From: Patescibacteria group bacterium
GTDB taxonomy: Bacteria > Patescibacteriota > Minisyncoccia > Phycocordibacterales > UBA1006
DNA: 47,634 nucleotides
Assembly: GCA_020428645.1 (NCBI GenBank)
Contig: JAGQMN010000004.1
Span: forward strand, 1 to 47,634
Direction of reading: 5' to 3'
Numbering within the stretch: position 1 is the stretch's first letter; each line of letters begins with the position of its first letter. This document shows, piece by piece, positions 1-47,634 of this stretch. The position numbers were made by a program, and so were the translations under genes. A model generated the notes under the pieces. That model saw only the letters and a program-made list of their open reading frames with translations. It searched no databases and had not been told where the DNA came from.

Positions 1-1788
1 CCTACGTATCAGGTTTCACCTGATAATGGGGTAACATGGTATTACTATACCGGTTCAGCCTGGACTACTACCACTAAAACTGACGGTACCGAAACCAATA
101 GCGCTAGTATCATCAACACCAACGTTGCTACCCTCGACACTGACGGCGGCACCTTTCTCTGGCGAGCCTACCTAAATGGTAATGGTTCACAACAAGTAGA
201 ACTTGATGAGGTGTCGATCACCTACAGTACTGCACCTACTAATAATGCCCCTACCGATATTCAGATTGATGGATTAAACACGGATAATCAGGACGAGAAT
301 GTTGCGATTAATACAAGCATTGGAACTCTCACAACTACCGATGCAGATGGTGGTGATACCCATACCTACTCCATCGCCTGTACTACTCCTGGTGATGACG
401 ACGCTCACTTCAATATTTTAGGAGATCAATTACGAAACACTACGGTCTTTGATTACGAGAATCCGGTTGATGATGACAGTGATAACAATTATGAGGTTTG
501 TATTCGAACGACCGATAGTGGTGCAGGCAACCTCACCTACGATGAGATTTTGGTGATTAATGTCAACGATCTTAACTCAGCCCCTACCAACATCGACATC
601 GATGGTGCCGACACCGACTCGGTGAACGAGAACACCGCAGCCAACACCTCGATCGCCACCATCACCTCGACGGATGACGGAGAAGATAACACCGAGACCT
701 ACACCTATAGCCTTGCCTGTACCACCCCAGGAATTGATGATGCACACTTTAATATTTCAGGTACATCACTTAGAAACACTACGGTCTTTGACTTCGAGAA
801 TCCGGTAGATGCAAATTCTGACAATACCTATAACATCTGTCTACAGGTTACAGAGACCAACGGAGGTCTCACCTACGAAGAAGCTTTCACAGTTACGGTA
901 AGCGATGTGAACGTCGTCCCGACCGATATTCAGATCGACGGTGCCAACACCACGAGCGTCAATGAGAACGTAGCGGCTGGAACCGCAGTTGGAACCCTGA
1001 GCGGTACCGACGACGGAGAAAATGTGGCGCTCACCTTCAGTCTGGTGGCTGGAGCCGGTGACACTAACAACGGTGTCTTCACGATTGACGGTACTAACCT
1101 CGACATCAACGCGAGTCCTGACTTTGAGACCCAGAGCTCTTATTCAGTGAGAATTCAGGGTAGTGACGGCGCACTTTCTATTACCGAAGTATTCATAATT
1201 ACTGTGAATGATCTCGACGAAGTTGCACCCACTATTACTTTGGCTGGGATTACTCCGGTCACACTTATTCAGGGAGATGTCTATATTGATGCCGGCGCCA
1301 CCTGCACTGACGACATCGATCCCACCTGCACGGTCACCACCGTGAACCCCGTAGATACCGCTACCCCCGGCACCTACACCGTCACCTACGATGCACAAGA
1401 CACCGCCGGAAACAACGCCACCCAGGTCACGAGAACCGTCACCGTCATCGAGGTCCAATCCTCCCGCTCTGGTTCCCGCGCCTACTCTCCTGCACAAGTA
1501 GCCCTCCTCTTTGCCAAAGCTCGAGGAGAAACCGTCACAACAGAAGAAGAACCAACTAACCCTTGCACCATCTCCTACACCCGCCTCATTACACGAGGAT
1601 CACGAGGGAACGACGTCCGCCAAGTCCAATCCTGTATGAACACCCTCGGCTACACCGCAGGACCTGAAGACGGCATCTACGGACCCCTCACCTACGCTGG
1701 CGTCACCGCTTACCAACGTGACCACCACCTCACATACATCGATGGGATTGTGGGGCCTGAGACGAGTGCAACCTTGAATGGACAGTGA
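1..1788 (+). CDS. Cadherin-repeat surface protein with C-terminal peptidoglycan-binding domain (5' truncated by window)
   Basis: The reading frame is open from base 1, so the start lies outside the window; the GTG at 211 is only an internal codon. Three cadherin-like repeats of about 105-115 residues each begin with a PTDIQIDG-type motif (near 244, 580 and 919). An Ig-like DUF5011-type domain follows (VAPTITLAG...TYTVTYDAQDTAGN, about 1222-1455). After a Ser/Arg linker comes a PG_binding_1 domain (about 1590-1785: RGSRGNDVRQVQSCMNTLGY, then DGIYGP and DGIVGPET). Cys pairs lie in the first two repeats and in the PGBD. Such proteins are secreted and attached to the wall; here that is inference, because the N-terminus is missing. 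Repeat DNA is more GC-rich than most of the window. The gene ends in TGA and is followed at once by a terminator. Confidence 0.85.
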   Translation, partial: PTYQVSPDNGVTWYYYTGSAWTTTTKTDGTETNSASIINTNVATLDTDGGTFLWRAYLNGNGSQQVELDEVSITYSTAPTNNAPTDIQIDGLNTDNQDENVAINTSIGTLTTTDADGGDTHTYSIACTTPGDDDAHFNILGDQLRNTTVFDYENPVDDDSDNNYEVCIRTTDSGAGNLTYDEILVINVNDLNSAPTNIDIDGADTDSVNENTAANTSIATITSTDDGEDNTETYTYSLACTTPGIDDAHFNISGTSLRNTTVFDFENPVDANSDNTYNICLQVTETNGGLTYEEAFTVTVSDVNVVPTDIQIDGANTTSVNENVAAGTAVGTLSGTDDGENVALTFSLVAGAGDTNNGVFTIDGTNLDINASPDFETQSSYSVRIQGSDGALSITEVFIITVNDLDEVAPTITLAGITPVTLIQGDVYIDAGATCTDDIDPTCTVTTVNPVDTATPGTYTVTYDAQDTAGNNATQVTRTVTVIEVQSSRSGSRAYSPAQVALLFAKARGETVTTEEEPTNPCTISYTRLITRGSRGNDVRQVQSCMNTLGYTAGPEDGIYGPLTYAGVTAYQRDHHLTYIDGIVGPETSATLNGQ

Positions 1789-1812
1789 ATCACCTTGAGT
1801 GGTGGTTTTTTG
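1789..1812 (+). terminator. Intrinsic terminator of the surface-protein gene
   Basis: AATCACC and GGTGGTT arms (one G-T pair) around a TTGAGT loop, followed by a T run, directly after the TGA stop. Confidence 0.7.
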
Positions 1813-1841
1813 TTTACCTTAAATCCTGATAGGATGTAGGT

Positions 1842-2396
1842 ATGCTCTACATTATTGGATTAGGTAACCCAGGTGAAAAGTATGCACTGACGAGGCACAA
1901 CGTTGCGTGGGTCGTGCTTGATACATTGTTTCCTAGTGGATGGAATTATCACAAGTACATGAACGCCGAGGTGAAAACCGGTCACGCAGGTCTCTATATA
2001 AAACCTCAGACCTTTATGAACAACTCAGGCGAGGTGATTTCGTTCTTGAAGAAAGAAGTTGATTTTGAGCCAGAACACGTTGTGCTTATCTATGATGATA
2101 TTGACTTACCGTTTGGTACAATTCGGATTTCATACGACAGGGGAGACGGTGGTCACAATGGAATAAAGTCCGTAGTGGATCACCTCGGTTCTCGAAAATG
2201 TATCCGCGTACGCATTGGCGTATCAACACTGTTACCGAATGGTGACCTGAGTAAACCAAACGTGCTTGGTCGTATACCTCCTGATGAATTGATAGACGTA
2301 TACGAACGTATCGCGCCACAGGTGGAACGTGTTATTGAAAGCCTTGTGGTGGATGGTTTAGAAACAACCATGAATCGTTACAATACTGCCATGTAA
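1842..2396 (+). CDS. pth: Peptidyl-tRNA hydrolase
   Basis: Cleaves the ester bond of peptidyl-tRNAs released from stalled ribosomes so that the tRNA can be reused. The 184-residue product starts with the Pth signature GLGNPGEKYALTRHNVAWVV, which contains the catalytic His, and has the second signature KPQTFMNNSGE and the DDIDLPFG and GGHNGIKS blocks. Length is normal for bacterial Pth. The ATG lies 6 nt after an extended -10-like TGATAGGAT, suggesting a leaderless message. It converges on the S1-domain gene, with one hairpin between them able to stop transcription from both sides. Confidence 0.95.
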   Translation: MLYIIGLGNPGEKYALTRHNVAWVVLDTLFPSGWNYHKYMNAEVKTGHAGLYIKPQTFMNNSGEVISFLKKEVDFEPEHVVLIYDDIDLPFGTIRISYDRGDGGHNGIKSVVDHLGSRKCIRVRIGVSTLLPNGDLSKPNVLGRIPPDELIDVYERIAPQVERVIESLVVDGLETTMNRYNTAM

Positions 2397-2420
2397 AAAA
2401 CGCACCAGTGTGCGTTTTTA
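2395..2420. terminator. Bidirectional terminator between pth and the S1 gene
   Basis: AACGCAC-CAGT-GTGCGTT stem flanked by an A run on the left and a T run on the right, so it works for either convergent gene. Confidence 0.85.
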
Positions 2421-2423
2421 TAC

Positions 2424-3494
2424 TTAGCTTTTGAATGAAAGGGTAAGTTTCTCTTCTTTTGGATCAAAGGTAGTAATTGTAAAGTCGTACGATTGTCCAA
2501 GTCCAAGTTGTGATTTGAGATCTTTTTCAGATTCAAATTCAGAAATGTGTACGAGTCCGGCAACACCTTGTTCAATAGAAACCAGTGCACCATGCTTGTT
2601 GTGCTTGATGACGACACCGTTCACCTTGTCACCAACTGTGTACTTACCTTCAACGGTTGTCCATGGGTTTTCGGTGAGTGTCTTGATTGAAAACGAAATT
2701 TTTCCGTCTTTGATTTCAATAATCTTTGCCTTGACGACATCACCAACTTTGTACAAGGTACGTGGATTTTCAACGAGTGACCATGCCATTTCAGAAATGT
2801 GTACGAGCCCTTCAACACCTTGTTCGAGTTTGAGGAAGATACCAAAATCAACGATACCGGTAACCTCGCATTCAAGAACATCGCCAACAGAGTACTTTGA
2901 TGGTACTGCTTTTTCTTTTGTGTTTGCTTTCTCACCTCGTTCCGAGAAGATGAGCTTACCTTCTTTTGGGTTCACTGACAGCACATTGACTGATAGTTTT
3001 TGCCCAACCAGTTTTTTGAGTTCATTGACGATCTCATTTTTGTCACCTGACTCAACGCGTGGGTAGTGCTCAGCATTCAGTTGAGATGCAGGAAGGAATC
3101 CAGAGATACCATTCCAGTCGAGCATGAGACCTCCTTTGTTTGCTTCTTTTACGACAATCTCAAGAGTGTTTCCAGCTTTGAGTGCATCTTCTGCTTCTCC
3201 CCAGGCGAGTGCTTGTTTTGCTTCTTTGAGTGAGAGCTCGATGTACCCGTCTTCATTTTCAAGTTCAACGATTTTTGCTGAAATGGTATCACCTGCATTC
3301 AGTGATCGAACCATATCTCGAGCTGCCAGATATTCCTTACCGTGAATGATACCAGTTCCGTGTGGGTAGAGGTTCACAAATACTTGTGTTCCTTGAATAC
3401 TGATAACCTTACCTTCTATAAGTTCACCAGTTTCAAGTGCTGGTGCTTCATTCTTTGCAAGTAATTTTCCGAGTAGTGTGTTTGATAAATCCAT
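2424..3494 (-). CDS. rpsA: S1-domain RNA-binding protein (ribosomal protein S1 homologue)
   Basis: Product of 356 residues from ATG 3494 (MDLSNTLLGK). The frame extends to a TTG at 3512, but that lies inside a hairpin and is a less likely start. Four S1 (OB-fold) domains can be traced: GELIEGKVISI..., a degenerate second copy (LEIVVKEANKGGLMLDWNGI), VGDVLECEVTGIVDFGIFLK and VGDKVNGVVIKHNKHGALVS; the last two carry the GLVHISE signature. E. coli S1 has six domains; four-domain forms are common elsewhere. Role: binding mRNA at the 30S subunit to aid initiation. The upstream hairpin contains the only Shine-Dalgarno-like sequence, suggesting control of its own translation. Confidence 0.85.
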   Translation of the reverse strand: MDLSNTLLGKLLAKNEAPALETGELIEGKVISIQGTQVFVNLYPHGTGIIHGKEYLAARDMVRSLNAGDTISAKIVELENEDGYIELSLKEAKQALAWGEAEDALKAGNTLEIVVKEANKGGLMLDWNGISGFLPASQLNAEHYPRVESGDKNEIVNELKKLVGQKLSVNVLSVNPKEGKLIFSERGEKANTKEKAVPSKYSVGDVLECEVTGIVDFGIFLKLEQGVEGLVHISEMAWSLVENPRTLYKVGDVVKAKIIEIKDGKISFSIKTLTENPWTTVEGKYTVGDKVNGVVIKHNKHGALVSIEQGVAGLVHISEFESEKDLKSQLGLGQSYDFTITTFDPKEEKLTLSFKS

Positions 3495-3521
3495 AAAAAA
3501 TTCCGCTCCCAAAAAGAGCGG
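3495..3521 (-). promoter_or_regulatory. Leader hairpin holding the Shine-Dalgarno of the S1 gene
   Basis: On the minus strand CCGCTC-TTTTTGG-GAGCGG is followed by AATTTTTT and then the ATG at 3494. The GGGAG Shine-Dalgarno (3510-3506) overlaps the 3' arm, so folding would hide it; the stem plus T6 also has the form of an intrinsic terminator. Which role it plays is not decided by the sequence. Confidence 0.6.
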
Positions 3522-3705
3522 TATTCCTAAATAGTTGGAACGCTCTCTCCTTTATCAACATCTATCAATATACGAAAGGGAAGGGTTACGTCCAAACCGC
3601 TAATAATATTAGGATGGTGAGTATGTTACCTATATTTTTTGTTTTTGCAATGGATTTTGACATAATCAATTTATAATGTAATATTAAGAACAAAGAAAAC
3701 CAAAA

Positions 3706-4118
3706 ATGAAGATGGATCGTTACTTAGAGTCATAGATACAGTAACATTATTTCTCTTTTATAAAAATCAGGATGGTCAATTTGAATTCTTGTGAGAAAGG
3801 GAACAAGTCTTTAAGGATGGTAGTATAAAAATTAGGAACCCACTTCCTTCGATCTCCGGAAAAAGAAAATCCGAAGAAGATTCAATTCTTGCTCTCCAAC
3901 GAGAAGTATATGAGGAGCTAGGTCTTTCAATTGATTTTAAGCGACTAATAGTACTCCCTCGTAGAACAGAAATCAAACAATCAAGGTCTTATTTACTGAA
4001 TACAAAAAATCACCTTGATGATTATTTCTACCTACTAGAAAAAGAATTGTACAAAGAAGAGTATATAGAAATTCAAAAACGAAAGACAATATATTTTTCC
4101 TGGCAAAAGGTTTTGTAA
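3706..4118 (+). pseudogene. Disrupted Nudix hydrolase
   Basis: One frame (codons in phase with 3792) encodes a Nudix protein: TVTLFLFYKNQDGQFEFL, then a TGA at 3792-3794, then a perfect Nudix box (G-x5-E-x7-REVYEELGL, about 3855-3925) and a tail ending in TAA at 4116-4118. No ATG, GTG or TTG opens the frame before the TGA, apart from the TTG immediately preceding it. The nearest ATG (3706, MKMDRYLES) is in another frame and stops at 3735. At least one frameshift and one nonsense mutation therefore separate it from a working gene. A -10-like TATAAT lies at 3672-3677. TGA is a stop elsewhere in the window, so recoding is unlikely. Confidence 0.75.
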
Positions 4119-4152
4119 ACAGCTGTAAATTTGACATTTACGGCTGTTTTTA
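4117..4152 (+). terminator. Terminator after the Nudix pseudogene
   Basis: Fourteen-base arms (AAACAGCTGTAAAT and ATTTACGGCTGTTT, one mismatch) around TTGAC, followed by T residues; it overlaps the pseudogene stop codon. Confidence 0.8.
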
Positions 4153-4171
4153 TAATGAAAATTTTATAATT

Positions 4172-4196
4172 GCGATTTTTGCCTGGCAAAAATCGC
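4172..4196. repeat. Perfect 12-bp inverted repeat with 1-nt spacer
   Basis: GCGATTTTTGCC and GGCAAAAATCGC flank one T in the AT-rich gap before the MBL-fold gene. There is no T run on either side, so it is not an obvious terminator; it could be an operator or a remnant. Confidence 0.6.
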
Positions 4197-4269
4197 TTAA
4201 AACACCTCTATTTCGCTCTCTATTGAACGTTTCTGTTTCAGCGGAAACTTTTATGCTATACTCTAGGGT

Positions 4270-4911
4270 ATGATTATTACGTACTACGGAAAACAGTTTT
4301 TTAAAATCTCACAAGGAGATACGACTCTTGCTATTAACCCCATAGCAAAAGACAACACCCTTAAATTAAAGCCTGCAAAATTTGGTGCTGATATTGCGCT
4401 GTGTACAACACGACATCCAAACTACAATGGGTTTGAGAACACGACACACTCTGGAAAAGAACCATTTGAAATATACGGACCCGGTAGTTACGAAGTTCAG
4501 GGTAATTCCTACATTGGATTTCGTTCAAGTGCCAATATCGATGGCGAAGAGTACATCAACACCATCTACTTTTTTACGGTAGAGGGTATTTCATTTTGTT
4601 TCCTTGGTGATCTTGCCACTACTGATATCAGTCAAAAAACCAAAGAGTACACAGAGTCGGTTGATGTTATTTTTGTTCCGATTGGTGGAAATGGTACTTT
4701 GAACGCTCTTGAGGCGAGCAAGGTGGTCAAACATTTTTCACCAAAGGTTATCATTCCTATGGATTATGGAAGCGACCGTGAATCAAAAGCACTCGAAACA
4801 TTCCTGAAGGAGTCATCACGTTCATCAGACAAACCAGAGTCAAAGTATGTTTTCAAGAAAAGCGATTTAGATACCTTAACCGGGCACGTAGTTGTGCTCG
4901 ACGTTCAATAG
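4270..4911 (+). CDS. MBL-fold (Lactamase_B_3-like) protein with degenerate metal site
   Basis: Product of 213 residues resembling the UlaG-like branch of the metallo-beta-lactamase superfamily: an N-terminal MIITYYGKQFFKIS strand pair, GPGSYEVQG, a conserved FLGDL strand turn and VPIGGNGTLNALEA, then VIIPMDYG near the end. The HxHxDH metal motif is not visible; the corresponding place reads CTTRHPNYNG, so hydrolase activity is doubtful. An extended -10 TGCTATACT (4254-4262) ends 7 nt before the ATG, so the mRNA is probably leaderless. It heads a likely operon with the small membrane protein and gyrA. The substrate is unknown. Confidence 0.75.
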   Translation: MIITYYGKQFFKISQGDTTLAINPIAKDNTLKLKPAKFGADIALCTTRHPNYNGFENTTHSGKEPFEIYGPGSYEVQGNSYIGFRSSANIDGEEYINTIYFFTVEGISFCFLGDLATTDISQKTKEYTESVDVIFVPIGGNGTLNALEASKVVKHFSPKVIIPMDYGSDRESKALETFLKESSRSSDKPESKYVFKKSDLDTLTGHVVVLDVQ

Positions 4912-4912
4912 T

Positions 4913-5260
4913 ATGAAACAATGGCTTACACGTGTGCGCACAAAATCACATGATGAACGTCAGCGCCTTGCGCGAACACTCGCACTGGTTACCACGATTG
5001 GTATTGTTGCTGTGTGGTTGATCATACTGTCACTGCAACCTCGGCGTGATACTGAATCAAACCATCAATCCTCACCATTGGAATCATTTAGTAATGTTAT
5101 TCAAACCAGTATTGATAGTTTCAACCAGGTTCAAAATAATTTCGATTCTGTATCAGATACTGTGGTTGAGACAATACCGATTGATGCAACAACAGAGACT
5201 GAATCAGATACCGAAACCGAAGTCACCAATGAAGGAAATGTGCTCGTTAATGAAGAATAG
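4913..5260 (+). CDS. Small single-span membrane protein upstream of gyrA
   Basis: The ATG at 4913 is one base after the TAG of the MBL-fold gene, favouring this start over an in-frame upstream codon at 4892. The 115-residue product has a basic N-terminus ([21 protein letters not shown]), one membrane span (about 22-43, [19 protein letters not shown]) and a long acidic Thr/Glu/Asp-rich tail with no recognised domain. By the positive-inside rule the tail would lie outside the membrane. The stop is 8 bp before gyrA, so the three genes are probably co-transcribed. Function unknown. Confidence 0.75.
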
Positions 5261-5268
5261 AAAAATAT

Positions 5269-7704
5269 ATGTCACAGAATAAAGAAACCAATAAAATAGT
5301 TCCCATGAATGTTGTCGATGAGATGAAAGAATCGTTCATTGCCTACGCTATGAGCGTGATCACCTCACGTGCGTTACCAGATGTACGCGATGGGTTGAAA
5401 CCTGTTCACCGTCGCATTTTGTTTGCGATGAATGATATTGGACTCACTGCATCTGCACGATTTAAAAAATCGGCAACCATCGTTGGAGATGTACTCGGTA
5501 AGTATCACCCACACGGTGATAGCTCTGTCTATGATGCGATGGTTGGAATGTCACAAGATTTCTCGTATCGATATCCACTCGTATGGGGGCAGGGTAACTT
5601 TGGTTCTATTGATGGTGATTCACCTGCGGCATACCGTTACACCGAAGCCAAGATGGAAAAAATTTCAGCTGAACTCTTGCGGGATATTGAAAAAGATACC
5701 GTTGATTTCATCCCAAACTACGATGATACACGGCAAGAACCAACGGTGCTACCAACTGCGGTACCAACGCTCCTCTTAAACGGTGGACTTGGTATTGCGG
5801 TCGGTATGGCAACTAACATTCCACCACACAACCTCGGAGAAATTATTGATGCAACCATTATGTTAATTGATAATCCTGAGGCGACCCTCGGTGATCTCCT
5901 TGATTGTGTACAAGGTCCTGATTTTCCACTTGGCGGTATTGCCTACAGTAGGGAAGATATCAAGAGTGCCTATGCGACTGGACGGGGTCGTGTTGTTACA
6001 CGAGGTGAAGCCGAAATTGTTGAAGCAAAGAACGGTAACCATCAAATTGTGATTACCTCGATTCCATACCGAGTGAATAAGCAAAACCTTATTGTTAAAA
6101 TTGCCGACCTTGTTCGTGATAAGAAAATTAATGGTATTAAAGCACTTCGTGATGAGTCAACAAAAGATATTCGCATTGTTATTGACCTCAAAGGATCGGC
6201 ACAACCACGTCGTGTGCTCAACTACATCTATAAACATACTCAATTACAGGAAAATTTTAACTACAATATGGTATGTCTTGTTGATGGGGTACCACAAACT
6301 CTAGGGTTGAAAGAAATTCTGGAGTACTTTATTCAGCATCGAGAAGAAGTCGTACGGAGGCGTACCGAATTTGATCTCAACAAAGCTGAAGCACGTGCAC
6401 ACATTCTCGAAGGGTTGAACAAGGCGCTTGATCACATTGACGAGATTGTTGCGCTCATTAAAAAATCAAAAGACACTGCTGACGCACGAGCAAATCTCAT
6501 CAAGAAATTTAAATTTACTGAAATCCAAGCGAACGCCATTCTCGACATGAAGTTACAGAAACTTGCTGGTCTTGAACGCAAAAAGATTGAAGATGAGCTT
6601 ACTGAGATTTTGAAGTACATTGCAGGACTCAAGTCTCTGTTGAAAAGTGTAGCGAAAATGCGCGGTGTCATTAAGAACGAACTCATCGACATTAAAGAGA
6701 AATACAACGACGATCGTCGAACGCGAATTGTTGATAAGCGTGTTGACTCAATTACCGATGAGGATTTAATTCCAGAGAAAGAGTTCGCTATGGTCTACAC
6801 TGAAAATGGGTACATTAAACGAACTGATCCAAAAGAGTACCGCACCCAAAAACGTGGTGGGGTAGGTGTCGTTGATCTCAATACCAAAGACGAAGACATT
6901 GTGACCCATTTCTTGATTGGTAATTCGCACAGTGATGTCTTGTTCTTCTCTGATACCGGAAAAGTGTATCAAACGAAGATGTATGAACTCCCAGAAGGGC
7001 GTCGTTCAACCAAAGGTAAATCTATTAAAAATTTCCTCCCACTCACTGGAGATGAACGTATTACGTCAATTTTGACGGTACCGAAAGGTAAAGAGCTTGA
7101 TGGTGTGACACTCTTCTTTGCAACGAAACATGGTATCGTAAAACGTGTGAAAGGTGATGCATTTAAAAATGTTCGTGCCAATGGATTGATTGCAGTAAAC
7201 TTAAAAGATGGTGACGAACTATGGTCAGTACGCTTTGTGAGTGAAAAAGATCAGGTAATGCTCGCTACACAAAATGGTCAATCGATTCGATTTAACGTAT
7301 CTGACATCAGAACCATGGGTCGTACTGCTGGTGGTGTAAAGGGTATTACTCTTAAGGGAGATGATGCTGTGATTGGTCTTGGAGTTGTAGAGGCCGATCA
7401 AGAAGAGAAAGAGTTTTTGGTAGTCACTGAGAATGGATACGGAAAGAAAACGAATCTCAGTGAGTACAAAGTTCAGGGTCGTGGCGGATCGGGTATTAAA
7501 ACATTGAACGTTACTGAAAAAACTGGAAAACTCATAGGATCAAAGGTGGTGGATGACGAACAAGAAATTATTGCTATGTCACAAAAATCACAGGTTATTC
7601 GTACCAATTTAGATTCTGTTTCAACACTGGGTCGAGCAACACAAGGTGTTCGCATTATGAAACTACGAGCAGGAGATTCGGTTGCTTCGTTTACTCTCAT
7701 TTAA
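5269..7704 (+). CDS. gyrA: DNA gyrase subunit A
   Basis: Breakage-reunion subunit of the type II topoisomerase that introduces negative supercoils with GyrB. The 811-residue protein has the N-terminal signature [18 protein letters not shown], the [12 protein letters not shown] segment and the active-site Tyr in [10 protein letters not shown] (about Tyr124). A GyrA box is present as QKRGGVG (residues 527-533; consensus QRRGGKG), with the repeated beta-pinwheel blades behind it, which favours gyrase over topoisomerase IV. The positions matching E. coli Ser83 and Asp87 (here Ser85 and Asp89) are the quinolone-sensitive residues. gyrB is not in the window. Confidence 0.95.
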
Positions 7705-7730
7705 ACACGCATACAGAGGCGTGTTTTTTC
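7703..7730 (+). terminator. Terminator after gyrA
   Basis: AAACACGC and GCGTGTTT arms around ATACAGAG, followed by T residues, overlapping the gyrA stop. Confidence 0.85.
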
Positions 7731-7767
7731 CTATATCTTTGAGTTCATTTTTGTTATAATCAAAAGT

Positions 7768-8307
7768 ATGAATACATTTTCAGATCCACAAAAAGTCATT
7801 GATCAGCTTGAATTCATACCCGGTCAACACATTGCTGACTTTGGTGCGGGGAGCGGGGCATACACCCTTGCTATCGCCGAACGAATGAAGAGTGCGACCC
7901 ACACGAAAATATTTGCGGTCGATATACAGAAAGATCTTCTCGCACGCTTGGAAGCTGAAGCTACACATCGAAATTATTCATCAGTACACATTGTTTGGGG
8001 TGATCTCGAAACCCCAAAGGGCAGTCGACTCAAAGATGATTCTGTTGATATGGTATTGGTAGTGAATACGTTGTTTCAGGTCGATGATCAGAAAAGTCTC
8101 ATGAACGAAGCAACACGCGTATTAAAATCAGGAGCTGTGCTCGTTGTTGTTGATTGGTCAGAATCGTTTGGTAATATTGGTCCTCAAACTAAAGATATTG
8201 TTAGTGAAATGACAGCTCGGACATTAGCAACAGAAGCTGGTTGCATGTTTGAACATGCTCTTGAGGCAGGTGAACATCACTATGGATTTGTAGCACGTAA
8301 GAAGTAA
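7768..8307 (+). CDS. Class I SAM-dependent methyltransferase
   Basis: Product of 179 residues with Rossmann-fold methyltransferase motifs: motif I FGAGSGAYTLAIAERM (SAM-binding Gly loop), an acidic strand end VDIQKDLLARL that should hold the ribose, and VNTLFQVDDQKSLMNEATRVL typical of Methyltransf_11/25/31 families. The substrate cannot be inferred. TATAAT (7755-7760) ends 7 nt before the ATG, suggesting a leaderless message. The next gene starts 11 bp after the stop, so the two are probably co-transcribed. Confidence 0.85.
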   Translation: MNTFSDPQKVIDQLEFIPGQHIADFGAGSGAYTLAIAERMKSATHTKIFAVDIQKDLLARLEAEATHRNYSSVHIVWGDLETPKGSRLKDDSVDMVLVVNTLFQVDDQKSLMNEATRVLKSGAVLVVVDWSESFGNIGPQTKDIVSEMTARTLATEAGCMFEHALEAGEHHYGFVARKK

Positions 8308-8318
8308 CTATTGATTAT

Positions 8319-9644
8319 ATGAAACAACTAGGAATTAAAAACATCATTACGGGCATCTTTTTTCTCTCTGCGTTGGTCGCACTCCTCATCTTTTCAGGTA
8401 TTGTGAATATTGGTCAAGATCCACAAACTGCATCAGGTCGTGTTGTGGTATGGGGTGATGTGTCTGCACAGATTGTTGACCCTCTTATTGGTTTTGCTGG
8501 AGATCAGAACCTTGATGTGGTGTACATTCAGCGACCGACTGCAACCTACGAAGACGATCTCATTAACGCCTTTGCATCAGGAACCGGTCCAGATCTCTTT
8601 ATTATGAATCACGAGGGACTCATTCGTCACCGTGATAAAATTTTTGAGATCCCGTATGCGAGTTTTCCGCAGGATTCATTTGAATCTCTCTATATTGATG
8701 AAGCACGTTTATTTCTCACCCCAACGGGAATTACTGGGTTACCTATTACGGTTGATCCGCTCGTGATGTACTACAACAAACAGCTCTTTGCTTCATCGTT
8801 TATTCTTGATATTCCTGAATATTGGGATGATTTCACCACCTTTGCACCAAAGGTAACGACGTCTTCAAGTTCAGGTGAAATTTTACTCAGTGCTGTTGCC
8901 CTTGGTTCCTATGATAATATTGAACACGCAAAGGCAATTCTCAGTGCACTCCTTTTACAAAACGGAAACAATGTCGTGGCACGTGATGAATTTTCTGGTG
9001 ATTATTACTCAACACTAGCATTTCAGGACGGGTTTGACATTGCTGCAGCCCAAGCATTTGATTTCTATACATCGTTTGCGCAATTTGGTACCAATACCTA
9101 TTCATGGAACGAGGCACTCATCGATGCACAGAGTAAATTCATCGCTGGTGAAGTTGCAGTCTATTTTGGCCGAGCGAGCGAAGCTGAAGAAATCAGGAGA
9201 AAAAATCCAAATCTTGATTTTGGAGTGAGCTTATTTCCACAACTCCGATCAAACAATGTACGTATCACTCAGGGTTCAATGCTTGGTGTAGGTATTGCAA
9301 AGCAAACACAAAACATCACAGGTTCATTTGCTGTTGCCTCAAACTTGGCAGGGGGGGACTTTAGTTCGTTCCTGGCTGATGCCTTGTTGGTTGCCCCTGC
9401 AAGTAAACCACTTCTTCGGGAAACACCTGATGATGCATTTACAACACTTGTTTATAACTCTGCAATTATTTCTCGTGGGTGGATTGATCCTGCACCTACA
9501 AGAACCGCAAATTTGTTTAGAACTATTGTTAAAAATATTAATAATGATGCACTCACTACTGAAGCTGCTATTGCACGTGCGAGTCGAGATCTTGATACGA
9601 TTTTAGACCAGACTATTAATAAATTTAGGGTACCAACCCAGTAG
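8319..9644 (+). CDS. Membrane-anchored extracellular solute-binding-like protein
   Basis: Product of 441 residues with one N-terminal span (about 11-30, IITGIFFLSALVALLIFSGI) and no lipobox Cys, so it is tethered by an uncleaved signal anchor. The rest resembles family 1 ABC substrate-binding proteins: VVVWGDVSAQ near the start, YEDDLINAFASGTGPDLFIM, ITGLPITVDPLVMYYNKQLF, then a FIAGEVAVYFGRASEAEEIRRKN-type segment. This family normally delivers sugars or peptides to an ABC permease, but none is encoded here. The gene runs straight into the pilin-like cluster, 9 bp before the next ATG, so a role in that envelope system is possible. That is inference. Confidence 0.7.
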   Translation: MKQLGIKNIITGIFFLSALVALLIFSGIVNIGQDPQTASGRVVVWGDVSAQIVDPLIGFAGDQNLDVVYIQRPTATYEDDLINAFASGTGPDLFIMNHEGLIRHRDKIFEIPYASFPQDSFESLYIDEARLFLTPTGITGLPITVDPLVMYYNKQLFASSFILDIPEYWDDFTTFAPKVTTSSSSGEILLSAVALGSYDNIEHAKAILSALLLQNGNNVVARDEFSGDYYSTLAFQDGFDIAAAQAFDFYTSFAQFGTNTYSWNEALIDAQSKFIAGEVAVYFGRASEAEEIRRKNPNLDFGVSLFPQLRSNNVRITQGSMLGVGIAKQTQNITGSFAVASNLAGGDFSSFLADALLVAPASKPLLRETPDDAFTTLVYNSAIISRGWIDPAPTRTANLFRTIVKNINNDALTTEAAIARASRDLDTILDQTINKFRVPTQ

Positions 9645-9653
9645 TATACGAAT

Positions 9654-11228
9654 ATGATAAATAATATACGTAATTTCATAGCAATCTTCTTTTTTATAGG
9701 ATTTGCCTTTATTGCACCTACAACATTCGCTCAAGGTGGTTTTGATACTGGTGGTGGAGTTACTGTCGGCGGCGGCGTTGTTATTTTAGGTGAAGCGGTG
9801 ACCGTTGATACTGCTGACATTATTGGTGAGGCTATGTTGTCAGGAGAAGTGCAAACAAATAATGCTGGGTTTGAAATTATATTTTGTTTAGATATTGGAC
9901 AAACAACAATTGAGCATTGTTTTCCATCGATTGAATGGGTGATCGGAAATTCTTATGATATTAATCTACAGAGTGCTGGGTTCAATGTAAACCCTCCTGT
10001 TATTACAGATAGTACCAACCAATATAACCACCTGAGTGTGTACCGTTTAGATATTGCCACCAATGAACGGACTATTCTTGAAACACACCCTCTTAGTGAA
10101 TTGTTAGGTAACGGTAATACTGATCCAGTATCAGAACTCATGGTTGATTTCCGAGGATGGGAGACCGCTGATTTTGTACCAGTAAATGAGAATGGAATAA
10201 GTGGCTACTACCCTAAACTCAAATCAAATGGAGATCTTACCAGAGCATCTTCAGCTGATCTCTTCCTTATTTTAAAAAATCTTGATACGAACACTATCAC
10301 TGTTCTTGATACCTATGCAGCTAGCGAAACAAATACGTTTCCGATATCATGGCCAAATCCGTGTGATCATCAACGACCAAACTGTGGTCTTCCTAGTGAA
10401 TCGAATTTGATACCTGGTAATAGATATGCTGTGTACCTCTCTGATACCGCAGATGGTGCGCTCTTGGTAAATCCAGGGAATTCTACATCAACGTACGCTT
10501 CACTTGGTCTTGTACCACCACCAACTGATATCATCACGATTACGAATATTATCAAAGTTGATAATGATTATTTTCAAATCACTGGTTCATTTAATGGCAG
10601 TGAGGCAACAGAATTTGTGTTCCGAATGCGCAAAGAAACTGATTCACCAGGGAACGAACTCTTAATTGGTAACCCACTCCTCGAACCAGGTGCGTATACC
10701 TATCCAACTGAACCACCGAGTGTTTCGTTGAATCTGGAAAATGTAGATTATGTCGTTGAAGCTGTCTACAATAATAATGTGGTGGCAGCGCGCACCATCA
10801 ATGCTGATGGATCAACGACACCGATTATCGTTACTGACCCAACTCGACCGAGTACATCAAATAATACTGTCAGTGGAGATGTACTTGAAAATGGTATTGT
10901 TCCTAATGATTGCGGATACAACCTCGGACGTAAAGGTAATGGACGTATATGTGGTTTTGCTGACATTATTGATTTGATCGGTCGCATTATTGAGTACATT
11001 TTTATCCTCGTCATACCAATTGCCGCACTGGTGTTTGCGTATGCAGGATTCTTATATTTGACGAGTGGTGGTGATACCGGCAAGCGTCAGGCTGCAAAAC
11101 GTGCGATGACGAACGTTATTGTGGGTATTATTATCGTTATGGCAGCATGGCTCGTCGTACGTACCATTGTAGTATCAATTGGCGTTGATCCAGGAGCGTC
11201 GTGGTTCTTCTTAAAAAATAGGACGTAA
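9654..11228 (+). CDS. Large secreted protein with C-terminal T4SS-pilin-like membrane module
   Basis: Product of 524 residues. A signal peptide (about 1-26, ending TTFAQ) is followed by a Gly-rich stretch, then about 370 residues of predicted beta-rich extracellular sequence with no recognised domain. The last 100 residues hold two spans (IIEYIFILVIPIAALVFAYA and VIVGIIIVMAAWLVVRTIVV) separated by GGDTGKRQAAKRA. This two-helix module with a basic turn is the same pattern as in the five small pilin-like genes downstream. It appears to be a pilin-like core carrying a large extracellular domain, perhaps a tip or anchor subunit; this is inference. Confidence 0.75.
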   Translation: MINNIRNFIAIFFFIGFAFIAPTTFAQGGFDTGGGVTVGGGVVILGEAVTVDTADIIGEAMLSGEVQTNNAGFEIIFCLDIGQTTIEHCFPSIEWVIGNSYDINLQSAGFNVNPPVITDSTNQYNHLSVYRLDIATNERTILETHPLSELLGNGNTDPVSELMVDFRGWETADFVPVNENGISGYYPKLKSNGDLTRASSADLFLILKNLDTNTITVLDTYAASETNTFPISWPNPCDHQRPNCGLPSESNLIPGNRYAVYLSDTADGALLVNPGNSTSTYASLGLVPPPTDIITITNIIKVDNDYFQITGSFNGSEATEFVFRMRKETDSPGNELLIGNPLLEPGAYTYPTEPPSVSLNLENVDYVVEAVYNNNVVAARTINADGSTTPIIVTDPTRPSTSNNTVSGDVLENGIVPNDCGYNLGRKGNGRICGFADIIDLIGRIIEYIFILVIPIAALVFAYAGFLYLTSGGDTGKRQAAKRAMTNVIVGIIIVMAAWLVVRTIVVSIGVDPGASWFFLKNRT

Positions 11229-11234
11229 AGAAGA

Positions 11235-11264
11235 TTGTCTACTTATTAAGACTCATGGTATAAT
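11235..11264 (+). promoter_or_regulatory. Promoter of the small pilin-like gene at 11349
   Basis: TTGTCT (11235-11240) and TATAAT (11259-11264) with an 18-bp spacer. The start codon is about 85 nt downstream, so this is one of the few long leaders in the window. Confidence 0.65.
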
Positions 11265-11282
11265 GCGTTTAACTTCTTAGGG

Positions 11283-11322
11283 GGTACGTACCTCATCGAA
11301 GAAGGTAATAATCGATTATTAC
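11283..11322 (+). promoter_or_regulatory. Palindromic leader of the pilin-like gene
   Basis: GGTACGTACC (11283-11292) and the perfect 18-bp palindrome GTAATAATCGATTATTAC (11305-11322) lie between the promoter and the ATG. They may form RNA hairpins or be protein-binding sites. Confidence 0.5.
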
Positions 11323-11348
11323 TCAGTTAAAATTATTTGTTTATTGTT

Positions 11349-11729
11349 ATGAAAAAAGTTATTACAACACTTGCACTTGGGTTTGTTGCATCACCGTTCG
11401 TTGCACTTGCACAAGGACCTGGTCAGGATGCAAACGGAATTCTTGCAATCATTGGAGGACTCCTTGATCGTATTATTCCAATTTTGATTCTTGCAGGACT
11501 TGCGTACTTTATTTACGGCGTGGTGCGATTCGTTATTGCTGGAGATGCTGATAAAAAAGCAGAGGCACGCCAAATCGTGGTACAAGGAATTATTGGACTC
11601 TTTGTCATTATGTCAGTGTGGGGAATTGTCTTCTTACTCAACCGAACACTTGATATTAACGCTGGTGAAGTGGTGCGTGGAAACCCAGCAATTTGTGTCG
11701 TTGGTTCAACCAATCAAGACTGTAACTAG
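11349..11729 (+). CDS. TrbC/VirB2-like (T4SS pilin) membrane protein
   Basis: Product of 126 residues from ATG 11349; an in-frame TTG at 11337 is less likely. A signal peptide (MKKVITTLALGFVASPFVALAQ) is followed by two spans (about 32-55 and 75-98) separated by a charged turn, AGDADKKAEARQ. This is the arrangement of VirB2/TrbC pilins and of the CPR-rich family known as T4SS_pilin. It has its own promoter and terminator, so it can be expressed separately and strongly, as expected for a major subunit. A short Cys-containing tail ends CVVGSTNQDCN. Assignment rests on topology and local motif, not on alignment. Confidence 0.8.
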   Translation: MKKVITTLALGFVASPFVALAQGPGQDANGILAIIGGLLDRIIPILILAGLAYFIYGVVRFVIAGDADKKAEARQIVVQGIIGLFVIMSVWGIVFLLNRTLDINAGEVVRGNPAICVVGSTNQDCN

Positions 11730-11731
11730 TG

Positions 11732-11758
11732 AAAAAACGACATGATGTCGTTTTTTTC
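11732..11758 (+). terminator. Terminator after the pilin-like gene
   Basis: AAAAAACGACA and TGTCGTTTTTTT arms around a 3-nt loop. Confidence 0.85.
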
Positions 11759-11785
11759 TTGGTCTAAATGTGATAGTATTGGCGT

Positions 11786-12154
11786 ATGGAACACCTACTC
11801 ACTATTGTTCGTGAATACATCTTGATACCACACGCCTATGCTGCACCGTCTGAAAAATTCATTCAGTTGATGGAACGTATTAACGATAATGTAATCAACC
11901 CAATTATTATTATTCTATTTGCCGCAGCGTTTGTTCTCTTTACAGTTGGGCTCTACAATCTCTTTGGAAATCAAGACAACACCGATGCCATGGAAAAGGG
12001 GAAGCGCCACATGGTATGGGGCGTTGTTGGTATGGCAATTATGATTTCTGTGTTTGGTATCATGCGATTCATCACTGGTTCTATTGGAGTTTCCAACGTG
12101 AACCCCGAAACACAAATTGATGCCTCGGTATTAGTACAGCCAAGTAGCAGATAG
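11786..12154 (+). CDS. TrbC/VirB2-like membrane protein
   Basis: Product of 122 residues. The N-terminus (MEHLLTIVREYILIPHAYA) is a weak signal sequence ending in an Ala-x-Ala type site. Two spans follow (about 37-57, IIIILFAAAFVLFTVGLYNL, and 73-93, VWGVVGMAIMISVFGIMRFI), separated by GNQDNTDAMEKGKRH. The basic turn before VWGVVG is the recurring feature of this gene family (compare FWGIIG and LWGILG in the copies at 14850 and 14495). It lies between the terminators at 11732-11758 and 12161-12187. Probable structural subunit of the same envelope apparatus. Confidence 0.75.
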   Translation: MEHLLTIVREYILIPHAYAAPSEKFIQLMERINDNVINPIIIILFAAAFVLFTVGLYNLFGNQDNTDAMEKGKRHMVWGVVGMAIMISVFGIMRFITGSIGVSNVNPETQIDASVLVQPSSR

Positions 12155-12160
12155 AAATAA

Positions 12161-12187
12161 AAAAACCGAAACGTAGTTTCGGTTTTT
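12161..12187. terminator. Bidirectional terminator
   Basis: AAAAACCGAAAC-GTA-GTTTCGGTTTTT, between the pilin-like gene and the convergent SPFH-like gene. Confidence 0.9.
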
Positions 12188-12217
12188 GACTGTAAGGTGT
12201 TACCTTATAGAGTTCAT

Positions 12218-13477
12218 TTAGTTTTGACGTCTAGCCCGATTTCGTCCACTCATTTGGTTGCCTTTAGCAACAGCTTCAGCCATTGTGTCTGGGTTAGTGC
12301 TACTATATTCGATATGTTCCTGAGTTACTTTAGGATTATTATCAATAGTAACGTCTTTACGAGTCTTACGTTTTAACGATCTAATGTACTCTGGTTTGTA
12401 TTTCGTGTATCCTTTCTTCATTGCTATATGTAGTGCATGCGCAGCTAGTTCAGCGTTGAATTTTTGAATATCTTTTTCTACACCAGGGTACTTCTTTTCG
12501 TTCGGTTTCTTTTTACCAAACATGATTTGCATCACCGGATCTTGCAACAGATCTTCTTTAGCCTCTTCAAGTACTTCACGTTTTGATTTTCTCAAATTAT
12601 CATTTTTCGGTTCCGCTAGAGCCTCATCTAAGACAGTCAAATCTCTCAATTCGTTTATCTTATTTGTGTCTTTCTCTTTTACTTCATTATTGATGTCTGC
12701 TTGGAATTTTTTCTCTCGAATGGCTTGATTTGCATCTGATAATTCAGTTTCAGAAATTTCAAACTTAATAAGTTCGTATCCGTATTTGATTACGAAATCT
12801 AGTAAATCATCATCAAAATCTTTAAGTAATTCTATAGCTTGATCAATACTCATTTCCTGCATTCTTTCCAACTCATCAAATGTATGGTTCTTACTCAATA
12901 CTTTAAGTGTTGTCGCTAGATTTTGTTGTAACAAATCTTTAGCTCCCAAGTTTGTGGTATCTGCACTATTTGTTTTATTGCTGTAACCAGCAGTATTTTC
13001 AAATCGCTTTTGATTCGCTAATTCGTAAATCAATCCACCTGATAGTTTCATTTTTTGACCCGTTTTAGTTACTGTATGGACAGTCGCACCAATTCGATCT
13101 TGCGTTGCGTCATGTAACGTTATTGAAAATATGCCTAAGGGGTTAAAGAAATAGTTAAATCTCTTTGGAATTTGAAAAAATATCAAACCCCTATCATTAC
13201 CCCATCTGAGGCAAGTTAACTTACCATCAGGTGTTGTATGTACACTTGTTAGCGTCACAATAAAACCAGCTAATAAAGGGATGAAATAAAATCCAATAAC
13301 CTTACCTACAAGGATTGCGATAATAATCCAGACAATCAAGGTAAACCAAAAAGTCTTACCATGAACCTCATTTCTAATTCGTTCACTCCCTGAACGATAT
13401 GAACGGTGTATAACCATTCGAACTAAGTTGCGTGCTGGGGCAGTGTTATCCCAAGCCTGACTAAAATAATTTCCCAT
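12218..13477 (-). CDS. SPFH/band-7-like membrane protein (tentative)
   Basis: Product of 419 residues. A basic N-terminus precedes a hydrophobic hairpin (about 46-80, FTLIVWIIIAILVGKVIGFY then IPLLAGFIVTL). A beta-rich region is followed by SIDQAIELLKDFDDDLLDFV and then YGYELIKFEISETELSDANQ, which resembles the end of an SPFH (stomatin/flotillin) domain. A long charged helical region (AIREKKFQADINNEVKEKD) and a basic, disordered C-terminus follow. SPFH proteins form ring assemblies on membranes; a scaffold role is inferred. It is the second gene of a two-gene unit with 13483-13938, inserted against the direction of the pilin-like genes. Composition is more AT-rich than that of its neighbours. 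Confidence 0.55.
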   Translation of the reverse strand: MGNYFSQAWDNTAPARNLVRMVIHRSYRSGSERIRNEVHGKTFWFTLIVWIIIAILVGKVIGFYFIPLLAGFIVTLTSVHTTPDGKLTCLRWGNDRGLIFFQIPKRFNYFFNPLGIFSITLHDATQDRIGATVHTVTKTGQKMKLSGGLIYELANQKRFENTAGYSNKTNSADTTNLGAKDLLQQNLATTLKVLSKNHTFDELERMQEMSIDQAIELLKDFDDDLLDFVIKYGYELIKFEISETELSDANQAIREKKFQADINNEVKEKDTNKINELRDLTVLDEALAEPKNDNLRKSKREVLEEAKEDLLQDPVMQIMFGKKKPNEKKYPGVEKDIQKFNAELAAHALHIAMKKGYTKYKPEYIRSLKRKTRKDVTIDNNPKVTQEHIEYSSTNPDTMAEAVAKGNQMSGRNRARRQN

Positions 13478-13482
13478 AATTT

Positions 13483-13938
13483 CTATTTCGTTGTTGTGTA
13501 GGCTCCAAACATTGTGGCGTCCACGATTTGTAGTCTTATTTTGTATAAGTCTTGGTCAACCGCTGTGGTTAAACCTTTAGTCTTAGAATTGGTGTCACCA
13601 ATTACTTCGTTTTTGAAATCAATGATATGTACCGTTTTAGTTGAGTCGTCTTTCATAAAAAAGATTCTCTCATTCTTGTGGTATACATATTCATAAATTT
13701 CTCCTCGTTTTACTGGAAAGTAGGCATAGTTCTTAAGAACTCTACCACCATCTGTTTTAGTAAAAGAAGTGATCGTGCTGTCTTGAAAACCGGTTTGTAT
13801 AGGTACTTTTACAACTGCTTTTACAGATGTATGAGCGATACGTATCGTGTTTCCATTTGTGAATATATCTTTATTAGATCGTAGCCAAAAAAAGCCACAA
13901 ATACTAATAAAAATAAAAATTTGAGATATTGTTTTCAT
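13483..13938 (-). CDS. Small secreted or membrane-anchored protein of unknown function
   Basis: Product of 151 residues with an N-terminal hydrophobic segment (MKTISQIFIFISICGFFWL) that could be a signal anchor, then a predicted beta-rich extracytoplasmic part (AHTSVKAVVKVPIQTGFQD, YAYFPVKRGEIYEYVYHKNE). No domain recognised. The stop is 5 bp before the SPFH-like gene, and a strong promoter lies upstream, so the pair forms one operon. Their products may work together at the membrane. Confidence 0.7.
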   Translation of the reverse strand: MKTISQIFIFISICGFFWLRSNKDIFTNGNTIRIAHTSVKAVVKVPIQTGFQDSTITSFTKTDGGRVLKNYAYFPVKRGEIYEYVYHKNERIFFMKDDSTKTVHIIDFKNEVIGDTNSKTKGLTTAVDQDLYKIRLQIVDATMFGAYTTTK

Positions 13939-13968
13939 ATTTTAAATTGTTAATGTGTTTCTAGGTAT

Positions 13969-13997
13969 ATATTAGCATAATATATATATATTGTCAA
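13969..13997 (-). promoter_or_regulatory. Strong promoter of the SPFH-like operon
   Basis: On the minus strand TTGACA (13997-13992), 17-bp spacer, then extended -10 TGCTAATAT with hexamer 13974-13969. The start codon is 30 nt further, so this message has a real leader. Confidence 0.8.
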
Positions 13998-14035
13998 ATA
14001 ATGAATTTTAAAATCAGTATGATACTATGTAATAC

Positions 14036-14488
14036 ATGAGAAAAAAAAATCTGTCTTTAATTTTCTTGATATTATTTTTTACAACTACTGTGTCTATTCA
14101 GCTATTTGAACATACACCTATTATTTATGCACAAGTTGTAACAGGAAGTAATGAAACCGATCCACCAGTTGTAACAGGAAGTAATGAAACCGATTCAAAC
14201 GATATCTCAACAACCCTCGCAAATCCACTCGCAAACGGTGGTGTGAATGATATTCCTACCCTCATTCAGAAAATTCTTGAGATTGTTATTACTATTGGAG
14301 TTCCCATTGTTGCACTTGCTATTATTTACGCGGGATTTCAATTTGTTGCTGCACGGGGAAATCCAGAAAAACTCAAACGTGCCAAGGAAACTTTGTTGTA
14401 CGTTATTATTGGAGCCGCTATCCTTCTCGGTGCGTACGTTATTGCAGAGGCAATTGGCGCAACGGTTGAAGCCATTCGTGGTAATTAG
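14036..14488 (+). CDS. TrbC/VirB2-like membrane protein with tandem nonapeptide repeat
   Basis: Product of 150 residues. A signal peptide (about 1-33, ending IIYAQ) is followed by two copies of VVTGSNETD encoded by a perfect 27-bp direct repeat (14135-14161 and 14168-14194, period 33 bp). Two spans follow (about 80-102, LEIVITIGVPIVALAIIYAG, and 118-140, YVIIGAAILLGAYVIAEAI), separated by ARGNPEKLKRAKE. The recent DNA duplication near the mature N-terminus suggests the exposed end varies in length. It is first of three closely spaced genes (6-bp and 4-bp gaps) and probably leaderless (TACTAT 7 nt before the ATG). Confidence 0.75.
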   Translation: MRKKNLSLIFLILFFTTTVSIQLFEHTPIIYAQVVTGSNETDPPVVTGSNETDSNDISTTLANPLANGGVNDIPTLIQKILEIVITIGVPIVALAIIYAGFQFVAARGNPEKLKRAKETLLYVIIGAAILLGAYVIAEAIGATVEAIRGN

Positions 14489-14494
14489 ATAGGT

Positions 14495-14845
14495 ATGAAG
14501 AATTCACTCAAACAACTCATTGCTATAATGACTGGTATAGTAGTCCCAGTATATGCTTTTGCTGCAACAAAGTTACGAGACGTTGCAATAAAATTTGTCG
14601 ATGTCATTGGGCGATCGCTCATCCCACTACTCTTTTCAATTGCTCTCGCACTCTTTATTTGGGGTATTGTTGATTTTATTCGTGGTGCAGATAATTCAGA
14701 GACACGTCGGAAGGGAAGGCAGCGCATGCTCTGGGGTATTTTGGGGCTTCTTGCTATGATTGGGTACATTAGTCTTGCTACGGTCCTGACGAATACCTTC
14801 TTTGGAAATGCACCAGGACTGCCTCAGTTAAAAGGGGAACAATAA
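14495..14845 (+). CDS. TrbC/VirB2-like membrane protein
   Basis: Product of 116 residues, third-type copy of the family. A short hydrophobic N-terminus (IAIMTGIVVPVYAFA) is probably a signal peptide. Two spans follow (about 42-62, LIPLLFSIALALFIWGIVDF, and 76-98, LWGILGLLAMIGYISLATVL) around a basic turn, GADNSETRRKGRQRM. It sits 6 bp after the previous gene and 4 bp before the next, so the three subunits should be made together. Unlike the copies at 11349 and 14850 it lacks a Gln right after the Ala-rich site. Confidence 0.75.
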   Translation: MKNSLKQLIAIMTGIVVPVYAFAATKLRDVAIKFVDVIGRSLIPLLFSIALALFIWGIVDFIRGADNSETRRKGRQRMLWGILGLLAMIGYISLATVLTNTFFGNAPGLPQLKGEQ

Positions 14846-14849
14846 ACGT

Positions 14850-15188
14850 ATGATTAAAAAAGCATTCACAATACTATCACTCTATTTTGTACCGTCATGG
14901 GTACTCGCTCAATTTGACGCAACGGGTGGGGCAGAACCATTCTTTAATTCAGTAGGGGTATTCATTAACGAGCGTTTAATTCCTGTGATGATTTTACTCG
15001 CATTGGTGTACGTTATTTACTCTGGTGTTTCGTTTATTGCATCAGCAGGTGAGCAATCAAAGAGAGAGGAAAAGAAAAAACAAATCTTCTGGGGTATTAT
15101 TGGGCTCTTTGTCATTATTTCAATTTGGGGACTCGTAGCGCTCGTTGGCCGAAGTTTTAATTTGTTTGCAGGAGGAACCTTACAATAA
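14850..15188 (+). CDS. TrbC/VirB2-like (T4SS pilin) membrane protein
   Basis: Product of 112 residues with a signal peptide (MIKKAFTILSLYFVPSWVLAQ) and two spans (about 38-60, LIPVMILLALVYVIYSGVSF, and 77-98, FWGIIGLFVIISIWGLVALV) separated by the basic turn GEQSKREEKKKQ. It is closest to the gene at 11349: both have an Ala-Gln cleavage site, the Ala/Gly-rich turn and a GIIGLFVI motif, so they may be alternative major subunits. Last gene of the 14036-15188 unit, followed by a strong terminator. Confidence 0.8.
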   Translation: MIKKAFTILSLYFVPSWVLAQFDATGGAEPFFNSVGVFINERLIPVMILLALVYVIYSGVSFIASAGEQSKREEKKKQIFWGIIGLFVIISIWGLVALVGRSFNLFAGGTLQ

Positions 15189-15216
15189 AAAACATCTCGT
15201 AGAGAGATGTTTTTTA
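15187..15216 (+). terminator. Terminator of the pilin-like unit
   Basis: AAAAAACATCTC and GAGATGTTTTTT arms with a short loop, overlapping the TAA stop. Confidence 0.9.
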
Positions 15217-15256
15217 TTGGTGCCTTAAAAGTATGTCACGCTCGGTCAGGAGTCCT

Positions 15257-15276
15257 TATTTTTCTAAAGAAAAATA
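15257..15276. repeat. Hairpin in the tRNA-Leu(UAG)-linked island
   Basis: TATTTTTC-TAAA-GAAAAATA within a longer imperfect stem bounded by GTCAGG (15245-15250) and CCTGAC (15288-15293). It belongs to the roughly 190-bp gene-free island between the pilin terminator and tRNA-Leu. Confidence 0.55.
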
Positions 15277-15280
15277 TAGG

Positions 15281-15343
15281 CTCACGACCCTGACTCGGCT
15301 ACGACTTTCCTTTGGTCAGTCGGCTTCGCAGCCTCCGTCTTTC
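15281..15343 (-). repeat. tRNA-linked structured element, copy A
   Basis: A 63-nt GC-rich element on the minus strand, 66 nt beyond the 3' end of tRNA-Leu(UAG) and in the same orientation. It begins GAAAGACGGAGGC, ends GCCGAGTCAGGGTCGTGAG, and has hairpins between (GGCT-GCGA-AGCC; GACT...AGTC). It aligns over its full length with copies at 28222-28284 and 47329-47390. It is preceded by a degraded inverted copy of the tRNA T-arm (15341-15355). Function unknown. Confidence 0.55.
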
Positions 15344-15408
15344 TCGCCCTCTTTGAATACTAAAGCAAAGAGCCTAGATACATTCGTATCCAGACTCGAT
15401 GCTTTATG

Positions 15409-15490
15409 TGCCCAAGAGAGGGCTCGAACCTCCACGCATTGCTGCACTGGTTCCTAAGACCAGCGTGTCTACCAATTCCACCACCTGGGC
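15409..15490 (-). tRNA. tRNA-Leu (anticodon TAG)
   Basis: An 82-nt class II tRNA: acceptor GCCCAGG pairs with CTTGGGC (one G-T), anticodon loop CTTAGGA gives TAG, with a long variable arm and T-loop TTCGAGC. Discriminator A; CCA is not encoded. Confidence 0.95.
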
Positions 15491-15509
15491 ATGTTTACGT
15501 TTTCACGTG

Positions 15510-15582
15510 TCCGCCTGGTAGGATTCGAACCTACGACCGTCTGGTTAAGAGCCAGCTGCTCTACCAACTGAGCTACAAGCGG
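15510..15582 (-). tRNA. tRNA-Lys (anticodon CTT)
   Basis: A 73-nt cloverleaf: acceptor CCGCTTG and CAGGCGG, D-arm GCTCAGTTGGTAGAGC, anticodon loop CTCTTAA, T-loop TTCGAAT, discriminator A. Base pair 27-43 is a G-A mismatch. CCA is not encoded. It lies 19 bp upstream of tRNA-Leu(UAG) in the same direction, probably in one transcript. Confidence 0.95.
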
Positions 15583-15660
15583 TAACAGGAACGATTATAT
15601 AGAATGTGGTCTATTGTGCAAGGTTTTGGCGTGCAATGTGGGATTCTGTTCGAATAGAAA

Positions 15661-16254
15661 TTATCCGCCAAAATTAAGTATCTCTTCAGCCTTTTGAAAT
15701 ACCTCTTTTTTAGATAAATTACTTACATCAATAACATGTTCCGCAAGTTGCTTCGTTGGAATAACGTATTGTGTGTTCATTGGTAGAATTACCTCTTCAA
15801 AATATGCATCGTTTTTAAAATGAACTCGTCGTTTCCAGCTCATCCGTTGGTCGATATCAAGAAATATAGAAGTCTCAAATAAATTTCGTATACGTTCGTC
15901 ATGTAAGACCAGGTAACCTTCAACCAGCATAACTGGTTTTGGTTGAAATTCTATCTCGATTCGTTTATCCGTCTTTTTGTAATCTGGGTTTAGCTTCTCG
16001 TTCTTTGTCCAAACCATAACGCTCTCACCCTTCTGGAAACTTAGGAGATCTTGATACAGTTGATCTAATCGAAGGGCGTCAGGACTATCCCAGTTGTCAT
16101 GACCTTTGTACTTAGGTACGTCTATTTGTTTCTTGAAGTAATCATCGAGTTGAATCAGACCTATCTGATCAGGATACTTTTCTTGAAGATAAGTACAGAG
16201 GGTTGATTTCCCAGCTCCGCTTGCTCCTGCTATACCGATGAAGATTGGTTTCAT
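15661..16254 (-). CDS. Uridine-kinase-like P-loop kinase
   Basis: Product of 197 residues of the phosphoribulokinase/uridine kinase type: Walker A GIAGASGAGKST (residues 7-18), LIQLDDYFKK at the place of the nucleoside-binding DxDxFY-like segment, HDNWDSPDALRLDQL (the D-x-P motif), and MLVEGYLVL as the Walker B-like strand. The family phosphorylates uridine/cytidine or related small substrates; the exact substrate is open. TATACT (16266-16261) ends 6 nt before the ATG, predicting a leaderless message. The pyrE-pyrF fusion and the nucleoside hydrolase elsewhere fit pyrimidine salvage. Confidence 0.8.
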   Translation of the reverse strand: MKPIFIGIAGASGAGKSTLCTYLQEKYPDQIGLIQLDDYFKKQIDVPKYKGHDNWDSPDALRLDQLYQDLLSFQKGESVMVWTKNEKLNPDYKKTDKRIEIEFQPKPVMLVEGYLVLHDERIRNLFETSIFLDIDQRMSWKRRVHFKNDAYFEEVILPMNTQYVIPTKQLAEHVIDVSNLSKKEVFQKAEEILNFGG

Positions 16255-16267
16255 ATTTCCAGTATAT

Positions 16268-16292
16268 CAAAAATCACCATGTGGTGATTTAA
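16268..16292 (-). terminator. Terminator after the SGNH hydrolase gene
   Basis: AAATCACC-ACAT-GGTGATTT on the minus strand followed by T residues; it overlaps the stop codon of 16289-16933 and lies just before the -10 box of the kinase gene. Confidence 0.75.
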
Positions 16293-16933
16293 TTGAGAAG
16301 AGGCTCAAGATGTTTCCATAGGTTAGTAAATATATACTCGTAGCCATCATCGTTTGCATGTAAACCATCTTCGTATATATACTTTTCAATCCACTCTTCC
16401 TGAGATACTTCTACTGGAATGTATGTAATACCTAAATCATTACAAATATCTTTTGTTACCTGATTGAAGAGTTGTTTTCTTTCGTTTGAGAAGTACGAAA
16501 CACTATTACCAAATGGACTCTGTTTTGGGTAGACTTTCTTCTCATCGTAGTAACCACCCTCAACAAAGAAAATGTGATCAACATCATCCTTCATATTTGC
16601 AAGCAATGAGTGAATTTCTTTTCGATAGTCTTCTGGCTCAGAAACATAGTTATCTGGTTCGTTCACAGCCTTGGCATTGTTACCACCGACGTTGAGTAAG
16701 ATAATTTTTTCAGCATCTCTCCCGTAGGTCTCTAGTTGTTTTTGGTAGGTATTTTGAACGAGGTCGATGGTTGCACCAGATTTCCCAAAATTAAACACTT
16801 CCATTTTTTCTCCAATACCGTTTTCACCATACATTTTTGTGTGGAGTTTTTCCTTGAGTAGTCCAGACCAGCCACCTTTCGTACCACCTACCCCGTATGT
16901 TGAGCTTGAGCCAAAAATAAAGATTTGTTTCAT
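16289..16933 (-). CDS. SGNH/GDSL-family hydrolase
   Basis: Product of 214 residues with the SGNH blocks: block I IFIFGSSSTYGVG (the nucleophile Ser in a GSSS variant of GDS), block II Gly in NFGKSGATIDLV, block III NVGGNNAK (oxyanion Asn) and block V EDGLHANDDGY with the catalytic Asp and His. These enzymes are esterases, lipases or acyl-carbohydrate deacylases; no substrate is indicated. There is no signal peptide, so it should act in the cytoplasm. TATACT (16945-16940 on the minus strand) ends 6 nt before the ATG. Confidence 0.85.
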   Translation of the reverse strand: MKQIFIFGSSSTYGVGGTKGGWSGLLKEKLHTKMYGENGIGEKMEVFNFGKSGATIDLVQNTYQKQLETYGRDAEKIILLNVGGNNAKAVNEPDNYVSEPEDYRKEIHSLLANMKDDVDHIFFVEGGYYDEKKVYPKQSPFGNSVSYFSNERKQLFNQVTKDICNDLGITYIPVEVSQEEWIEKYIYEDGLHANDDGYEYIFTNLWKHLEPLLN

Positions 16934-16947
16934 ACTTGAAGTATACC

Positions 16948-16972
16948 AAAAACCAGCCGAAGCTGGTTTTTG
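16948..16972. terminator. Terminator hairpin
   Basis: AAAAACCAGC-CGAA-GCTGGTTTTT, flanked by A and T runs; placed to stop minus-strand transcription leaving tRNA-Gly before the SGNH gene. Confidence 0.8.
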
Positions 16973-16983
16973 AAAAGTATCAG

Positions 16984-17054
16984 TGCGGATAGGGAGAATC
17001 GAACTCCCGTCTCATCCATGGCAAGGACGTATTCTACCACTTAACTATATCCGC
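16984..17054 (-). tRNA. tRNA-Gly (anticodon GCC)
   Basis: A 71-nt cloverleaf: acceptor GCGGATA and TATCCGC, anticodon stem CGTCC/GGATG with loop TTGCCAT, T-loop TTCGATT, discriminator A, no encoded CCA. Confidence 0.95.
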
Positions 17055-17058
17055 GTGG

Positions 17059-17143
17059 TGCCGAGAGCGGGGGTCGAACCCGCACGCCAATAATTGGCAA
17101 GGGATTTTAAGTCCCTCGTGTCTACCAATTCCACCATCTCGGC
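17059..17143 (-). tRNA. tRNA-Leu (anticodon TAA)
   Basis: An 85-nt class II tRNA: acceptor GCCGAGA and TCTCGGC, anticodon loop CTTAAAA, long variable arm, T-loop TTCGACC, discriminator A, no encoded CCA. Four bases separate it from tRNA-Gly. A decayed copy of its 5' part lies upstream at 17202-17242. Confidence 0.95.
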
Positions 17144-17201
17144 ATATGTATTATTTTGCACTCAATAGATATTAGGCTAATTATCTACACTAAATAAGAC
17201 A

Positions 17202-17242
17202 CTCGTGTCTACCGCTACATAATTTCCTGCACCATCTCGGCA
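17202..17242 (-). pseudogene. Decayed 5' fragment of tRNA-Leu(TAA)
   Basis: Shares CTCGTGTCTACC and CACCATCTCGGCA (plus-strand reading) with the intact tRNA next door, but the bases between are replaced by a longer unrelated stretch. It lies about 60 bp upstream of the intact gene in the same orientation and cannot fold as a tRNA. Confidence 0.7.
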
Positions 17243-17297
17243 TGATTGATATTATACATGGATTTGTTATTTCGTTAATTATTAATATACTAAAGGT

Positions 17298-17723
17298 ATG
17301 AAAAAAGGTGTTGATTATGTTGGTGTTGGTGTTGGAGCTCTCATTAAAAATGAAAATAATGAGTATTTTCTCTCAAAGAGAGGTATGGGTTGTCGAAATG
17401 AAGTAGGCACCTGGGAATTTCCGGGTGGGGGTGTAGAGTTTGGAGATTCTCTTGAAGAAACGATCATTAGGGAAATGGATGAAGAGTACAACCTTAAAAT
17501 TAAAGTACTCGATCTTGTTAAAACCGTTGACCATATGATTCCCAACGAAAGTCAACACTGGGTGGCTATTACGTTTTTATGTGAAATTGTTTCTGGAGAA
17601 CCACACATTAATGAACCCGATAAGTGTAGTCAAATTGGTTGGTTTTCTTTACATGAGATTGAATCAATGAATTTATCAATTATTAGTAGAGATGGTTTTA
17701 ATTGGTTGAAAGATCATTTATAA
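17298..17723 (+). CDS. Nudix hydrolase
   Basis: Product of 141 residues that removes a nucleoside-diphosphate-linked group from an unknown substrate. The Nudix box is GGGVEFGDSLEETIIREMDE followed by EYNL: all acidic metal ligands are present, but the usual Gly after EE-x is Asn. The N-terminal strand VGVGALIKNENNEYFLSKR and the spacing are typical of the NTP-pyrophosphohydrolase/MutT type. TATACT (17286-17291) ends 6 nt before the ATG, so the message is probably leaderless. A long hairpin follows. Confidence 0.9.
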   Translation: MKKGVDYVGVGVGALIKNENNEYFLSKRGMGCRNEVGTWEFPGGGVEFGDSLEETIIREMDEEYNLKIKVLDLVKTVDHMIPNESQHWVAITFLCEIVSGEPHINEPDKCSQIGWFSLHEIESMNLSIISRDGFNWLKDHL

Positions 17724-17727
17724 AAAA

Positions 17728-17765
17728 CTCAAAAATAAAAACCTAAAAAGGTTTTTATTTTTGAG
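17728..17765 (+). terminator. Terminator after the Nudix gene
   Basis: Seventeen-base arms, CTCAAAAATAAAAACCT and AGGTTTTTATTTTTGAG, around AAA. The right arm reaches the end of the convergent tRNA-Cys gene, so it can serve both strands. Confidence 0.85.
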
Positions 17766-17835
17766 GCGTGGGCGGGAATCGAACCCGCGCATGGCGGTTT
17801 TGCAGACCGCAGCGTTACCACTTCGCCACCACGCC
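17764..17835 (-). tRNA. tRNA-Cys (anticodon GCA)
   Basis: A 72-nt cloverleaf: acceptor GGCGTGG and CCACGCC, anticodon loop CTGCAAA, T-loop TTCGATT, discriminator U as is normal for tRNA-Cys, no encoded CCA. It lies 9 bp after the rbfA stop in the same direction and may be read from that operon. Confidence 0.95.
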
Positions 17836-17844
17836 ATGCAAAGT

Positions 17845-18192
17845 TTAAGCTTTGCTGCCACCTACATTATCAGCTTTGAGGAGCTGGTCAACGTGTTGAC
17901 GATTTTTCTCTCCGTAGTCAATGTGAAATTCAATAAACGGTACAACACGTGTAATAATTCTCTTTTTCATAAAATCACGAGCGTCCCACTTCCGTCGATT
18001 CAGGAATTCAATAACCGCATGCTCATGATCAGTAGGGAAGACCGATATATAGACAATGACGTTTTTGAGATCTGGGCTGATATCGCACCGTGTTACCGTA
18101 ACCATCGATTGTTTATTTGATTCACGTTCTATAAACTCTGCTAATGTTTTGGTAAGTTCTTTATTCAATTTTGCAAGTCGAGCATCCTTCAT
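17845..18192 (-). CDS. rbfA: Ribosome-binding factor A
   Basis: 30S maturation factor with a KH-like fold. Product of 115 residues from ATG 18192 (MKDARLAKLNKELTKTLAEF), one base after the infB stop; the frame extends into infB but translational coupling favours this start. Family features: the N-terminal helix with ELTKTLAEFIER, VTVTRCDISPDLKNVIVYIS and the C-terminal VVPFIEFHIDYGEKN (consensus P-x-L-x-F-x-D). The infB-rbfA order is conserved widely in bacteria. Confidence 0.93.
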   Translation of the reverse strand: MKDARLAKLNKELTKTLAEFIERESNKQSMVTVTRCDISPDLKNVIVYISVFPTDHEHAVIEFLNRRKWDARDFMKKRIITRVVPFIEFHIDYGEKNRQHVDQLLKADNVGGSKA

Positions 18193-18193
18193 A

Positions 18194-19693
18194 CTACTTA
18201 ATCTCAGTGACAAAGGTTACCACCTGTTCACCTGATACAACCTCATGATCGGTGGTAATCATAATTCCACATTCAGTACCATTTCCGGATACGCGTTCAA
18301 CGGTTTGTTTACCTTGTTGAATACCCGAAATGATTCCGCGACCTGTTTCATTTCCATCTTTATTCATAAACTTACATTTCTCACCAACCGCGAGTGTTCC
18401 TTCGGTTACCGTACCACCAACGAGCGCTTGTCCCTTTTGGTGTGAAAACGTTTTTAATACCTTCAGTGAACCCATAACCGTATCAGTTTGTTTTTTAATT
18501 CTTCGTTCCTCGTACAGCTCTTCACACCATTCCGTCAATTTGTAAATGATATCGAATATTTTAATGGTTAATCCATCATATTCATTGAGATTTTTAATGT
18601 TTGCATCTTCTTCAACATGGAAACCAATGATCACTGTATTTAGATCAGAGAGTGACAGCTTTACATCTGATTCGTTGATCGAACCGGTCTCACATTTAAT
18701 TATTTTAAAGATAACATCATCAGTTGTCATCTTTTCAATTTGTTCACGAATAGCTTCACCGGTACCTGCAACATCAGTTTTAAGAATGACGGGGATCAGC
18801 GCGACACCTTCGGGTACCTCGGTAATATCTTGGTATTCACGTAATTCAGCTTCAATATCCTTGAATTCGAGAATTGCTTGCTCAGCATCTTTCTTGGTTT
18901 CAAAAGTGGCAAAACGACTTCCAACACTTGGCAATTTGTTAAATCCAACCAGTTGAATAGGTGAAGAAAAATAGGCAGTATCAATGTCGTTTCCTGCAAA
19001 ATCTCGTAGCATACGGGTTGGTGTAACCGAATCGTCTACAACCACAAATTGCCCTTTACTAATCGATCCGTCTTTAATAACCATCGTTGCTGATATCCCT
19101 TCTTTGGGATCTCGATGTGATTCAATCACAAACCCGGTTGCGAGTTTTTCAGGCTGACCTTTCATTTCCTCCATCTCGGCGAGGATGAGGAGTGATTCGA
19201 GAAGGTCATCAACTCCCGTCCCTGCCTTTGCCGAAATGAGGTTCACCGGAACATCACCACCGTATCCTTCAACGTAAATACCTTCTTCGAGGAGTTCAGT
19301 TTTTACTTTCTCTGGTTGTGCTGCTGGTTTATCAATTTTGTTGATGGCAACAATAAATGGGATGTTATTCTTCTTGATGACCTCAATTGCATGTTTGGTT
19401 TGTGTCTTGACACCATCTTCCGCTGATACAATCAAAATTGCAATGTCAGCAATACTTCCACCACGGTGACGCATGGTATCAAACGCTGCGTGCCCTGGAG
19501 TATCGAGAAAGGTGATACGTTTACCGCCATCGAGTTCAACCTCATACGTTCCAATGTGCTGGGTAATACCGCCAGCCTCACCATCAACAATATTTGTTTT
19601 TCTGATGTAGTCTAAAAGGCTCGACTTTCCATGGTCGACGTGTCCCATAATGGCAACGACAGGAGATCGTTCAGTTGTTGTTGGTGGTGTCAT
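18194..19693 (-). CDS. infB: Translation initiation factor IF-2 (short form)
   Basis: GTPase that brings initiator tRNA to the 30S subunit. G1 GHVDHGKSS, G2 GGITQHIG, G3 DTPGHAAF, G4 NKID and G5 SAK are intact, followed by the domain II/III and the C2 fMet-tRNA-binding domain (VMGSLKVLKTF, EKCKFMNKDG, GTECGIMITTD). The protein has 499 residues and starts 10 residues before G1: the whole N-terminal region found in E. coli IF-2 (about 390 residues) is absent, as expected for a reduced genome. It follows the DUF4446 gene by 18 bp. Confidence 0.95.
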   Translation of the reverse strand: MTPPTTTERSPVVAIMGHVDHGKSSLLDYIRKTNIVDGEAGGITQHIGTYEVELDGGKRITFLDTPGHAAFDTMRHRGGSIADIAILIVSAEDGVKTQTKHAIEVIKKNNIPFIVAINKIDKPAAQPEKVKTELLEEGIYVEGYGGDVPVNLISAKAGTGVDDLLESLLILAEMEEMKGQPEKLATGFVIESHRDPKEGISATMVIKDGSISKGQFVVVDDSVTPTRMLRDFAGNDIDTAYFSSPIQLVGFNKLPSVGSRFATFETKKDAEQAILEFKDIEAELREYQDITEVPEGVALIPVILKTDVAGTGEAIREQIEKMTTDDVIFKIIKCETGSINESDVKLSLSDLNTVIIGFHVEEDANIKNLNEYDGLTIKIFDIIYKLTEWCEELYEERRIKKQTDTVMGSLKVLKTFSHQKGQALVGGTVTEGTLAVGEKCKFMNKDGNETGRGIISGIQQGKQTVERVSGNGTECGIMITTDHEVVSGEQVVTFVTEIK

Positions 19694-19711
19694 AACGTGT
19701 GTGTTGATAGA

Positions 19712-20158
19712 TTACTGTTTGCTTTGCGCGAGCGCAGCTTTTTCTTCGTCGGTGAGGGTGTAGCTCGACTGTCCGTTTTCAATTGGTTTTGCAAAAACAT
19801 TTATCCGTTCACGCGCATACAGTGACGAAATAATAACCCCATTATTTTTTTTATCGGTGAGCGCCACGGCAAAACTCTGGTTGCCACCCGTTTCTTTGAA
19901 TGGGTTGAATCTCACGACACCGATATTATGAATAGCATTCATAGCGTCTTCTTGTATCTGTGTAATTTCGAGACGCTGTTTTTCTAGCGTCGTAAGAGCA
20001 TCTTTCACTAATCTATTGTTTTCCTTGATAATTGATTCGAGACTCCCTGACTGACCGCGGGTCAATTGTTTGATACGGTACATCGTCATTCCGAGAAACA
20101 TCCCAAGAACAACCACCAACAAACCAAGTATTCCAATAGTAATAGTGAGCGTATTCAT
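19712..20158 (-). CDS. DUF4446 family membrane protein
   Basis: Product of 148 residues from ATG 20158 (MNTLTITIGILGLLVVVLGM). One N-terminal span is followed by a coiled region (SGSLESIIKENNRLVKDALT) and the family core IHNIGVVRFNPFKETGGNQS, then FAVALTDKKNNGVIISSLYA. The frame continues far upstream, but that sequence overlaps the opposite-strand cysteine desulfurase and is not plausible protein. TAGTAT ends 7 nt before this ATG; ATG 20167 would overlap that box. Function of the family is unknown. Leads into infB-rbfA. Confidence 0.85.
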   Translation of the reverse strand: MNTLTITIGILGLLVVVLGMFLGMTMYRIKQLTRGQSGSLESIIKENNRLVKDALTTLEKQRLEITQIQEDAMNAIHNIGVVRFNPFKETGGNQSFAVALTDKKNNGVIISSLYARERINVFAKPIENGQSSYTLTDEEKAALAQSKQ

Positions 20159-20220
20159 ACTAGGCATACTATCGTATGATGACTTTATTTTCAATACGAA
20201 ATCATTTACAATCCGGCTAT

Positions 20221-21435
20221 ATGTTTCTGGTTCAAAACAAGAGAATATATCTTGACCACGCTTCGGCAACGCCGATCGACGCACGCGTATATAACGATAT
20301 GAAACCGTATTTAGAGGAAAAGTTTCATAATCCAAGTGCGCTTTATACAGAAGCCGTGGAAACACGAGCGGTGATTGAAGCAGCACGTCATACGGTTGCT
20401 GACTTATTGCGAGCACGACCACAGGAAATCGTGTTTGTTGATGGTGCAACCGAAGGTAACAACATGGCGATACTAGGTACTGTACGTGCATGGCAAAAAC
20501 AACACCATGGTGAGGTACCCCATGTGATTACCACATCTATTGAACATGCGTCTGTATACGAAGTATGTCGGCATCTCGAAAACGAGGGAGTCCAGGTAAC
20601 CTATCTGAATGTTGATACCGAAGGTCAGATTCACCTCCAAGAATTAAAACAATCAATAACACCCAACACAGTTGTTGTTTCAATTGGATACGTGAATGGT
20701 GAGATCGGTACTATCCAAGATATAAGAGGTGTGATGAAGGCTGTTCGTCACTATCGGAAACATAACACCTCATCATATCCGTATGTTCATACAGATGCAG
20801 TACAGGCCGTGAACTATGTTGAAGAGATTGGTGTACCACAGCTTGGTGTCGACCTCATGGTGATTAATGCTGCAAAAATCTATGGTCCTAAAAAAATTGC
20901 TACGCTGTACGTAAAAACAGGGGTAGCTATTGAACCAATACTCTACGGTGGTAATCAGGAGCGCACCTTGCGTTCGGGTACTGAACATGTTGCTGGAATT
21001 GTTGGTATGGCGCGCTCGCTCTCGCTCGCGCGCAAACACCAACCATCAGAATCACTTCGTCTTACATCAATAAAAAACTATTTCGTCTCAAAATTACAAG
21101 ACAATTTCCCTGACATTGTTATTAATGCAAGCGACGGTGAATCAATTCCAAATATTGTGAATGTAACGTTTCCACATATCTCTCATGAAGAGATCGTTAT
21201 CCGCCTCGATGCACAGGGAATTATGTGTAGCGTAAAGTCTGCCTGCAAGGCGGGGGAAGATGGTGATTCGCACGTGATTCAGGCGATCACAAACGGCGCT
21301 GATCGTCCAACTGGCTCAATCAGGTTTTCAATGGGTCGTACAACCACGAAACGTGATATTGATCGAACATTCCGGGCACTTCATACTATTGTGCATAGCA
21401 TGAACGATACCTATACCAAATACTACCAATCCTAG
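20221..21435 (+). CDS. Cysteine desulfurase (NifS/IscS-like)
   Basis: PLP enzyme that takes sulfur from cysteine for Fe-S clusters or tRNA thiolation. ATG 20221 gives 404 residues starting MFLVQNKRIYLDHASATPID, the normal NifS beginning; an upstream in-frame ATG (20176) adds an atypical extension. TACAAT ends 8 nt before 20221. Visible features: TTSIEHASV (cofactor-stacking His), VHTDAVQAV (Asp), PLP Lys in NAAKIYGPKKIATLYV and the active-site Cys loop SVKSACKAGEDGDS. The residue before the PLP Lys is Ala where His is usual (SAHKIYGPKG). No iscU or thiI partner is present. Confidence 0.88.
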   Translation: MFLVQNKRIYLDHASATPIDARVYNDMKPYLEEKFHNPSALYTEAVETRAVIEAARHTVADLLRARPQEIVFVDGATEGNNMAILGTVRAWQKQHHGEVPHVITTSIEHASVYEVCRHLENEGVQVTYLNVDTEGQIHLQELKQSITPNTVVVSIGYVNGEIGTIQDIRGVMKAVRHYRKHNTSSYPYVHTDAVQAVNYVEEIGVPQLGVDLMVINAAKIYGPKKIATLYVKTGVAIEPILYGGNQERTLRSGTEHVAGIVGMARSLSLARKHQPSESLRLTSIKNYFVSKLQDNFPDIVINASDGESIPNIVNVTFPHISHEEIVIRLDAQGIMCSVKSACKAGEDGDSHVIQAITNGADRPTGSIRFSMGRTTTKRDIDRTFRALHTIVHSMNDTYTKYYQS

Positions 21436-21460
21436 TATTCTAAAGTGCTATACTGGTACC

Positions 21461-22528
21461 ATGAAAATACTCCTCAGTATCATTATTATTGTTCTCCTTG
21501 TTGTGCTCGGATGGTTTGGATACCAGTACCAACAAACACAACATACTGTTACTGCATTACATCAAACGCTATTAGCTACTGAACAGGATGGTGAACAAGT
21601 AGAGAGTTTACGTGAAAATGTACGTCGCCTTAAAGAACAGCTCACACAACAAAATGAAGAAGACAGAATCTACACTATTCTGGCTGGTGGTGACATCATG
21701 CTCGATCGTGGGGTAGAAGGAAAAATTAAAAGCCTTGGTCGCAATTACAACTTTGCATTTGATTTGATTCGTGATGATCTCAATCATGCTGACCTCGTTT
21801 TTGCAAACCTCGAAGGATCAATCAGTAACGTAGGTGTTGATACTGGCAAGGCGTATTCGTTTCGATTTGAACCTGAAACTGCACAGAGCCTCTATACAGC
21901 CGGAATTGATATCGTGTCACTAGCCAACAATCACATGCTCGATTGGGGAAGGGATTCGTTGTGTGATACAACGAAACACCTAGCTCAAGCTGGAGTCCAC
22001 TTTGTCGGTGCTGGATGTACCGCTGATGAAGCTGAGACACCATACATTATTGAACTCGGAACTACACGTGTTGCATTTTTAGCCTACACCGAATTTTACC
22101 AAGGAGCACACGCGGTGGGTGACAAGCCGGGTATGACTGAATGGAATGTGGACAAGATTACAGAACGTATTACATCAATCAAACAGCAACCTGATATTGA
22201 TCTCGTCATGGTATCGATGCATTGGGGGATCGAGTACGAACCACGCGCCAGTACATCACAGGTAACTCTTGGTCAAACGTTCATTGATGCAGGTGCAGAT
22301 GTAGTGATTGGTCACCATCCACATGTGGTTGAAGAAATCGAACGGTATGGAGATGGGTGGATTATTTATTCGCTTGGGAACTTTGTTTTTGATCAATCAT
22401 GGTCAACAGAAACGATGAGAGGATTAGTAGCAGAAATCCAAGTACAAAATGGTCGCGTGTACGATATCATTCCACACTCAATACAGTTAAATGATCACTA
22501 TCAACCGTACATGGTAGACGAAATATAG
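21461..22528 (+). CDS. CapA-like metallophosphatase-fold protein, membrane anchored
   Basis: Product of 355 residues. One N-terminal span (about 3-22, ILLSIIIIVLLVVLGWFGY), a coiled coil (about 30-65) and a CapA/PGA-synthesis domain: AGGDIMLDRGVEG, FANLEGSIS, LANNHMLDWG, SMHWGIEYEP, VIGHHPHVVEEIE and YSLGNFVFDQ. These carry the metal ligands of the calcineurin-like fold. CapA is needed for poly-gamma-glutamate export in Bacillus, but the wider family acts on varied cell-surface targets. An extended -10 TGCTATACT ends 6 nt before the ATG. The stop is 2 bp before the next Nudix gene. Confidence 0.85.
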   Translation: MKILLSIIIIVLLVVLGWFGYQYQQTQHTVTALHQTLLATEQDGEQVESLRENVRRLKEQLTQQNEEDRIYTILAGGDIMLDRGVEGKIKSLGRNYNFAFDLIRDDLNHADLVFANLEGSISNVGVDTGKAYSFRFEPETAQSLYTAGIDIVSLANNHMLDWGRDSLCDTTKHLAQAGVHFVGAGCTADEAETPYIIELGTTRVAFLAYTEFYQGAHAVGDKPGMTEWNVDKITERITSIKQQPDIDLVMVSMHWGIEYEPRASTSQVTLGQTFIDAGADVVIGHHPHVVEEIERYGDGWIIYSLGNFVFDQSWSTETMRGLVAEIQVQNGRVYDIIPHSIQLNDHYQPYMVDEI

Positions 22529-22530
22529 TT

Positions 22531-23052
22531 ATGAAAACATTACCACAAGCCACACTCATATACCTCGTTCGTGATGGTCAGATACTTCTCGGTCTCAAAC
22601 AGAAAAAAGTCGCTGCAGGTAAACGCTCAGGCTACGGAGGAAAACAGGAATCAGGTGATGTATCAATGCACCACACTGCTGTGCGTGAACTCTTTGAGGA
22701 AACAGGTGAAGGTATTAGTGCAGAACCGCATGACATGATACCTCAGGCGGTTATAGATTTTACGCTCAAAAATTCAGAAGGTAACCATTTTGCGATGCGT
22801 GTCTTTATTTATCTTTTAGAAAAATTTTCAGGTGAACCGTGTGATTCTGATGAAATGAAAGACCACCAGTGGTTCGATGTGGATAGTATACCGTACGATA
22901 ATATGCTCGTTGATAACCAACTCTACCTACCCAAGGTGCTCAATAAGGAATACTTTACCGCCGAGATAGTTTCAGAGGCTGGTGAGGTAGTGCGTGCTGA
23001 TTTTGTACAAAAAACCAAAGAAGAAATACAAGAACTATTTAGTACATATTAA
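22531..23052 (+). CDS. Nudix hydrolase, MutT/MTH1-like
   Basis: Product of 173 residues. The region around the Nudix box reads GKRSGYGGKQESGDVSMHHT then AVRELFEETGEG, which follows the pattern of MTH1-type 8-oxo-purine nucleotide sanitising enzymes (GKWNGFGGKVQEGE...REL-EE-G). The substrate call is by resemblance only. ATTPQ-like start MKTLPQATLIYLVRDGQILL is normal. Two bases after the CapA-like gene, so co-transcribed with it, and followed by a terminator. Confidence 0.88.
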   Translation: MKTLPQATLIYLVRDGQILLGLKQKKVAAGKRSGYGGKQESGDVSMHHTAVRELFEETGEGISAEPHDMIPQAVIDFTLKNSEGNHFAMRVFIYLLEKFSGEPCDSDEMKDHQWFDVDSIPYDNMLVDNQLYLPKVLNKEYFTAEIVSEAGEVVRADFVQKTKEEIQELFSTY

Positions 23053-23083
23053 AAACAGCTACATTTGACTAGTTGTTTTTAAA
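23050..23083 (+). terminator. Terminator after the MTH1-like gene
   Basis: TTAAAAACA...TGTTTTTAA arms around a partly paired centre (AGCTA/TAGT), with a T run in the right arm; it overlaps the stop codon. Confidence 0.7.
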
Positions 23084-23119
23084 TGGTATTTTTAGTAGTG
23101 AATTCTAAATTTCTAACAA

Positions 23120-23836
23120 TTGAAAACACTAAAGCTCTTTTTCCGACAGTATGGAATGCAAACCTTTTTTATTGTACTTTCAGCTGTACAGATTGTAGGT
23201 ATGATTTGGTATTCTTGGAAACAAGGGTGTCAAATGCGAACCTCAACAGAAGGTTTAATTTCAACATACTTCTTCCTAAATACGTTATACGTTGTTGTAA
23301 TGCTCATTCTTTTACACCGATCATTACAAGAATTGTTACAGATAGTGAAATATGAACCTAATGAAAAACACGTAAAAGGAATATTTAATTTATACGTCAT
23401 TCTTCCAATTTTTTGGTTAGGATTAGTGATTTATATTCTTTTTAGCTTGTTGATAATTTTTGATGATTCTCGAAAACAATTTTGGAGTGTTAATGATTTG
23501 TATACTATTGCGACAGTAATAGGTATGCTCACTATAAGCTTATACTTTTTGCGAAATACAATTCGAAGAAAAGGATGGCTCGATCCGTATGTGAAAGCGG
23601 CAATTGCTTCATGTGCAAAAGGTGTACCGCAAGTATTTATGGCTCTTGAAATGTTACATGGTGCGGATGGTATTCCATGGAGTGCGATTTTGATCTACCA
23701 TGGTTTATTCATTCCACGTACGATTCAAATTAGTTACCTCTTTTACAAGAACACAAAAGATAAAAATGCCAAAGGTGCATTAATCGCTGAAAGTATTAAT
23801 TGGATCACATGGATTTTCGTAACCGTTGCAAAATAA
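23120..23836 (+). CDS. Polytopic membrane protein, paralogue of 26736-27395
   Basis: Product of 238 residues from a TTG at 23120; ATG 23156 would remove 12 residues before the first span. About six to seven spans are visible. The C-terminal half holds CAKGVPQVFMALEMLHG, IYHGLFIPRTIQISYLFYKN and ESINWITWIFVTV. The same landmarks, in order, occur in the gene at 26736 (KSIPQFGLGILMIIQGSG, GHVSILMRLIIIWSEKKN, EWNLISWAFVTLV). The Lys-x-x-Pro-Gln motif recalls PQ-loop proteins, but this is a loose resemblance. No function can be assigned. The two copies flank clpB. Confidence 0.75.
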   Translation: MKTLKLFFRQYGMQTFFIVLSAVQIVGMIWYSWKQGCQMRTSTEGLISTYFFLNTLYVVVMLILLHRSLQELLQIVKYEPNEKHVKGIFNLYVILPIFWLGLVIYILFSLLIIFDDSRKQFWSVNDLYTIATVIGMLTISLYFLRNTIRRKGWLDPYVKAAIASCAKGVPQVFMALEMLHGADGIPWSAILIYHGLFIPRTIQISYLFYKNTKDKNAKGALIAESINWITWIFVTVAK

Positions 23837-23841
23837 CAATA

Positions 23842-23882
23842 AAAAAAGCCAAGTATTGCGCACTGCAAGAAAGGCTTTTTTA
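23842..23882 (+). terminator. Terminator after the membrane protein gene
   Basis: AAAAAAGCC and GGCTTTTTT arms with a 22-nt partly structured loop, just after the stop codon. Confidence 0.65.
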
Positions 23883-23907
23883 CATGAATTTCATATATAT
23901 GAAAAAC

Positions 23908-23935
23908 TTGTAAAAAACATGACTCGGTATATACT
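23908..23935 (+). promoter_or_regulatory. Putative clpB promoter
   Basis: TTGTAA (23908-23913), 16-bp spacer, TATACT (23930-23935). The clpB ATG is 40 nt beyond. No CIRCE or HrcA-type inverted repeat was seen. Confidence 0.5.
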
Positions 23936-23975
23936 TCTAGTATACAAACCATTATTCATTTATACTGAAACTACC

Positions 23976-26654
23976 ATGCCTCCATTTCAAAATTTCACAA
24001 AAAAAGCAAAAGAAGTCATCCGCCGCTCGCATGAGTTGGCTATTGAGCGTGGGCAAAATCACGTCAATGCAATTCACCTGTTAACCGCACTCTTACTCCA
24101 AGAGGACAGCCTCATCGTTTCTATTTTGGAAAAAATCGAGGTTGATCCAAATCTCTTTACCAACAATCTCCTCGATGAGATTGATGAGATCGAAGGTGAA
24201 CAAACAGATGATACACTCTCGGCTGGAATGCAGATGTACCTCACTCCTGATCTTGCTCAGATTATCGAGCGTTCAATGAAACTGTCAAAAGAAATGGGGG
24301 ATGATGTGATTTCGACGGAACACCTGTTTCTCGCGCTCTTTGATGTTGAAAACGCAGCACAGAGTTTCATTGAAGATGCATCAATTGAACGAAACGCAGT
24401 GTTAAAGGCGCTCACTGATTTACGAGAAGAGGAATCAAAACTGGAAACATCGTTCAGTAAACAGTTTCGCAGTCTTTCAAAATTTTCGCGTAATCTTACC
24501 GAGATGGCGAGTCGAGACAAACTTGATCCGGTGATTGGGCGTGACACTGAAATCATGCGTCTTATTCAGATTCTCTCACGTCGTACAAAAAACAACCCTA
24601 TTCTCATTGGTGAACCGGGAACTGGAAAAACTGCTGTCGTTGAAGGTCTTGCTCAGCGTATGGCAAAGGGTGATGTCCCTGAATCATTGAAGGGAAAAGA
24701 ACTCGTACTCCTCGATATTGGACTCCTCCTCGCCGGCACTAAATATCGTGGTGAATTTGAAGACCGCCTCAAAAAAATCATGAAAGAAATCGAAGCCTCA
24801 GAAGGTCAGGTAATTCTCTTTATTGATGAAATCCATACGATTATTGGCGCAGGCTCATCAGAAGGTTCGATGGATGCTGCTAATATGTTAAAACCAGCGC
24901 TCGCACGTGGTGAATTCCGTGCCATTGGTGCAACCACGCTGAATGAGTACCAAAAACACTTTGAAAAAGATCCAGCGCTCGTTCGTCGGTTCCAGCCAAT
25001 TACCGTTAACGAACCATCCATTGATGATGCGATTGCTATTTTGCGTGGATTGAAACCTAAATATGAACTGTATCACGGTGTTCAGATTACCGATGATGCA
25101 ATTGTGTCTGCCGTAACGCTCTCATCACGCTACATTACGAATCGCTACCTTCCTGATAAGGCAGTTGATTTGGTCGATGAGGCAGCGTCAGCATTGAAAA
25201 TTTCACTCGAAAATAAACCGCCAGCACTCGAAGAAGCACACCGAAAAATCATGCGTCTTGAAATTGAAAAAGAAGCACTCGTCAAAGACATCGAGAAAGG
25301 TGAAAAAACTGCACGTGATCGTGATGACAAAATCAACAAAGAAATTGCTGACCTTCGCGAATCAACACGTGAACTTGAACTGAAGTGGCAGAACGAAAAA
25401 CTCGTACTGCAAACCATTGCTGAACTCAAGGAACAACTCGAACGCTACAAACTCGAAGCTGAACAATCTGAACTCGAAGGTGATCTCGGGAAGGTTGCCG
25501 AAATCATGTACGGGCTCATTCCTGTGACTGAAAAACGTCTCACACAAGAATCCAAGAAGCTTGCCCGCGTACAGAAGAATAATCGTATTCTTCGTGAAGA
25601 GGTTACCGATGAAGACATTGCACACGTGGTTTCTAAATGGACAGGTGTTCCCGTAACGAGAATGCTCGAAGAAGAAACATCAAAACTTGCCCGCATGGAG
25701 GACGACCTCAAAGAGCGCGTCAAAGGTCAAGACGAAGCGATTGAAAAAGTAGCCCACGCCATTCGTCGATCACGTGTTGGTATTGGTGACCCACATCGAC
25801 CTATTGGTTCGTTTGTGTTCCTTGGTCCAACTGGAGTAGGGAAGACCGAGCTCACCAAAGCGTTAACCGAATTTATGTTCGATGATGAAAAGGCGCTCGT
25901 TCGCGTTGATATGTCCGAGTTCATGGAAAAACACTCAGTTTCAAAACTGATCGGTTCACCACCTGGGTACGTTGGTCACGAGGATGCAGGACGATTCACC
26001 GAGGCAGTCCGCCACCGTCCATATTCAGTGGTATTGTTCGATGAAATTGAAAAGGCACACCCTGATGTGTTTAACATTCTCCTTCAGGTGCTCGATGATG
26101 GTCGCTTGACCGATGGAAAGGGTCGCACCGTTGATTTCAAGAACACGATTATCATCATGACCTCAAACCTCGGTTCACAACACATTCAAAAGATGCAATC
26201 GATTGGGTTCTCTGATAACACCAGTGTGCAGAACTATGACGCTACGAAGAAGAAGGTGATGGAATCACTCAAAGAATTCTTTAGACCTGAATTTTTGAAT
26301 CGCTTGGATGATATCATTGTATTTGATACGCTCAGTCAGGACGTCATCAAAGAAATTGTTGAAAACCAGCTTGGTCACGTTACGGAACGATTGTCAGGGA
26401 AGGGCATCAAGGTATCGTACAGCAAGAAACTCATTGATCACTTTGCTGAAAAAGGATTTGATCCACAGTATGGTGCACGACCATTGAAGAGACTTATTCA
26501 GAATGAACTTTTGAACGAACTCGCACTCAAAATGATCAAAAGTGACGTCAGTGCAGGGGATAGTGTTACGGTTACCTATGAAGATAATCAAGTAGTTATT
26601 GAGAAGAAAAAAAAGGTTCAGAAAAGAGCTGTGAAGAAGAAAGTTGCTGTGTAA
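23976..26654 (+). CDS. clpB: AAA+ disaggregase ClpB
   Basis: Hexameric unfoldase that rescues aggregated proteins with DnaK. ATG 23976 (MPPFQNFTKKAKEVIRRSHE) gives 892 residues; the open frame extends to 23826 but that part overlaps the upstream terminator. Order: Clp_N repeats (about 1-150), AAA-1 with Walker A GEPGTGKTA and VILFIDEIHT, a long coiled middle domain of about 120 residues with the ClpB pattern (RLEIEKEALVKDIEKGEKTA), AAA-2 with Walker A GPTGVGKTE and VVLFDEIEKAHPDVFN, and the C-terminal domain (FDPQYGARPLKR). Oddly, the segment after MTSNLGSQ holds SIGF at the position of the ClpP-contact loop of ClpC/ClpA. Confidence 0.9.
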   Translation: MPPFQNFTKKAKEVIRRSHELAIERGQNHVNAIHLLTALLLQEDSLIVSILEKIEVDPNLFTNNLLDEIDEIEGEQTDDTLSAGMQMYLTPDLAQIIERSMKLSKEMGDDVISTEHLFLALFDVENAAQSFIEDASIERNAVLKALTDLREEESKLETSFSKQFRSLSKFSRNLTEMASRDKLDPVIGRDTEIMRLIQILSRRTKNNPILIGEPGTGKTAVVEGLAQRMAKGDVPESLKGKELVLLDIGLLLAGTKYRGEFEDRLKKIMKEIEASEGQVILFIDEIHTIIGAGSSEGSMDAANMLKPALARGEFRAIGATTLNEYQKHFEKDPALVRRFQPITVNEPSIDDAIAILRGLKPKYELYHGVQITDDAIVSAVTLSSRYITNRYLPDKAVDLVDEAASALKISLENKPPALEEAHRKIMRLEIEKEALVKDIEKGEKTARDRDDKINKEIADLRESTRELELKWQNEKLVLQTIAELKEQLERYKLEAEQSELEGDLGKVAEIMYGLIPVTEKRLTQESKKLARVQKNNRILREEVTDEDIAHVVSKWTGVPVTRMLEEETSKLARMEDDLKERVKGQDEAIEKVAHAIRRSRVGIGDPHRPIGSFVFLGPTGVGKTELTKALTEFMFDDEKALVRVDMSEFMEKHSVSKLIGSPPGYVGHEDAGRFTEAVRHRPYSVVLFDEIEKAHPDVFNILLQVLDDGRLTDGKGRTVDFKNTIIIMTSNLGSQHIQKMQSIGFSDNTSVQNYDATKKKVMESLKEFFRPEFLNRLDDIIVFDTLSQDVIKEIVENQLGHVTERLSGKGIKVSYSKKLIDHFAEKGFDPQYGARPLKRLIQNELLNELALKMIKSDVSAGDSVTVTYEDNQVVIEKKKKVQKRAVKKKVAV

Positions 26655-26678
26655 AAACACCTAAGGAGGGTGTTTTTA
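26653..26678 (+). terminator. Terminator after clpB
   Basis: AAAAACACC and GGTGTTTTT arms around CTAAGGA, overlapping the stop codon. Confidence 0.85.
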
Positions 26679-26680
26679 TG

Positions 26681-26708
26681 TTGACATATATATTTTTTAA
26701 TATATAAT
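26681..26708 (+). promoter_or_regulatory. Promoter of the membrane protein gene at 26736
   Basis: Consensus TTGACA (26681-26686), 16-bp spacer, consensus TATAAT (26703-26708). The ATG is 27 nt beyond the -10 box. Confidence 0.8.
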
Positions 26709-26735
26709 GATTTAGAAAATTTTAAACCTAACGCG

Positions 26736-27395
26736 ATGAAGCAACTACCAAAAAAACGGTGGTTGCTCCACGGTAAAAAAGCATTCTACTACTTCGCAAC
26801 GATTGTTGGAGTGATTTGTGCCTACTATTTCAATAGTTCACAAATTGAAAGAGCAGAAGAAACAGTCAAGGGTATTTCTCTTGGCATGTATATCTCTTTT
26901 AATCTCAGCATGATTCTTAGTCTTATACTTTCATTTCAGGCGAAAAATTGGAATCTTATTCTTCAATTCCTAGCTTGGGTTCTTGGAGGTATTATTCTTA
27001 TTTGTTTTGTTTTTCTAAGAGTAGAAGACTACTCATGGTTGGTTATGGATACCATAATATTATCATGTGCCTTGAGCGGATTAATATTCACAATCGCCCG
27101 GTCTTTCATAAAACATGTTAATTTTTTTAGAGACAGTGCGACTAAGGGACTTAATGGTATTTTCCTAAAATCCATACCTCAATTTGGTCTTGGTATTCTT
27201 ATGATCATTCAAGGATCAGGTGAAGGACTAACGTTTGTCGCGATCTTTGTTGGGCACGTATCTATCCTTATGAGACTGATAATTATTTGGTCTGAAAAAA
27301 AGAATCGAGAGCGATGGGTAAGGAGAGCCGACGAGTGGAACTTAATATCGTGGGCATTTGTAACTTTAGTCTGGATAATTAAAGAAGTATTGTAA
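26736..27395 (+). CDS. Polytopic membrane protein, paralogue of 23120-23836
   Basis: Product of 219 residues with about six spans and a basic N-terminus (MKQLPKKRWLLHGKKAFYYF). Its C-terminal half matches the gene upstream of clpB in the order of motifs KSIPQ, GHVSILMRLIIIW, EKKNRERW and EWNLISWAFVTLV. Length and spacing are also similar, so the two arose by duplication, although overall identity looks low. It has its own consensus promoter and terminator. Function unknown. Confidence 0.75.
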   Translation: MKQLPKKRWLLHGKKAFYYFATIVGVICAYYFNSSQIERAEETVKGISLGMYISFNLSMILSLILSFQAKNWNLILQFLAWVLGGIILICFVFLRVEDYSWLVMDTIILSCALSGLIFTIARSFIKHVNFFRDSATKGLNGIFLKSIPQFGLGILMIIQGSGEGLTFVAIFVGHVSILMRLIIIWSEKKNRERWVRRADEWNLISWAFVTLVWIIKEVL

Positions 27396-27424
27396 AAACC
27401 CCAAGGTATTGGGGTTTTTTTTAT
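27394..27424 (+). terminator. Terminator after the membrane protein gene
   Basis: AAAAACCCC and GGGGTTTTTTTT arms around AAGGTATT. Confidence 0.85.
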
Positions 27425-27471
27425 TTGTATTTTAATTGAGATATAATGTTTTTAATAGTAAAATTTAAAAC

Positions 27472-27945
27472 ATGGAAATACCAAAATTTATTGATACAGG
27501 AAAAGATGCACCACGAGAAGATATTAAAACCATAGAACGTGATGCTGTAACTATCATCGTGCGTAACCCTAAAAATAGAAAGTATCTTGGATTACGTTGG
27601 AAAAAACTTGATTGGGAAACGTTTATTACGGGAGGAATAGAACCAGGACAATCAGCTGAGCAGGCAGCCAGAGAGGAGGTCAAGGAAGAAACCGGTTATG
27701 TTAATCTTACCTTAGTTTCTGAATTACCTCGATACGATGCATTATTCTATCACGGAGGTAAACAAGTAAATCGACTTGCACATTTCAGATGTTTTTTCTT
27801 TGATTTAATTGATGAAGAACAAGTTGAAGTGTCAAATAAAGAAAAGGAAATTCATGAACCAGTTTGGTTAAGTGAAGATGAATTGAAAGATTTTAACTTA
27901 CCAGAAGGTCATCGATTTACGTTTGAAAACATTAAAAATATTTAA
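27472..27945 (+). CDS. Nudix hydrolase
   Basis: Product of 157 residues. The Nudix box is complete: GGIEPGQSAEQAAREEVKEE followed by TGYVNL, with all Glu metal ligands. The N-terminus (IERDAVTIIVRNPKNRKYLG) and the WKKLDWETFITGGIE approach to the box are unlike the other Nudix genes here, so the five loci are not recent duplicates. A TATAAT at 27442-27447 lies 24 nt before the ATG. Terminator follows. Substrate unknown. Confidence 0.88.
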   Translation: MEIPKFIDTGKDAPREDIKTIERDAVTIIVRNPKNRKYLGLRWKKLDWETFITGGIEPGQSAEQAAREEVKEETGYVNLTLVSELPRYDALFYHGGKQVNRLAHFRCFFFDLIDEEQVEVSNKEKEIHEPVWLSEDELKDFNLPEGHRFTFENIKNI

Positions 27946-27948
27946 ACA

Positions 27949-27977
27949 AACCCCAAGCATATATTGCTTGGGGTTTT
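27949..27977 (+). terminator. Terminator after the Nudix gene
   Basis: AACCCCAAGCA and TGCTTGGGGTT arms, followed by TT. Confidence 0.85.
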
Positions 27978-28115
27978 AGTATTAGGGATTCGGCCACTCT
28001 CATGGGTTTCGGTTCATCCGCCAGGGCGGACTCCCTGCAAACCTCACTCCATCGGCCCCGATGACCCTGCACTGATTTTTCGCAAGCTCAAAATCAGGCT
28101 TCGCACAGGGTCACT

Positions 28116-28135
28116 TTCGAATCTCTCCCGGCGCT
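28116..28135 (+). repeat. Inverted copy of the tRNA-Tyr 3' end
   Basis: TTCGAATCTCTCCCGGCGCT matches the T-loop to discriminator of the neighbouring tRNA-Tyr (TTCGAATCCCTCCCGGCGCA) at 18 of 20 bases, in opposite orientation, about 220 bp away. Confidence 0.8.
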
Positions 28136-28221
28136 ACAAAAAGTAGAGAGAAAAACGCTTTCGCGTTTTTCTCTTGTTTTTGTGCTGGGATTCGGTCACA
28201 AGTAAAACGCATGCGCGTTTT

Positions 28222-28284
28222 CTCGCGACCCCGGCTCGCCCGTCCTGCTTCGCTCTGCTCAGATCGGACATGGCTCCGCCTTTC
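28222..28284 (-). repeat. tRNA-linked structured element, copy B
   Basis: 63 nt on the minus strand, 71 nt beyond the 3' end of tRNA-Tyr and in its orientation. It begins GAAAGGCGGAGCC and ends GCGAGCCGGGGTCGCGAG, with GTCC...GGAC at aligned positions 16-19 and 40-43. The preceding bases read GGGATTC, an inverted copy of the tRNA T-arm. Aligns with 15281-15343 and 47329-47390. Confidence 0.55.
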
Positions 28285-28326
28285 GAATCCCTACGAACGT
28301 GACGCAGGTCACGTTCTCCTGGCCAA

Positions 28327-28354
28327 AAATAAATACCCGAATGGGTATTTATTT
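28327..28354 (-). terminator. Terminator after tRNA-Tyr
   Basis: AAATAAATACCC-ATTC-GGGTATTTATTT on the minus strand, one base past the tRNA 3' end. Confidence 0.7.
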
Positions 28355-28355
28355 G

Positions 28356-28438
28356 TGCGCCGGGAGGGATTCGAACCCCCGTAGACTAACGTCGCAGGAT
28401 TTACAGTCCCGTGCATTTGACCACTCTGCCACCGACGC
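28356..28438 (-). tRNA. tRNA-Tyr (anticodon GTA)
   Basis: An 83-nt class II tRNA: acceptor GCGTCGG and CCGGCGC (one T-G pair), anticodon loop CTGTAAA, long variable arm, T-loop TTCGAAT, discriminator A, no encoded CCA. Confidence 0.95.
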
Positions 28439-28483
28439 ATGTGAATGTGTTTTTAATATGCTTGTGCATACCCAGTAAATCCT

Positions 28484-28559
28484 AGGATTTCCAGTTCGTC
28501 AGGACTCATGGCATTTTACCACGTTGCCACCGACGCATTCAGTGTATGTTTTAAATATG
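28484..28559 (-). pseudogene. Decayed tRNA-Tyr 5' half with its 5' flank
   Basis: Plus-strand blocks AGGATTTCCAGT, GGCATTTTACCAC and TGCCACCGACGCAT match the anticodon arm, D-arm and acceptor of the intact tRNA-Tyr, with a short insertion. Similarity continues past the tRNA into the flank (TTTTAAATATG against TTTTTAATATG), so the duplication included the promoter side. Confidence 0.7.
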
Positions 28560-28642
28560 TAATGTTATTTAATGGTTAAATAACAGGTAGGAGTATAGCA
28601 TATGATTCATATTTGCCTAGATTTTTTGATATACTGTTTTCT

Positions 28643-29041
28643 ATGGAAATAAAAAAAATGAACATCGTGAAAAAACTCTTTCTCGCATACATTGGGCTCG
28701 TTGTCCTTTTTAATGCTATCACCATTGGAACAGTGACGCATCCACGGTTACAACTACTCGTATCACTGATTGTTATTGCCTTTATGCTCCTCCTTGTTTT
28801 TCAAATGCATACGCGTATGCGCGTTGTGTGGTGGGCAACCTTTTTATTCACGATTATTGGGATACTGAGACCATTTATTGAATACATGTTTTCTCGGTAC
28901 GTTCCATACATTGCCGAAACGTTCTATCCACCATTTACACCACTCTTTGCCATTATTGGTTTTATTATTATGTGCGTTTGCTTTGGCATTCTCACTGATC
29001 GTAAAATTCAAGATTATTTTGATGTGCATGAACGTTTCTAG
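28643..29041 (+). CDS. Small polytopic membrane protein
   Basis: ATG 28643 (MEIKKMNIVKKLFLAYIGLV) gives 132 residues; an upstream in-frame start at 28613 would overlap the -10 box. Extended -10 TGATATACT ends 7 nt before this ATG. Four spans are visible (LFLAYIGLVVLFNAITIGTV, LQLLVSLIVIAFMLLLVFQM, VVWWATFLFTIIGILRPFIE and FTPLFAIIGFIIMCVCFGIL), ending in a short charged tail. No family recognised. Confidence 0.7.
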   Translation: MEIKKMNIVKKLFLAYIGLVVLFNAITIGTVTHPRLQLLVSLIVIAFMLLLVFQMHTRMRVVWWATFLFTIIGILRPFIEYMFSRYVPYIAETFYPPFTPLFAIIGFIIMCVCFGILTDRKIQDYFDVHERF

Positions 29042-29130
29042 AACATGGATGCAGAGTTGATTTTTCTTGAGCGATAAGGTAATGTGGTGAACATTATATA
29101 GGCTTAATTAGTCATAAGATAATTATTACC

Positions 29131-29307
29131 ATGTCACAAGATAACGTTATTACTCTACACAATAAGGACGCTGACGAGTACATTGTTACTACTCGTAACA
29201 AAAAAAAGTTTGCTAATGCAAGTAAGCTCTCACTCAAGAAGTTCAGTAAGAAGCTCAAAAAACGAGTACTCTTCACTGAAACCAAGAAAGCTTACAAGAA
29301 GAAGTAA
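29131..29307 (+). CDS. rpmG: Ribosomal protein bL33-like, without Cys
   Basis: A 58-residue basic protein (MSQDNVITLHNKDADEYIVT, then TRNKKKFANASKLSLKKFSK, KLKKRVLFTETKKAYKKK). The order Y-x-T-x-RNKK, then K-L-x-LKKF and a C-terminal V-L-x-x-ETK matches bL33 (YTTTKNKK...LELKKYC...HTLHKETK). The Cys pairs of zinc-binding bL33 forms are absent. A strong terminator follows, and Lys codon use fits a highly expressed gene. Alternative: an unrelated small basic protein, thought less likely. Confidence 0.7.
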   Translation: MSQDNVITLHNKDADEYIVTTRNKKKFANASKLSLKKFSKKLKKRVLFTETKKAYKKK

Positions 29308-29317
29308 TTGTGTGCAC

Positions 29318-29347
29318 AAACAAAAACACCTGATGGTGTTTTTGTTT
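29318..29347. terminator. Bidirectional terminator between rpmG and tRNA-Trp
   Basis: AAACAAAAACACC-TGAT-GGTGTTTTTGTTT, perfect 13-bp stem. Confidence 0.9.
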
Positions 29348-29349
29348 TG

Positions 29350-29420
29350 CGGGCGATGAGGGAATCGAACCCCCGACAAAGGTTTTGGAGACCTCTATTA
29401 TACCATTTAACTAATCGCCC
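29350..29420 (-). tRNA. tRNA-Trp (anticodon CCA)
   Basis: A 71-nt cloverleaf: acceptor GGGCGAT and ATCGCCC, anticodon loop CTCCAAA, T-loop TTCGATT, discriminator G as is usual for tRNA-Trp, no encoded CCA tail. Confidence 0.95.
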
Positions 29421-29468
29421 AAGCATTAGATACGATACATGAAAATAGAAAATTCTCAATCAGTATGA

Positions 29469-29846
29469 CTATACGGAAATATACATCGCATACGAAAGTA
29501 GTATAAAGAGGTAGACTACACTACATCCGAACGCAATAAGTGCACTAATAAATAACGGCAGGTTATTTCCCTTAAAACCTATTTTTGTTATATGGGAAAT
29601 CATAGCTCCTACCATAAGCACACTGATACCTAATGCACCAATTGTGCTCGTGCTTGGTATAAGAATCAGTACTCCAAAAATCAATTCAAGAACACCCGTA
29701 CCAATGCGCCCATACTGTTCCGGAAGACCAAGAAGTCGAAGACGGGCAAAGAGTTCTCGTGATTCAGGATGACCAGTAAATTTATACCGCAAGGTTTGAA
29801 GCACAATGAGTGCAGGAATAATGCGTAGAATCCATAGTAATACCAT
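29469..29846 (-). CDS. DoxX-family membrane protein
   Basis: Product of 125 residues with four spans: LLWILRIIPALIVLQTLRYK, YGRIGTGVLELIFGVLILIP, IGALGISVLMVGAMISHITK and LFISALIAFGCSVVYLFILL. The pattern Gly-x-Glu in the second span, followed by GAMISHITKIGFKGNNLPLF, is that of DoxX (PF07681-type) proteins; the family's role in bacteria is poorly defined. TATACT on the minus strand ends 8 nt before the ATG. Runs towards tRNA-Trp. Confidence 0.75.
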   Translation of the reverse strand: MVLLWILRIIPALIVLQTLRYKFTGHPESRELFARLRLLGLPEQYGRIGTGVLELIFGVLILIPSTSTIGALGISVLMVGAMISHITKIGFKGNNLPLFISALIAFGCSVVYLFILLSYAMYISV

Positions 29847-29927
29847 ATGGCAATAGTATACACTACATAATTACAGGGTTCCTATAGGTACTTTTACTAT
29901 CCTAATGATCCTAGGTATACTCATCGT

Positions 29928-30512
29928 ATGACTATTATTCATCCACAATCACAACAACCACTTCCAGATCATGCAGAAAAAGTTTTCTCAGGTGAGATTT
30001 TTGATGTGTACCAGTGGCAACAAGAAATGTACGATGGAAGCTTCGTCACCTTTGAAAAATTAAAACGTGCTGACACGGTTGTGATTTTTGCCGTGACGAA
30101 TGATGGACGGATTGTACTCACGAGACAGGAACAGCCAGGGAAACAACCATTCATCGCTGCAGCTGGCGGTCGTGTTGATCCTGGCGAAGATATTCTCGAT
30201 GCTGCCAAACGAGAACTTCTCGAAGAAACAGGATACACCTCAAACGACTTTCAATTTTGGCGATCGTTTCAACCTATCGGTAAAATTGAGTGGTCAATTT
30301 ACTTCTTCATTGCACGCAATGTTACGAGAGTACAGAATCAAGAGCTCGATGCAGGTGAAAAAATTGATGTTATGGAAGTCACCTTTGATGAATTTCTCAC
30401 CTATGCGATGGATCCCGAATTTATTGATAAAGAAATCTATCGCGATGTAGTTGAGGCAACCATAGATGAGCAAAAAATGCAGGAACTCAAAACATTTTTC
30501 CTAGGCTCGTAG
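29928..30512 (+). CDS. Nudix hydrolase, ADP-ribose pyrophosphatase-like
   Basis: Product of 194 residues. The Nudix box AAAGGRVDPGEDILDAAKRE continues LLEETGYTS with all metal ligands. Before it, VFSGEIFDVYQWQQEMYDGS and TVVIFAVTNDGRIVLTRQEQ follow the N-terminal pattern of ADP-ribose/NDP-sugar pyrophosphatases; FQPIGKIEWSIYFFIARNV follows the box. Substrate by resemblance only. TATACT (29916-29921) ends 6 nt before the ATG. The stop overlaps the end of the convergent miaA by 12 bp. Confidence 0.88.
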   Translation: MTIIHPQSQQPLPDHAEKVFSGEIFDVYQWQQEMYDGSFVTFEKLKRADTVVIFAVTNDGRIVLTRQEQPGKQPFIAAAGGRVDPGEDILDAAKRELLEETGYTSNDFQFWRSFQPIGKIEWSIYFFIARNVTRVQNQELDAGEKIDVMEVTFDEFLTYAMDPEFIDKEIYRDVVEATIDEQKMQELKTFFLGS

Positions 30513-31427
30513 AAAACGCTCCACGTGTTGATATATGGTTTCTGTATCGGTTATTGGATTGTACCAATGAATATTGGCATTTCTTTTAAACCAGGTTCGC
30601 TGGCGTTTTACGAACTGCCTCGTTTTTGCTGATAATTCTTCAATCATGTCATCATAGCTCATCTCACCTTGGAGGTATTTTGCCATGTAACGATACTCAA
30701 GTCCGAGTTCCTCCATGCGTTCGTAGGAAACACCATCTGCATGAAGTTTCCGAGCTTCATCGAGCATGTGTTGATGATCAAGTCGGTCAACAATACGTTC
30801 ATGAATGCGTTGGTAAAGTACATCGTTCGGTAGATCAAGCCCTATACAAAGTGTTTTATATTTTAATTGTTGTTTTTGTTGTTGGGGGGTACTACCTATA
30901 TCATTAACTATCTCAAGTGCACGTACGAGTCGTACCTTGTTATTGTGATCAATGGTTTGTGCCCGCTCTTGGTCTCGTTCTTTAAGGAGTATAAATAATT
31001 CTGTCGTAGATTTTTTTTCGAGTTCCGCTCGGAGTTTTGTGTTAGGTGCTACCTGAGGGAACGACTGACTGTATACCAGTGCATCAATATACATCCCAGT
31101 TCCCCCGCAGATGATGGGAACTTTTTTCCGTGAATGAACATCTTTTATGATTGATGTTGCTGTATTCACAAACTGTGCCACGGTGTAGCGTTCTTGTGGA
31201 TTGACAACATCAATCATATGGTGGGGAATACCTTGCATCTCTTCTTCCGTTACCTTTGCGGTTCCGATATCAAGTCCACGGTAGACCTGGCGTGAGTCCG
31301 CAGAGATTACCTCACCATCAAAACGCTTTGCGAGCTCAATAGCGAGAGACGTTTTTCCTGTTGCGGTTGGTCCGAGAATCACGATCAGGTTTGGTTTTTT
31401 GTAGAAGTATTTTTTAACCCACTTCAT
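30501..31427 (-). CDS. miaA: tRNA dimethylallyltransferase
   Basis: Adds the isopentenyl group to A37 of tRNAs reading UNN codons; tRNA-Leu(TAA), Cys, Tyr, Trp and Phe in this window are potential substrates. ATG 31427 (MKWVKKYFYKKPNLIVILGP) gives 308 residues; the earlier in-frame ATG adds an odd hydrophobic extension. Motifs: P-loop GPTATGKTSLAIELAK, DSRQVYRGLDIGTAK, PHHMIDV, GGTGMYIDALVY and C-terminal RQFVKRQRTWFKRN. TATACT on the minus strand ends 9 nt before this ATG. Confidence 0.94.
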   Translation of the reverse strand: MKWVKKYFYKKPNLIVILGPTATGKTSLAIELAKRFDGEVISADSRQVYRGLDIGTAKVTEEEMQGIPHHMIDVVNPQERYTVAQFVNTATSIIKDVHSRKKVPIICGGTGMYIDALVYSQSFPQVAPNTKLRAELEKKSTTELFILLKERDQERAQTIDHNNKVRLVRALEIVNDIGSTPQQQKQQLKYKTLCIGLDLPNDVLYQRIHERIVDRLDHQHMLDEARKLHADGVSYERMEELGLEYRYMAKYLQGEMSYDDMIEELSAKTRQFVKRQRTWFKRNANIHWYNPITDTETIYQHVERFLRA

Positions 31428-31564
31428 GTTACTTATAGTATAGGAAAATTTGAAAAGATACATTGCGATAATGTACAAGTAATATGATACAATTCTCGTA
31501 ATTAACTAATTAGTTTATATGCAAAGTAGATACTTTTATAGATTCTTTAAATATTTTTTACTAT

Positions 31565-32404
31565 ATGAAACATATAATTTTAGACACTGATGTAGGCGGG
31601 GATGTTGATGATATACTTGCTTTGCTATTTGCCATACATTCTCCTGAGTTCCAAATTGATTTGATTGTAACAAGTGATGAATATAAAAGTCATCGAGCAC
31701 GATATGCTGAAGAATTTCTTGAATTGATAAGTGTAAAAATTCCCGTTGTTGCTGGACTTGATGTAGGAAATACAAAACTATTTGTTGTTAATAAACAAAT
31801 AAAAAATCCACACAGGGTTGTTAATACCAATTTCTTAGAAGAAATAAAAAAAGTTATTCAAAAAAATGATTTGACCTATTACGTATGTATTGGGCCACAA
31901 TCAAATCTTGCAGCATTTATTAAAGAAAATCCTGAATTAAAAAATAAAGTTAAAATATTGTTTATGGGTGGTGCTATACACTATAGAATACCCGACTCCC
32001 CTGAACATAATATTAAATATGATGTACAATCTGCTATTGATGTTTTTCATTCAGATTGGGATAAAAAGTATGTTCTCAGTGACGTTACCTTTAGAGAAGA
32101 AATAAAAGTAACTACAGAATCAATATTCTATAAAGAACTTTCAAATTTAAATAAACCTCACCTGAATTTTATAATTGAATCAATGAAATATTTTTTTAAC
32201 CAAGTTACTCCTGAAACATGTATGCATGATCCTATTACACTTTCATATCTTATAGATAATGAAATACTTAGTTTTGAGAAACAAAAACTTAATATGGATG
32301 AAAGAGGAGTTATGCAGATTAATGAAGATGGTCATGAGACACTTGTATCCAAGTCAGCAAACTATGACTTATTTTGGAAAATATTTAAAGACAGGATTTT
32401 CTGA
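31565..32404 (+). CDS. Nucleoside hydrolase-like (IUNH family) protein
   Basis: Product of 279 residues. The N-terminal Ca-binding signature is LDTDVGGDVDDILALLFAI (residues 6-24), followed by VCIGPQSNLAAFIKENPEL, LFMGGAIHY and CMHDPITLSYLI, the last corresponding to the HDP motif near the active site. IUNH enzymes split ribonucleosides into base and ribose for salvage. The gene is clearly more AT-rich than its neighbours miaA and mraZ (many AAA, AAT, TTT and ATA codons), suggesting more recent acquisition. Followed by a terminator. Confidence 0.85.
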   Translation: MKHIILDTDVGGDVDDILALLFAIHSPEFQIDLIVTSDEYKSHRARYAEEFLELISVKIPVVAGLDVGNTKLFVVNKQIKNPHRVVNTNFLEEIKKVIQKNDLTYYVCIGPQSNLAAFIKENPELKNKVKILFMGGAIHYRIPDSPEHNIKYDVQSAIDVFHSDWDKKYVLSDVTFREEIKVTTESIFYKELSNLNKPHLNFIIESMKYFFNQVTPETCMHDPITLSYLIDNEILSFEKQKLNMDERGVMQINEDGHETLVSKSANYDLFWKIFKDRIF

Positions 32405-32412
32405 TTAAAAAT

Positions 32413-32438
32413 TACCCGGCTTCTAAAGCTGGGTTTTT
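32413..32438 (+). terminator. Terminator after the nucleoside hydrolase gene
   Basis: ACCCGGCTT and AAGCTGGGT arms (one G-T pair), followed by TTTTT. Confidence 0.8.
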
Positions 32439-32469
32439 TAATTTTTCCCCGTCGCGTCTTAAGGTCAAA

Positions 32470-32478
32470 GTTATCCAC
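32470..32478 (+). promoter_or_regulatory. DnaA-box-like 9-mer
   Basis: TTATCCACA is identical to the strong E. coli DnaA box. It is single, with no cluster or AT-rich unwinding region nearby, so it is not evidence of an origin. Confidence 0.3.
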
Positions 32479-32509
32479 AGTGGTGCAGGGTTTCATGTTT
32501 GCACCATAA

Positions 32510-32545
32510 TGTGGGATGAAGTAGAATACAAGTGGGATGAAGTGG
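32510..32545 (+). promoter_or_regulatory. MraZ-type operator repeats before mraZ
   Basis: GTGGG at 32510 and 32531, with variants GTAGA at 32520 and GTGGT at 32541, are spaced 10-11 bp apart on one face of the helix. GTGGGATGAAGT is repeated exactly at 32510 and 32531. MraZ is known to bind phased TGGG-type repeats in its own promoter; assignment here is by that resemblance. Confidence 0.65.
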
Positions 32546-32622
32546 TAGATAACAGTGAAACATCCACACAAAGTATTCATGTAGCAAAGAATTCTCCGTT
32601 TCACTGTTATCTACCACTTCAT
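32535..32622. repeat. Perfect 26-bp inverted repeat in the mraZ leader
   Basis: Arms 32535-32560 and 32597-32622 are perfect reverse complements with a 36-nt loop. The left arm starts inside the second MraZ-type repeat. No T run follows, so it is not a normal terminator. The smaller hairpin GGTGCA/TGCACC (32481-32504) lies upstream. The rest of the 343-bp gap (to 32747) shows no ORF. Confidence 0.9.
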
Positions 32623-32747
32623 CAATACGGTTTAAAAAATGCCATGGTTGGCATACAAAGATTCGCGAGATCTGAATGTTGAACGAAGGTAGAGGTTGGT
32701 GCACGTGCCATAACGTGTTCGGTGCTCTGCCTTCGATAGAAAGAATT

Positions 32748-33182
32748 ATGTTAATCGGAGAACACAAACACACACTCGATGATAAGAAACGACTATCGCT
32801 TCCGTCAAAGTTTCGCAAAGAACTGGGGAAGACTGTCGTACTTACCAAAGGACTCGATACCTGTCTCTTTGTCTATTCGGTGAAAGAATGGCAAAAATTT
32901 TCAACTAAACTCGGTGAACTCTCGATGGGGCAGGGTGATACCCGTGCCTTCTCTCGATATTTTCTCGGAGGAGCAGTGGAAACCGACATTGATTCTGCTG
33001 GACGTATTCTCATTCCAGATTTCTTAAAGGATCTTGCACATTTAAAATCAAAAGTTGTCGTTGCGGGACTCGGAACACGCGTTGAGTTGTGGGATGAGAA
33101 ACGCTGGGTTGATTACCAAAAGGCGCTTGAAAAGAAAGCTGATGTTGTTGCTGAAAAGCTTGGTGACATTGGAATGATTTAA
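32748..33182 (+). CDS. mraZ: Transcriptional regulator MraZ
   Basis: First gene of the division cluster and its probable repressor. ATG 32748 (MLIGEHKHTLDDKKRLSLPS) gives 144 residues; the frame opens earlier but the family begins here. Two SpoVT/AbrB-type half-domains are visible, each with an arginine-containing turn: LDDKKRLSLPSKFRKEL and IDSAGRILIPDFLKDL. MraZ forms ring-shaped oligomers that bind phased repeats upstream of its own gene, and such repeats are present at 32510-32545. rsmH follows after 6 bp. Confidence 0.93.
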   Translation: MLIGEHKHTLDDKKRLSLPSKFRKELGKTVVLTKGLDTCLFVYSVKEWQKFSTKLGELSMGQGDTRAFSRYFLGGAVETDIDSAGRILIPDFLKDLAHLKSKVVVAGLGTRVELWDEKRWVDYQKALEKKADVVAEKLGDIGMI

Positions 33183-33188
33183 TCGCGT

Positions 33189-34085
33189 ATGTCAGTACAC
33201 ATCCCGGTACTTATGAATGAAGTCGTCGAGTGGCTCGACCTCCATCCCGATGATGTGGTGGTCGATGGAACGATCAATGGTGGCGGTCACGCATCGAAAA
33301 TTGTGTCGTTCCTTGGCTCCAATGGTGTCTTCGTTGGTATCGACAAGGATCGGAATGCACTACATGTTTCAAGTGAACGATTAACTGGCGCACAACCACA
33401 GGTGTACCTTATTCACGGTGATAGTCGTAATCTTGATCTCATGTTAGACAAACAAGGTATTGATCAGATTGATAAGGTGTTACTCGATTTAGGATGGAGT
33501 AGTAATCAATTTGAAGATCCAGAACGGGGATTCTCGTTTAACCTCGATGGGCCCTTGACGATGACGCTTGCTGACGATCCTACCACAGTTCCATTTACTG
33601 CCTACGATGTCGTGAATGATTGGAGTAAGGAATCGCTCATTGATATTCTCGTTGGATACGGTGAGGAACGTTTCGCACGACGTATTGCCAAGGCAATAAT
33701 TGACGCGCGTTCAGTTGCACCTATCACACGGACGCTCCAGCTCGCTGATATTATCAAAAATGCAGTACCTGAACGATTTCGTCACGGACCTATTCATCCC
33801 GCAACACAGAGCTTTCAAGCAATTCGTATCGCAGTAAATGATGAAATGATGGCGCTGAAAGAAATTCTCGAAAAAGGATTTGAACGACTTGCACCGAATG
33901 GAAGAATGGTAGTGATATCATTTCACAGCATTGAAGACCGTATTGTAAAACACTACTTTAGAAGTAAGCACATGGCAGGAGAAGGGAGTGTGCTTACTAA
34001 AAAACCAATTACTGCGACTGATGAAGAACTCGATCTGAACAGACGTTCACGGAGCGCAAAGTTGCGCGTACTACAAAAATTATGA
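33189..34085 (+). CDS. rsmH: 16S rRNA (cytosine1402-N4)-methyltransferase
   Basis: Methylates N4 of C1402 in the ribosomal P site. Product of 298 residues with the MraW/RsmH features HIPVLMNEVVEWL, GTINGGGHASKIV (SAM motif I), LLDLGWSSNQFEDPERGFSF, IHPATQSFQAIRIAVNDE and VVISFHSIEDRIVKHYFR. Near the usual 300-315 residues. Its TGA overlaps the next ATG in an ATGA, so translation is coupled. Confidence 0.95.
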   Translation: MSVHIPVLMNEVVEWLDLHPDDVVVDGTINGGGHASKIVSFLGSNGVFVGIDKDRNALHVSSERLTGAQPQVYLIHGDSRNLDLMLDKQGIDQIDKVLLDLGWSSNQFEDPERGFSFNLDGPLTMTLADDPTTVPFTAYDVVNDWSKESLIDILVGYGEERFARRIAKAIIDARSVAPITRTLQLADIIKNAVPERFRHGPIHPATQSFQAIRIAVNDEMMALKEILEKGFERLAPNGRMVVISFHSIEDRIVKHYFRSKHMAGEGSVLTKKPITATDEELDLNRRSRSAKLRVLQKL

Positions 34086-34399
34086 ATGCATTTCTACAAA
34101 AAATAAATACCGACGTTGGGCGAAAGCGGGTGTTTCATATGTTGATTGGAGGTATTATTCTCTCCTTTGTTCTCTATGGATTTGCTATTGCGAGCACCAC
34201 GCTCAGTGTTGCTGATGCAGAAACAAGTAACCACAATATTAATGAACTACAAACAGAAATAGCAGAACTTGAAGTTTTGTACTTTAGTATGATCAACCAG
34301 CTCTCACTGGATCAAGCAGCAAGTCATGGATTGAATCAAGTAGATACGCTCAAGTACGTACGTGTTAATCAACCAACATCTGTTGCTTACAACCGTTAA
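34082..34399 (+). CDS. FtsL-like division protein (by position and topology)
   Basis: Product of 105 residues with a short cytoplasmic part, one span (about 22-41, MLIGGIILSFVLYGFAIAS) and a predicted coiled coil (NHNINELQTEIAELEVLYFS), then a tail with a GLNQVDTLKYVRVNQP segment. FtsL has this topology and sits between rsmH and ftsI in most bacteria; its sequence is poorly conserved, so position is the main evidence. It overlaps rsmH by 4 bp. Expected to pair with an FtsB/DivIC partner, a candidate for which is at 43019. Confidence 0.7.
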   Translation: MNAFLQKINTDVGRKRVFHMLIGGIILSFVLYGFAIASTTLSVADAETSNHNINELQTEIAELEVLYFSMINQLSLDQAASHGLNQVDTLKYVRVNQPTSVAYNR

Positions 34400-34414
34400 T
34401 GATAGATCATATGT

Positions 34415-36133
34415 ATGAAGGGAGAAGATAAAAAATTTATCCTTCGTATGCGTGTCGTTTTTGCGGCGGTCATATTCGTCGGATTCGTACTTATTGCGAA
34501 TCTTTTTTACATACAAATTTCAAATGGAAGTCGATTTCGTGCGCAAGCTGATGGTCAGTACGTAGTTGCAACTTACAATTCATTTGAACGTGGTTCTATT
34601 TTCTTTGAAGAACGTGATGGATCACGAATTACTGCTGCGGGTCAGAAATCGGGGTACAAGCTTTCAGTAAATCCAGAAGAGTTTACCGGAGATAGAGAAG
34701 AACTATTCAATACCGTGAATGATATCACCCCCCTTGATCGTGATCGTTTTTTTGATGCACTCGATAGAAAAGACAGAACCTATGTTGAGGTACTCAACCA
34801 CATTTCAAAAGAAGACGGGGAAACAATCAAAGAGCAGGTCGGTTCGGCACTTCAACTGCATGCTGAAAAGTGGCGTGTCTACCCGCTCAGCGGCGCAGCA
34901 GCACAAGTACTTGGGTTCATTGGGTATCAAGGTGATGAATACGCTGGTCGGTATGGACTTGAACGGCAGTATGAAGATACTCTGAAACGAGAAGATGTTG
35001 ATCTCTATACTAATTTTTTTGCACGAACATTCCACAATGTACAAAATTTTGTTGATCCTGAAAAAGTTCCTGAAGGGGATGTTATTACAACCATCGACCC
35101 ACAAATTCAATTATTTTTTGAACAACAACTCGAATCAATTCAAACAGACTGGCGTTCAGAATCAACAGGTGGTGTTATTATCAATCCACATACTGGTGAT
35201 ATTTACGCGATGGGTGCATTTCCTCGCTTTGATAATAATAACTTTAGTGATGCATCGATAAGTACGTTTAAGAACCCACTCGTTGAAAACGTGTATGAAA
35301 TGGGATCTATTATGAAACCAGTCATTGTATCACTTGCCATTGATAGTGATTCAATTAATCCTGATACACTCGAATATTACGATACTGGTTCTGTTGATGT
35401 TGGTATTGCAACCATCAAGAACTTTGACGGACGAGGGCGTGGATGGGTAGATACTCAAGAAATTTTAAACCAATCATTAAACACAGGAATGGTGTACATT
35501 GCGTCACACATTCCAAAACCGACGTTTCGGGATTACTTTGACCGATTTGGCATGACGACCCCAACAGGTATTGATCTTCCCAACGAAGCCAGGAGTCTCG
35601 CAACAAACTTGAGTAGCAATCGAGATATTGAATTTGCAAATATGTCGTTTGGGCAGGGTATTGCGGTAAGTCCCATCACCATGGTACGAGCACTCTCTGC
35701 ATTAGCCAACGGTGGTATGACGAGTACCCCACACGTTGTTAAAAAAATTGAATACACGAACGGGTTTTCAAAAACCTTTGACTACACTGAATCAGGTCGG
35801 CAAGCAATTTCCAAAGAAACATCTGAAGAGATTTCTCGTATGCTCGTGAATGTATTTGATGCGTATCGTGATGGGCAGGTAAAACTTCCTGACTACAGCA
35901 TTGCTGCAAAAACAGGAACCGCACAAATTTCAAATCCTGCAGGTGGATATTATAGTGATCGTAATCTCCACTCATTCTTTGGATACTTCCCCGCGTACGA
36001 TCCACAATTTTTGGTATTCCTTTATACTGTGTATCCAAAAGGCATCAAGTACGCGTCGCAGACGCTCATCGATCCATTTAAAGAAACGACAAAGTATTTG
36101 GTCAACTACTACAACATTCCGCCTGATCGGTAA
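34415..36133 (+). CDS. ftsI: Penicillin-binding protein, FtsI/PBP2-type transpeptidase
   Basis: Septal class B PBP cross-linking peptidoglycan. Product of 572 residues: one N-terminal span (about 9-30, RVVFAAVIFVGFVLIANLFY), a PBP-dimer domain (about 45-230) and the transpeptidase domain with SxxK as SIMK (nucleophile Ser in YEMGSIMKP), SxN as SLN in NQSLNTGMVY and KTG in AAKTGTAQ. No PASTA domains. It closes a minimal cluster: murE, murF, mraY, murD, ftsW and murG do not follow. A terminator lies directly after the stop. Confidence 0.94.
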   Translation: MKGEDKKFILRMRVVFAAVIFVGFVLIANLFYIQISNGSRFRAQADGQYVVATYNSFERGSIFFEERDGSRITAAGQKSGYKLSVNPEEFTGDREELFNTVNDITPLDRDRFFDALDRKDRTYVEVLNHISKEDGETIKEQVGSALQLHAEKWRVYPLSGAAAQVLGFIGYQGDEYAGRYGLERQYEDTLKREDVDLYTNFFARTFHNVQNFVDPEKVPEGDVITTIDPQIQLFFEQQLESIQTDWRSESTGGVIINPHTGDIYAMGAFPRFDNNNFSDASISTFKNPLVENVYEMGSIMKPVIVSLAIDSDSINPDTLEYYDTGSVDVGIATIKNFDGRGRGWVDTQEILNQSLNTGMVYIASHIPKPTFRDYFDRFGMTTPTGIDLPNEARSLATNLSSNRDIEFANMSFGQGIAVSPITMVRALSALANGGMTSTPHVVKKIEYTNGFSKTFDYTESGRQAISKETSEEISRMLVNVFDAYRDGQVKLPDYSIAAKTGTAQISNPAGGYYSDRNLHSFFGYFPAYDPQFLVFLYTVYPKGIKYASQTLIDPFKETTKYLVNYYNIPPDR

Positions 36134-36134
36134 C

Positions 36135-36159
36135 ATCACTTTTAACAAGTGATTTTTTC
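36135..36159 (+). terminator. Terminator of the division cluster
   Basis: ATCACTT and AAGTGAT arms around TTAAC, followed by TTTTTTC. Confidence 0.85.
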
Positions 36160-36223
36160 TTGGTATACTGGTGGTACTGGTTTTAGAGAAAATCATTTTT
36201 ATCTATTTAGTTTATTAAAAATT

Positions 36224-36691
36224 ATGAAAAAAAAATTTGCATGTAGACAATGTGGGTTTACGCTCCTTGAAGTACTCCTGATTATTGCAATCATTGCGAT
36301 TTTGGCAGGTATTGTTATCTTAGCAATCAACCCAAATAAACAACTTAAAAATACGAGAAACGCGGAACGTCAATCAGACGTTACTACTATTCTCAACGCG
36401 TTATACCAGTATGCAAGTGATAATAATGGTCTTCTGCCAAGTAGTATTACTTCAACTGAAACTGAAATTTGTCAGACAGGTGGAACCTGTGCCGGACTCA
36501 TTGATTTATCAGCTCTTACAAGTAATGAAACCTATCTCGTTAACATACCATCCGACCCGCAATGCCCAACCGTGTGTGATGCAAACGGTGTTGGGTACAC
36601 TATTGGGGAGACAGCTAATGGTCGTATTACCATCAATGCACCAGATGCAGAACAATCAGTTACCATTAGCGTGACTCGACAGTTACAATAG
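36224..36691 (+). CDS. Type IV prepilin / type II pseudopilin-like protein
   Basis: ATG 36224 ([20 protein letters not shown]) gives 155 residues. The prepilin site is G/FTLLE, with a basic 11-residue leader and a hydrophobic helix (about 12-35, [20 protein letters not shown]) that would form the pilus core. An Arg/Asp-rich [20 protein letters not shown] helix follows, then a globular part with Cys pairs (ICQTGGTC and PQCPTVC) that could form disulfides. The leader also has Cys-x-x-Cys (CRQC), unusual for a prepilin. No assembly ATPase, platform protein or prepilin peptidase is in the window. TATACT at 36163-36168 may be its -10 box. Confidence 0.88.
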
Positions 36692-36810
36692 TTGCCCACC
36701 TATACATATATACTCTCGTTGAACTGATTCTTTAAAAGCTCAGCGAGGTATCTAAACCATTCGAAGTATAACAACCGTAATGTGGTTTTTTTAAATGAAT
36801 ACAGATATTT

Positions 36811-36826
36811 CTAGGTATACACCTAG
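36811..36826. promoter_or_regulatory. Palindrome before the membrane protein gene at 36850
   Basis: CTAGGT-ATAC-ACCTAG lies just upstream of the presumed -10 (TAGAAT, 36838-36843), near where a -35 element would be; possible operator. Confidence 0.4.
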
Positions 36827-36849
36827 ACGGCATTTGATAGAATATAGGT

Positions 36850-37449
36850 ATGCATATTATTGGCAATACTGTTCATCCATCCGAATTACTACAACACGAG
36901 ACCAAAAGACGTGCGGTAGTAAAATTTCTTTTCATTATTATTCTTTTCTTTGGATATTTTAGTATTATTGCACATCGTTATGGTGTACAAGACGGCATAT
37001 TGGTAACAGCGGTAACCTGGTCATTTTTCGTACTCTGTACGCCTATTGCTGATGCTGGTTTTTTGCTTGATTTCCCGCTGAGGTTGATTACGAAAATAAA
37101 AATGCTCTATTCAGAGATTATCGTGTGGATACTTGCGGTTATAATTAATGTGTATGTATACGCTGTACATCAAGAGGTGTACCAAACAACAAAACTCGTA
37201 TCGTTATTTAAGCACATTCTCGAACAACCATTTCCTATGTGGAGTATTATTGCCATTTCCGCCATTGGTACGTTCATTTCTATTCGATTTGGTGACGAAT
37301 TGATTGATACGGTTAAACACCACGAGCGAACGTACTACCAAAAACATAAACATCGTCACCGTCTATGGATCATGGTATTTGGGTTTATTCTGATTCTCGT
37401 ACTCTATGATTTTATGCTGAAACAGCTCGGTGTGGAACTACCAATTTAA
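36850..37449 (+). CDS. Polytopic membrane protein of unknown function
   Basis: Product of 199 residues with about five spans: FLFIIILFFGYFSIIAHRYG, ILVTAVTWSFFVLCTPIADA, IIVWILAVIINVYVYAVHQE, MWSIIAISAIGTFISIRFGD and LWIMVFGFILILVLYDFMLK, and a His/Lys-rich loop (KHHERTYYQKHKHRHR) before the last. No domain recognised. An extended -10 TGATAGAAT ends 6 nt before the ATG, predicting a leaderless message. The MATE gene follows after 53 bp with its own -10-like TATACT. Confidence 0.75.
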   Translation: MHIIGNTVHPSELLQHETKRRAVVKFLFIIILFFGYFSIIAHRYGVQDGILVTAVTWSFFVLCTPIADAGFLLDFPLRLITKIKMLYSEIIVWILAVIINVYVYAVHQEVYQTTKLVSLFKHILEQPFPMWSIIAISAIGTFISIRFGDELIDTVKHHERTYYQKHKHRHRLWIMVFGFILILVLYDFMLKQLGVELPI

Positions 37450-37502
37450 AAGGAGTATGTACGTATTGGTGATAGAAGAGTATACTCAGTACTTCAACGA
37501 CT

Positions 37503-38930
37503 ATGAACACCTCATCACGCACAACACAACTTCTTGAAGGATCAATAATTCGGTCATTGCTCACATTGGCATTACCTATCGTACTTACAAATCTGTTGCA
37601 GAGCGGGTATCAACTCACTGATGCCTTTTGGGTTGGTCGATTGGGTGGGGAAGCGGTCGCCGCGGTATCGGTCAGTTTTCCTATTATCTTTTTAATGATT
37701 GCTCTCGGTGCTGGTTTTTCTATTGCCGGATCAACACTGGTTGCTCAATACACCGGAGCGCGCAATGATCGAATGGTGAACCACGTGACGGCTCAGACAT
37801 TGATTATGGTACTCCTCTCAGCGATCACCCTCGGAATTATTGGGTTTGTCTGTGCACCTGGAATTCTGCGATTGATCGGTGTAGAACCAAGCGTATTTAA
37901 CCAAGCGTTAGGATTCTTACGGGTATCGTTTGTAGGTATGTTGTTTATGTTTACGTTCGCAAGTTTCCAATCAATCATGAATGCTATTGGACAAACTCGT
38001 ATTCCAACTATGATTGTTTTTGGTACAGTACTCCTTAATCTGCTACTTGATCCACTCTTTATTTTCGGATGGGGACCCATACCTGGTCTTGGTGTTATGG
38101 GTGCAGCACTTGCTACGGTCGGAACACAGTTTCTCGCAAGTTTAATCGGACTTATCATTTTGTTGCGTGGTAACTATGGTATTAAACTTCACTTACGTGA
38201 CTTTACACCTGATCGTACGTACATTAAACGTGCCTTTAAACTTGGGTTTCCTGCATCAATTGAGCAATCATCACGTGCATTAGGAATGAGCGTTCTTACT
38301 TTTTTGGTGGCGAGCTTTGGCACACTCAGTGTTGCTGCCTACGGTGTGGGAGGTAATGTGACCATGATTGTTATTATTCCTGCATTTGGACTCTCTATTG
38401 CGATTGGAGTACTGGTTGGGCAAAACATTGGTGCAGGAAAGATTGAACGTGCACAGGCTGTTGCTAAACTAGGTCAATGGTTATCGTTCATCACGCTCAC
38501 CGTATGTGGGCTTCTCGCGTTTACGTTTGCGCACCATATTGCGCGATTCTTTGTGCCAGGTGACGCAGACGTTATTCGCGAGGGAGCGCGATTTATTCAA
38601 ATTATGTCGTTCTCATTTGGCCTTATCGGAGTACAGATGGCAGTCAACGGCATTCTACGTGCAGCAGGGAATATGATGGCACCCATGATGATGACCATCG
38701 TATCGCAGTGGGTCGTATTATTCCCATTAGCGTATATTCTCTCGAAACATACTGATTTTGGTATTACGGGTCTTTGGTACGCATTTCCTATTGCGAACGT
38801 GATTATGGTGGTGATTGCACTCGTGTGGTTTAACAAGATTCCGTGGCAAACAAAAAATTTGACCAAAGAGGATCATGAAGAAATTCGTGCAACACAAGAA
38901 ATTTTAATTGAAGAGGGGGTGAGAGGATAG
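37503..38930 (+). CDS. MATE-family multidrug/solute exporter
   Basis: Product of 475 residues with twelve spans in two homologous halves. The MATE N-terminal pattern is clear: IIRSLLTLALPIVLTNLLQS, YQLTDAFWVGRLGGEAVAAV and GAGFSIAGSTLVAQYTGARN. The second half has GFPASIEQSSRALGMSVLTF, AAYGVGGNV and AIGVLVGQNIGAGK. Substrates are typically cationic drugs or metabolites, coupled to Na+ or H+; the coupling ion is not evident. A charged tail (LTKEDHEEIRATQEILIEEG) ends the protein. TATACT at 37481-37486. Confidence 0.9.
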   Translation: MNTSSRTTQLLEGSIIRSLLTLALPIVLTNLLQSGYQLTDAFWVGRLGGEAVAAVSVSFPIIFLMIALGAGFSIAGSTLVAQYTGARNDRMVNHVTAQTLIMVLLSAITLGIIGFVCAPGILRLIGVEPSVFNQALGFLRVSFVGMLFMFTFASFQSIMNAIGQTRIPTMIVFGTVLLNLLLDPLFIFGWGPIPGLGVMGAALATVGTQFLASLIGLIILLRGNYGIKLHLRDFTPDRTYIKRAFKLGFPASIEQSSRALGMSVLTFLVASFGTLSVAAYGVGGNVTMIVIIPAFGLSIAIGVLVGQNIGAGKIERAQAVAKLGQWLSFITLTVCGLLAFTFAHHIARFFVPGDADVIREGARFIQIMSFSFGLIGVQMAVNGILRAAGNMMAPMMMTIVSQWVVLFPLAYILSKHTDFGITGLWYAFPIANVIMVVIALVWFNKIPWQTKNLTKEDHEEIRATQEILIEEGVRG

Positions 38931-38982
38931 AATTTTTTGAAGTTATGCTTTTTATTCGTGAATAAAATCCCGTAAGTGTATA

Positions 38983-39011
38983 TTGACATATTATTAAATA
39001 GTTAATATAGT
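38983..39011 (+). promoter_or_regulatory. Promoter of the radical SAM gene
   Basis: TTGACA (38983-38988), 17-bp spacer, TATAGT (39006-39011). The ATG is 26 nt beyond the -10 box. Confidence 0.8.
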
Positions 39012-39037
39012 ATAAGAAACTCAAACTTTACAATACT

Positions 39038-40441
39038 ATGAAAAACAAAATCTTTGACCTATTACAGCCCCGGCATATTTATTCTGGATCAACAGGTCTT
39101 GGCCATGTTTACATGCCAACATCGTTATTGACCACGGGATCTCGGCTGTTACAAGCAGGTTATGAGGTTTCTTTGTTCGATGAAAATATACGACCTTATA
39201 TAGGTACTGCTCAAAACTTGGGTATAAACCTCTTGGGATCACCTTATGTTCCCGTAGTAAAGGATCGATTACATACATTGTCTCAGCAAAACATTTTTTT
39301 GGGAGGACAGGTCGTGAATGGACTAACTTCCAATCAAAGGCAACAACTTTTCGGTTCGGTTTACAATGGTAATGATGATGAAATCTTGAAGAGCGTCTTA
39401 GGTATCGAAAGTCTGCCATCGCCCTACAAAACATCATTAATTCCCATGTATGAACGCATTCCTGACCAAGACATGAAAAAGTATCTTGAAAAAGAATTTT
39501 CCTTCTTTGTCTCACAGGGGTGCAAGTTTGCTTGTAAGTTTTGCGCGGCTATTCGTACCCAAAAGGATGCTTTGGGCACGGTTACGAAAGTTACCGAAGT
39601 GTATCGGGATTTTGATATTATGGAGCAAGACCTATCCTATTTACTTGGTCGTGCACGTACATTAGGAGTGTCTCATATTGATATTTACATGTCGAATTTA
39701 GATGTTTTCCAATCACCTGTACAATTAGGAAAATTTGCCGATACAGTTATCAAAGTTCGTAGTAATATTCCTGAGATTCAGGTAACTCTGCGAGCGTTGG
39801 CTACCATTGATTCTTTTTTGAATTGTGCTGAAAAGCATCCAGATGTAATTACGAAACTTGTGCAAGCTGGTTATACCACTACAGGTTTTGGAATTGATGG
39901 AGGAGCACCTGAAGTTTGGCGAAAGGTTGGTAAGGCGCATAACTTTTCATCCAAAGATAGTGATCCTGCAAAAAAGTCCATTGAAGCGCTTCGGATATCA
40001 AAAGAAGTTTTCGGTATTACACCAGAGATATTAATGGTATTTGGTCATCCAGATGTTGATACAGTCGATTCTATGCAATCTGCTGTTGACTTTACTCACG
40101 CGATGGTTGATTTATACGGAGCCGTTCCACGACCTCATATTGCAAAAAACCTGATCCCTGGGAATGACCATTGGATGAACCCAGCAAACCAAGCAGAAGT
40201 ACAGATGTTTATACAAGAACCCTGGCTTTTCCAAGCATTAGATTTTTGTGCATTAGCTACTGAATATACTCATGGGAATAAAGATTTTGCGAAGTTGGTT
40301 AACAAATATTATTTAGCAATATGTAATATTGAAGGCAATACAACACAACCTATTTATCCAATAGAGTTGACAAACAAACAGGTAACACTATCGGGCATTC
40401 AAAATATGCTTGCCATGAACTTGAATAGGTTCGATAGGTAG
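39038..40441 (+). CDS. Radical SAM protein with N-terminal B12-binding-like region
   Basis: Product of 467 residues. The N-terminal 120 residues look like the Rossmann-type B12-binding domain often found before radical SAM (MPTSLLTTGSRLLQAGYEVS, FDENI, IFLGGQVVNGL), but no DxHxxG cobalamin motif is present. The [4Fe-4S] motif is CKFACKFC (C-x3-C-x2-C; about residues 159-166). The TIM-barrel part includes HIDIYMSNLD, QVTLRALATID and AGYTTTGFGIDGGAPEVWRK. Substrate unknown; no natural-product genes are adjacent. Strong own promoter and terminator, so a single-gene unit. Composition is closer to the window mean than that of the nucleoside hydrolase. Confidence 0.85.
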   Translation: MKNKIFDLLQPRHIYSGSTGLGHVYMPTSLLTTGSRLLQAGYEVSLFDENIRPYIGTAQNLGINLLGSPYVPVVKDRLHTLSQQNIFLGGQVVNGLTSNQRQQLFGSVYNGNDDEILKSVLGIESLPSPYKTSLIPMYERIPDQDMKKYLEKEFSFFVSQGCKFACKFCAAIRTQKDALGTVTKVTEVYRDFDIMEQDLSYLLGRARTLGVSHIDIYMSNLDVFQSPVQLGKFADTVIKVRSNIPEIQVTLRALATIDSFLNCAEKHPDVITKLVQAGYTTTGFGIDGGAPEVWRKVGKAHNFSSKDSDPAKKSIEALRISKEVFGITPEILMVFGHPDVDTVDSMQSAVDFTHAMVDLYGAVPRPHIAKNLIPGNDHWMNPANQAEVQMFIQEPWLFQALDFCALATEYTHGNKDFAKLVNKYYLAICNIEGNTTQPIYPIELTNKQVTLSGIQNMLAMNLNRFDR

Positions 40442-40460
40442 TTTGTCTGTTTCAGTATTA

Positions 40461-40493
40461 AAAAACCAAGGAATATTACCCCTTGGTTTTTTT
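40461..40493 (+). terminator. Terminator after the radical SAM gene
   Basis: AAAAACCAAGG and CCTTGGTTTTTTT arms around an AATATTACC loop. Confidence 0.88.
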
Positions 40494-40557
40494 ATACTCA
40501 TTAGCCAACCTACGTAGTACGTCTTTTTAACCTAACTTTGTTATAATGAATGGTATC

Positions 40558-41034
40558 ATGATTATATTTGTTTGGGGGCTGCCTGGTGCGGGCAAATCGA
40601 CAGTAGGAAGAATGCTTGCAGAAAAACTGAATCTTGGTTTTTATGAAATGGATGATTATTTACCGGATAGTTTTAAGGAAAAGATGAAATCAGGTAAGTT
40701 AATAACTGATGAAGATAGAGACTCTTTTTTCTCCACTTTCACGAAAAAACTTAAAGAAATAGATACCGGCAAAGATTTTGTAGTTTCTGGGTACGTTGCA
40801 AAAAAAAGACATAGAGATCAATTAAAAAATATTGGCGATCTGAGATTCTTTGAATTGGTTGCAGACCGAGCTCTCTTAACCGAAAGACTTAAAAAAAGAA
40901 AAGATCATTTTTTTGAGGAGGAGACCTTGAAGAAAGTTTTAAAAAATTACGAACCCTTGAACGACTCGGTAAAAATTGATGCTGAGAAAAGTATTGCCTA
41001 TGTAGTGAAACAGATCATAGACAGTCTTAACTAA
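40558..41034 (+). CDS. Small P-loop kinase (gluconokinase/shikimate-kinase-like)
   Basis: ATG 40558 (MIIFVWGLPGAGKSTVGRML) gives 158 residues; an ATG at 40546 overlaps the TATAAT -10 box and is rejected. Walker A is GLPGAGKST (residues 7-15). EMDDYLPDSFKEKMKSG and ITDEDRDSFF resemble the acceptor region of gluconate/shikimate-type kinases, and a DRALLTERLKKRKDHFFEEE lid follows. The acceptor substrate is not identifiable. A weak hairpin (AAAAGC...GCTTTTT, 41034-41065) may end the transcript. Confidence 0.8.
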   Translation: MIIFVWGLPGAGKSTVGRMLAEKLNLGFYEMDDYLPDSFKEKMKSGKLITDEDRDSFFSTFTKKLKEIDTGKDFVVSGYVAKKRHRDQLKNIGDLRFFELVADRALLTERLKKRKDHFFEEETLKKVLKNYEPLNDSVKIDAEKSIAYVVKQIIDSLN

Positions 41035-41067
41035 AAGCCCGTGTAGGCATTAAGCTAGCTTTTTCTG

Positions 41068-41139
41068 TGATCCCACGGGGAGTCGAACCCCGATTTCCAG
41101 GATGAGAACCTGACGTCCTAACCATTAGACGATGGGACC
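41068..41139 (-). tRNA. tRNA-Glu (anticodon CTC)
   Basis: A 72-nt cloverleaf: acceptor GGTCCCA and TGGGATC (one G-T), anticodon loop TTCTCAT, T-loop TTCGACT, discriminator A, no encoded CCA. Confidence 0.95.
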
Positions 41140-41187
41140 AATGGGAATATACTACTATTTTTATGTGTTTTTACAAATATTTGAAAT

Positions 41188-41217
41188 AAAAAAGGATGAT
41201 TTGTGTCATCCTTTTTA
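41188..41217 (-). terminator. Terminator after the pyrE-pyrF fusion
   Basis: AAAAAGGATGA and TCATCCTTTTT arms; A/T runs on both sides allow either direction. Confidence 0.85.
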
Positions 41218-41231
41218 TACTCAATGAGTAT

Positions 41232-42767
41232 TTAGTTTTGAAAGTTAATTGACTTGTTCAGATCATCCAAGGTTTTAACAATCATGTTAATGCATTCCTT
41301 TGTTGATGGATTCTCCTCACCTTTCTTGTACCATGGTCGAGTCAAACCACTTGATAAGTTTATTCGAGTGAGTGCAAGTTCAATACCAGAATCTCGAAGT
41401 ATTTGTGCGACTTCACTAGCATCTCCACCTTGTGATTTGCCTACACCTGGGATTAATAGAGGGATATCTTTACCTGCGAATTTCGCACCTAAGATAGCGA
41501 GTTCTTCCGCTGAATTTCCAGCTACCACAGCTCCCACACCAGGTCTATTTTTTGACCATGATATAAGGTTTTCAGCTACTTCTTCGTAGACTGGTTTACC
41601 ATTCAACATTGCTTTCAATTCAAGGTCTTTAGCACCTGGGTTGGTAGTCTTCACTAGTAAATAGGCACCTCTACTGTATTGTGGGTTACAGTAATTTAGA
41701 AAAGGACCGACCGAGTCACTACCCATATAGGTATGAACTGTTACCGAGTTTGACAACCATGATCCAAATCCATATTGTGCCCATTGTTCTGAACTGGTTC
41801 CAATATCTGCTTTTTTATAATCAAGACAGATCGGCACAACAAAATATTTGTTAATCAGTCCCAACATATGAACCAGGGCGTTTGAACCACGGTACTCTCC
41901 TGAATACGGATTGTCGTGGACTTGCCACCACGCGAGGTTTGGTTTGAACATCCCAGGGCTTACATTTGCTTTTTCCATTTCCTTAAAGACTTCTTCCATA
42001 AACGCAACAAATCCGTCTATACCCATTGACTGATATTCCTGTGGCAACGCATCAATAACAGGATCAAGACCAAAAGATATAATACTACCTGATTGATCTG
42101 CTGATTTTCGTAATTGTGTTAGGAAGCCAAAGTCAAATTCAAGTTTATGTCGATTAAACCAATCAACAGGGTCGTTTACCCAATCCATCAATTTTTCGTA
42201 ATCTGCTGGTGGAAGCGATTTTTCGAGTACGGGTAGTAAATCGTAAATGTTCAGGAGGGATTCATATGTTAATCCCGCATTTTTGAAGTTCTTGTCGGCT
42301 CCTAATATTTCATAAGAGAAAATAGAAATACAGTGTACTTTAGTGGCACCGGCTTTCTTTATGATTTCTGCATTTGTAATCATACTTCCTCCTGTTGATA
42401 TGAGATCTTCTATGAGTACAACTCTTTTGCCTTTTACGTCTGTTCCTTCAATGAGCTTTTGTAGACCATAATCTTTAGCTTTTGCATCAGGACGTACGTA
42501 TGCTGCCGGTGTTTCTAGAGTGTACGAGATGATCTCACCGTAAAGGGCAGCCCCAGAGTACACTGACATGATAACGTCAATGCCCATTTCCTTGAGCTTT
42601 TCTTCCAAAGATTTAATGATTACTTTTTTAAGATCATGGTGAGCGCGTGCGATTCTAAAATCACAATACATAGGACTTTTAGTCCCTGATTTAAATGTGA
42701 TTGGTGTTTTAAAAGTAGTGCCAATCACGCCGTACTTGAATAATAATTCAATAAGTTTTTGTTTCAT
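41232..42767 (-). CDS. Fused orotate phosphoribosyltransferase / OMP decarboxylase (UMP synthase)
   Basis: Performs the last two steps of UMP synthesis in one 511-residue chain. The frame opens at a TTG, but ATG 42767 (MKQKLIELLFKYGVIGTTFK) fits best. N-terminal OPRT (about 1-195): FKSGTKSPMYCDFRIAR, AAYVRPDAKAKDYG and the PRPP loop VVLIEDLISTGGSMI. C-terminal OMPDC (about 225-500): SFGLDPVIDALP, FKPNLAWWQVHD, the catalytic array CLDYKKADIG (D-x-K-x-x-D) and LIPGVGKSQGGDASEV. The OPRT-OMPDC order is that of eukaryotic UMPS. No other de novo pyrimidine genes are here, so it may work on scavenged orotate. Own promoter and terminator. Confidence 0.92.
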   Translation of the reverse strand: MKQKLIELLFKYGVIGTTFKTPITFKSGTKSPMYCDFRIARAHHDLKKVIIKSLEEKLKEMGIDVIMSVYSGAALYGEIISYTLETPAAYVRPDAKAKDYGLQKLIEGTDVKGKRVVLIEDLISTGGSMITNAEIIKKAGATKVHCISIFSYEILGADKNFKNAGLTYESLLNIYDLLPVLEKSLPPADYEKLMDWVNDPVDWFNRHKLEFDFGFLTQLRKSADQSGSIISFGLDPVIDALPQEYQSMGIDGFVAFMEEVFKEMEKANVSPGMFKPNLAWWQVHDNPYSGEYRGSNALVHMLGLINKYFVVPICLDYKKADIGTSSEQWAQYGFGSWLSNSVTVHTYMGSDSVGPFLNYCNPQYSRGAYLLVKTTNPGAKDLELKAMLNGKPVYEEVAENLISWSKNRPGVGAVVAGNSAEELAILGAKFAGKDIPLLIPGVGKSQGGDASEVAQILRDSGIELALTRINLSSGLTRPWYKKGEENPSTKECINMIVKTLDDLNKSINFQN

Positions 42768-42814
42768 CAATGTTTGTTTGGATTAATAATTCAGTTTTAA
42801 AATTCTTAGTTTAA

Positions 42815-42842
42815 ATAATACAAATTATAAATATATAGTCAA
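42815..42842 (-). promoter_or_regulatory. Promoter of the pyrE-pyrF fusion
   Basis: On the minus strand TTGACT (42842-42837), 16-bp spacer, TATTAT (42820-42815). Leader of about 40 nt without a clear Shine-Dalgarno. Confidence 0.65.
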
Positions 42843-42851
42843 TTTTGTAGC

Positions 42852-42885
42852 AAAAAAAGCCAGAACGTATTCTTCGGCTTTTTTG
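42852..42885 (-). terminator. Terminator of the 37-residue membrane protein gene
   Basis: AAAAAAGCC and GGCTTTTTT arms around a 14-nt loop, directly after the stop at 42886 on the minus strand. Confidence 0.75.
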
Positions 42886-42999
42886 TTAAAGTCGGAACGC
42901 TCCAGAGTAGAGGAGCACCATGCTAATTGCCACGAGAATTCCAATGACAACCATGAAATTATGCGCTCGTTTCCGCGCTTTTTTACTGAATATGTTCAT
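42886..42999 (-). CDS. 37-residue single-span membrane protein
   Basis: MNIFSKKARKRAHNFMVVIG then ILVAISMVLLYSGAFRL: a strongly basic N-terminal 13 residues followed by one hydrophobic helix to the C-terminus. The ORF has its own terminator and lies divergent from the ftsB-like gene, 19 bp apart, with overlapping -10-like sequences (palindrome AGTATACT, 43000-43007). Too short for ordinary ORF callers. No homologue recognised; it resembles small regulatory membrane peptides in general layout only. Confidence 0.6.
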   Translation of the reverse strand: MNIFSKKARKRAHNFMVVIGILVAISMVLLYSGAFRL

Positions 43000-43018
43000 A
43001 GTATACTCATCATATACC

Positions 43019-43327
43019 ATGGTACGTAACCAGACAACAATGCATCAACGTCCATTTTATCATTCATGGTTTTTTCTCGTACCCCTTGCCCTCGTGTTCG
43101 CACTCTTTGTGCGCAGTGCTTACGCATCGTTTGTGAAAAAACAACATGCAGATATTGAACGTGAACGCTACGAAGAACAGCTCAGTGACCTTGAACGGAA
43201 AAAGGCAGATCTTCAGGCAAAAATTGAACACCTTGAAACCGACCGCGGACTCGAAGATGAATTGAGGACACGTTTTGATGTAGTACGTGAAGGGGAGACC
43301 GTCATTCGCATCATTGAGGAAGAGTAA
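43019..43327 (+). CDS. FtsB/DivIC-like septum formation initiator
   Basis: ATG 43019 (MVRNQTTMHQRPFYHSWFFL) gives 102 residues; the longer frame to 42920 would overlap the opposite-strand peptide gene. One span (about 17-37, WFFLVPLALVFALFVRSAYA) is followed by a coiled coil (ERERYEEQLSDLERKKADLQ...) and the family tail ELRTRFDVVREGETVIRIIE, which matches the DivIC/FtsB end (R-x-x-x-x-V-K-x-G-E-x-V). Probable partner of the FtsL-like protein at 34082 in septal peptidoglycan synthesis, although far from the division cluster. Confidence 0.85.
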   Translation: MVRNQTTMHQRPFYHSWFFLVPLALVFALFVRSAYASFVKKQHADIERERYEEQLSDLERKKADLQAKIEHLETDRGLEDELRTRFDVVREGETVIRIIEEE

Positions 43328-43329
43328 GA

Positions 43330-43358
43330 TTAACGTTTATTCATTTTATTGGTATACT
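43330..43358 (+). promoter_or_regulatory. Promoter of the glutaredoxin gene
   Basis: TTAACG (43330-43335), 17-bp spacer, TATACT (43353-43358). The ATG is 38 nt beyond the -10 box. Confidence 0.6.
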
Positions 43359-43396
43359 ACCCACGTACTTATTAGATACATAATCGTTTAAAAAAT

Positions 43397-43690
43397 ATGA
43401 AAAACGTAATCATTTATTCAACACCAACCTGTCACTTTTGTCACATGGCAAAAGACTATTTTGCAGAAAATAACATTGAATACACAGAATACAACGTTGC
43501 TGAGGACGCAGAAAAGCGTGCAGAAATGATGGAAAAGACTGGTCAGATGGGTGTGCCTGTTATTGAAATTAATAATGAAATTGTTATTGGTTTCAATGAA
43601 GCAAAGATTAAAGAACTCCTGGCATCAGATGCCAAGGTAATTGCTATGAATGCAGATACTGATAGTGGGGATATGGCACAAGCTGCCTAA
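43397..43690 (+). CDS. Glutaredoxin-family thiol protein
   Basis: Product of 97 residues with the glutaredoxin fold: VIIYSTPTCHFCHMAKDYFA (active-site CHFC, the Cys-x-x-Cys at residues 12-15), then the TGQMGVPVIEI cis-Pro loop and IVIGFNEAKIKELL, the glutathione/thioredoxin-binding end. The CxFC form resembles NrdH-type or CPR glutaredoxins rather than CPYC. A C-terminal Asp/Ala-rich tail (NADTDSGDMAQAA) is extra. Reduces disulfides in the cytoplasm; the electron donor is not identifiable. Confidence 0.9.
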   Translation: MKNVIIYSTPTCHFCHMAKDYFAENNIEYTEYNVAEDAEKRAEMMEKTGQMGVPVIEINNEIVIGFNEAKIKELLASDAKVIAMNADTDSGDMAQAA

Positions 43691-43695
43691 CAAAT

Positions 43696-43720
43696 AACAC
43701 CTTGCGGTGTTGTTTGTTTT
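43696..43720 (+). terminator. Terminator after the glutaredoxin gene
   Basis: AACACC-TTGC-GGTGTT followed by GTTTGTTTT; it overlaps the -35 box of the next transcription unit. Confidence 0.7.
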
Positions 43721-43731
43721 GTGAGTATAAT
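43702..43731 (+). promoter_or_regulatory. Promoter of the candidate ncRNA
   Basis: TTGCGG (43702-43707), 18-bp spacer, consensus TATAAT (43726-43731). No ORF of useful size follows. Confidence 0.65.
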
Positions 43732-43737
43732 AGAGAA

Positions 43738-43919
43738 GGTTTTCGGTTAGTTTGTAATGAGCAAGCCTAACACATTCTTACCCTGCTAGGTTAGGCTGCT
43801 CATTACTATGTTTATGTTAATACAAAGATTATTTGGTTGAGATTTCATAGTTGAAATTAAATGATTAGTTATAGTTAGTTATCGTGGGCGCTTCTCCTCA
43901 ACCGGAGCGCCTTTTTTGT
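43738..43919 (+). ncRNA. Candidate independent non-coding RNA gene (about 180 nt)
   Basis: Bounded by a promoter and a strong terminator (GGCGCT...AGCGCC then T6, 43887-43917), with no ORF. The main feature is a hairpin of 17 base pairs with one bulged A: 43754-43771 pairs with 43790-43806 around an 18-nt loop. The middle (43807-43880) is AT-rich and little structured, with a repeated GTTAGTTAT (43874-43882, with a partial copy at 43865). No match to tmRNA, SRP RNA, RNase P or 6S RNA landmarks was recognised. Confidence 0.6.
43887..43918 (+). terminator. Terminator of the candidate ncRNA
   Basis: GGCGCT and AGCGCC arms (with a possible inner CTCC/GGAG pairing) followed by TTTTTT. Confidence 0.85.
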
Positions 43920-43955
43920 TGCGGTATATGAATAGGTAGCTATAATCCAACTATT

Positions 43956-44031
43956 GTCCCCATAGTTCAAGCGGATAGAACGAGAACCTCCTAAGTTCTA
44001 AATCCAGGTTCAATTCCTGGTGGGGACACCA
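43956..44031 (+). tRNA. tRNA-Arg (anticodon CCT), CCA encoded
   Basis: Acceptor GTCCCCA and TGGGGAC, anticodon stem AGAAC/GTTCT with loop CTCCTAA, T-loop TTCAATT, discriminator A, then CCA at 44029-44031. It is the only one of the ten tRNAs here whose CCA end is encoded. Confidence 0.95.
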
Positions 44032-44081
44032 CGTCGAGCACTTAGAATTTTTTATTATTTTTTGTTGGTATAATAAATTAT

Positions 44082-46598
44082 ATGAAATATACAAGAGACT
44101 TCAACCAACTTTCAAAAAACGACGCCAACTTTGCTGGAGGAAAAGGAGCTTCACTTGGTGAAATGCTTCAAAACAACATTCCCGTTCCTGACGGGTATGT
44201 GGTTACTGCAGATACCTTTGATCACTTCATCAAAGAAACTGATTTGATTCAAGAAATCCAAGCAGTATTAGATACCGTAGATACCAAAGCTATTCATACC
44301 GTAGAAGATGCTTCAGAAAGGATCCAAGCACTCATCAAACACGCAGAAATACCACAAGATATTGCAGATGAAGTCTTAGAACAATACAAAAACCACAATA
44401 TGGAATATGTTGCAGTGAGATCAAGTGCAACTGCAGAAGATGGAGCAGACCATGCATGGGCAGGACAACTTTCCTCATACCTCAATACTATCGATGAGAA
44501 CCTTCTTGAAATGGTACAAAACTGTTGGGCAAGTCTCTTTACTCCACGAGCCATCTTCTATCGCTTTGAAAAGGAGCTACACACCACCCATATCTCAGTG
44601 GCTGTTGTAGTACAAAAGATGGTCAATTCCGAAAAATCAGGAATTGCTTTTTCAGTACACCCAGTTACCGAAGATTACAACCAAATTATCATCGAAGCAG
44701 GATTAGGACTTGGTGAAGCTATTGTATCAGGATCAGTTACTCCAGACTCATATGTTGTTACCAAGGAACCTCAAGCAATCATCGACATTAACGTCAACAC
44801 CCAAAACAAAGTACTCTATCGTTCAAATACATTAGATCCTGAACATGGCTTCAATGAATGGAAGGATTTATCAGAAACAGAAGCTAACGAACAAGTCCTT
44901 ACTGAAGACCAAATTAAAGAATTGTCAGACATCATTATTAACATCGAAAACCACTACGGATTCCCATGTGATATTGAATGGGCTTTTGAAGACAATACCT
45001 TCTATGTTGTACAGAGTCGGCCGATTACGACCTTGGGAAGTGTAACGCCTTTAGAAAAAAAATGGTATCAATCTTATAATTGGAAAGTTATAGCTGGGGA
45101 TTTTAATTCACCATATTTTAGAAATAATATTTGGGTACAGGCTGCAAAGTTTTATGAATCAGATTTAAATCTTCCTCGGCTGATTTTTGGGATATCAGCT
45201 AAAGATAATGATATTGAATATATTGCAGATATGTCTTCTTGGAAAAAAGCGCATGAGCAAATTAAAGAGCGAACAGATAACGATATTTATTATGTTGAAA
45301 ATAATTTCATTGATGCGGTAAACAATTTTGGTGAAAAATTTAATCAATGGTCCCAAGAAAATATTTTAGAAAAAGATCTATCTAAGTTTGAAAATATCGA
45401 ACTTGTTGCTTTATATAAAGAATTTATTGAAAAACAAGCTCGCTTATATGCTTATGGTTTTTCTCTTCCTGTTTTAGATTTTGGAGAGTTTTCATATTTT
45501 GAAGGGAACCTTGAAAAAATTTTACAAAATAAGGTATCAAAGGATGAGTTTAAAGAATATTATAAAACTTTTACTCAACCATACTTAAATTCTTTTTCTC
45601 AAGACCAAGATGAAGAACTATTAAAAATTTTGGCAAAATACGAAACTGACTCAGATTTTATTAAAGATTTAAAAAATCTTTCAGAAAAAGAAATTGCAAG
45701 GAAGTATCCAGATTTTTGGAATGATTTGGAAAATCACACTAAAAAGCATACCTGGGTTTATTATGTGTATGCAGGTCCTGCTTTCTCTATATCTCAATTT
45801 TATAATTTTATCACTTCAGAAATCGAGACAAGTGAATCAGCAAATGAAAAACTAAAGTACTTAAATAACAAGAGACAGACCTTACTTAATAAAAGAAAAA
45901 AACTTATAAAGGATTTAGAGTTATCTGACTTTGAGAAAATGATTATTGAAGTAACAGGTAAAATGGTATGGGCAAAACCGAGAAGAAAAGACTATCAAAG
46001 TCAGTCTTATTATCATCTAGAATTACTGCTTAATGAATTTGCAAATCGCTTAAATTTAAGTCTCAAGGAGGTGCAGTCTCTGCCGATTAAAACTATTGAA
46101 GCCGGACTTAAAGGAGAAGTAGATGAATATAAGATGATTTCCAAAAACATAGAAAATAGACACTTATTATTACTTACTGAAGATAATAATGTTGAATTAT
46201 TGATAGGAAGGGAGTGTGATCCATTTTATAGGTCAATTAAAAAGCTTCATGAGGAAATTAATAACTCTGATATATTTTATGGTAATACGGCATATCCAGG
46301 TTTTGTAACTGGTGTTGTAAGAGTTATTAATCGATCCAATGAAATGGATAAAATGAAAGATGGTGACATATTGGTTTCAATAGCTACAACGCCTTCTATT
46401 GTTCCCGTAATGAAAAAAGCAGCAGCAATTATTACCGATGAGGGTGGTTTAACTTGCCATGCTGCAATCGTATCTCGTGAACTTGAAACCCCTTGTGTTG
46501 TGGGGTTAAAAACCATTTCAAAAGTTTTAAAAGACGGAGATTTAGTTGAAGTAGATGCAGATAATGGCATTGTTAAGATTTTAGAAAAAGTAGAATAA
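44082..46598 (+). CDS. PEP-synthase-like dikinase/phosphotransferase with a non-standard central domain
   Basis: Product of 838 residues. Residues 1-325 form a PPDK_N ATP-grasp module: GGKGASLGEMLQNNIPVPDG, VRSSATAEDG, GIAFSVHPVT, IEAGLGLGEAIVSGSVTPDS and CDIEWAFEDNTFYVVQSRPI. Residues 330-725 are helical, charged and unlike PpsA. The C-terminal phospho-His domain has GGLTCHAAIVSRELETPCVV (His793). The PEP/pyruvate barrel of PpsA is missing. ATP-grasp, variable central domain and His domain is the layout of rifampicin phosphotransferase, so the protein may phosphorylate a small molecule; that is inference. DNA becomes markedly more AT-rich from about 45050. TATAAT ends 7 nt before the ATG. 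Confidence 0.8.
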   Translation: MKYTRDFNQLSKNDANFAGGKGASLGEMLQNNIPVPDGYVVTADTFDHFIKETDLIQEIQAVLDTVDTKAIHTVEDASERIQALIKHAEIPQDIADEVLEQYKNHNMEYVAVRSSATAEDGADHAWAGQLSSYLNTIDENLLEMVQNCWASLFTPRAIFYRFEKELHTTHISVAVVVQKMVNSEKSGIAFSVHPVTEDYNQIIIEAGLGLGEAIVSGSVTPDSYVVTKEPQAIIDINVNTQNKVLYRSNTLDPEHGFNEWKDLSETEANEQVLTEDQIKELSDIIINIENHYGFPCDIEWAFEDNTFYVVQSRPITTLGSVTPLEKKWYQSYNWKVIAGDFNSPYFRNNIWVQAAKFYESDLNLPRLIFGISAKDNDIEYIADMSSWKKAHEQIKERTDNDIYYVENNFIDAVNNFGEKFNQWSQENILEKDLSKFENIELVALYKEFIEKQARLYAYGFSLPVLDFGEFSYFEGNLEKILQNKVSKDEFKEYYKTFTQPYLNSFSQDQDEELLKILAKYETDSDFIKDLKNLSEKEIARKYPDFWNDLENHTKKHTWVYYVYAGPAFSISQFYNFITSEIETSESANEKLKYLNNKRQTLLNKRKKLIKDLELSDFEKMIIEVTGKMVWAKPRRKDYQSQSYYHLELLLNEFANRLNLSLKEVQSLPIKTIEAGLKGEVDEYKMISKNIENRHLLLLTEDNNVELLIGRECDPFYRSIKKLHEEINNSDIFYGNTAYPGFVTGVVRVINRSNEMDKMKDGDILVSIATTPSIVPVMKKAAAIITDEGGLTCHAAIVSRELETPCVVGLKTISKVLKDGDLVEVDADNGIVKILEKVE

Positions 46599-46613
46599 GC
46601 CATTCTACTTTTT
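46585..46613 (+). terminator. Terminator overlapping the dikinase-like stop
   Basis: AAAAAGTAGAAT and ATTCTACTTTTT arms around AAGCC. Confidence 0.85.
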
Positions 46614-46686
46614 ATTTATTAAATTTAACTATGCAAATTATTATATATTTCTTGCTAATTTTTGGTTCCAGCACGAGGTCGCACAC

Positions 46687-46712
46687 AAAAACAATCCTTG
46701 AGGATCGTTTTT
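46687..46712. terminator. Terminator-like hairpin in the gap before 46820
   Basis: AAAAACAATCC-TTGA-GGATCGTTTTT (one mismatch) within a 221-bp gap that is otherwise without a credible gene; moderately GC-rich sequence surrounds it. Confidence 0.5.
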
Positions 46713-46819
46713 GCCCGCTTGCTTCCACTTGTTTACCTGGAGAAGGTACGACACGGAGTATAGGGTGAGTACTATATTTATAATTGCTCACACACAATAT
46801 TGTGCTATACTCTCTCTCG

Positions 46820-47152
46820 ATGGATCAAGATTTTCAGAAAATTCTTGAAGAAAATAACGCACTCCTTAAAGAACAAGGAGAGCTTATTCGTGAGAACCAA
46901 GAGAAGATTACCAAGATCCAGTTGTACATCAGGCGCACCATGATAGGGAAGTGGTTGTACTGGATTTTTATCATCGCTATTACCGTTAGTGCATTCTACG
47001 TTTCAAAACCCTACATCAAAAGTGCAGTAAATACCTATAACGATGTAAAAGATAACGTTGACGCATCTCGAAGTATCATTAGTGATCCAGGAAGTTTATT
47101 TAAGGATGTAAATCTTATTGAACGATTATTTGGTACGAATAGTGATTCATAA
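46820..47152 (+). CDS. Small membrane protein with N-terminal coiled coil
   Basis: ATG 46820 (MDQDFQKILEENNALLKEQG) gives 110 residues. Extended -10 TGCTATACT (46803-46811) ends 8 nt before this codon, and TTGCTC lies 16 bp further upstream; an earlier in-frame start would lie inside the promoter. Residues 1-38 form a heptad-like coiled coil, one span covers about 45-66 (WLYWIFIIAITVSAFYVSKP), and a polar tail ends LIERLFGTNSDS. No family recognised. tRNA-Phe follows 9 bp later. Confidence 0.75.
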   Translation: MDQDFQKILEENNALLKEQGELIRENQEKITKIQLYIRRTMIGKWLYWIFIIAITVSAFYVSKPYIKSAVNTYNDVKDNVDASRSIISDPGSLFKDVNLIERLFGTNSDS

Positions 47153-47161
47153 ATCACGTAT

Positions 47162-47235
47162 GCTCAGGTAGCTCAGTTGGTTAGAGCACTTGTCTGAAGA
47201 ACAAGGGGTCGGCAGTTCAAATCTGCCCCTGAGCA
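47162..47235 (+). tRNA. tRNA-Phe (anticodon GAA)
   Basis: A 74-nt cloverleaf: acceptor GCTCAGG and CCTGAGC, D-arm GCTCAGTTGGTTAGAGC, anticodon stem CTTGT/ACAAG with loop CTGAAGA, T-loop TTCAAAT, discriminator A, no encoded CCA. Confidence 0.95.
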
Positions 47236-47237
47236 CA

Positions 47238-47280
47238 ACACGTAAAAAACGAGTCTATTCTAGACTCGTTTTTTACGTGT
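47238..47280 (+). terminator. Terminator after tRNA-Phe
   Basis: Perfect 20-bp stem (47238-47257 with 47261-47280) and a 3-nt loop, rich in A on the left and T on the right. Confidence 0.85.
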
Positions 47281-47328
47281 ATGTTGATCAGAGGAGCATG
47301 CACATTTCTGTGCGTGCGTGCAGTATTT

Positions 47329-47390
47329 GAAAGACGGAAGCATGTCGCACGGAGCGTACGCGAGTACGACAGCTGAGTCCGGGGAGGAAG
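47329..47390 (+). repeat. tRNA-linked structured element, copy C
   Basis: 62 nt, beginning GAAAGACGGAAGC and ending GCTGAGTCCGGGGAGGAAG, with GTCG...CGAC at aligned positions 16-19 and 39-42 and an inner hairpin CGTAC-GCGA-GTACG. It lies 93 nt beyond the 3' end of tRNA-Phe in the same orientation. Preceded by GCAGTATTT, resembling the inverted tRNA-Phe T-arm. Confidence 0.55.
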
Positions 47391-47449
47391 TTCTTAGTGA
47401 AAACGAGTCTACGTTAGTAGACGAAGTTTGAGCTTAGAAACTTGACCCC

Positions 47450-47467
47450 AAATCTGCCCCTGAGCAC
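47450..47467 (+). repeat. Direct 18-bp copy of the tRNA-Phe 3' end
   Basis: AAATCTGCCCCTGAGCAC is identical to 47219-47236 (T-loop to one base past the discriminator), 231 bp downstream and in the same orientation. Attachment-site-like, but the enclosed DNA is too short to be an element with its own integrase. Confidence 0.8.
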
Positions 47468-47470
47468 AGT

Positions 47471-47495
47471 AAAAAGCCTTTTTAGGCTTTTTTAT
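47471..47495 (+). terminator. Terminator at the end of the tRNA-Phe island
   Basis: AAAAAGCCT and AGGCTTTTT arms with a TTTT loop. Confidence 0.8.
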
Positions 47496-47557
47496 TATTA
47501 AGATGTATCTTTACTTATAATATAAATATTGTTACCTTAATATTAAACAATTAGGTA

Positions 47558-47634
47558 ATGAAAACAAATAGACCTTTTTCTCAGAGCATTTTTTTGTGGT
47601 ATTTTGTATCTTTCTTTGTATTAGAATTAATATT
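47558..47634 (+). CDS. Start of a membrane protein gene (3' truncated by window)
   Basis: From ATG 47558 the frame is open to the window end: MKTNRPFSQSIFLWYFVSFF then VLELI, a basic start and a hydrophobic helix. A TATAAT at 47516-47521 lies 36 nt upstream. Too short to identify. Confidence 0.5.
   Translation, partial: MKTNRPFSQSIFLWYFVSFFVLELI

Follow-up and report, generated by a model that had tools for sequence, protein, structure and literature searches.

What does a long, perfect inverted repeat do in the leader of a division operon, where its left arm overlaps boxes of the type bound by MraZ? The question is raised by the window analysed here, a stretch of 47,634 nucleotides from a Patescibacteria group bacterium, in which such a repeat lies between the predicted promoter and mraZ. 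A sequence-only reading of the window had offered two answers: that MraZ rings hold both arms, or that the repeat serves the division operon as an RNA switch. We compared the locus among related metagenome-assembled genomes of the genus Ca. Campbellbacteria (Paceibacterota), where mraZ and its surroundings were found in 12/12 genomes.

The predicted mraZ promoter and its MraZ-type boxes

The first gene of the division cluster, mraZ, occupies 32748–33182 on the forward strand (Pfam PF02381, TIGR00242) and is followed on the same strand by rsmH (mraW; 33189–34085, Pfam PF01795), a short open reading frame at the position of ftsL and a penicillin-binding protein. A consensus scan predicts a forward-strand promoter at 32499–32527, with the −35 hexamer TTGCAC (32499–32504), a 17-nt spacer and the −10 hexamer TAGAAT (32522–32527), an arrangement conserved in the 11 aligned leaders that would place the start of transcription at about 32534, the base of the stem.

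Three conserved GTGG boxes, putative MraZ sites on the forward strand, begin at 32511, 32532 and 32542, with spacings of 21 and 10. Box 1 (GTGGG, 32511–32515) lies within the promoter spacer and is invariant in the genus. Boxes 2 and 3 (32532–32546; GTGGG at 32532, GTGGT at 32542) cover the +1 position and the lower left arm and are likewise invariant, except for GTGGC in G006/G007; the MraZ-type operator that had been seen to overlap the left arm is borne out. Four GTGGG-like sites at 10–11 bp had been counted originally, but the one at 32521 (GTAGA) overlaps the −10 hexamer and is not kept as a GTGGG box. Upstream of the promoter, a DnaA-box-like sequence, TTATCCACA, is present at 32471–32479, and similar sites precede mraZ in most members of the genus and in several sister genera.

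The inverted repeat is conserved as an RNA stem

The arms of the repeat, at 32536–32561 and 32598–32623 on the forward strand, match at 26/26 bp and enclose a 36-nt loop; the perfection of the repeat had been noticed before, albeit with coordinates one base too low (32535–32560 / 32597–32622). The fold energy of the region stands at z −5.6 relative to shuffled sequences, which, together with the recurrence of the stem across the genus, indicates that the repeat did not arise by chance. No T run follows the stem and no terminator-like site, with a GC-rich stem and a T run, is present on the forward strand between the stem and mraZ, in agreement with the view that the repeat is not a terminator. 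No Rfam 15 family reached its gathering score in the mraZ leader, and none came near.

The stem occurs at the same position throughout the genus. In an alignment of 11 full leaders (that of G002 ends at a contig end, with the right arm visible), 98.9% of the cells are paired, and pairing falls to 34–55% in a control in which the arms are slid. There are eight doubly changed pairs, a covariation score reached by 0/500 shuffles; conservation and covariation of the arms in relatives had been named as the check on the repeat, and they also rule out a chance origin. Many of the substitutions are to G-U, implying that pairing is maintained at the level of RNA. In sister genera the promoter and boxes are kept but not the hairpin. 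The mraZ leaders of more distant Paceibacterota (L032, L034, L035, L042) have long hairpins of their own and a common CTCTCCACA-like segment, and do not resemble the hairpin described here.

These observations bear directly on the proposal that the repeat is a mirrored operator with MraZ rings on both arms. The left arm does overlap invariant boxes and the right arm mirrors one of them in this genome; however, the mirrored box is intact in only 5/12 genomes, while the left-arm boxes are kept and RNA pairing persists, in part through G-U pairs, for which a DNA operator would have no use. This pattern points to selection on RNA pairing and not on a second operator, and makes the two-armed binding of MraZ very improbable. 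It is even harder to credit a functionless palindrome, produced by a recent template switch or a mobile palindromic repeat, which would account for the perfect arms in this genome but not for a genus-wide occurrence at the same site with compensatory changes, indicative of an old and selected structure; a genome-wide search found a single copy, and this rules out a mobile element of the MITE/REP kind. A pseudoknot between the loop and the bases just 3′ of the stem (GUAUU/AAUAC) was also considered and rejected, since a number of relatives lack it and such a contact would hardly form over a stem of 26 bp. The best reading of the comparison is that the inverted repeat is an RNA element and not a doubled MraZ operator, and the alternative guess, that the repeat serves the division operon at the level of RNA, agrees with the conserved pairing of the stem. 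That guess did not extend to two conserved antisense segments, one in the loop and one downstream of the stem, which probably hold most of the functional signal.

The hairpin loop is complementary to a ribonucleotide reductase leader

The loop segment GUAUUCAUGUAGCA (32573–32586, forward strand) is invariant in the genus, G001 alone differing by one base. Its reverse complement was located by exact searches just 3′ of the promoter of an nrd gene, and a 14-nt site complementary to the mraZ loop of the same genome is found in the nrd 5′ leader of 11/11 genomes in which the gene was found (of 12). At positions 1–11 of this site all 121/121 cells are paired with the mraZ loop across the 11 genomes, and the substitutions there are all A to G, opposite U. 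The copy from G009, which was examined, encodes the small subunit of a class I ribonucleotide reductase with an ATP-cone. The frame matched in G011 (L121) is an ATP-cone open frame of 743 aa, against a small subunit of ∼425 aa elsewhere (L111–L120), and its length suggests that in this genome the loop-complementary leader probably belongs to a different nrd gene. Despite the 743-aa frame, the nrd-type leader of G011 carries TGCTACATGGATAT.

The downstream element is complementary to a predicted small RNA divergent from ruvB

The second segment, UUCGCGAGAUCUGA, lies between the stem and the start codon, is almost invariant in the genus and is complementary over 12–25 nt to a small RNA encoded divergently from ruvB. 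This element, UUCGCGAGAUCUGAUUG (UUCGCGAGAUCUGAAUG in this genome), is present between hairpin and start codon with its first 12 bases identical in 12/12 mraZ leaders, where fewer than 0.1 occurrences per genome are expected by chance. The predicted small RNA target in this genome, AUUCGCGAGAUCUGA (32661–32675, forward strand), can form 15 Watson–Crick pairs with the ruvB-adjacent RNA. Other copies of the element are found in the 23S rRNA leader, upstream of ruvB and, in a few cases, inside open reading frames. A search allowing wobble pairs for further complements returned only the known loci and matches at chance level, and in an order-wide search with a 17-mer the exact matches were confined to the genus, with one-mismatch matches outside it at chance level.

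The distance from target to mraZ start codon is 10–34 nt in most species and 70 nt in this genome and in G003, so that direct blocking of the ribosome is doubtful in these two. An additional hairpin (CGAAGGTAGAG/CTCTGCCTTCG, window positions 32684–32735) lies between the target and the start codon, and a related insertion was seen only in G003 (L007).

The small RNA locus (L069:1537-1685; G000:C38:2036-2184) corresponds to a predicted, structured transcript of ∼150 nt. It is present in 10/10 genomes of the genus in which the locus is assembled (ruvB is absent from the assemblies of G006 and G009, which were left out of the count), with a terminator in 10/10 and a TTGACA promoter in most. Its fold is conserved, with 17 doubly changed pairs and 0/500 shuffles reaching the score. 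Promoter and terminator place the RNA on the strand opposite to the ruvB-side copy of the target, and an RNA transcribed from that strand would carry the complement, CAAUCAGAUCUCGCGAA.

Neither the genus nor the sister-genus versions of this RNA match an Rfam family at gathering score, and there is no match to the 6S model. 6S RNA, which forms one long hairpin interrupted by a central bubble, had been considered for this RNA; the sister-genus versions are predicted to form a multi-branched junction. A homologue adjoins ruvB in the sister genus represented by G018 (model match, E 6e-6), and RNAs with a similar multi-branched predicted fold, recognised by eye and not by the model, occupy the same position in G013–G016 and G019. 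Across several genera of the family, structured RNAs divergent from ruvB were recorded at L166, L177–L179, L181 and L182. The locus appears to be a previously undescribed gene for a structured RNA. In sister genera, complementarity of the RNA to mraZ or 23S leaders is weak or not significant; in G018 (L018, L166) nine nucleotides shortly before the mraZ start, CCUCACCAU, complement the genome's own ruvB-adjacent RNA, a run equalled in 13/300 shuffles. As the sister genera hold the RNA while the complementary runs there are weak or absent, the gene seems to be older than its pairing with mraZ.

Strength of the predicted pairing

Watson–Crick runs between the small RNA and the mraZ leader measure 12–25 nt, compared with ∼7 in dinucleotide shuffles; runs of this length were obtained in 0/300 shuffles in eight genomes and in 3/300 in G003 and G004. 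The run in G004 reaches 17 when G-U is allowed, and that in G003, shortened to 12 nt, gains a single pair. In single genomes the longest runs with G-U allowed are poorly separated from shuffles, whereas the Watson–Crick runs are well separated; duplex energies over the whole length were uninformative. Loop and target are predicted to be moderately accessible (0.40–0.75 unpaired).

Could these elements instead be DNA sites for one or two transcription factors common to mraZ, nrd, 23S and the gene beside ruvB? A DNA site would work in either orientation, and every copy does lie near a promoter. However, the complement is always on the transcribed strand of the small RNA, with the mraZ and 23S targets both in sense, and where the nrd and small RNA copies vary, pairing is kept by G-U. 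Furthermore, the match in G007 is lengthened to 25 nt, with both of its RNAs deviating from the others at the flanking positions, and position 18 of the pairing site changes in step, being C-G in G002 and U-A in G001 and G007. Most intermolecular positions are invariant among the related genomes, so that a shared protein site keeps some small probability. Taken together, the comparison strongly, if not finally, favours RNA–RNA pairing over a shared DNA site, and we consider the transcription factor explanation decidedly unlikely.

A possible second target in the 23S rRNA leader

The small RNA target is also carried by the 23S rRNA leader in 5/5 genomes with an assembled 23S 5′ end; the 23S gene of this genome is absent from the assembly. 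The predicted pairing extends over 14–17 nt, and the target lies at the tip of a hairpin beside a terminator-like stem. A riboswitch-like reading, in which occupation of the target would favour the terminator, was examined by folding: with the target blocked, the terminator hairpin formed in only 2/5 genomes. The 23S leaders (L154, L187–L194, L196, L197, L199) have a promoter of their own and, in most, a terminator-like hairpin ∼100 nt downstream of that promoter, an arrangement which suggests that transcription of 23S rRNA is attenuated.

A model for the mraZ leader

We think it likely that an RNA hub is formed by the mraZ leader, made up of a 5′ hairpin, an nrd-complementary loop and a small RNA target common with the 23S leader. 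The proposal builds on the observed sequence, fold, conservation and complementarity, from which we infer transcription, binding, and the direction and purpose of control. Transcription from the promoter overlapped by MraZ-type boxes would start where the stem begins. The dcw message would then open with the 26-bp hairpin, and this 5′-terminal structure may protect the mraZ message. The loop could pair with the 5′ leader of the ribonucleotide reductase mRNA and thereby couple the nrd and division mRNAs. Pairing of the small RNA upstream of the mraZ start may lower translation or lead to cleavage of the mRNA, and the 23S leader would serve as a second target or as a sponge. A wider proposal is a three-way circuit, in which the small RNA would pair with the 23S and mraZ leaders and the mraZ loop with the nrd mRNA, such RNA–RNA contacts coordinating the expression of genes for ribosomes, dNTP supply and division; for this extension we find the case evenly balanced.

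Alternatively, the hairpin may only stabilise the mRNA or be processed by RNase III, with no partners in trans and with proteins bound at the loop and the downstream element. Such a role would suit a long stem placed where the message is predicted to begin, and the invariant segments are compatible with protein sites on RNA, but this explanation, which we regard as unlikely, does not account for the presence of the complements in both the nrd leader and the small RNA, nor for their substitutions, which preserve pairing through G-U.

Comparison with known systems

The mraW RNA motif of Actinobacteria is a structured RNA in the leaders of mraZ/mraW operons. The leader described here differs from it in architecture and phylum, and approaches no Rfam family at gathering score.

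MraZ itself is known as a repressor of the dcw cluster (as named in NCBIfam TIGR00242; E. coli work cited in PMC5138195). Like the MraZ autoregulatory operator, the locus has GTGG-type repeats phased at ∼10 bp at the mraZ promoter; unlike it, an RNA hairpin overlaps the operator and the mirrored arm holds no conserved operator. In Sinorhizobium meliloti, the small RNA EcpR1 acts in trans on cell-cycle genes (PMC4414408), but its targets are different, and the abstract of that paper mentions neither a dcw-leader hairpin nor an rRNA-leader target. Our search of the literature on mraZ with sRNAs and on small RNAs of Patescibacteria found no description of an mraZ-leader/small RNA system and, limited as it was, no paper on regulation by small RNA base pairing in Patescibacteria. 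If the model is correct, it would provide a conserved and testable small RNA that pairs in trans in this group, and possibly a means by which cells of very small genome size connect the making of ribosomes, the provision of DNA precursors and division directly through RNA.

The nearest precedent for an sRNA acting on a dcw leader is UpsM/StsR of Rhodobacter sphaeroides, in which the trans-acting sRNA StsR pairs with the dcw leader UpsM, as established by experiment (PMC5089854; PMC8307010 and, cited therein for this pair, Grutzner et al. 2021, doi 10.1093/nar/gkab491). A Rho-independent terminator within that leader sets UpsM free (PMC5089854; PMC8307010). The present locus, in another phylum, lacks such a terminator between stem and mraZ and on this point falls outside the UpsM/StsR type, and an nrd-complementary loop and a common 23S-leader target are not described in the parts of those papers that we consulted. 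In both systems, however, the dcw leader is long and structured, here with a predicted length of ∼110–215 nt and a covarying stem, and a separate small RNA, which pairs with the leader by experiment in UpsM/StsR, is predicted by computation to do so here in the form of the RNA beside ruvB. Should the predicted pairing hold, the mraZ leader of Ca. Campbellbacteria would be a second, independent case of a dcw leader as an RNA target, after UpsM/StsR.
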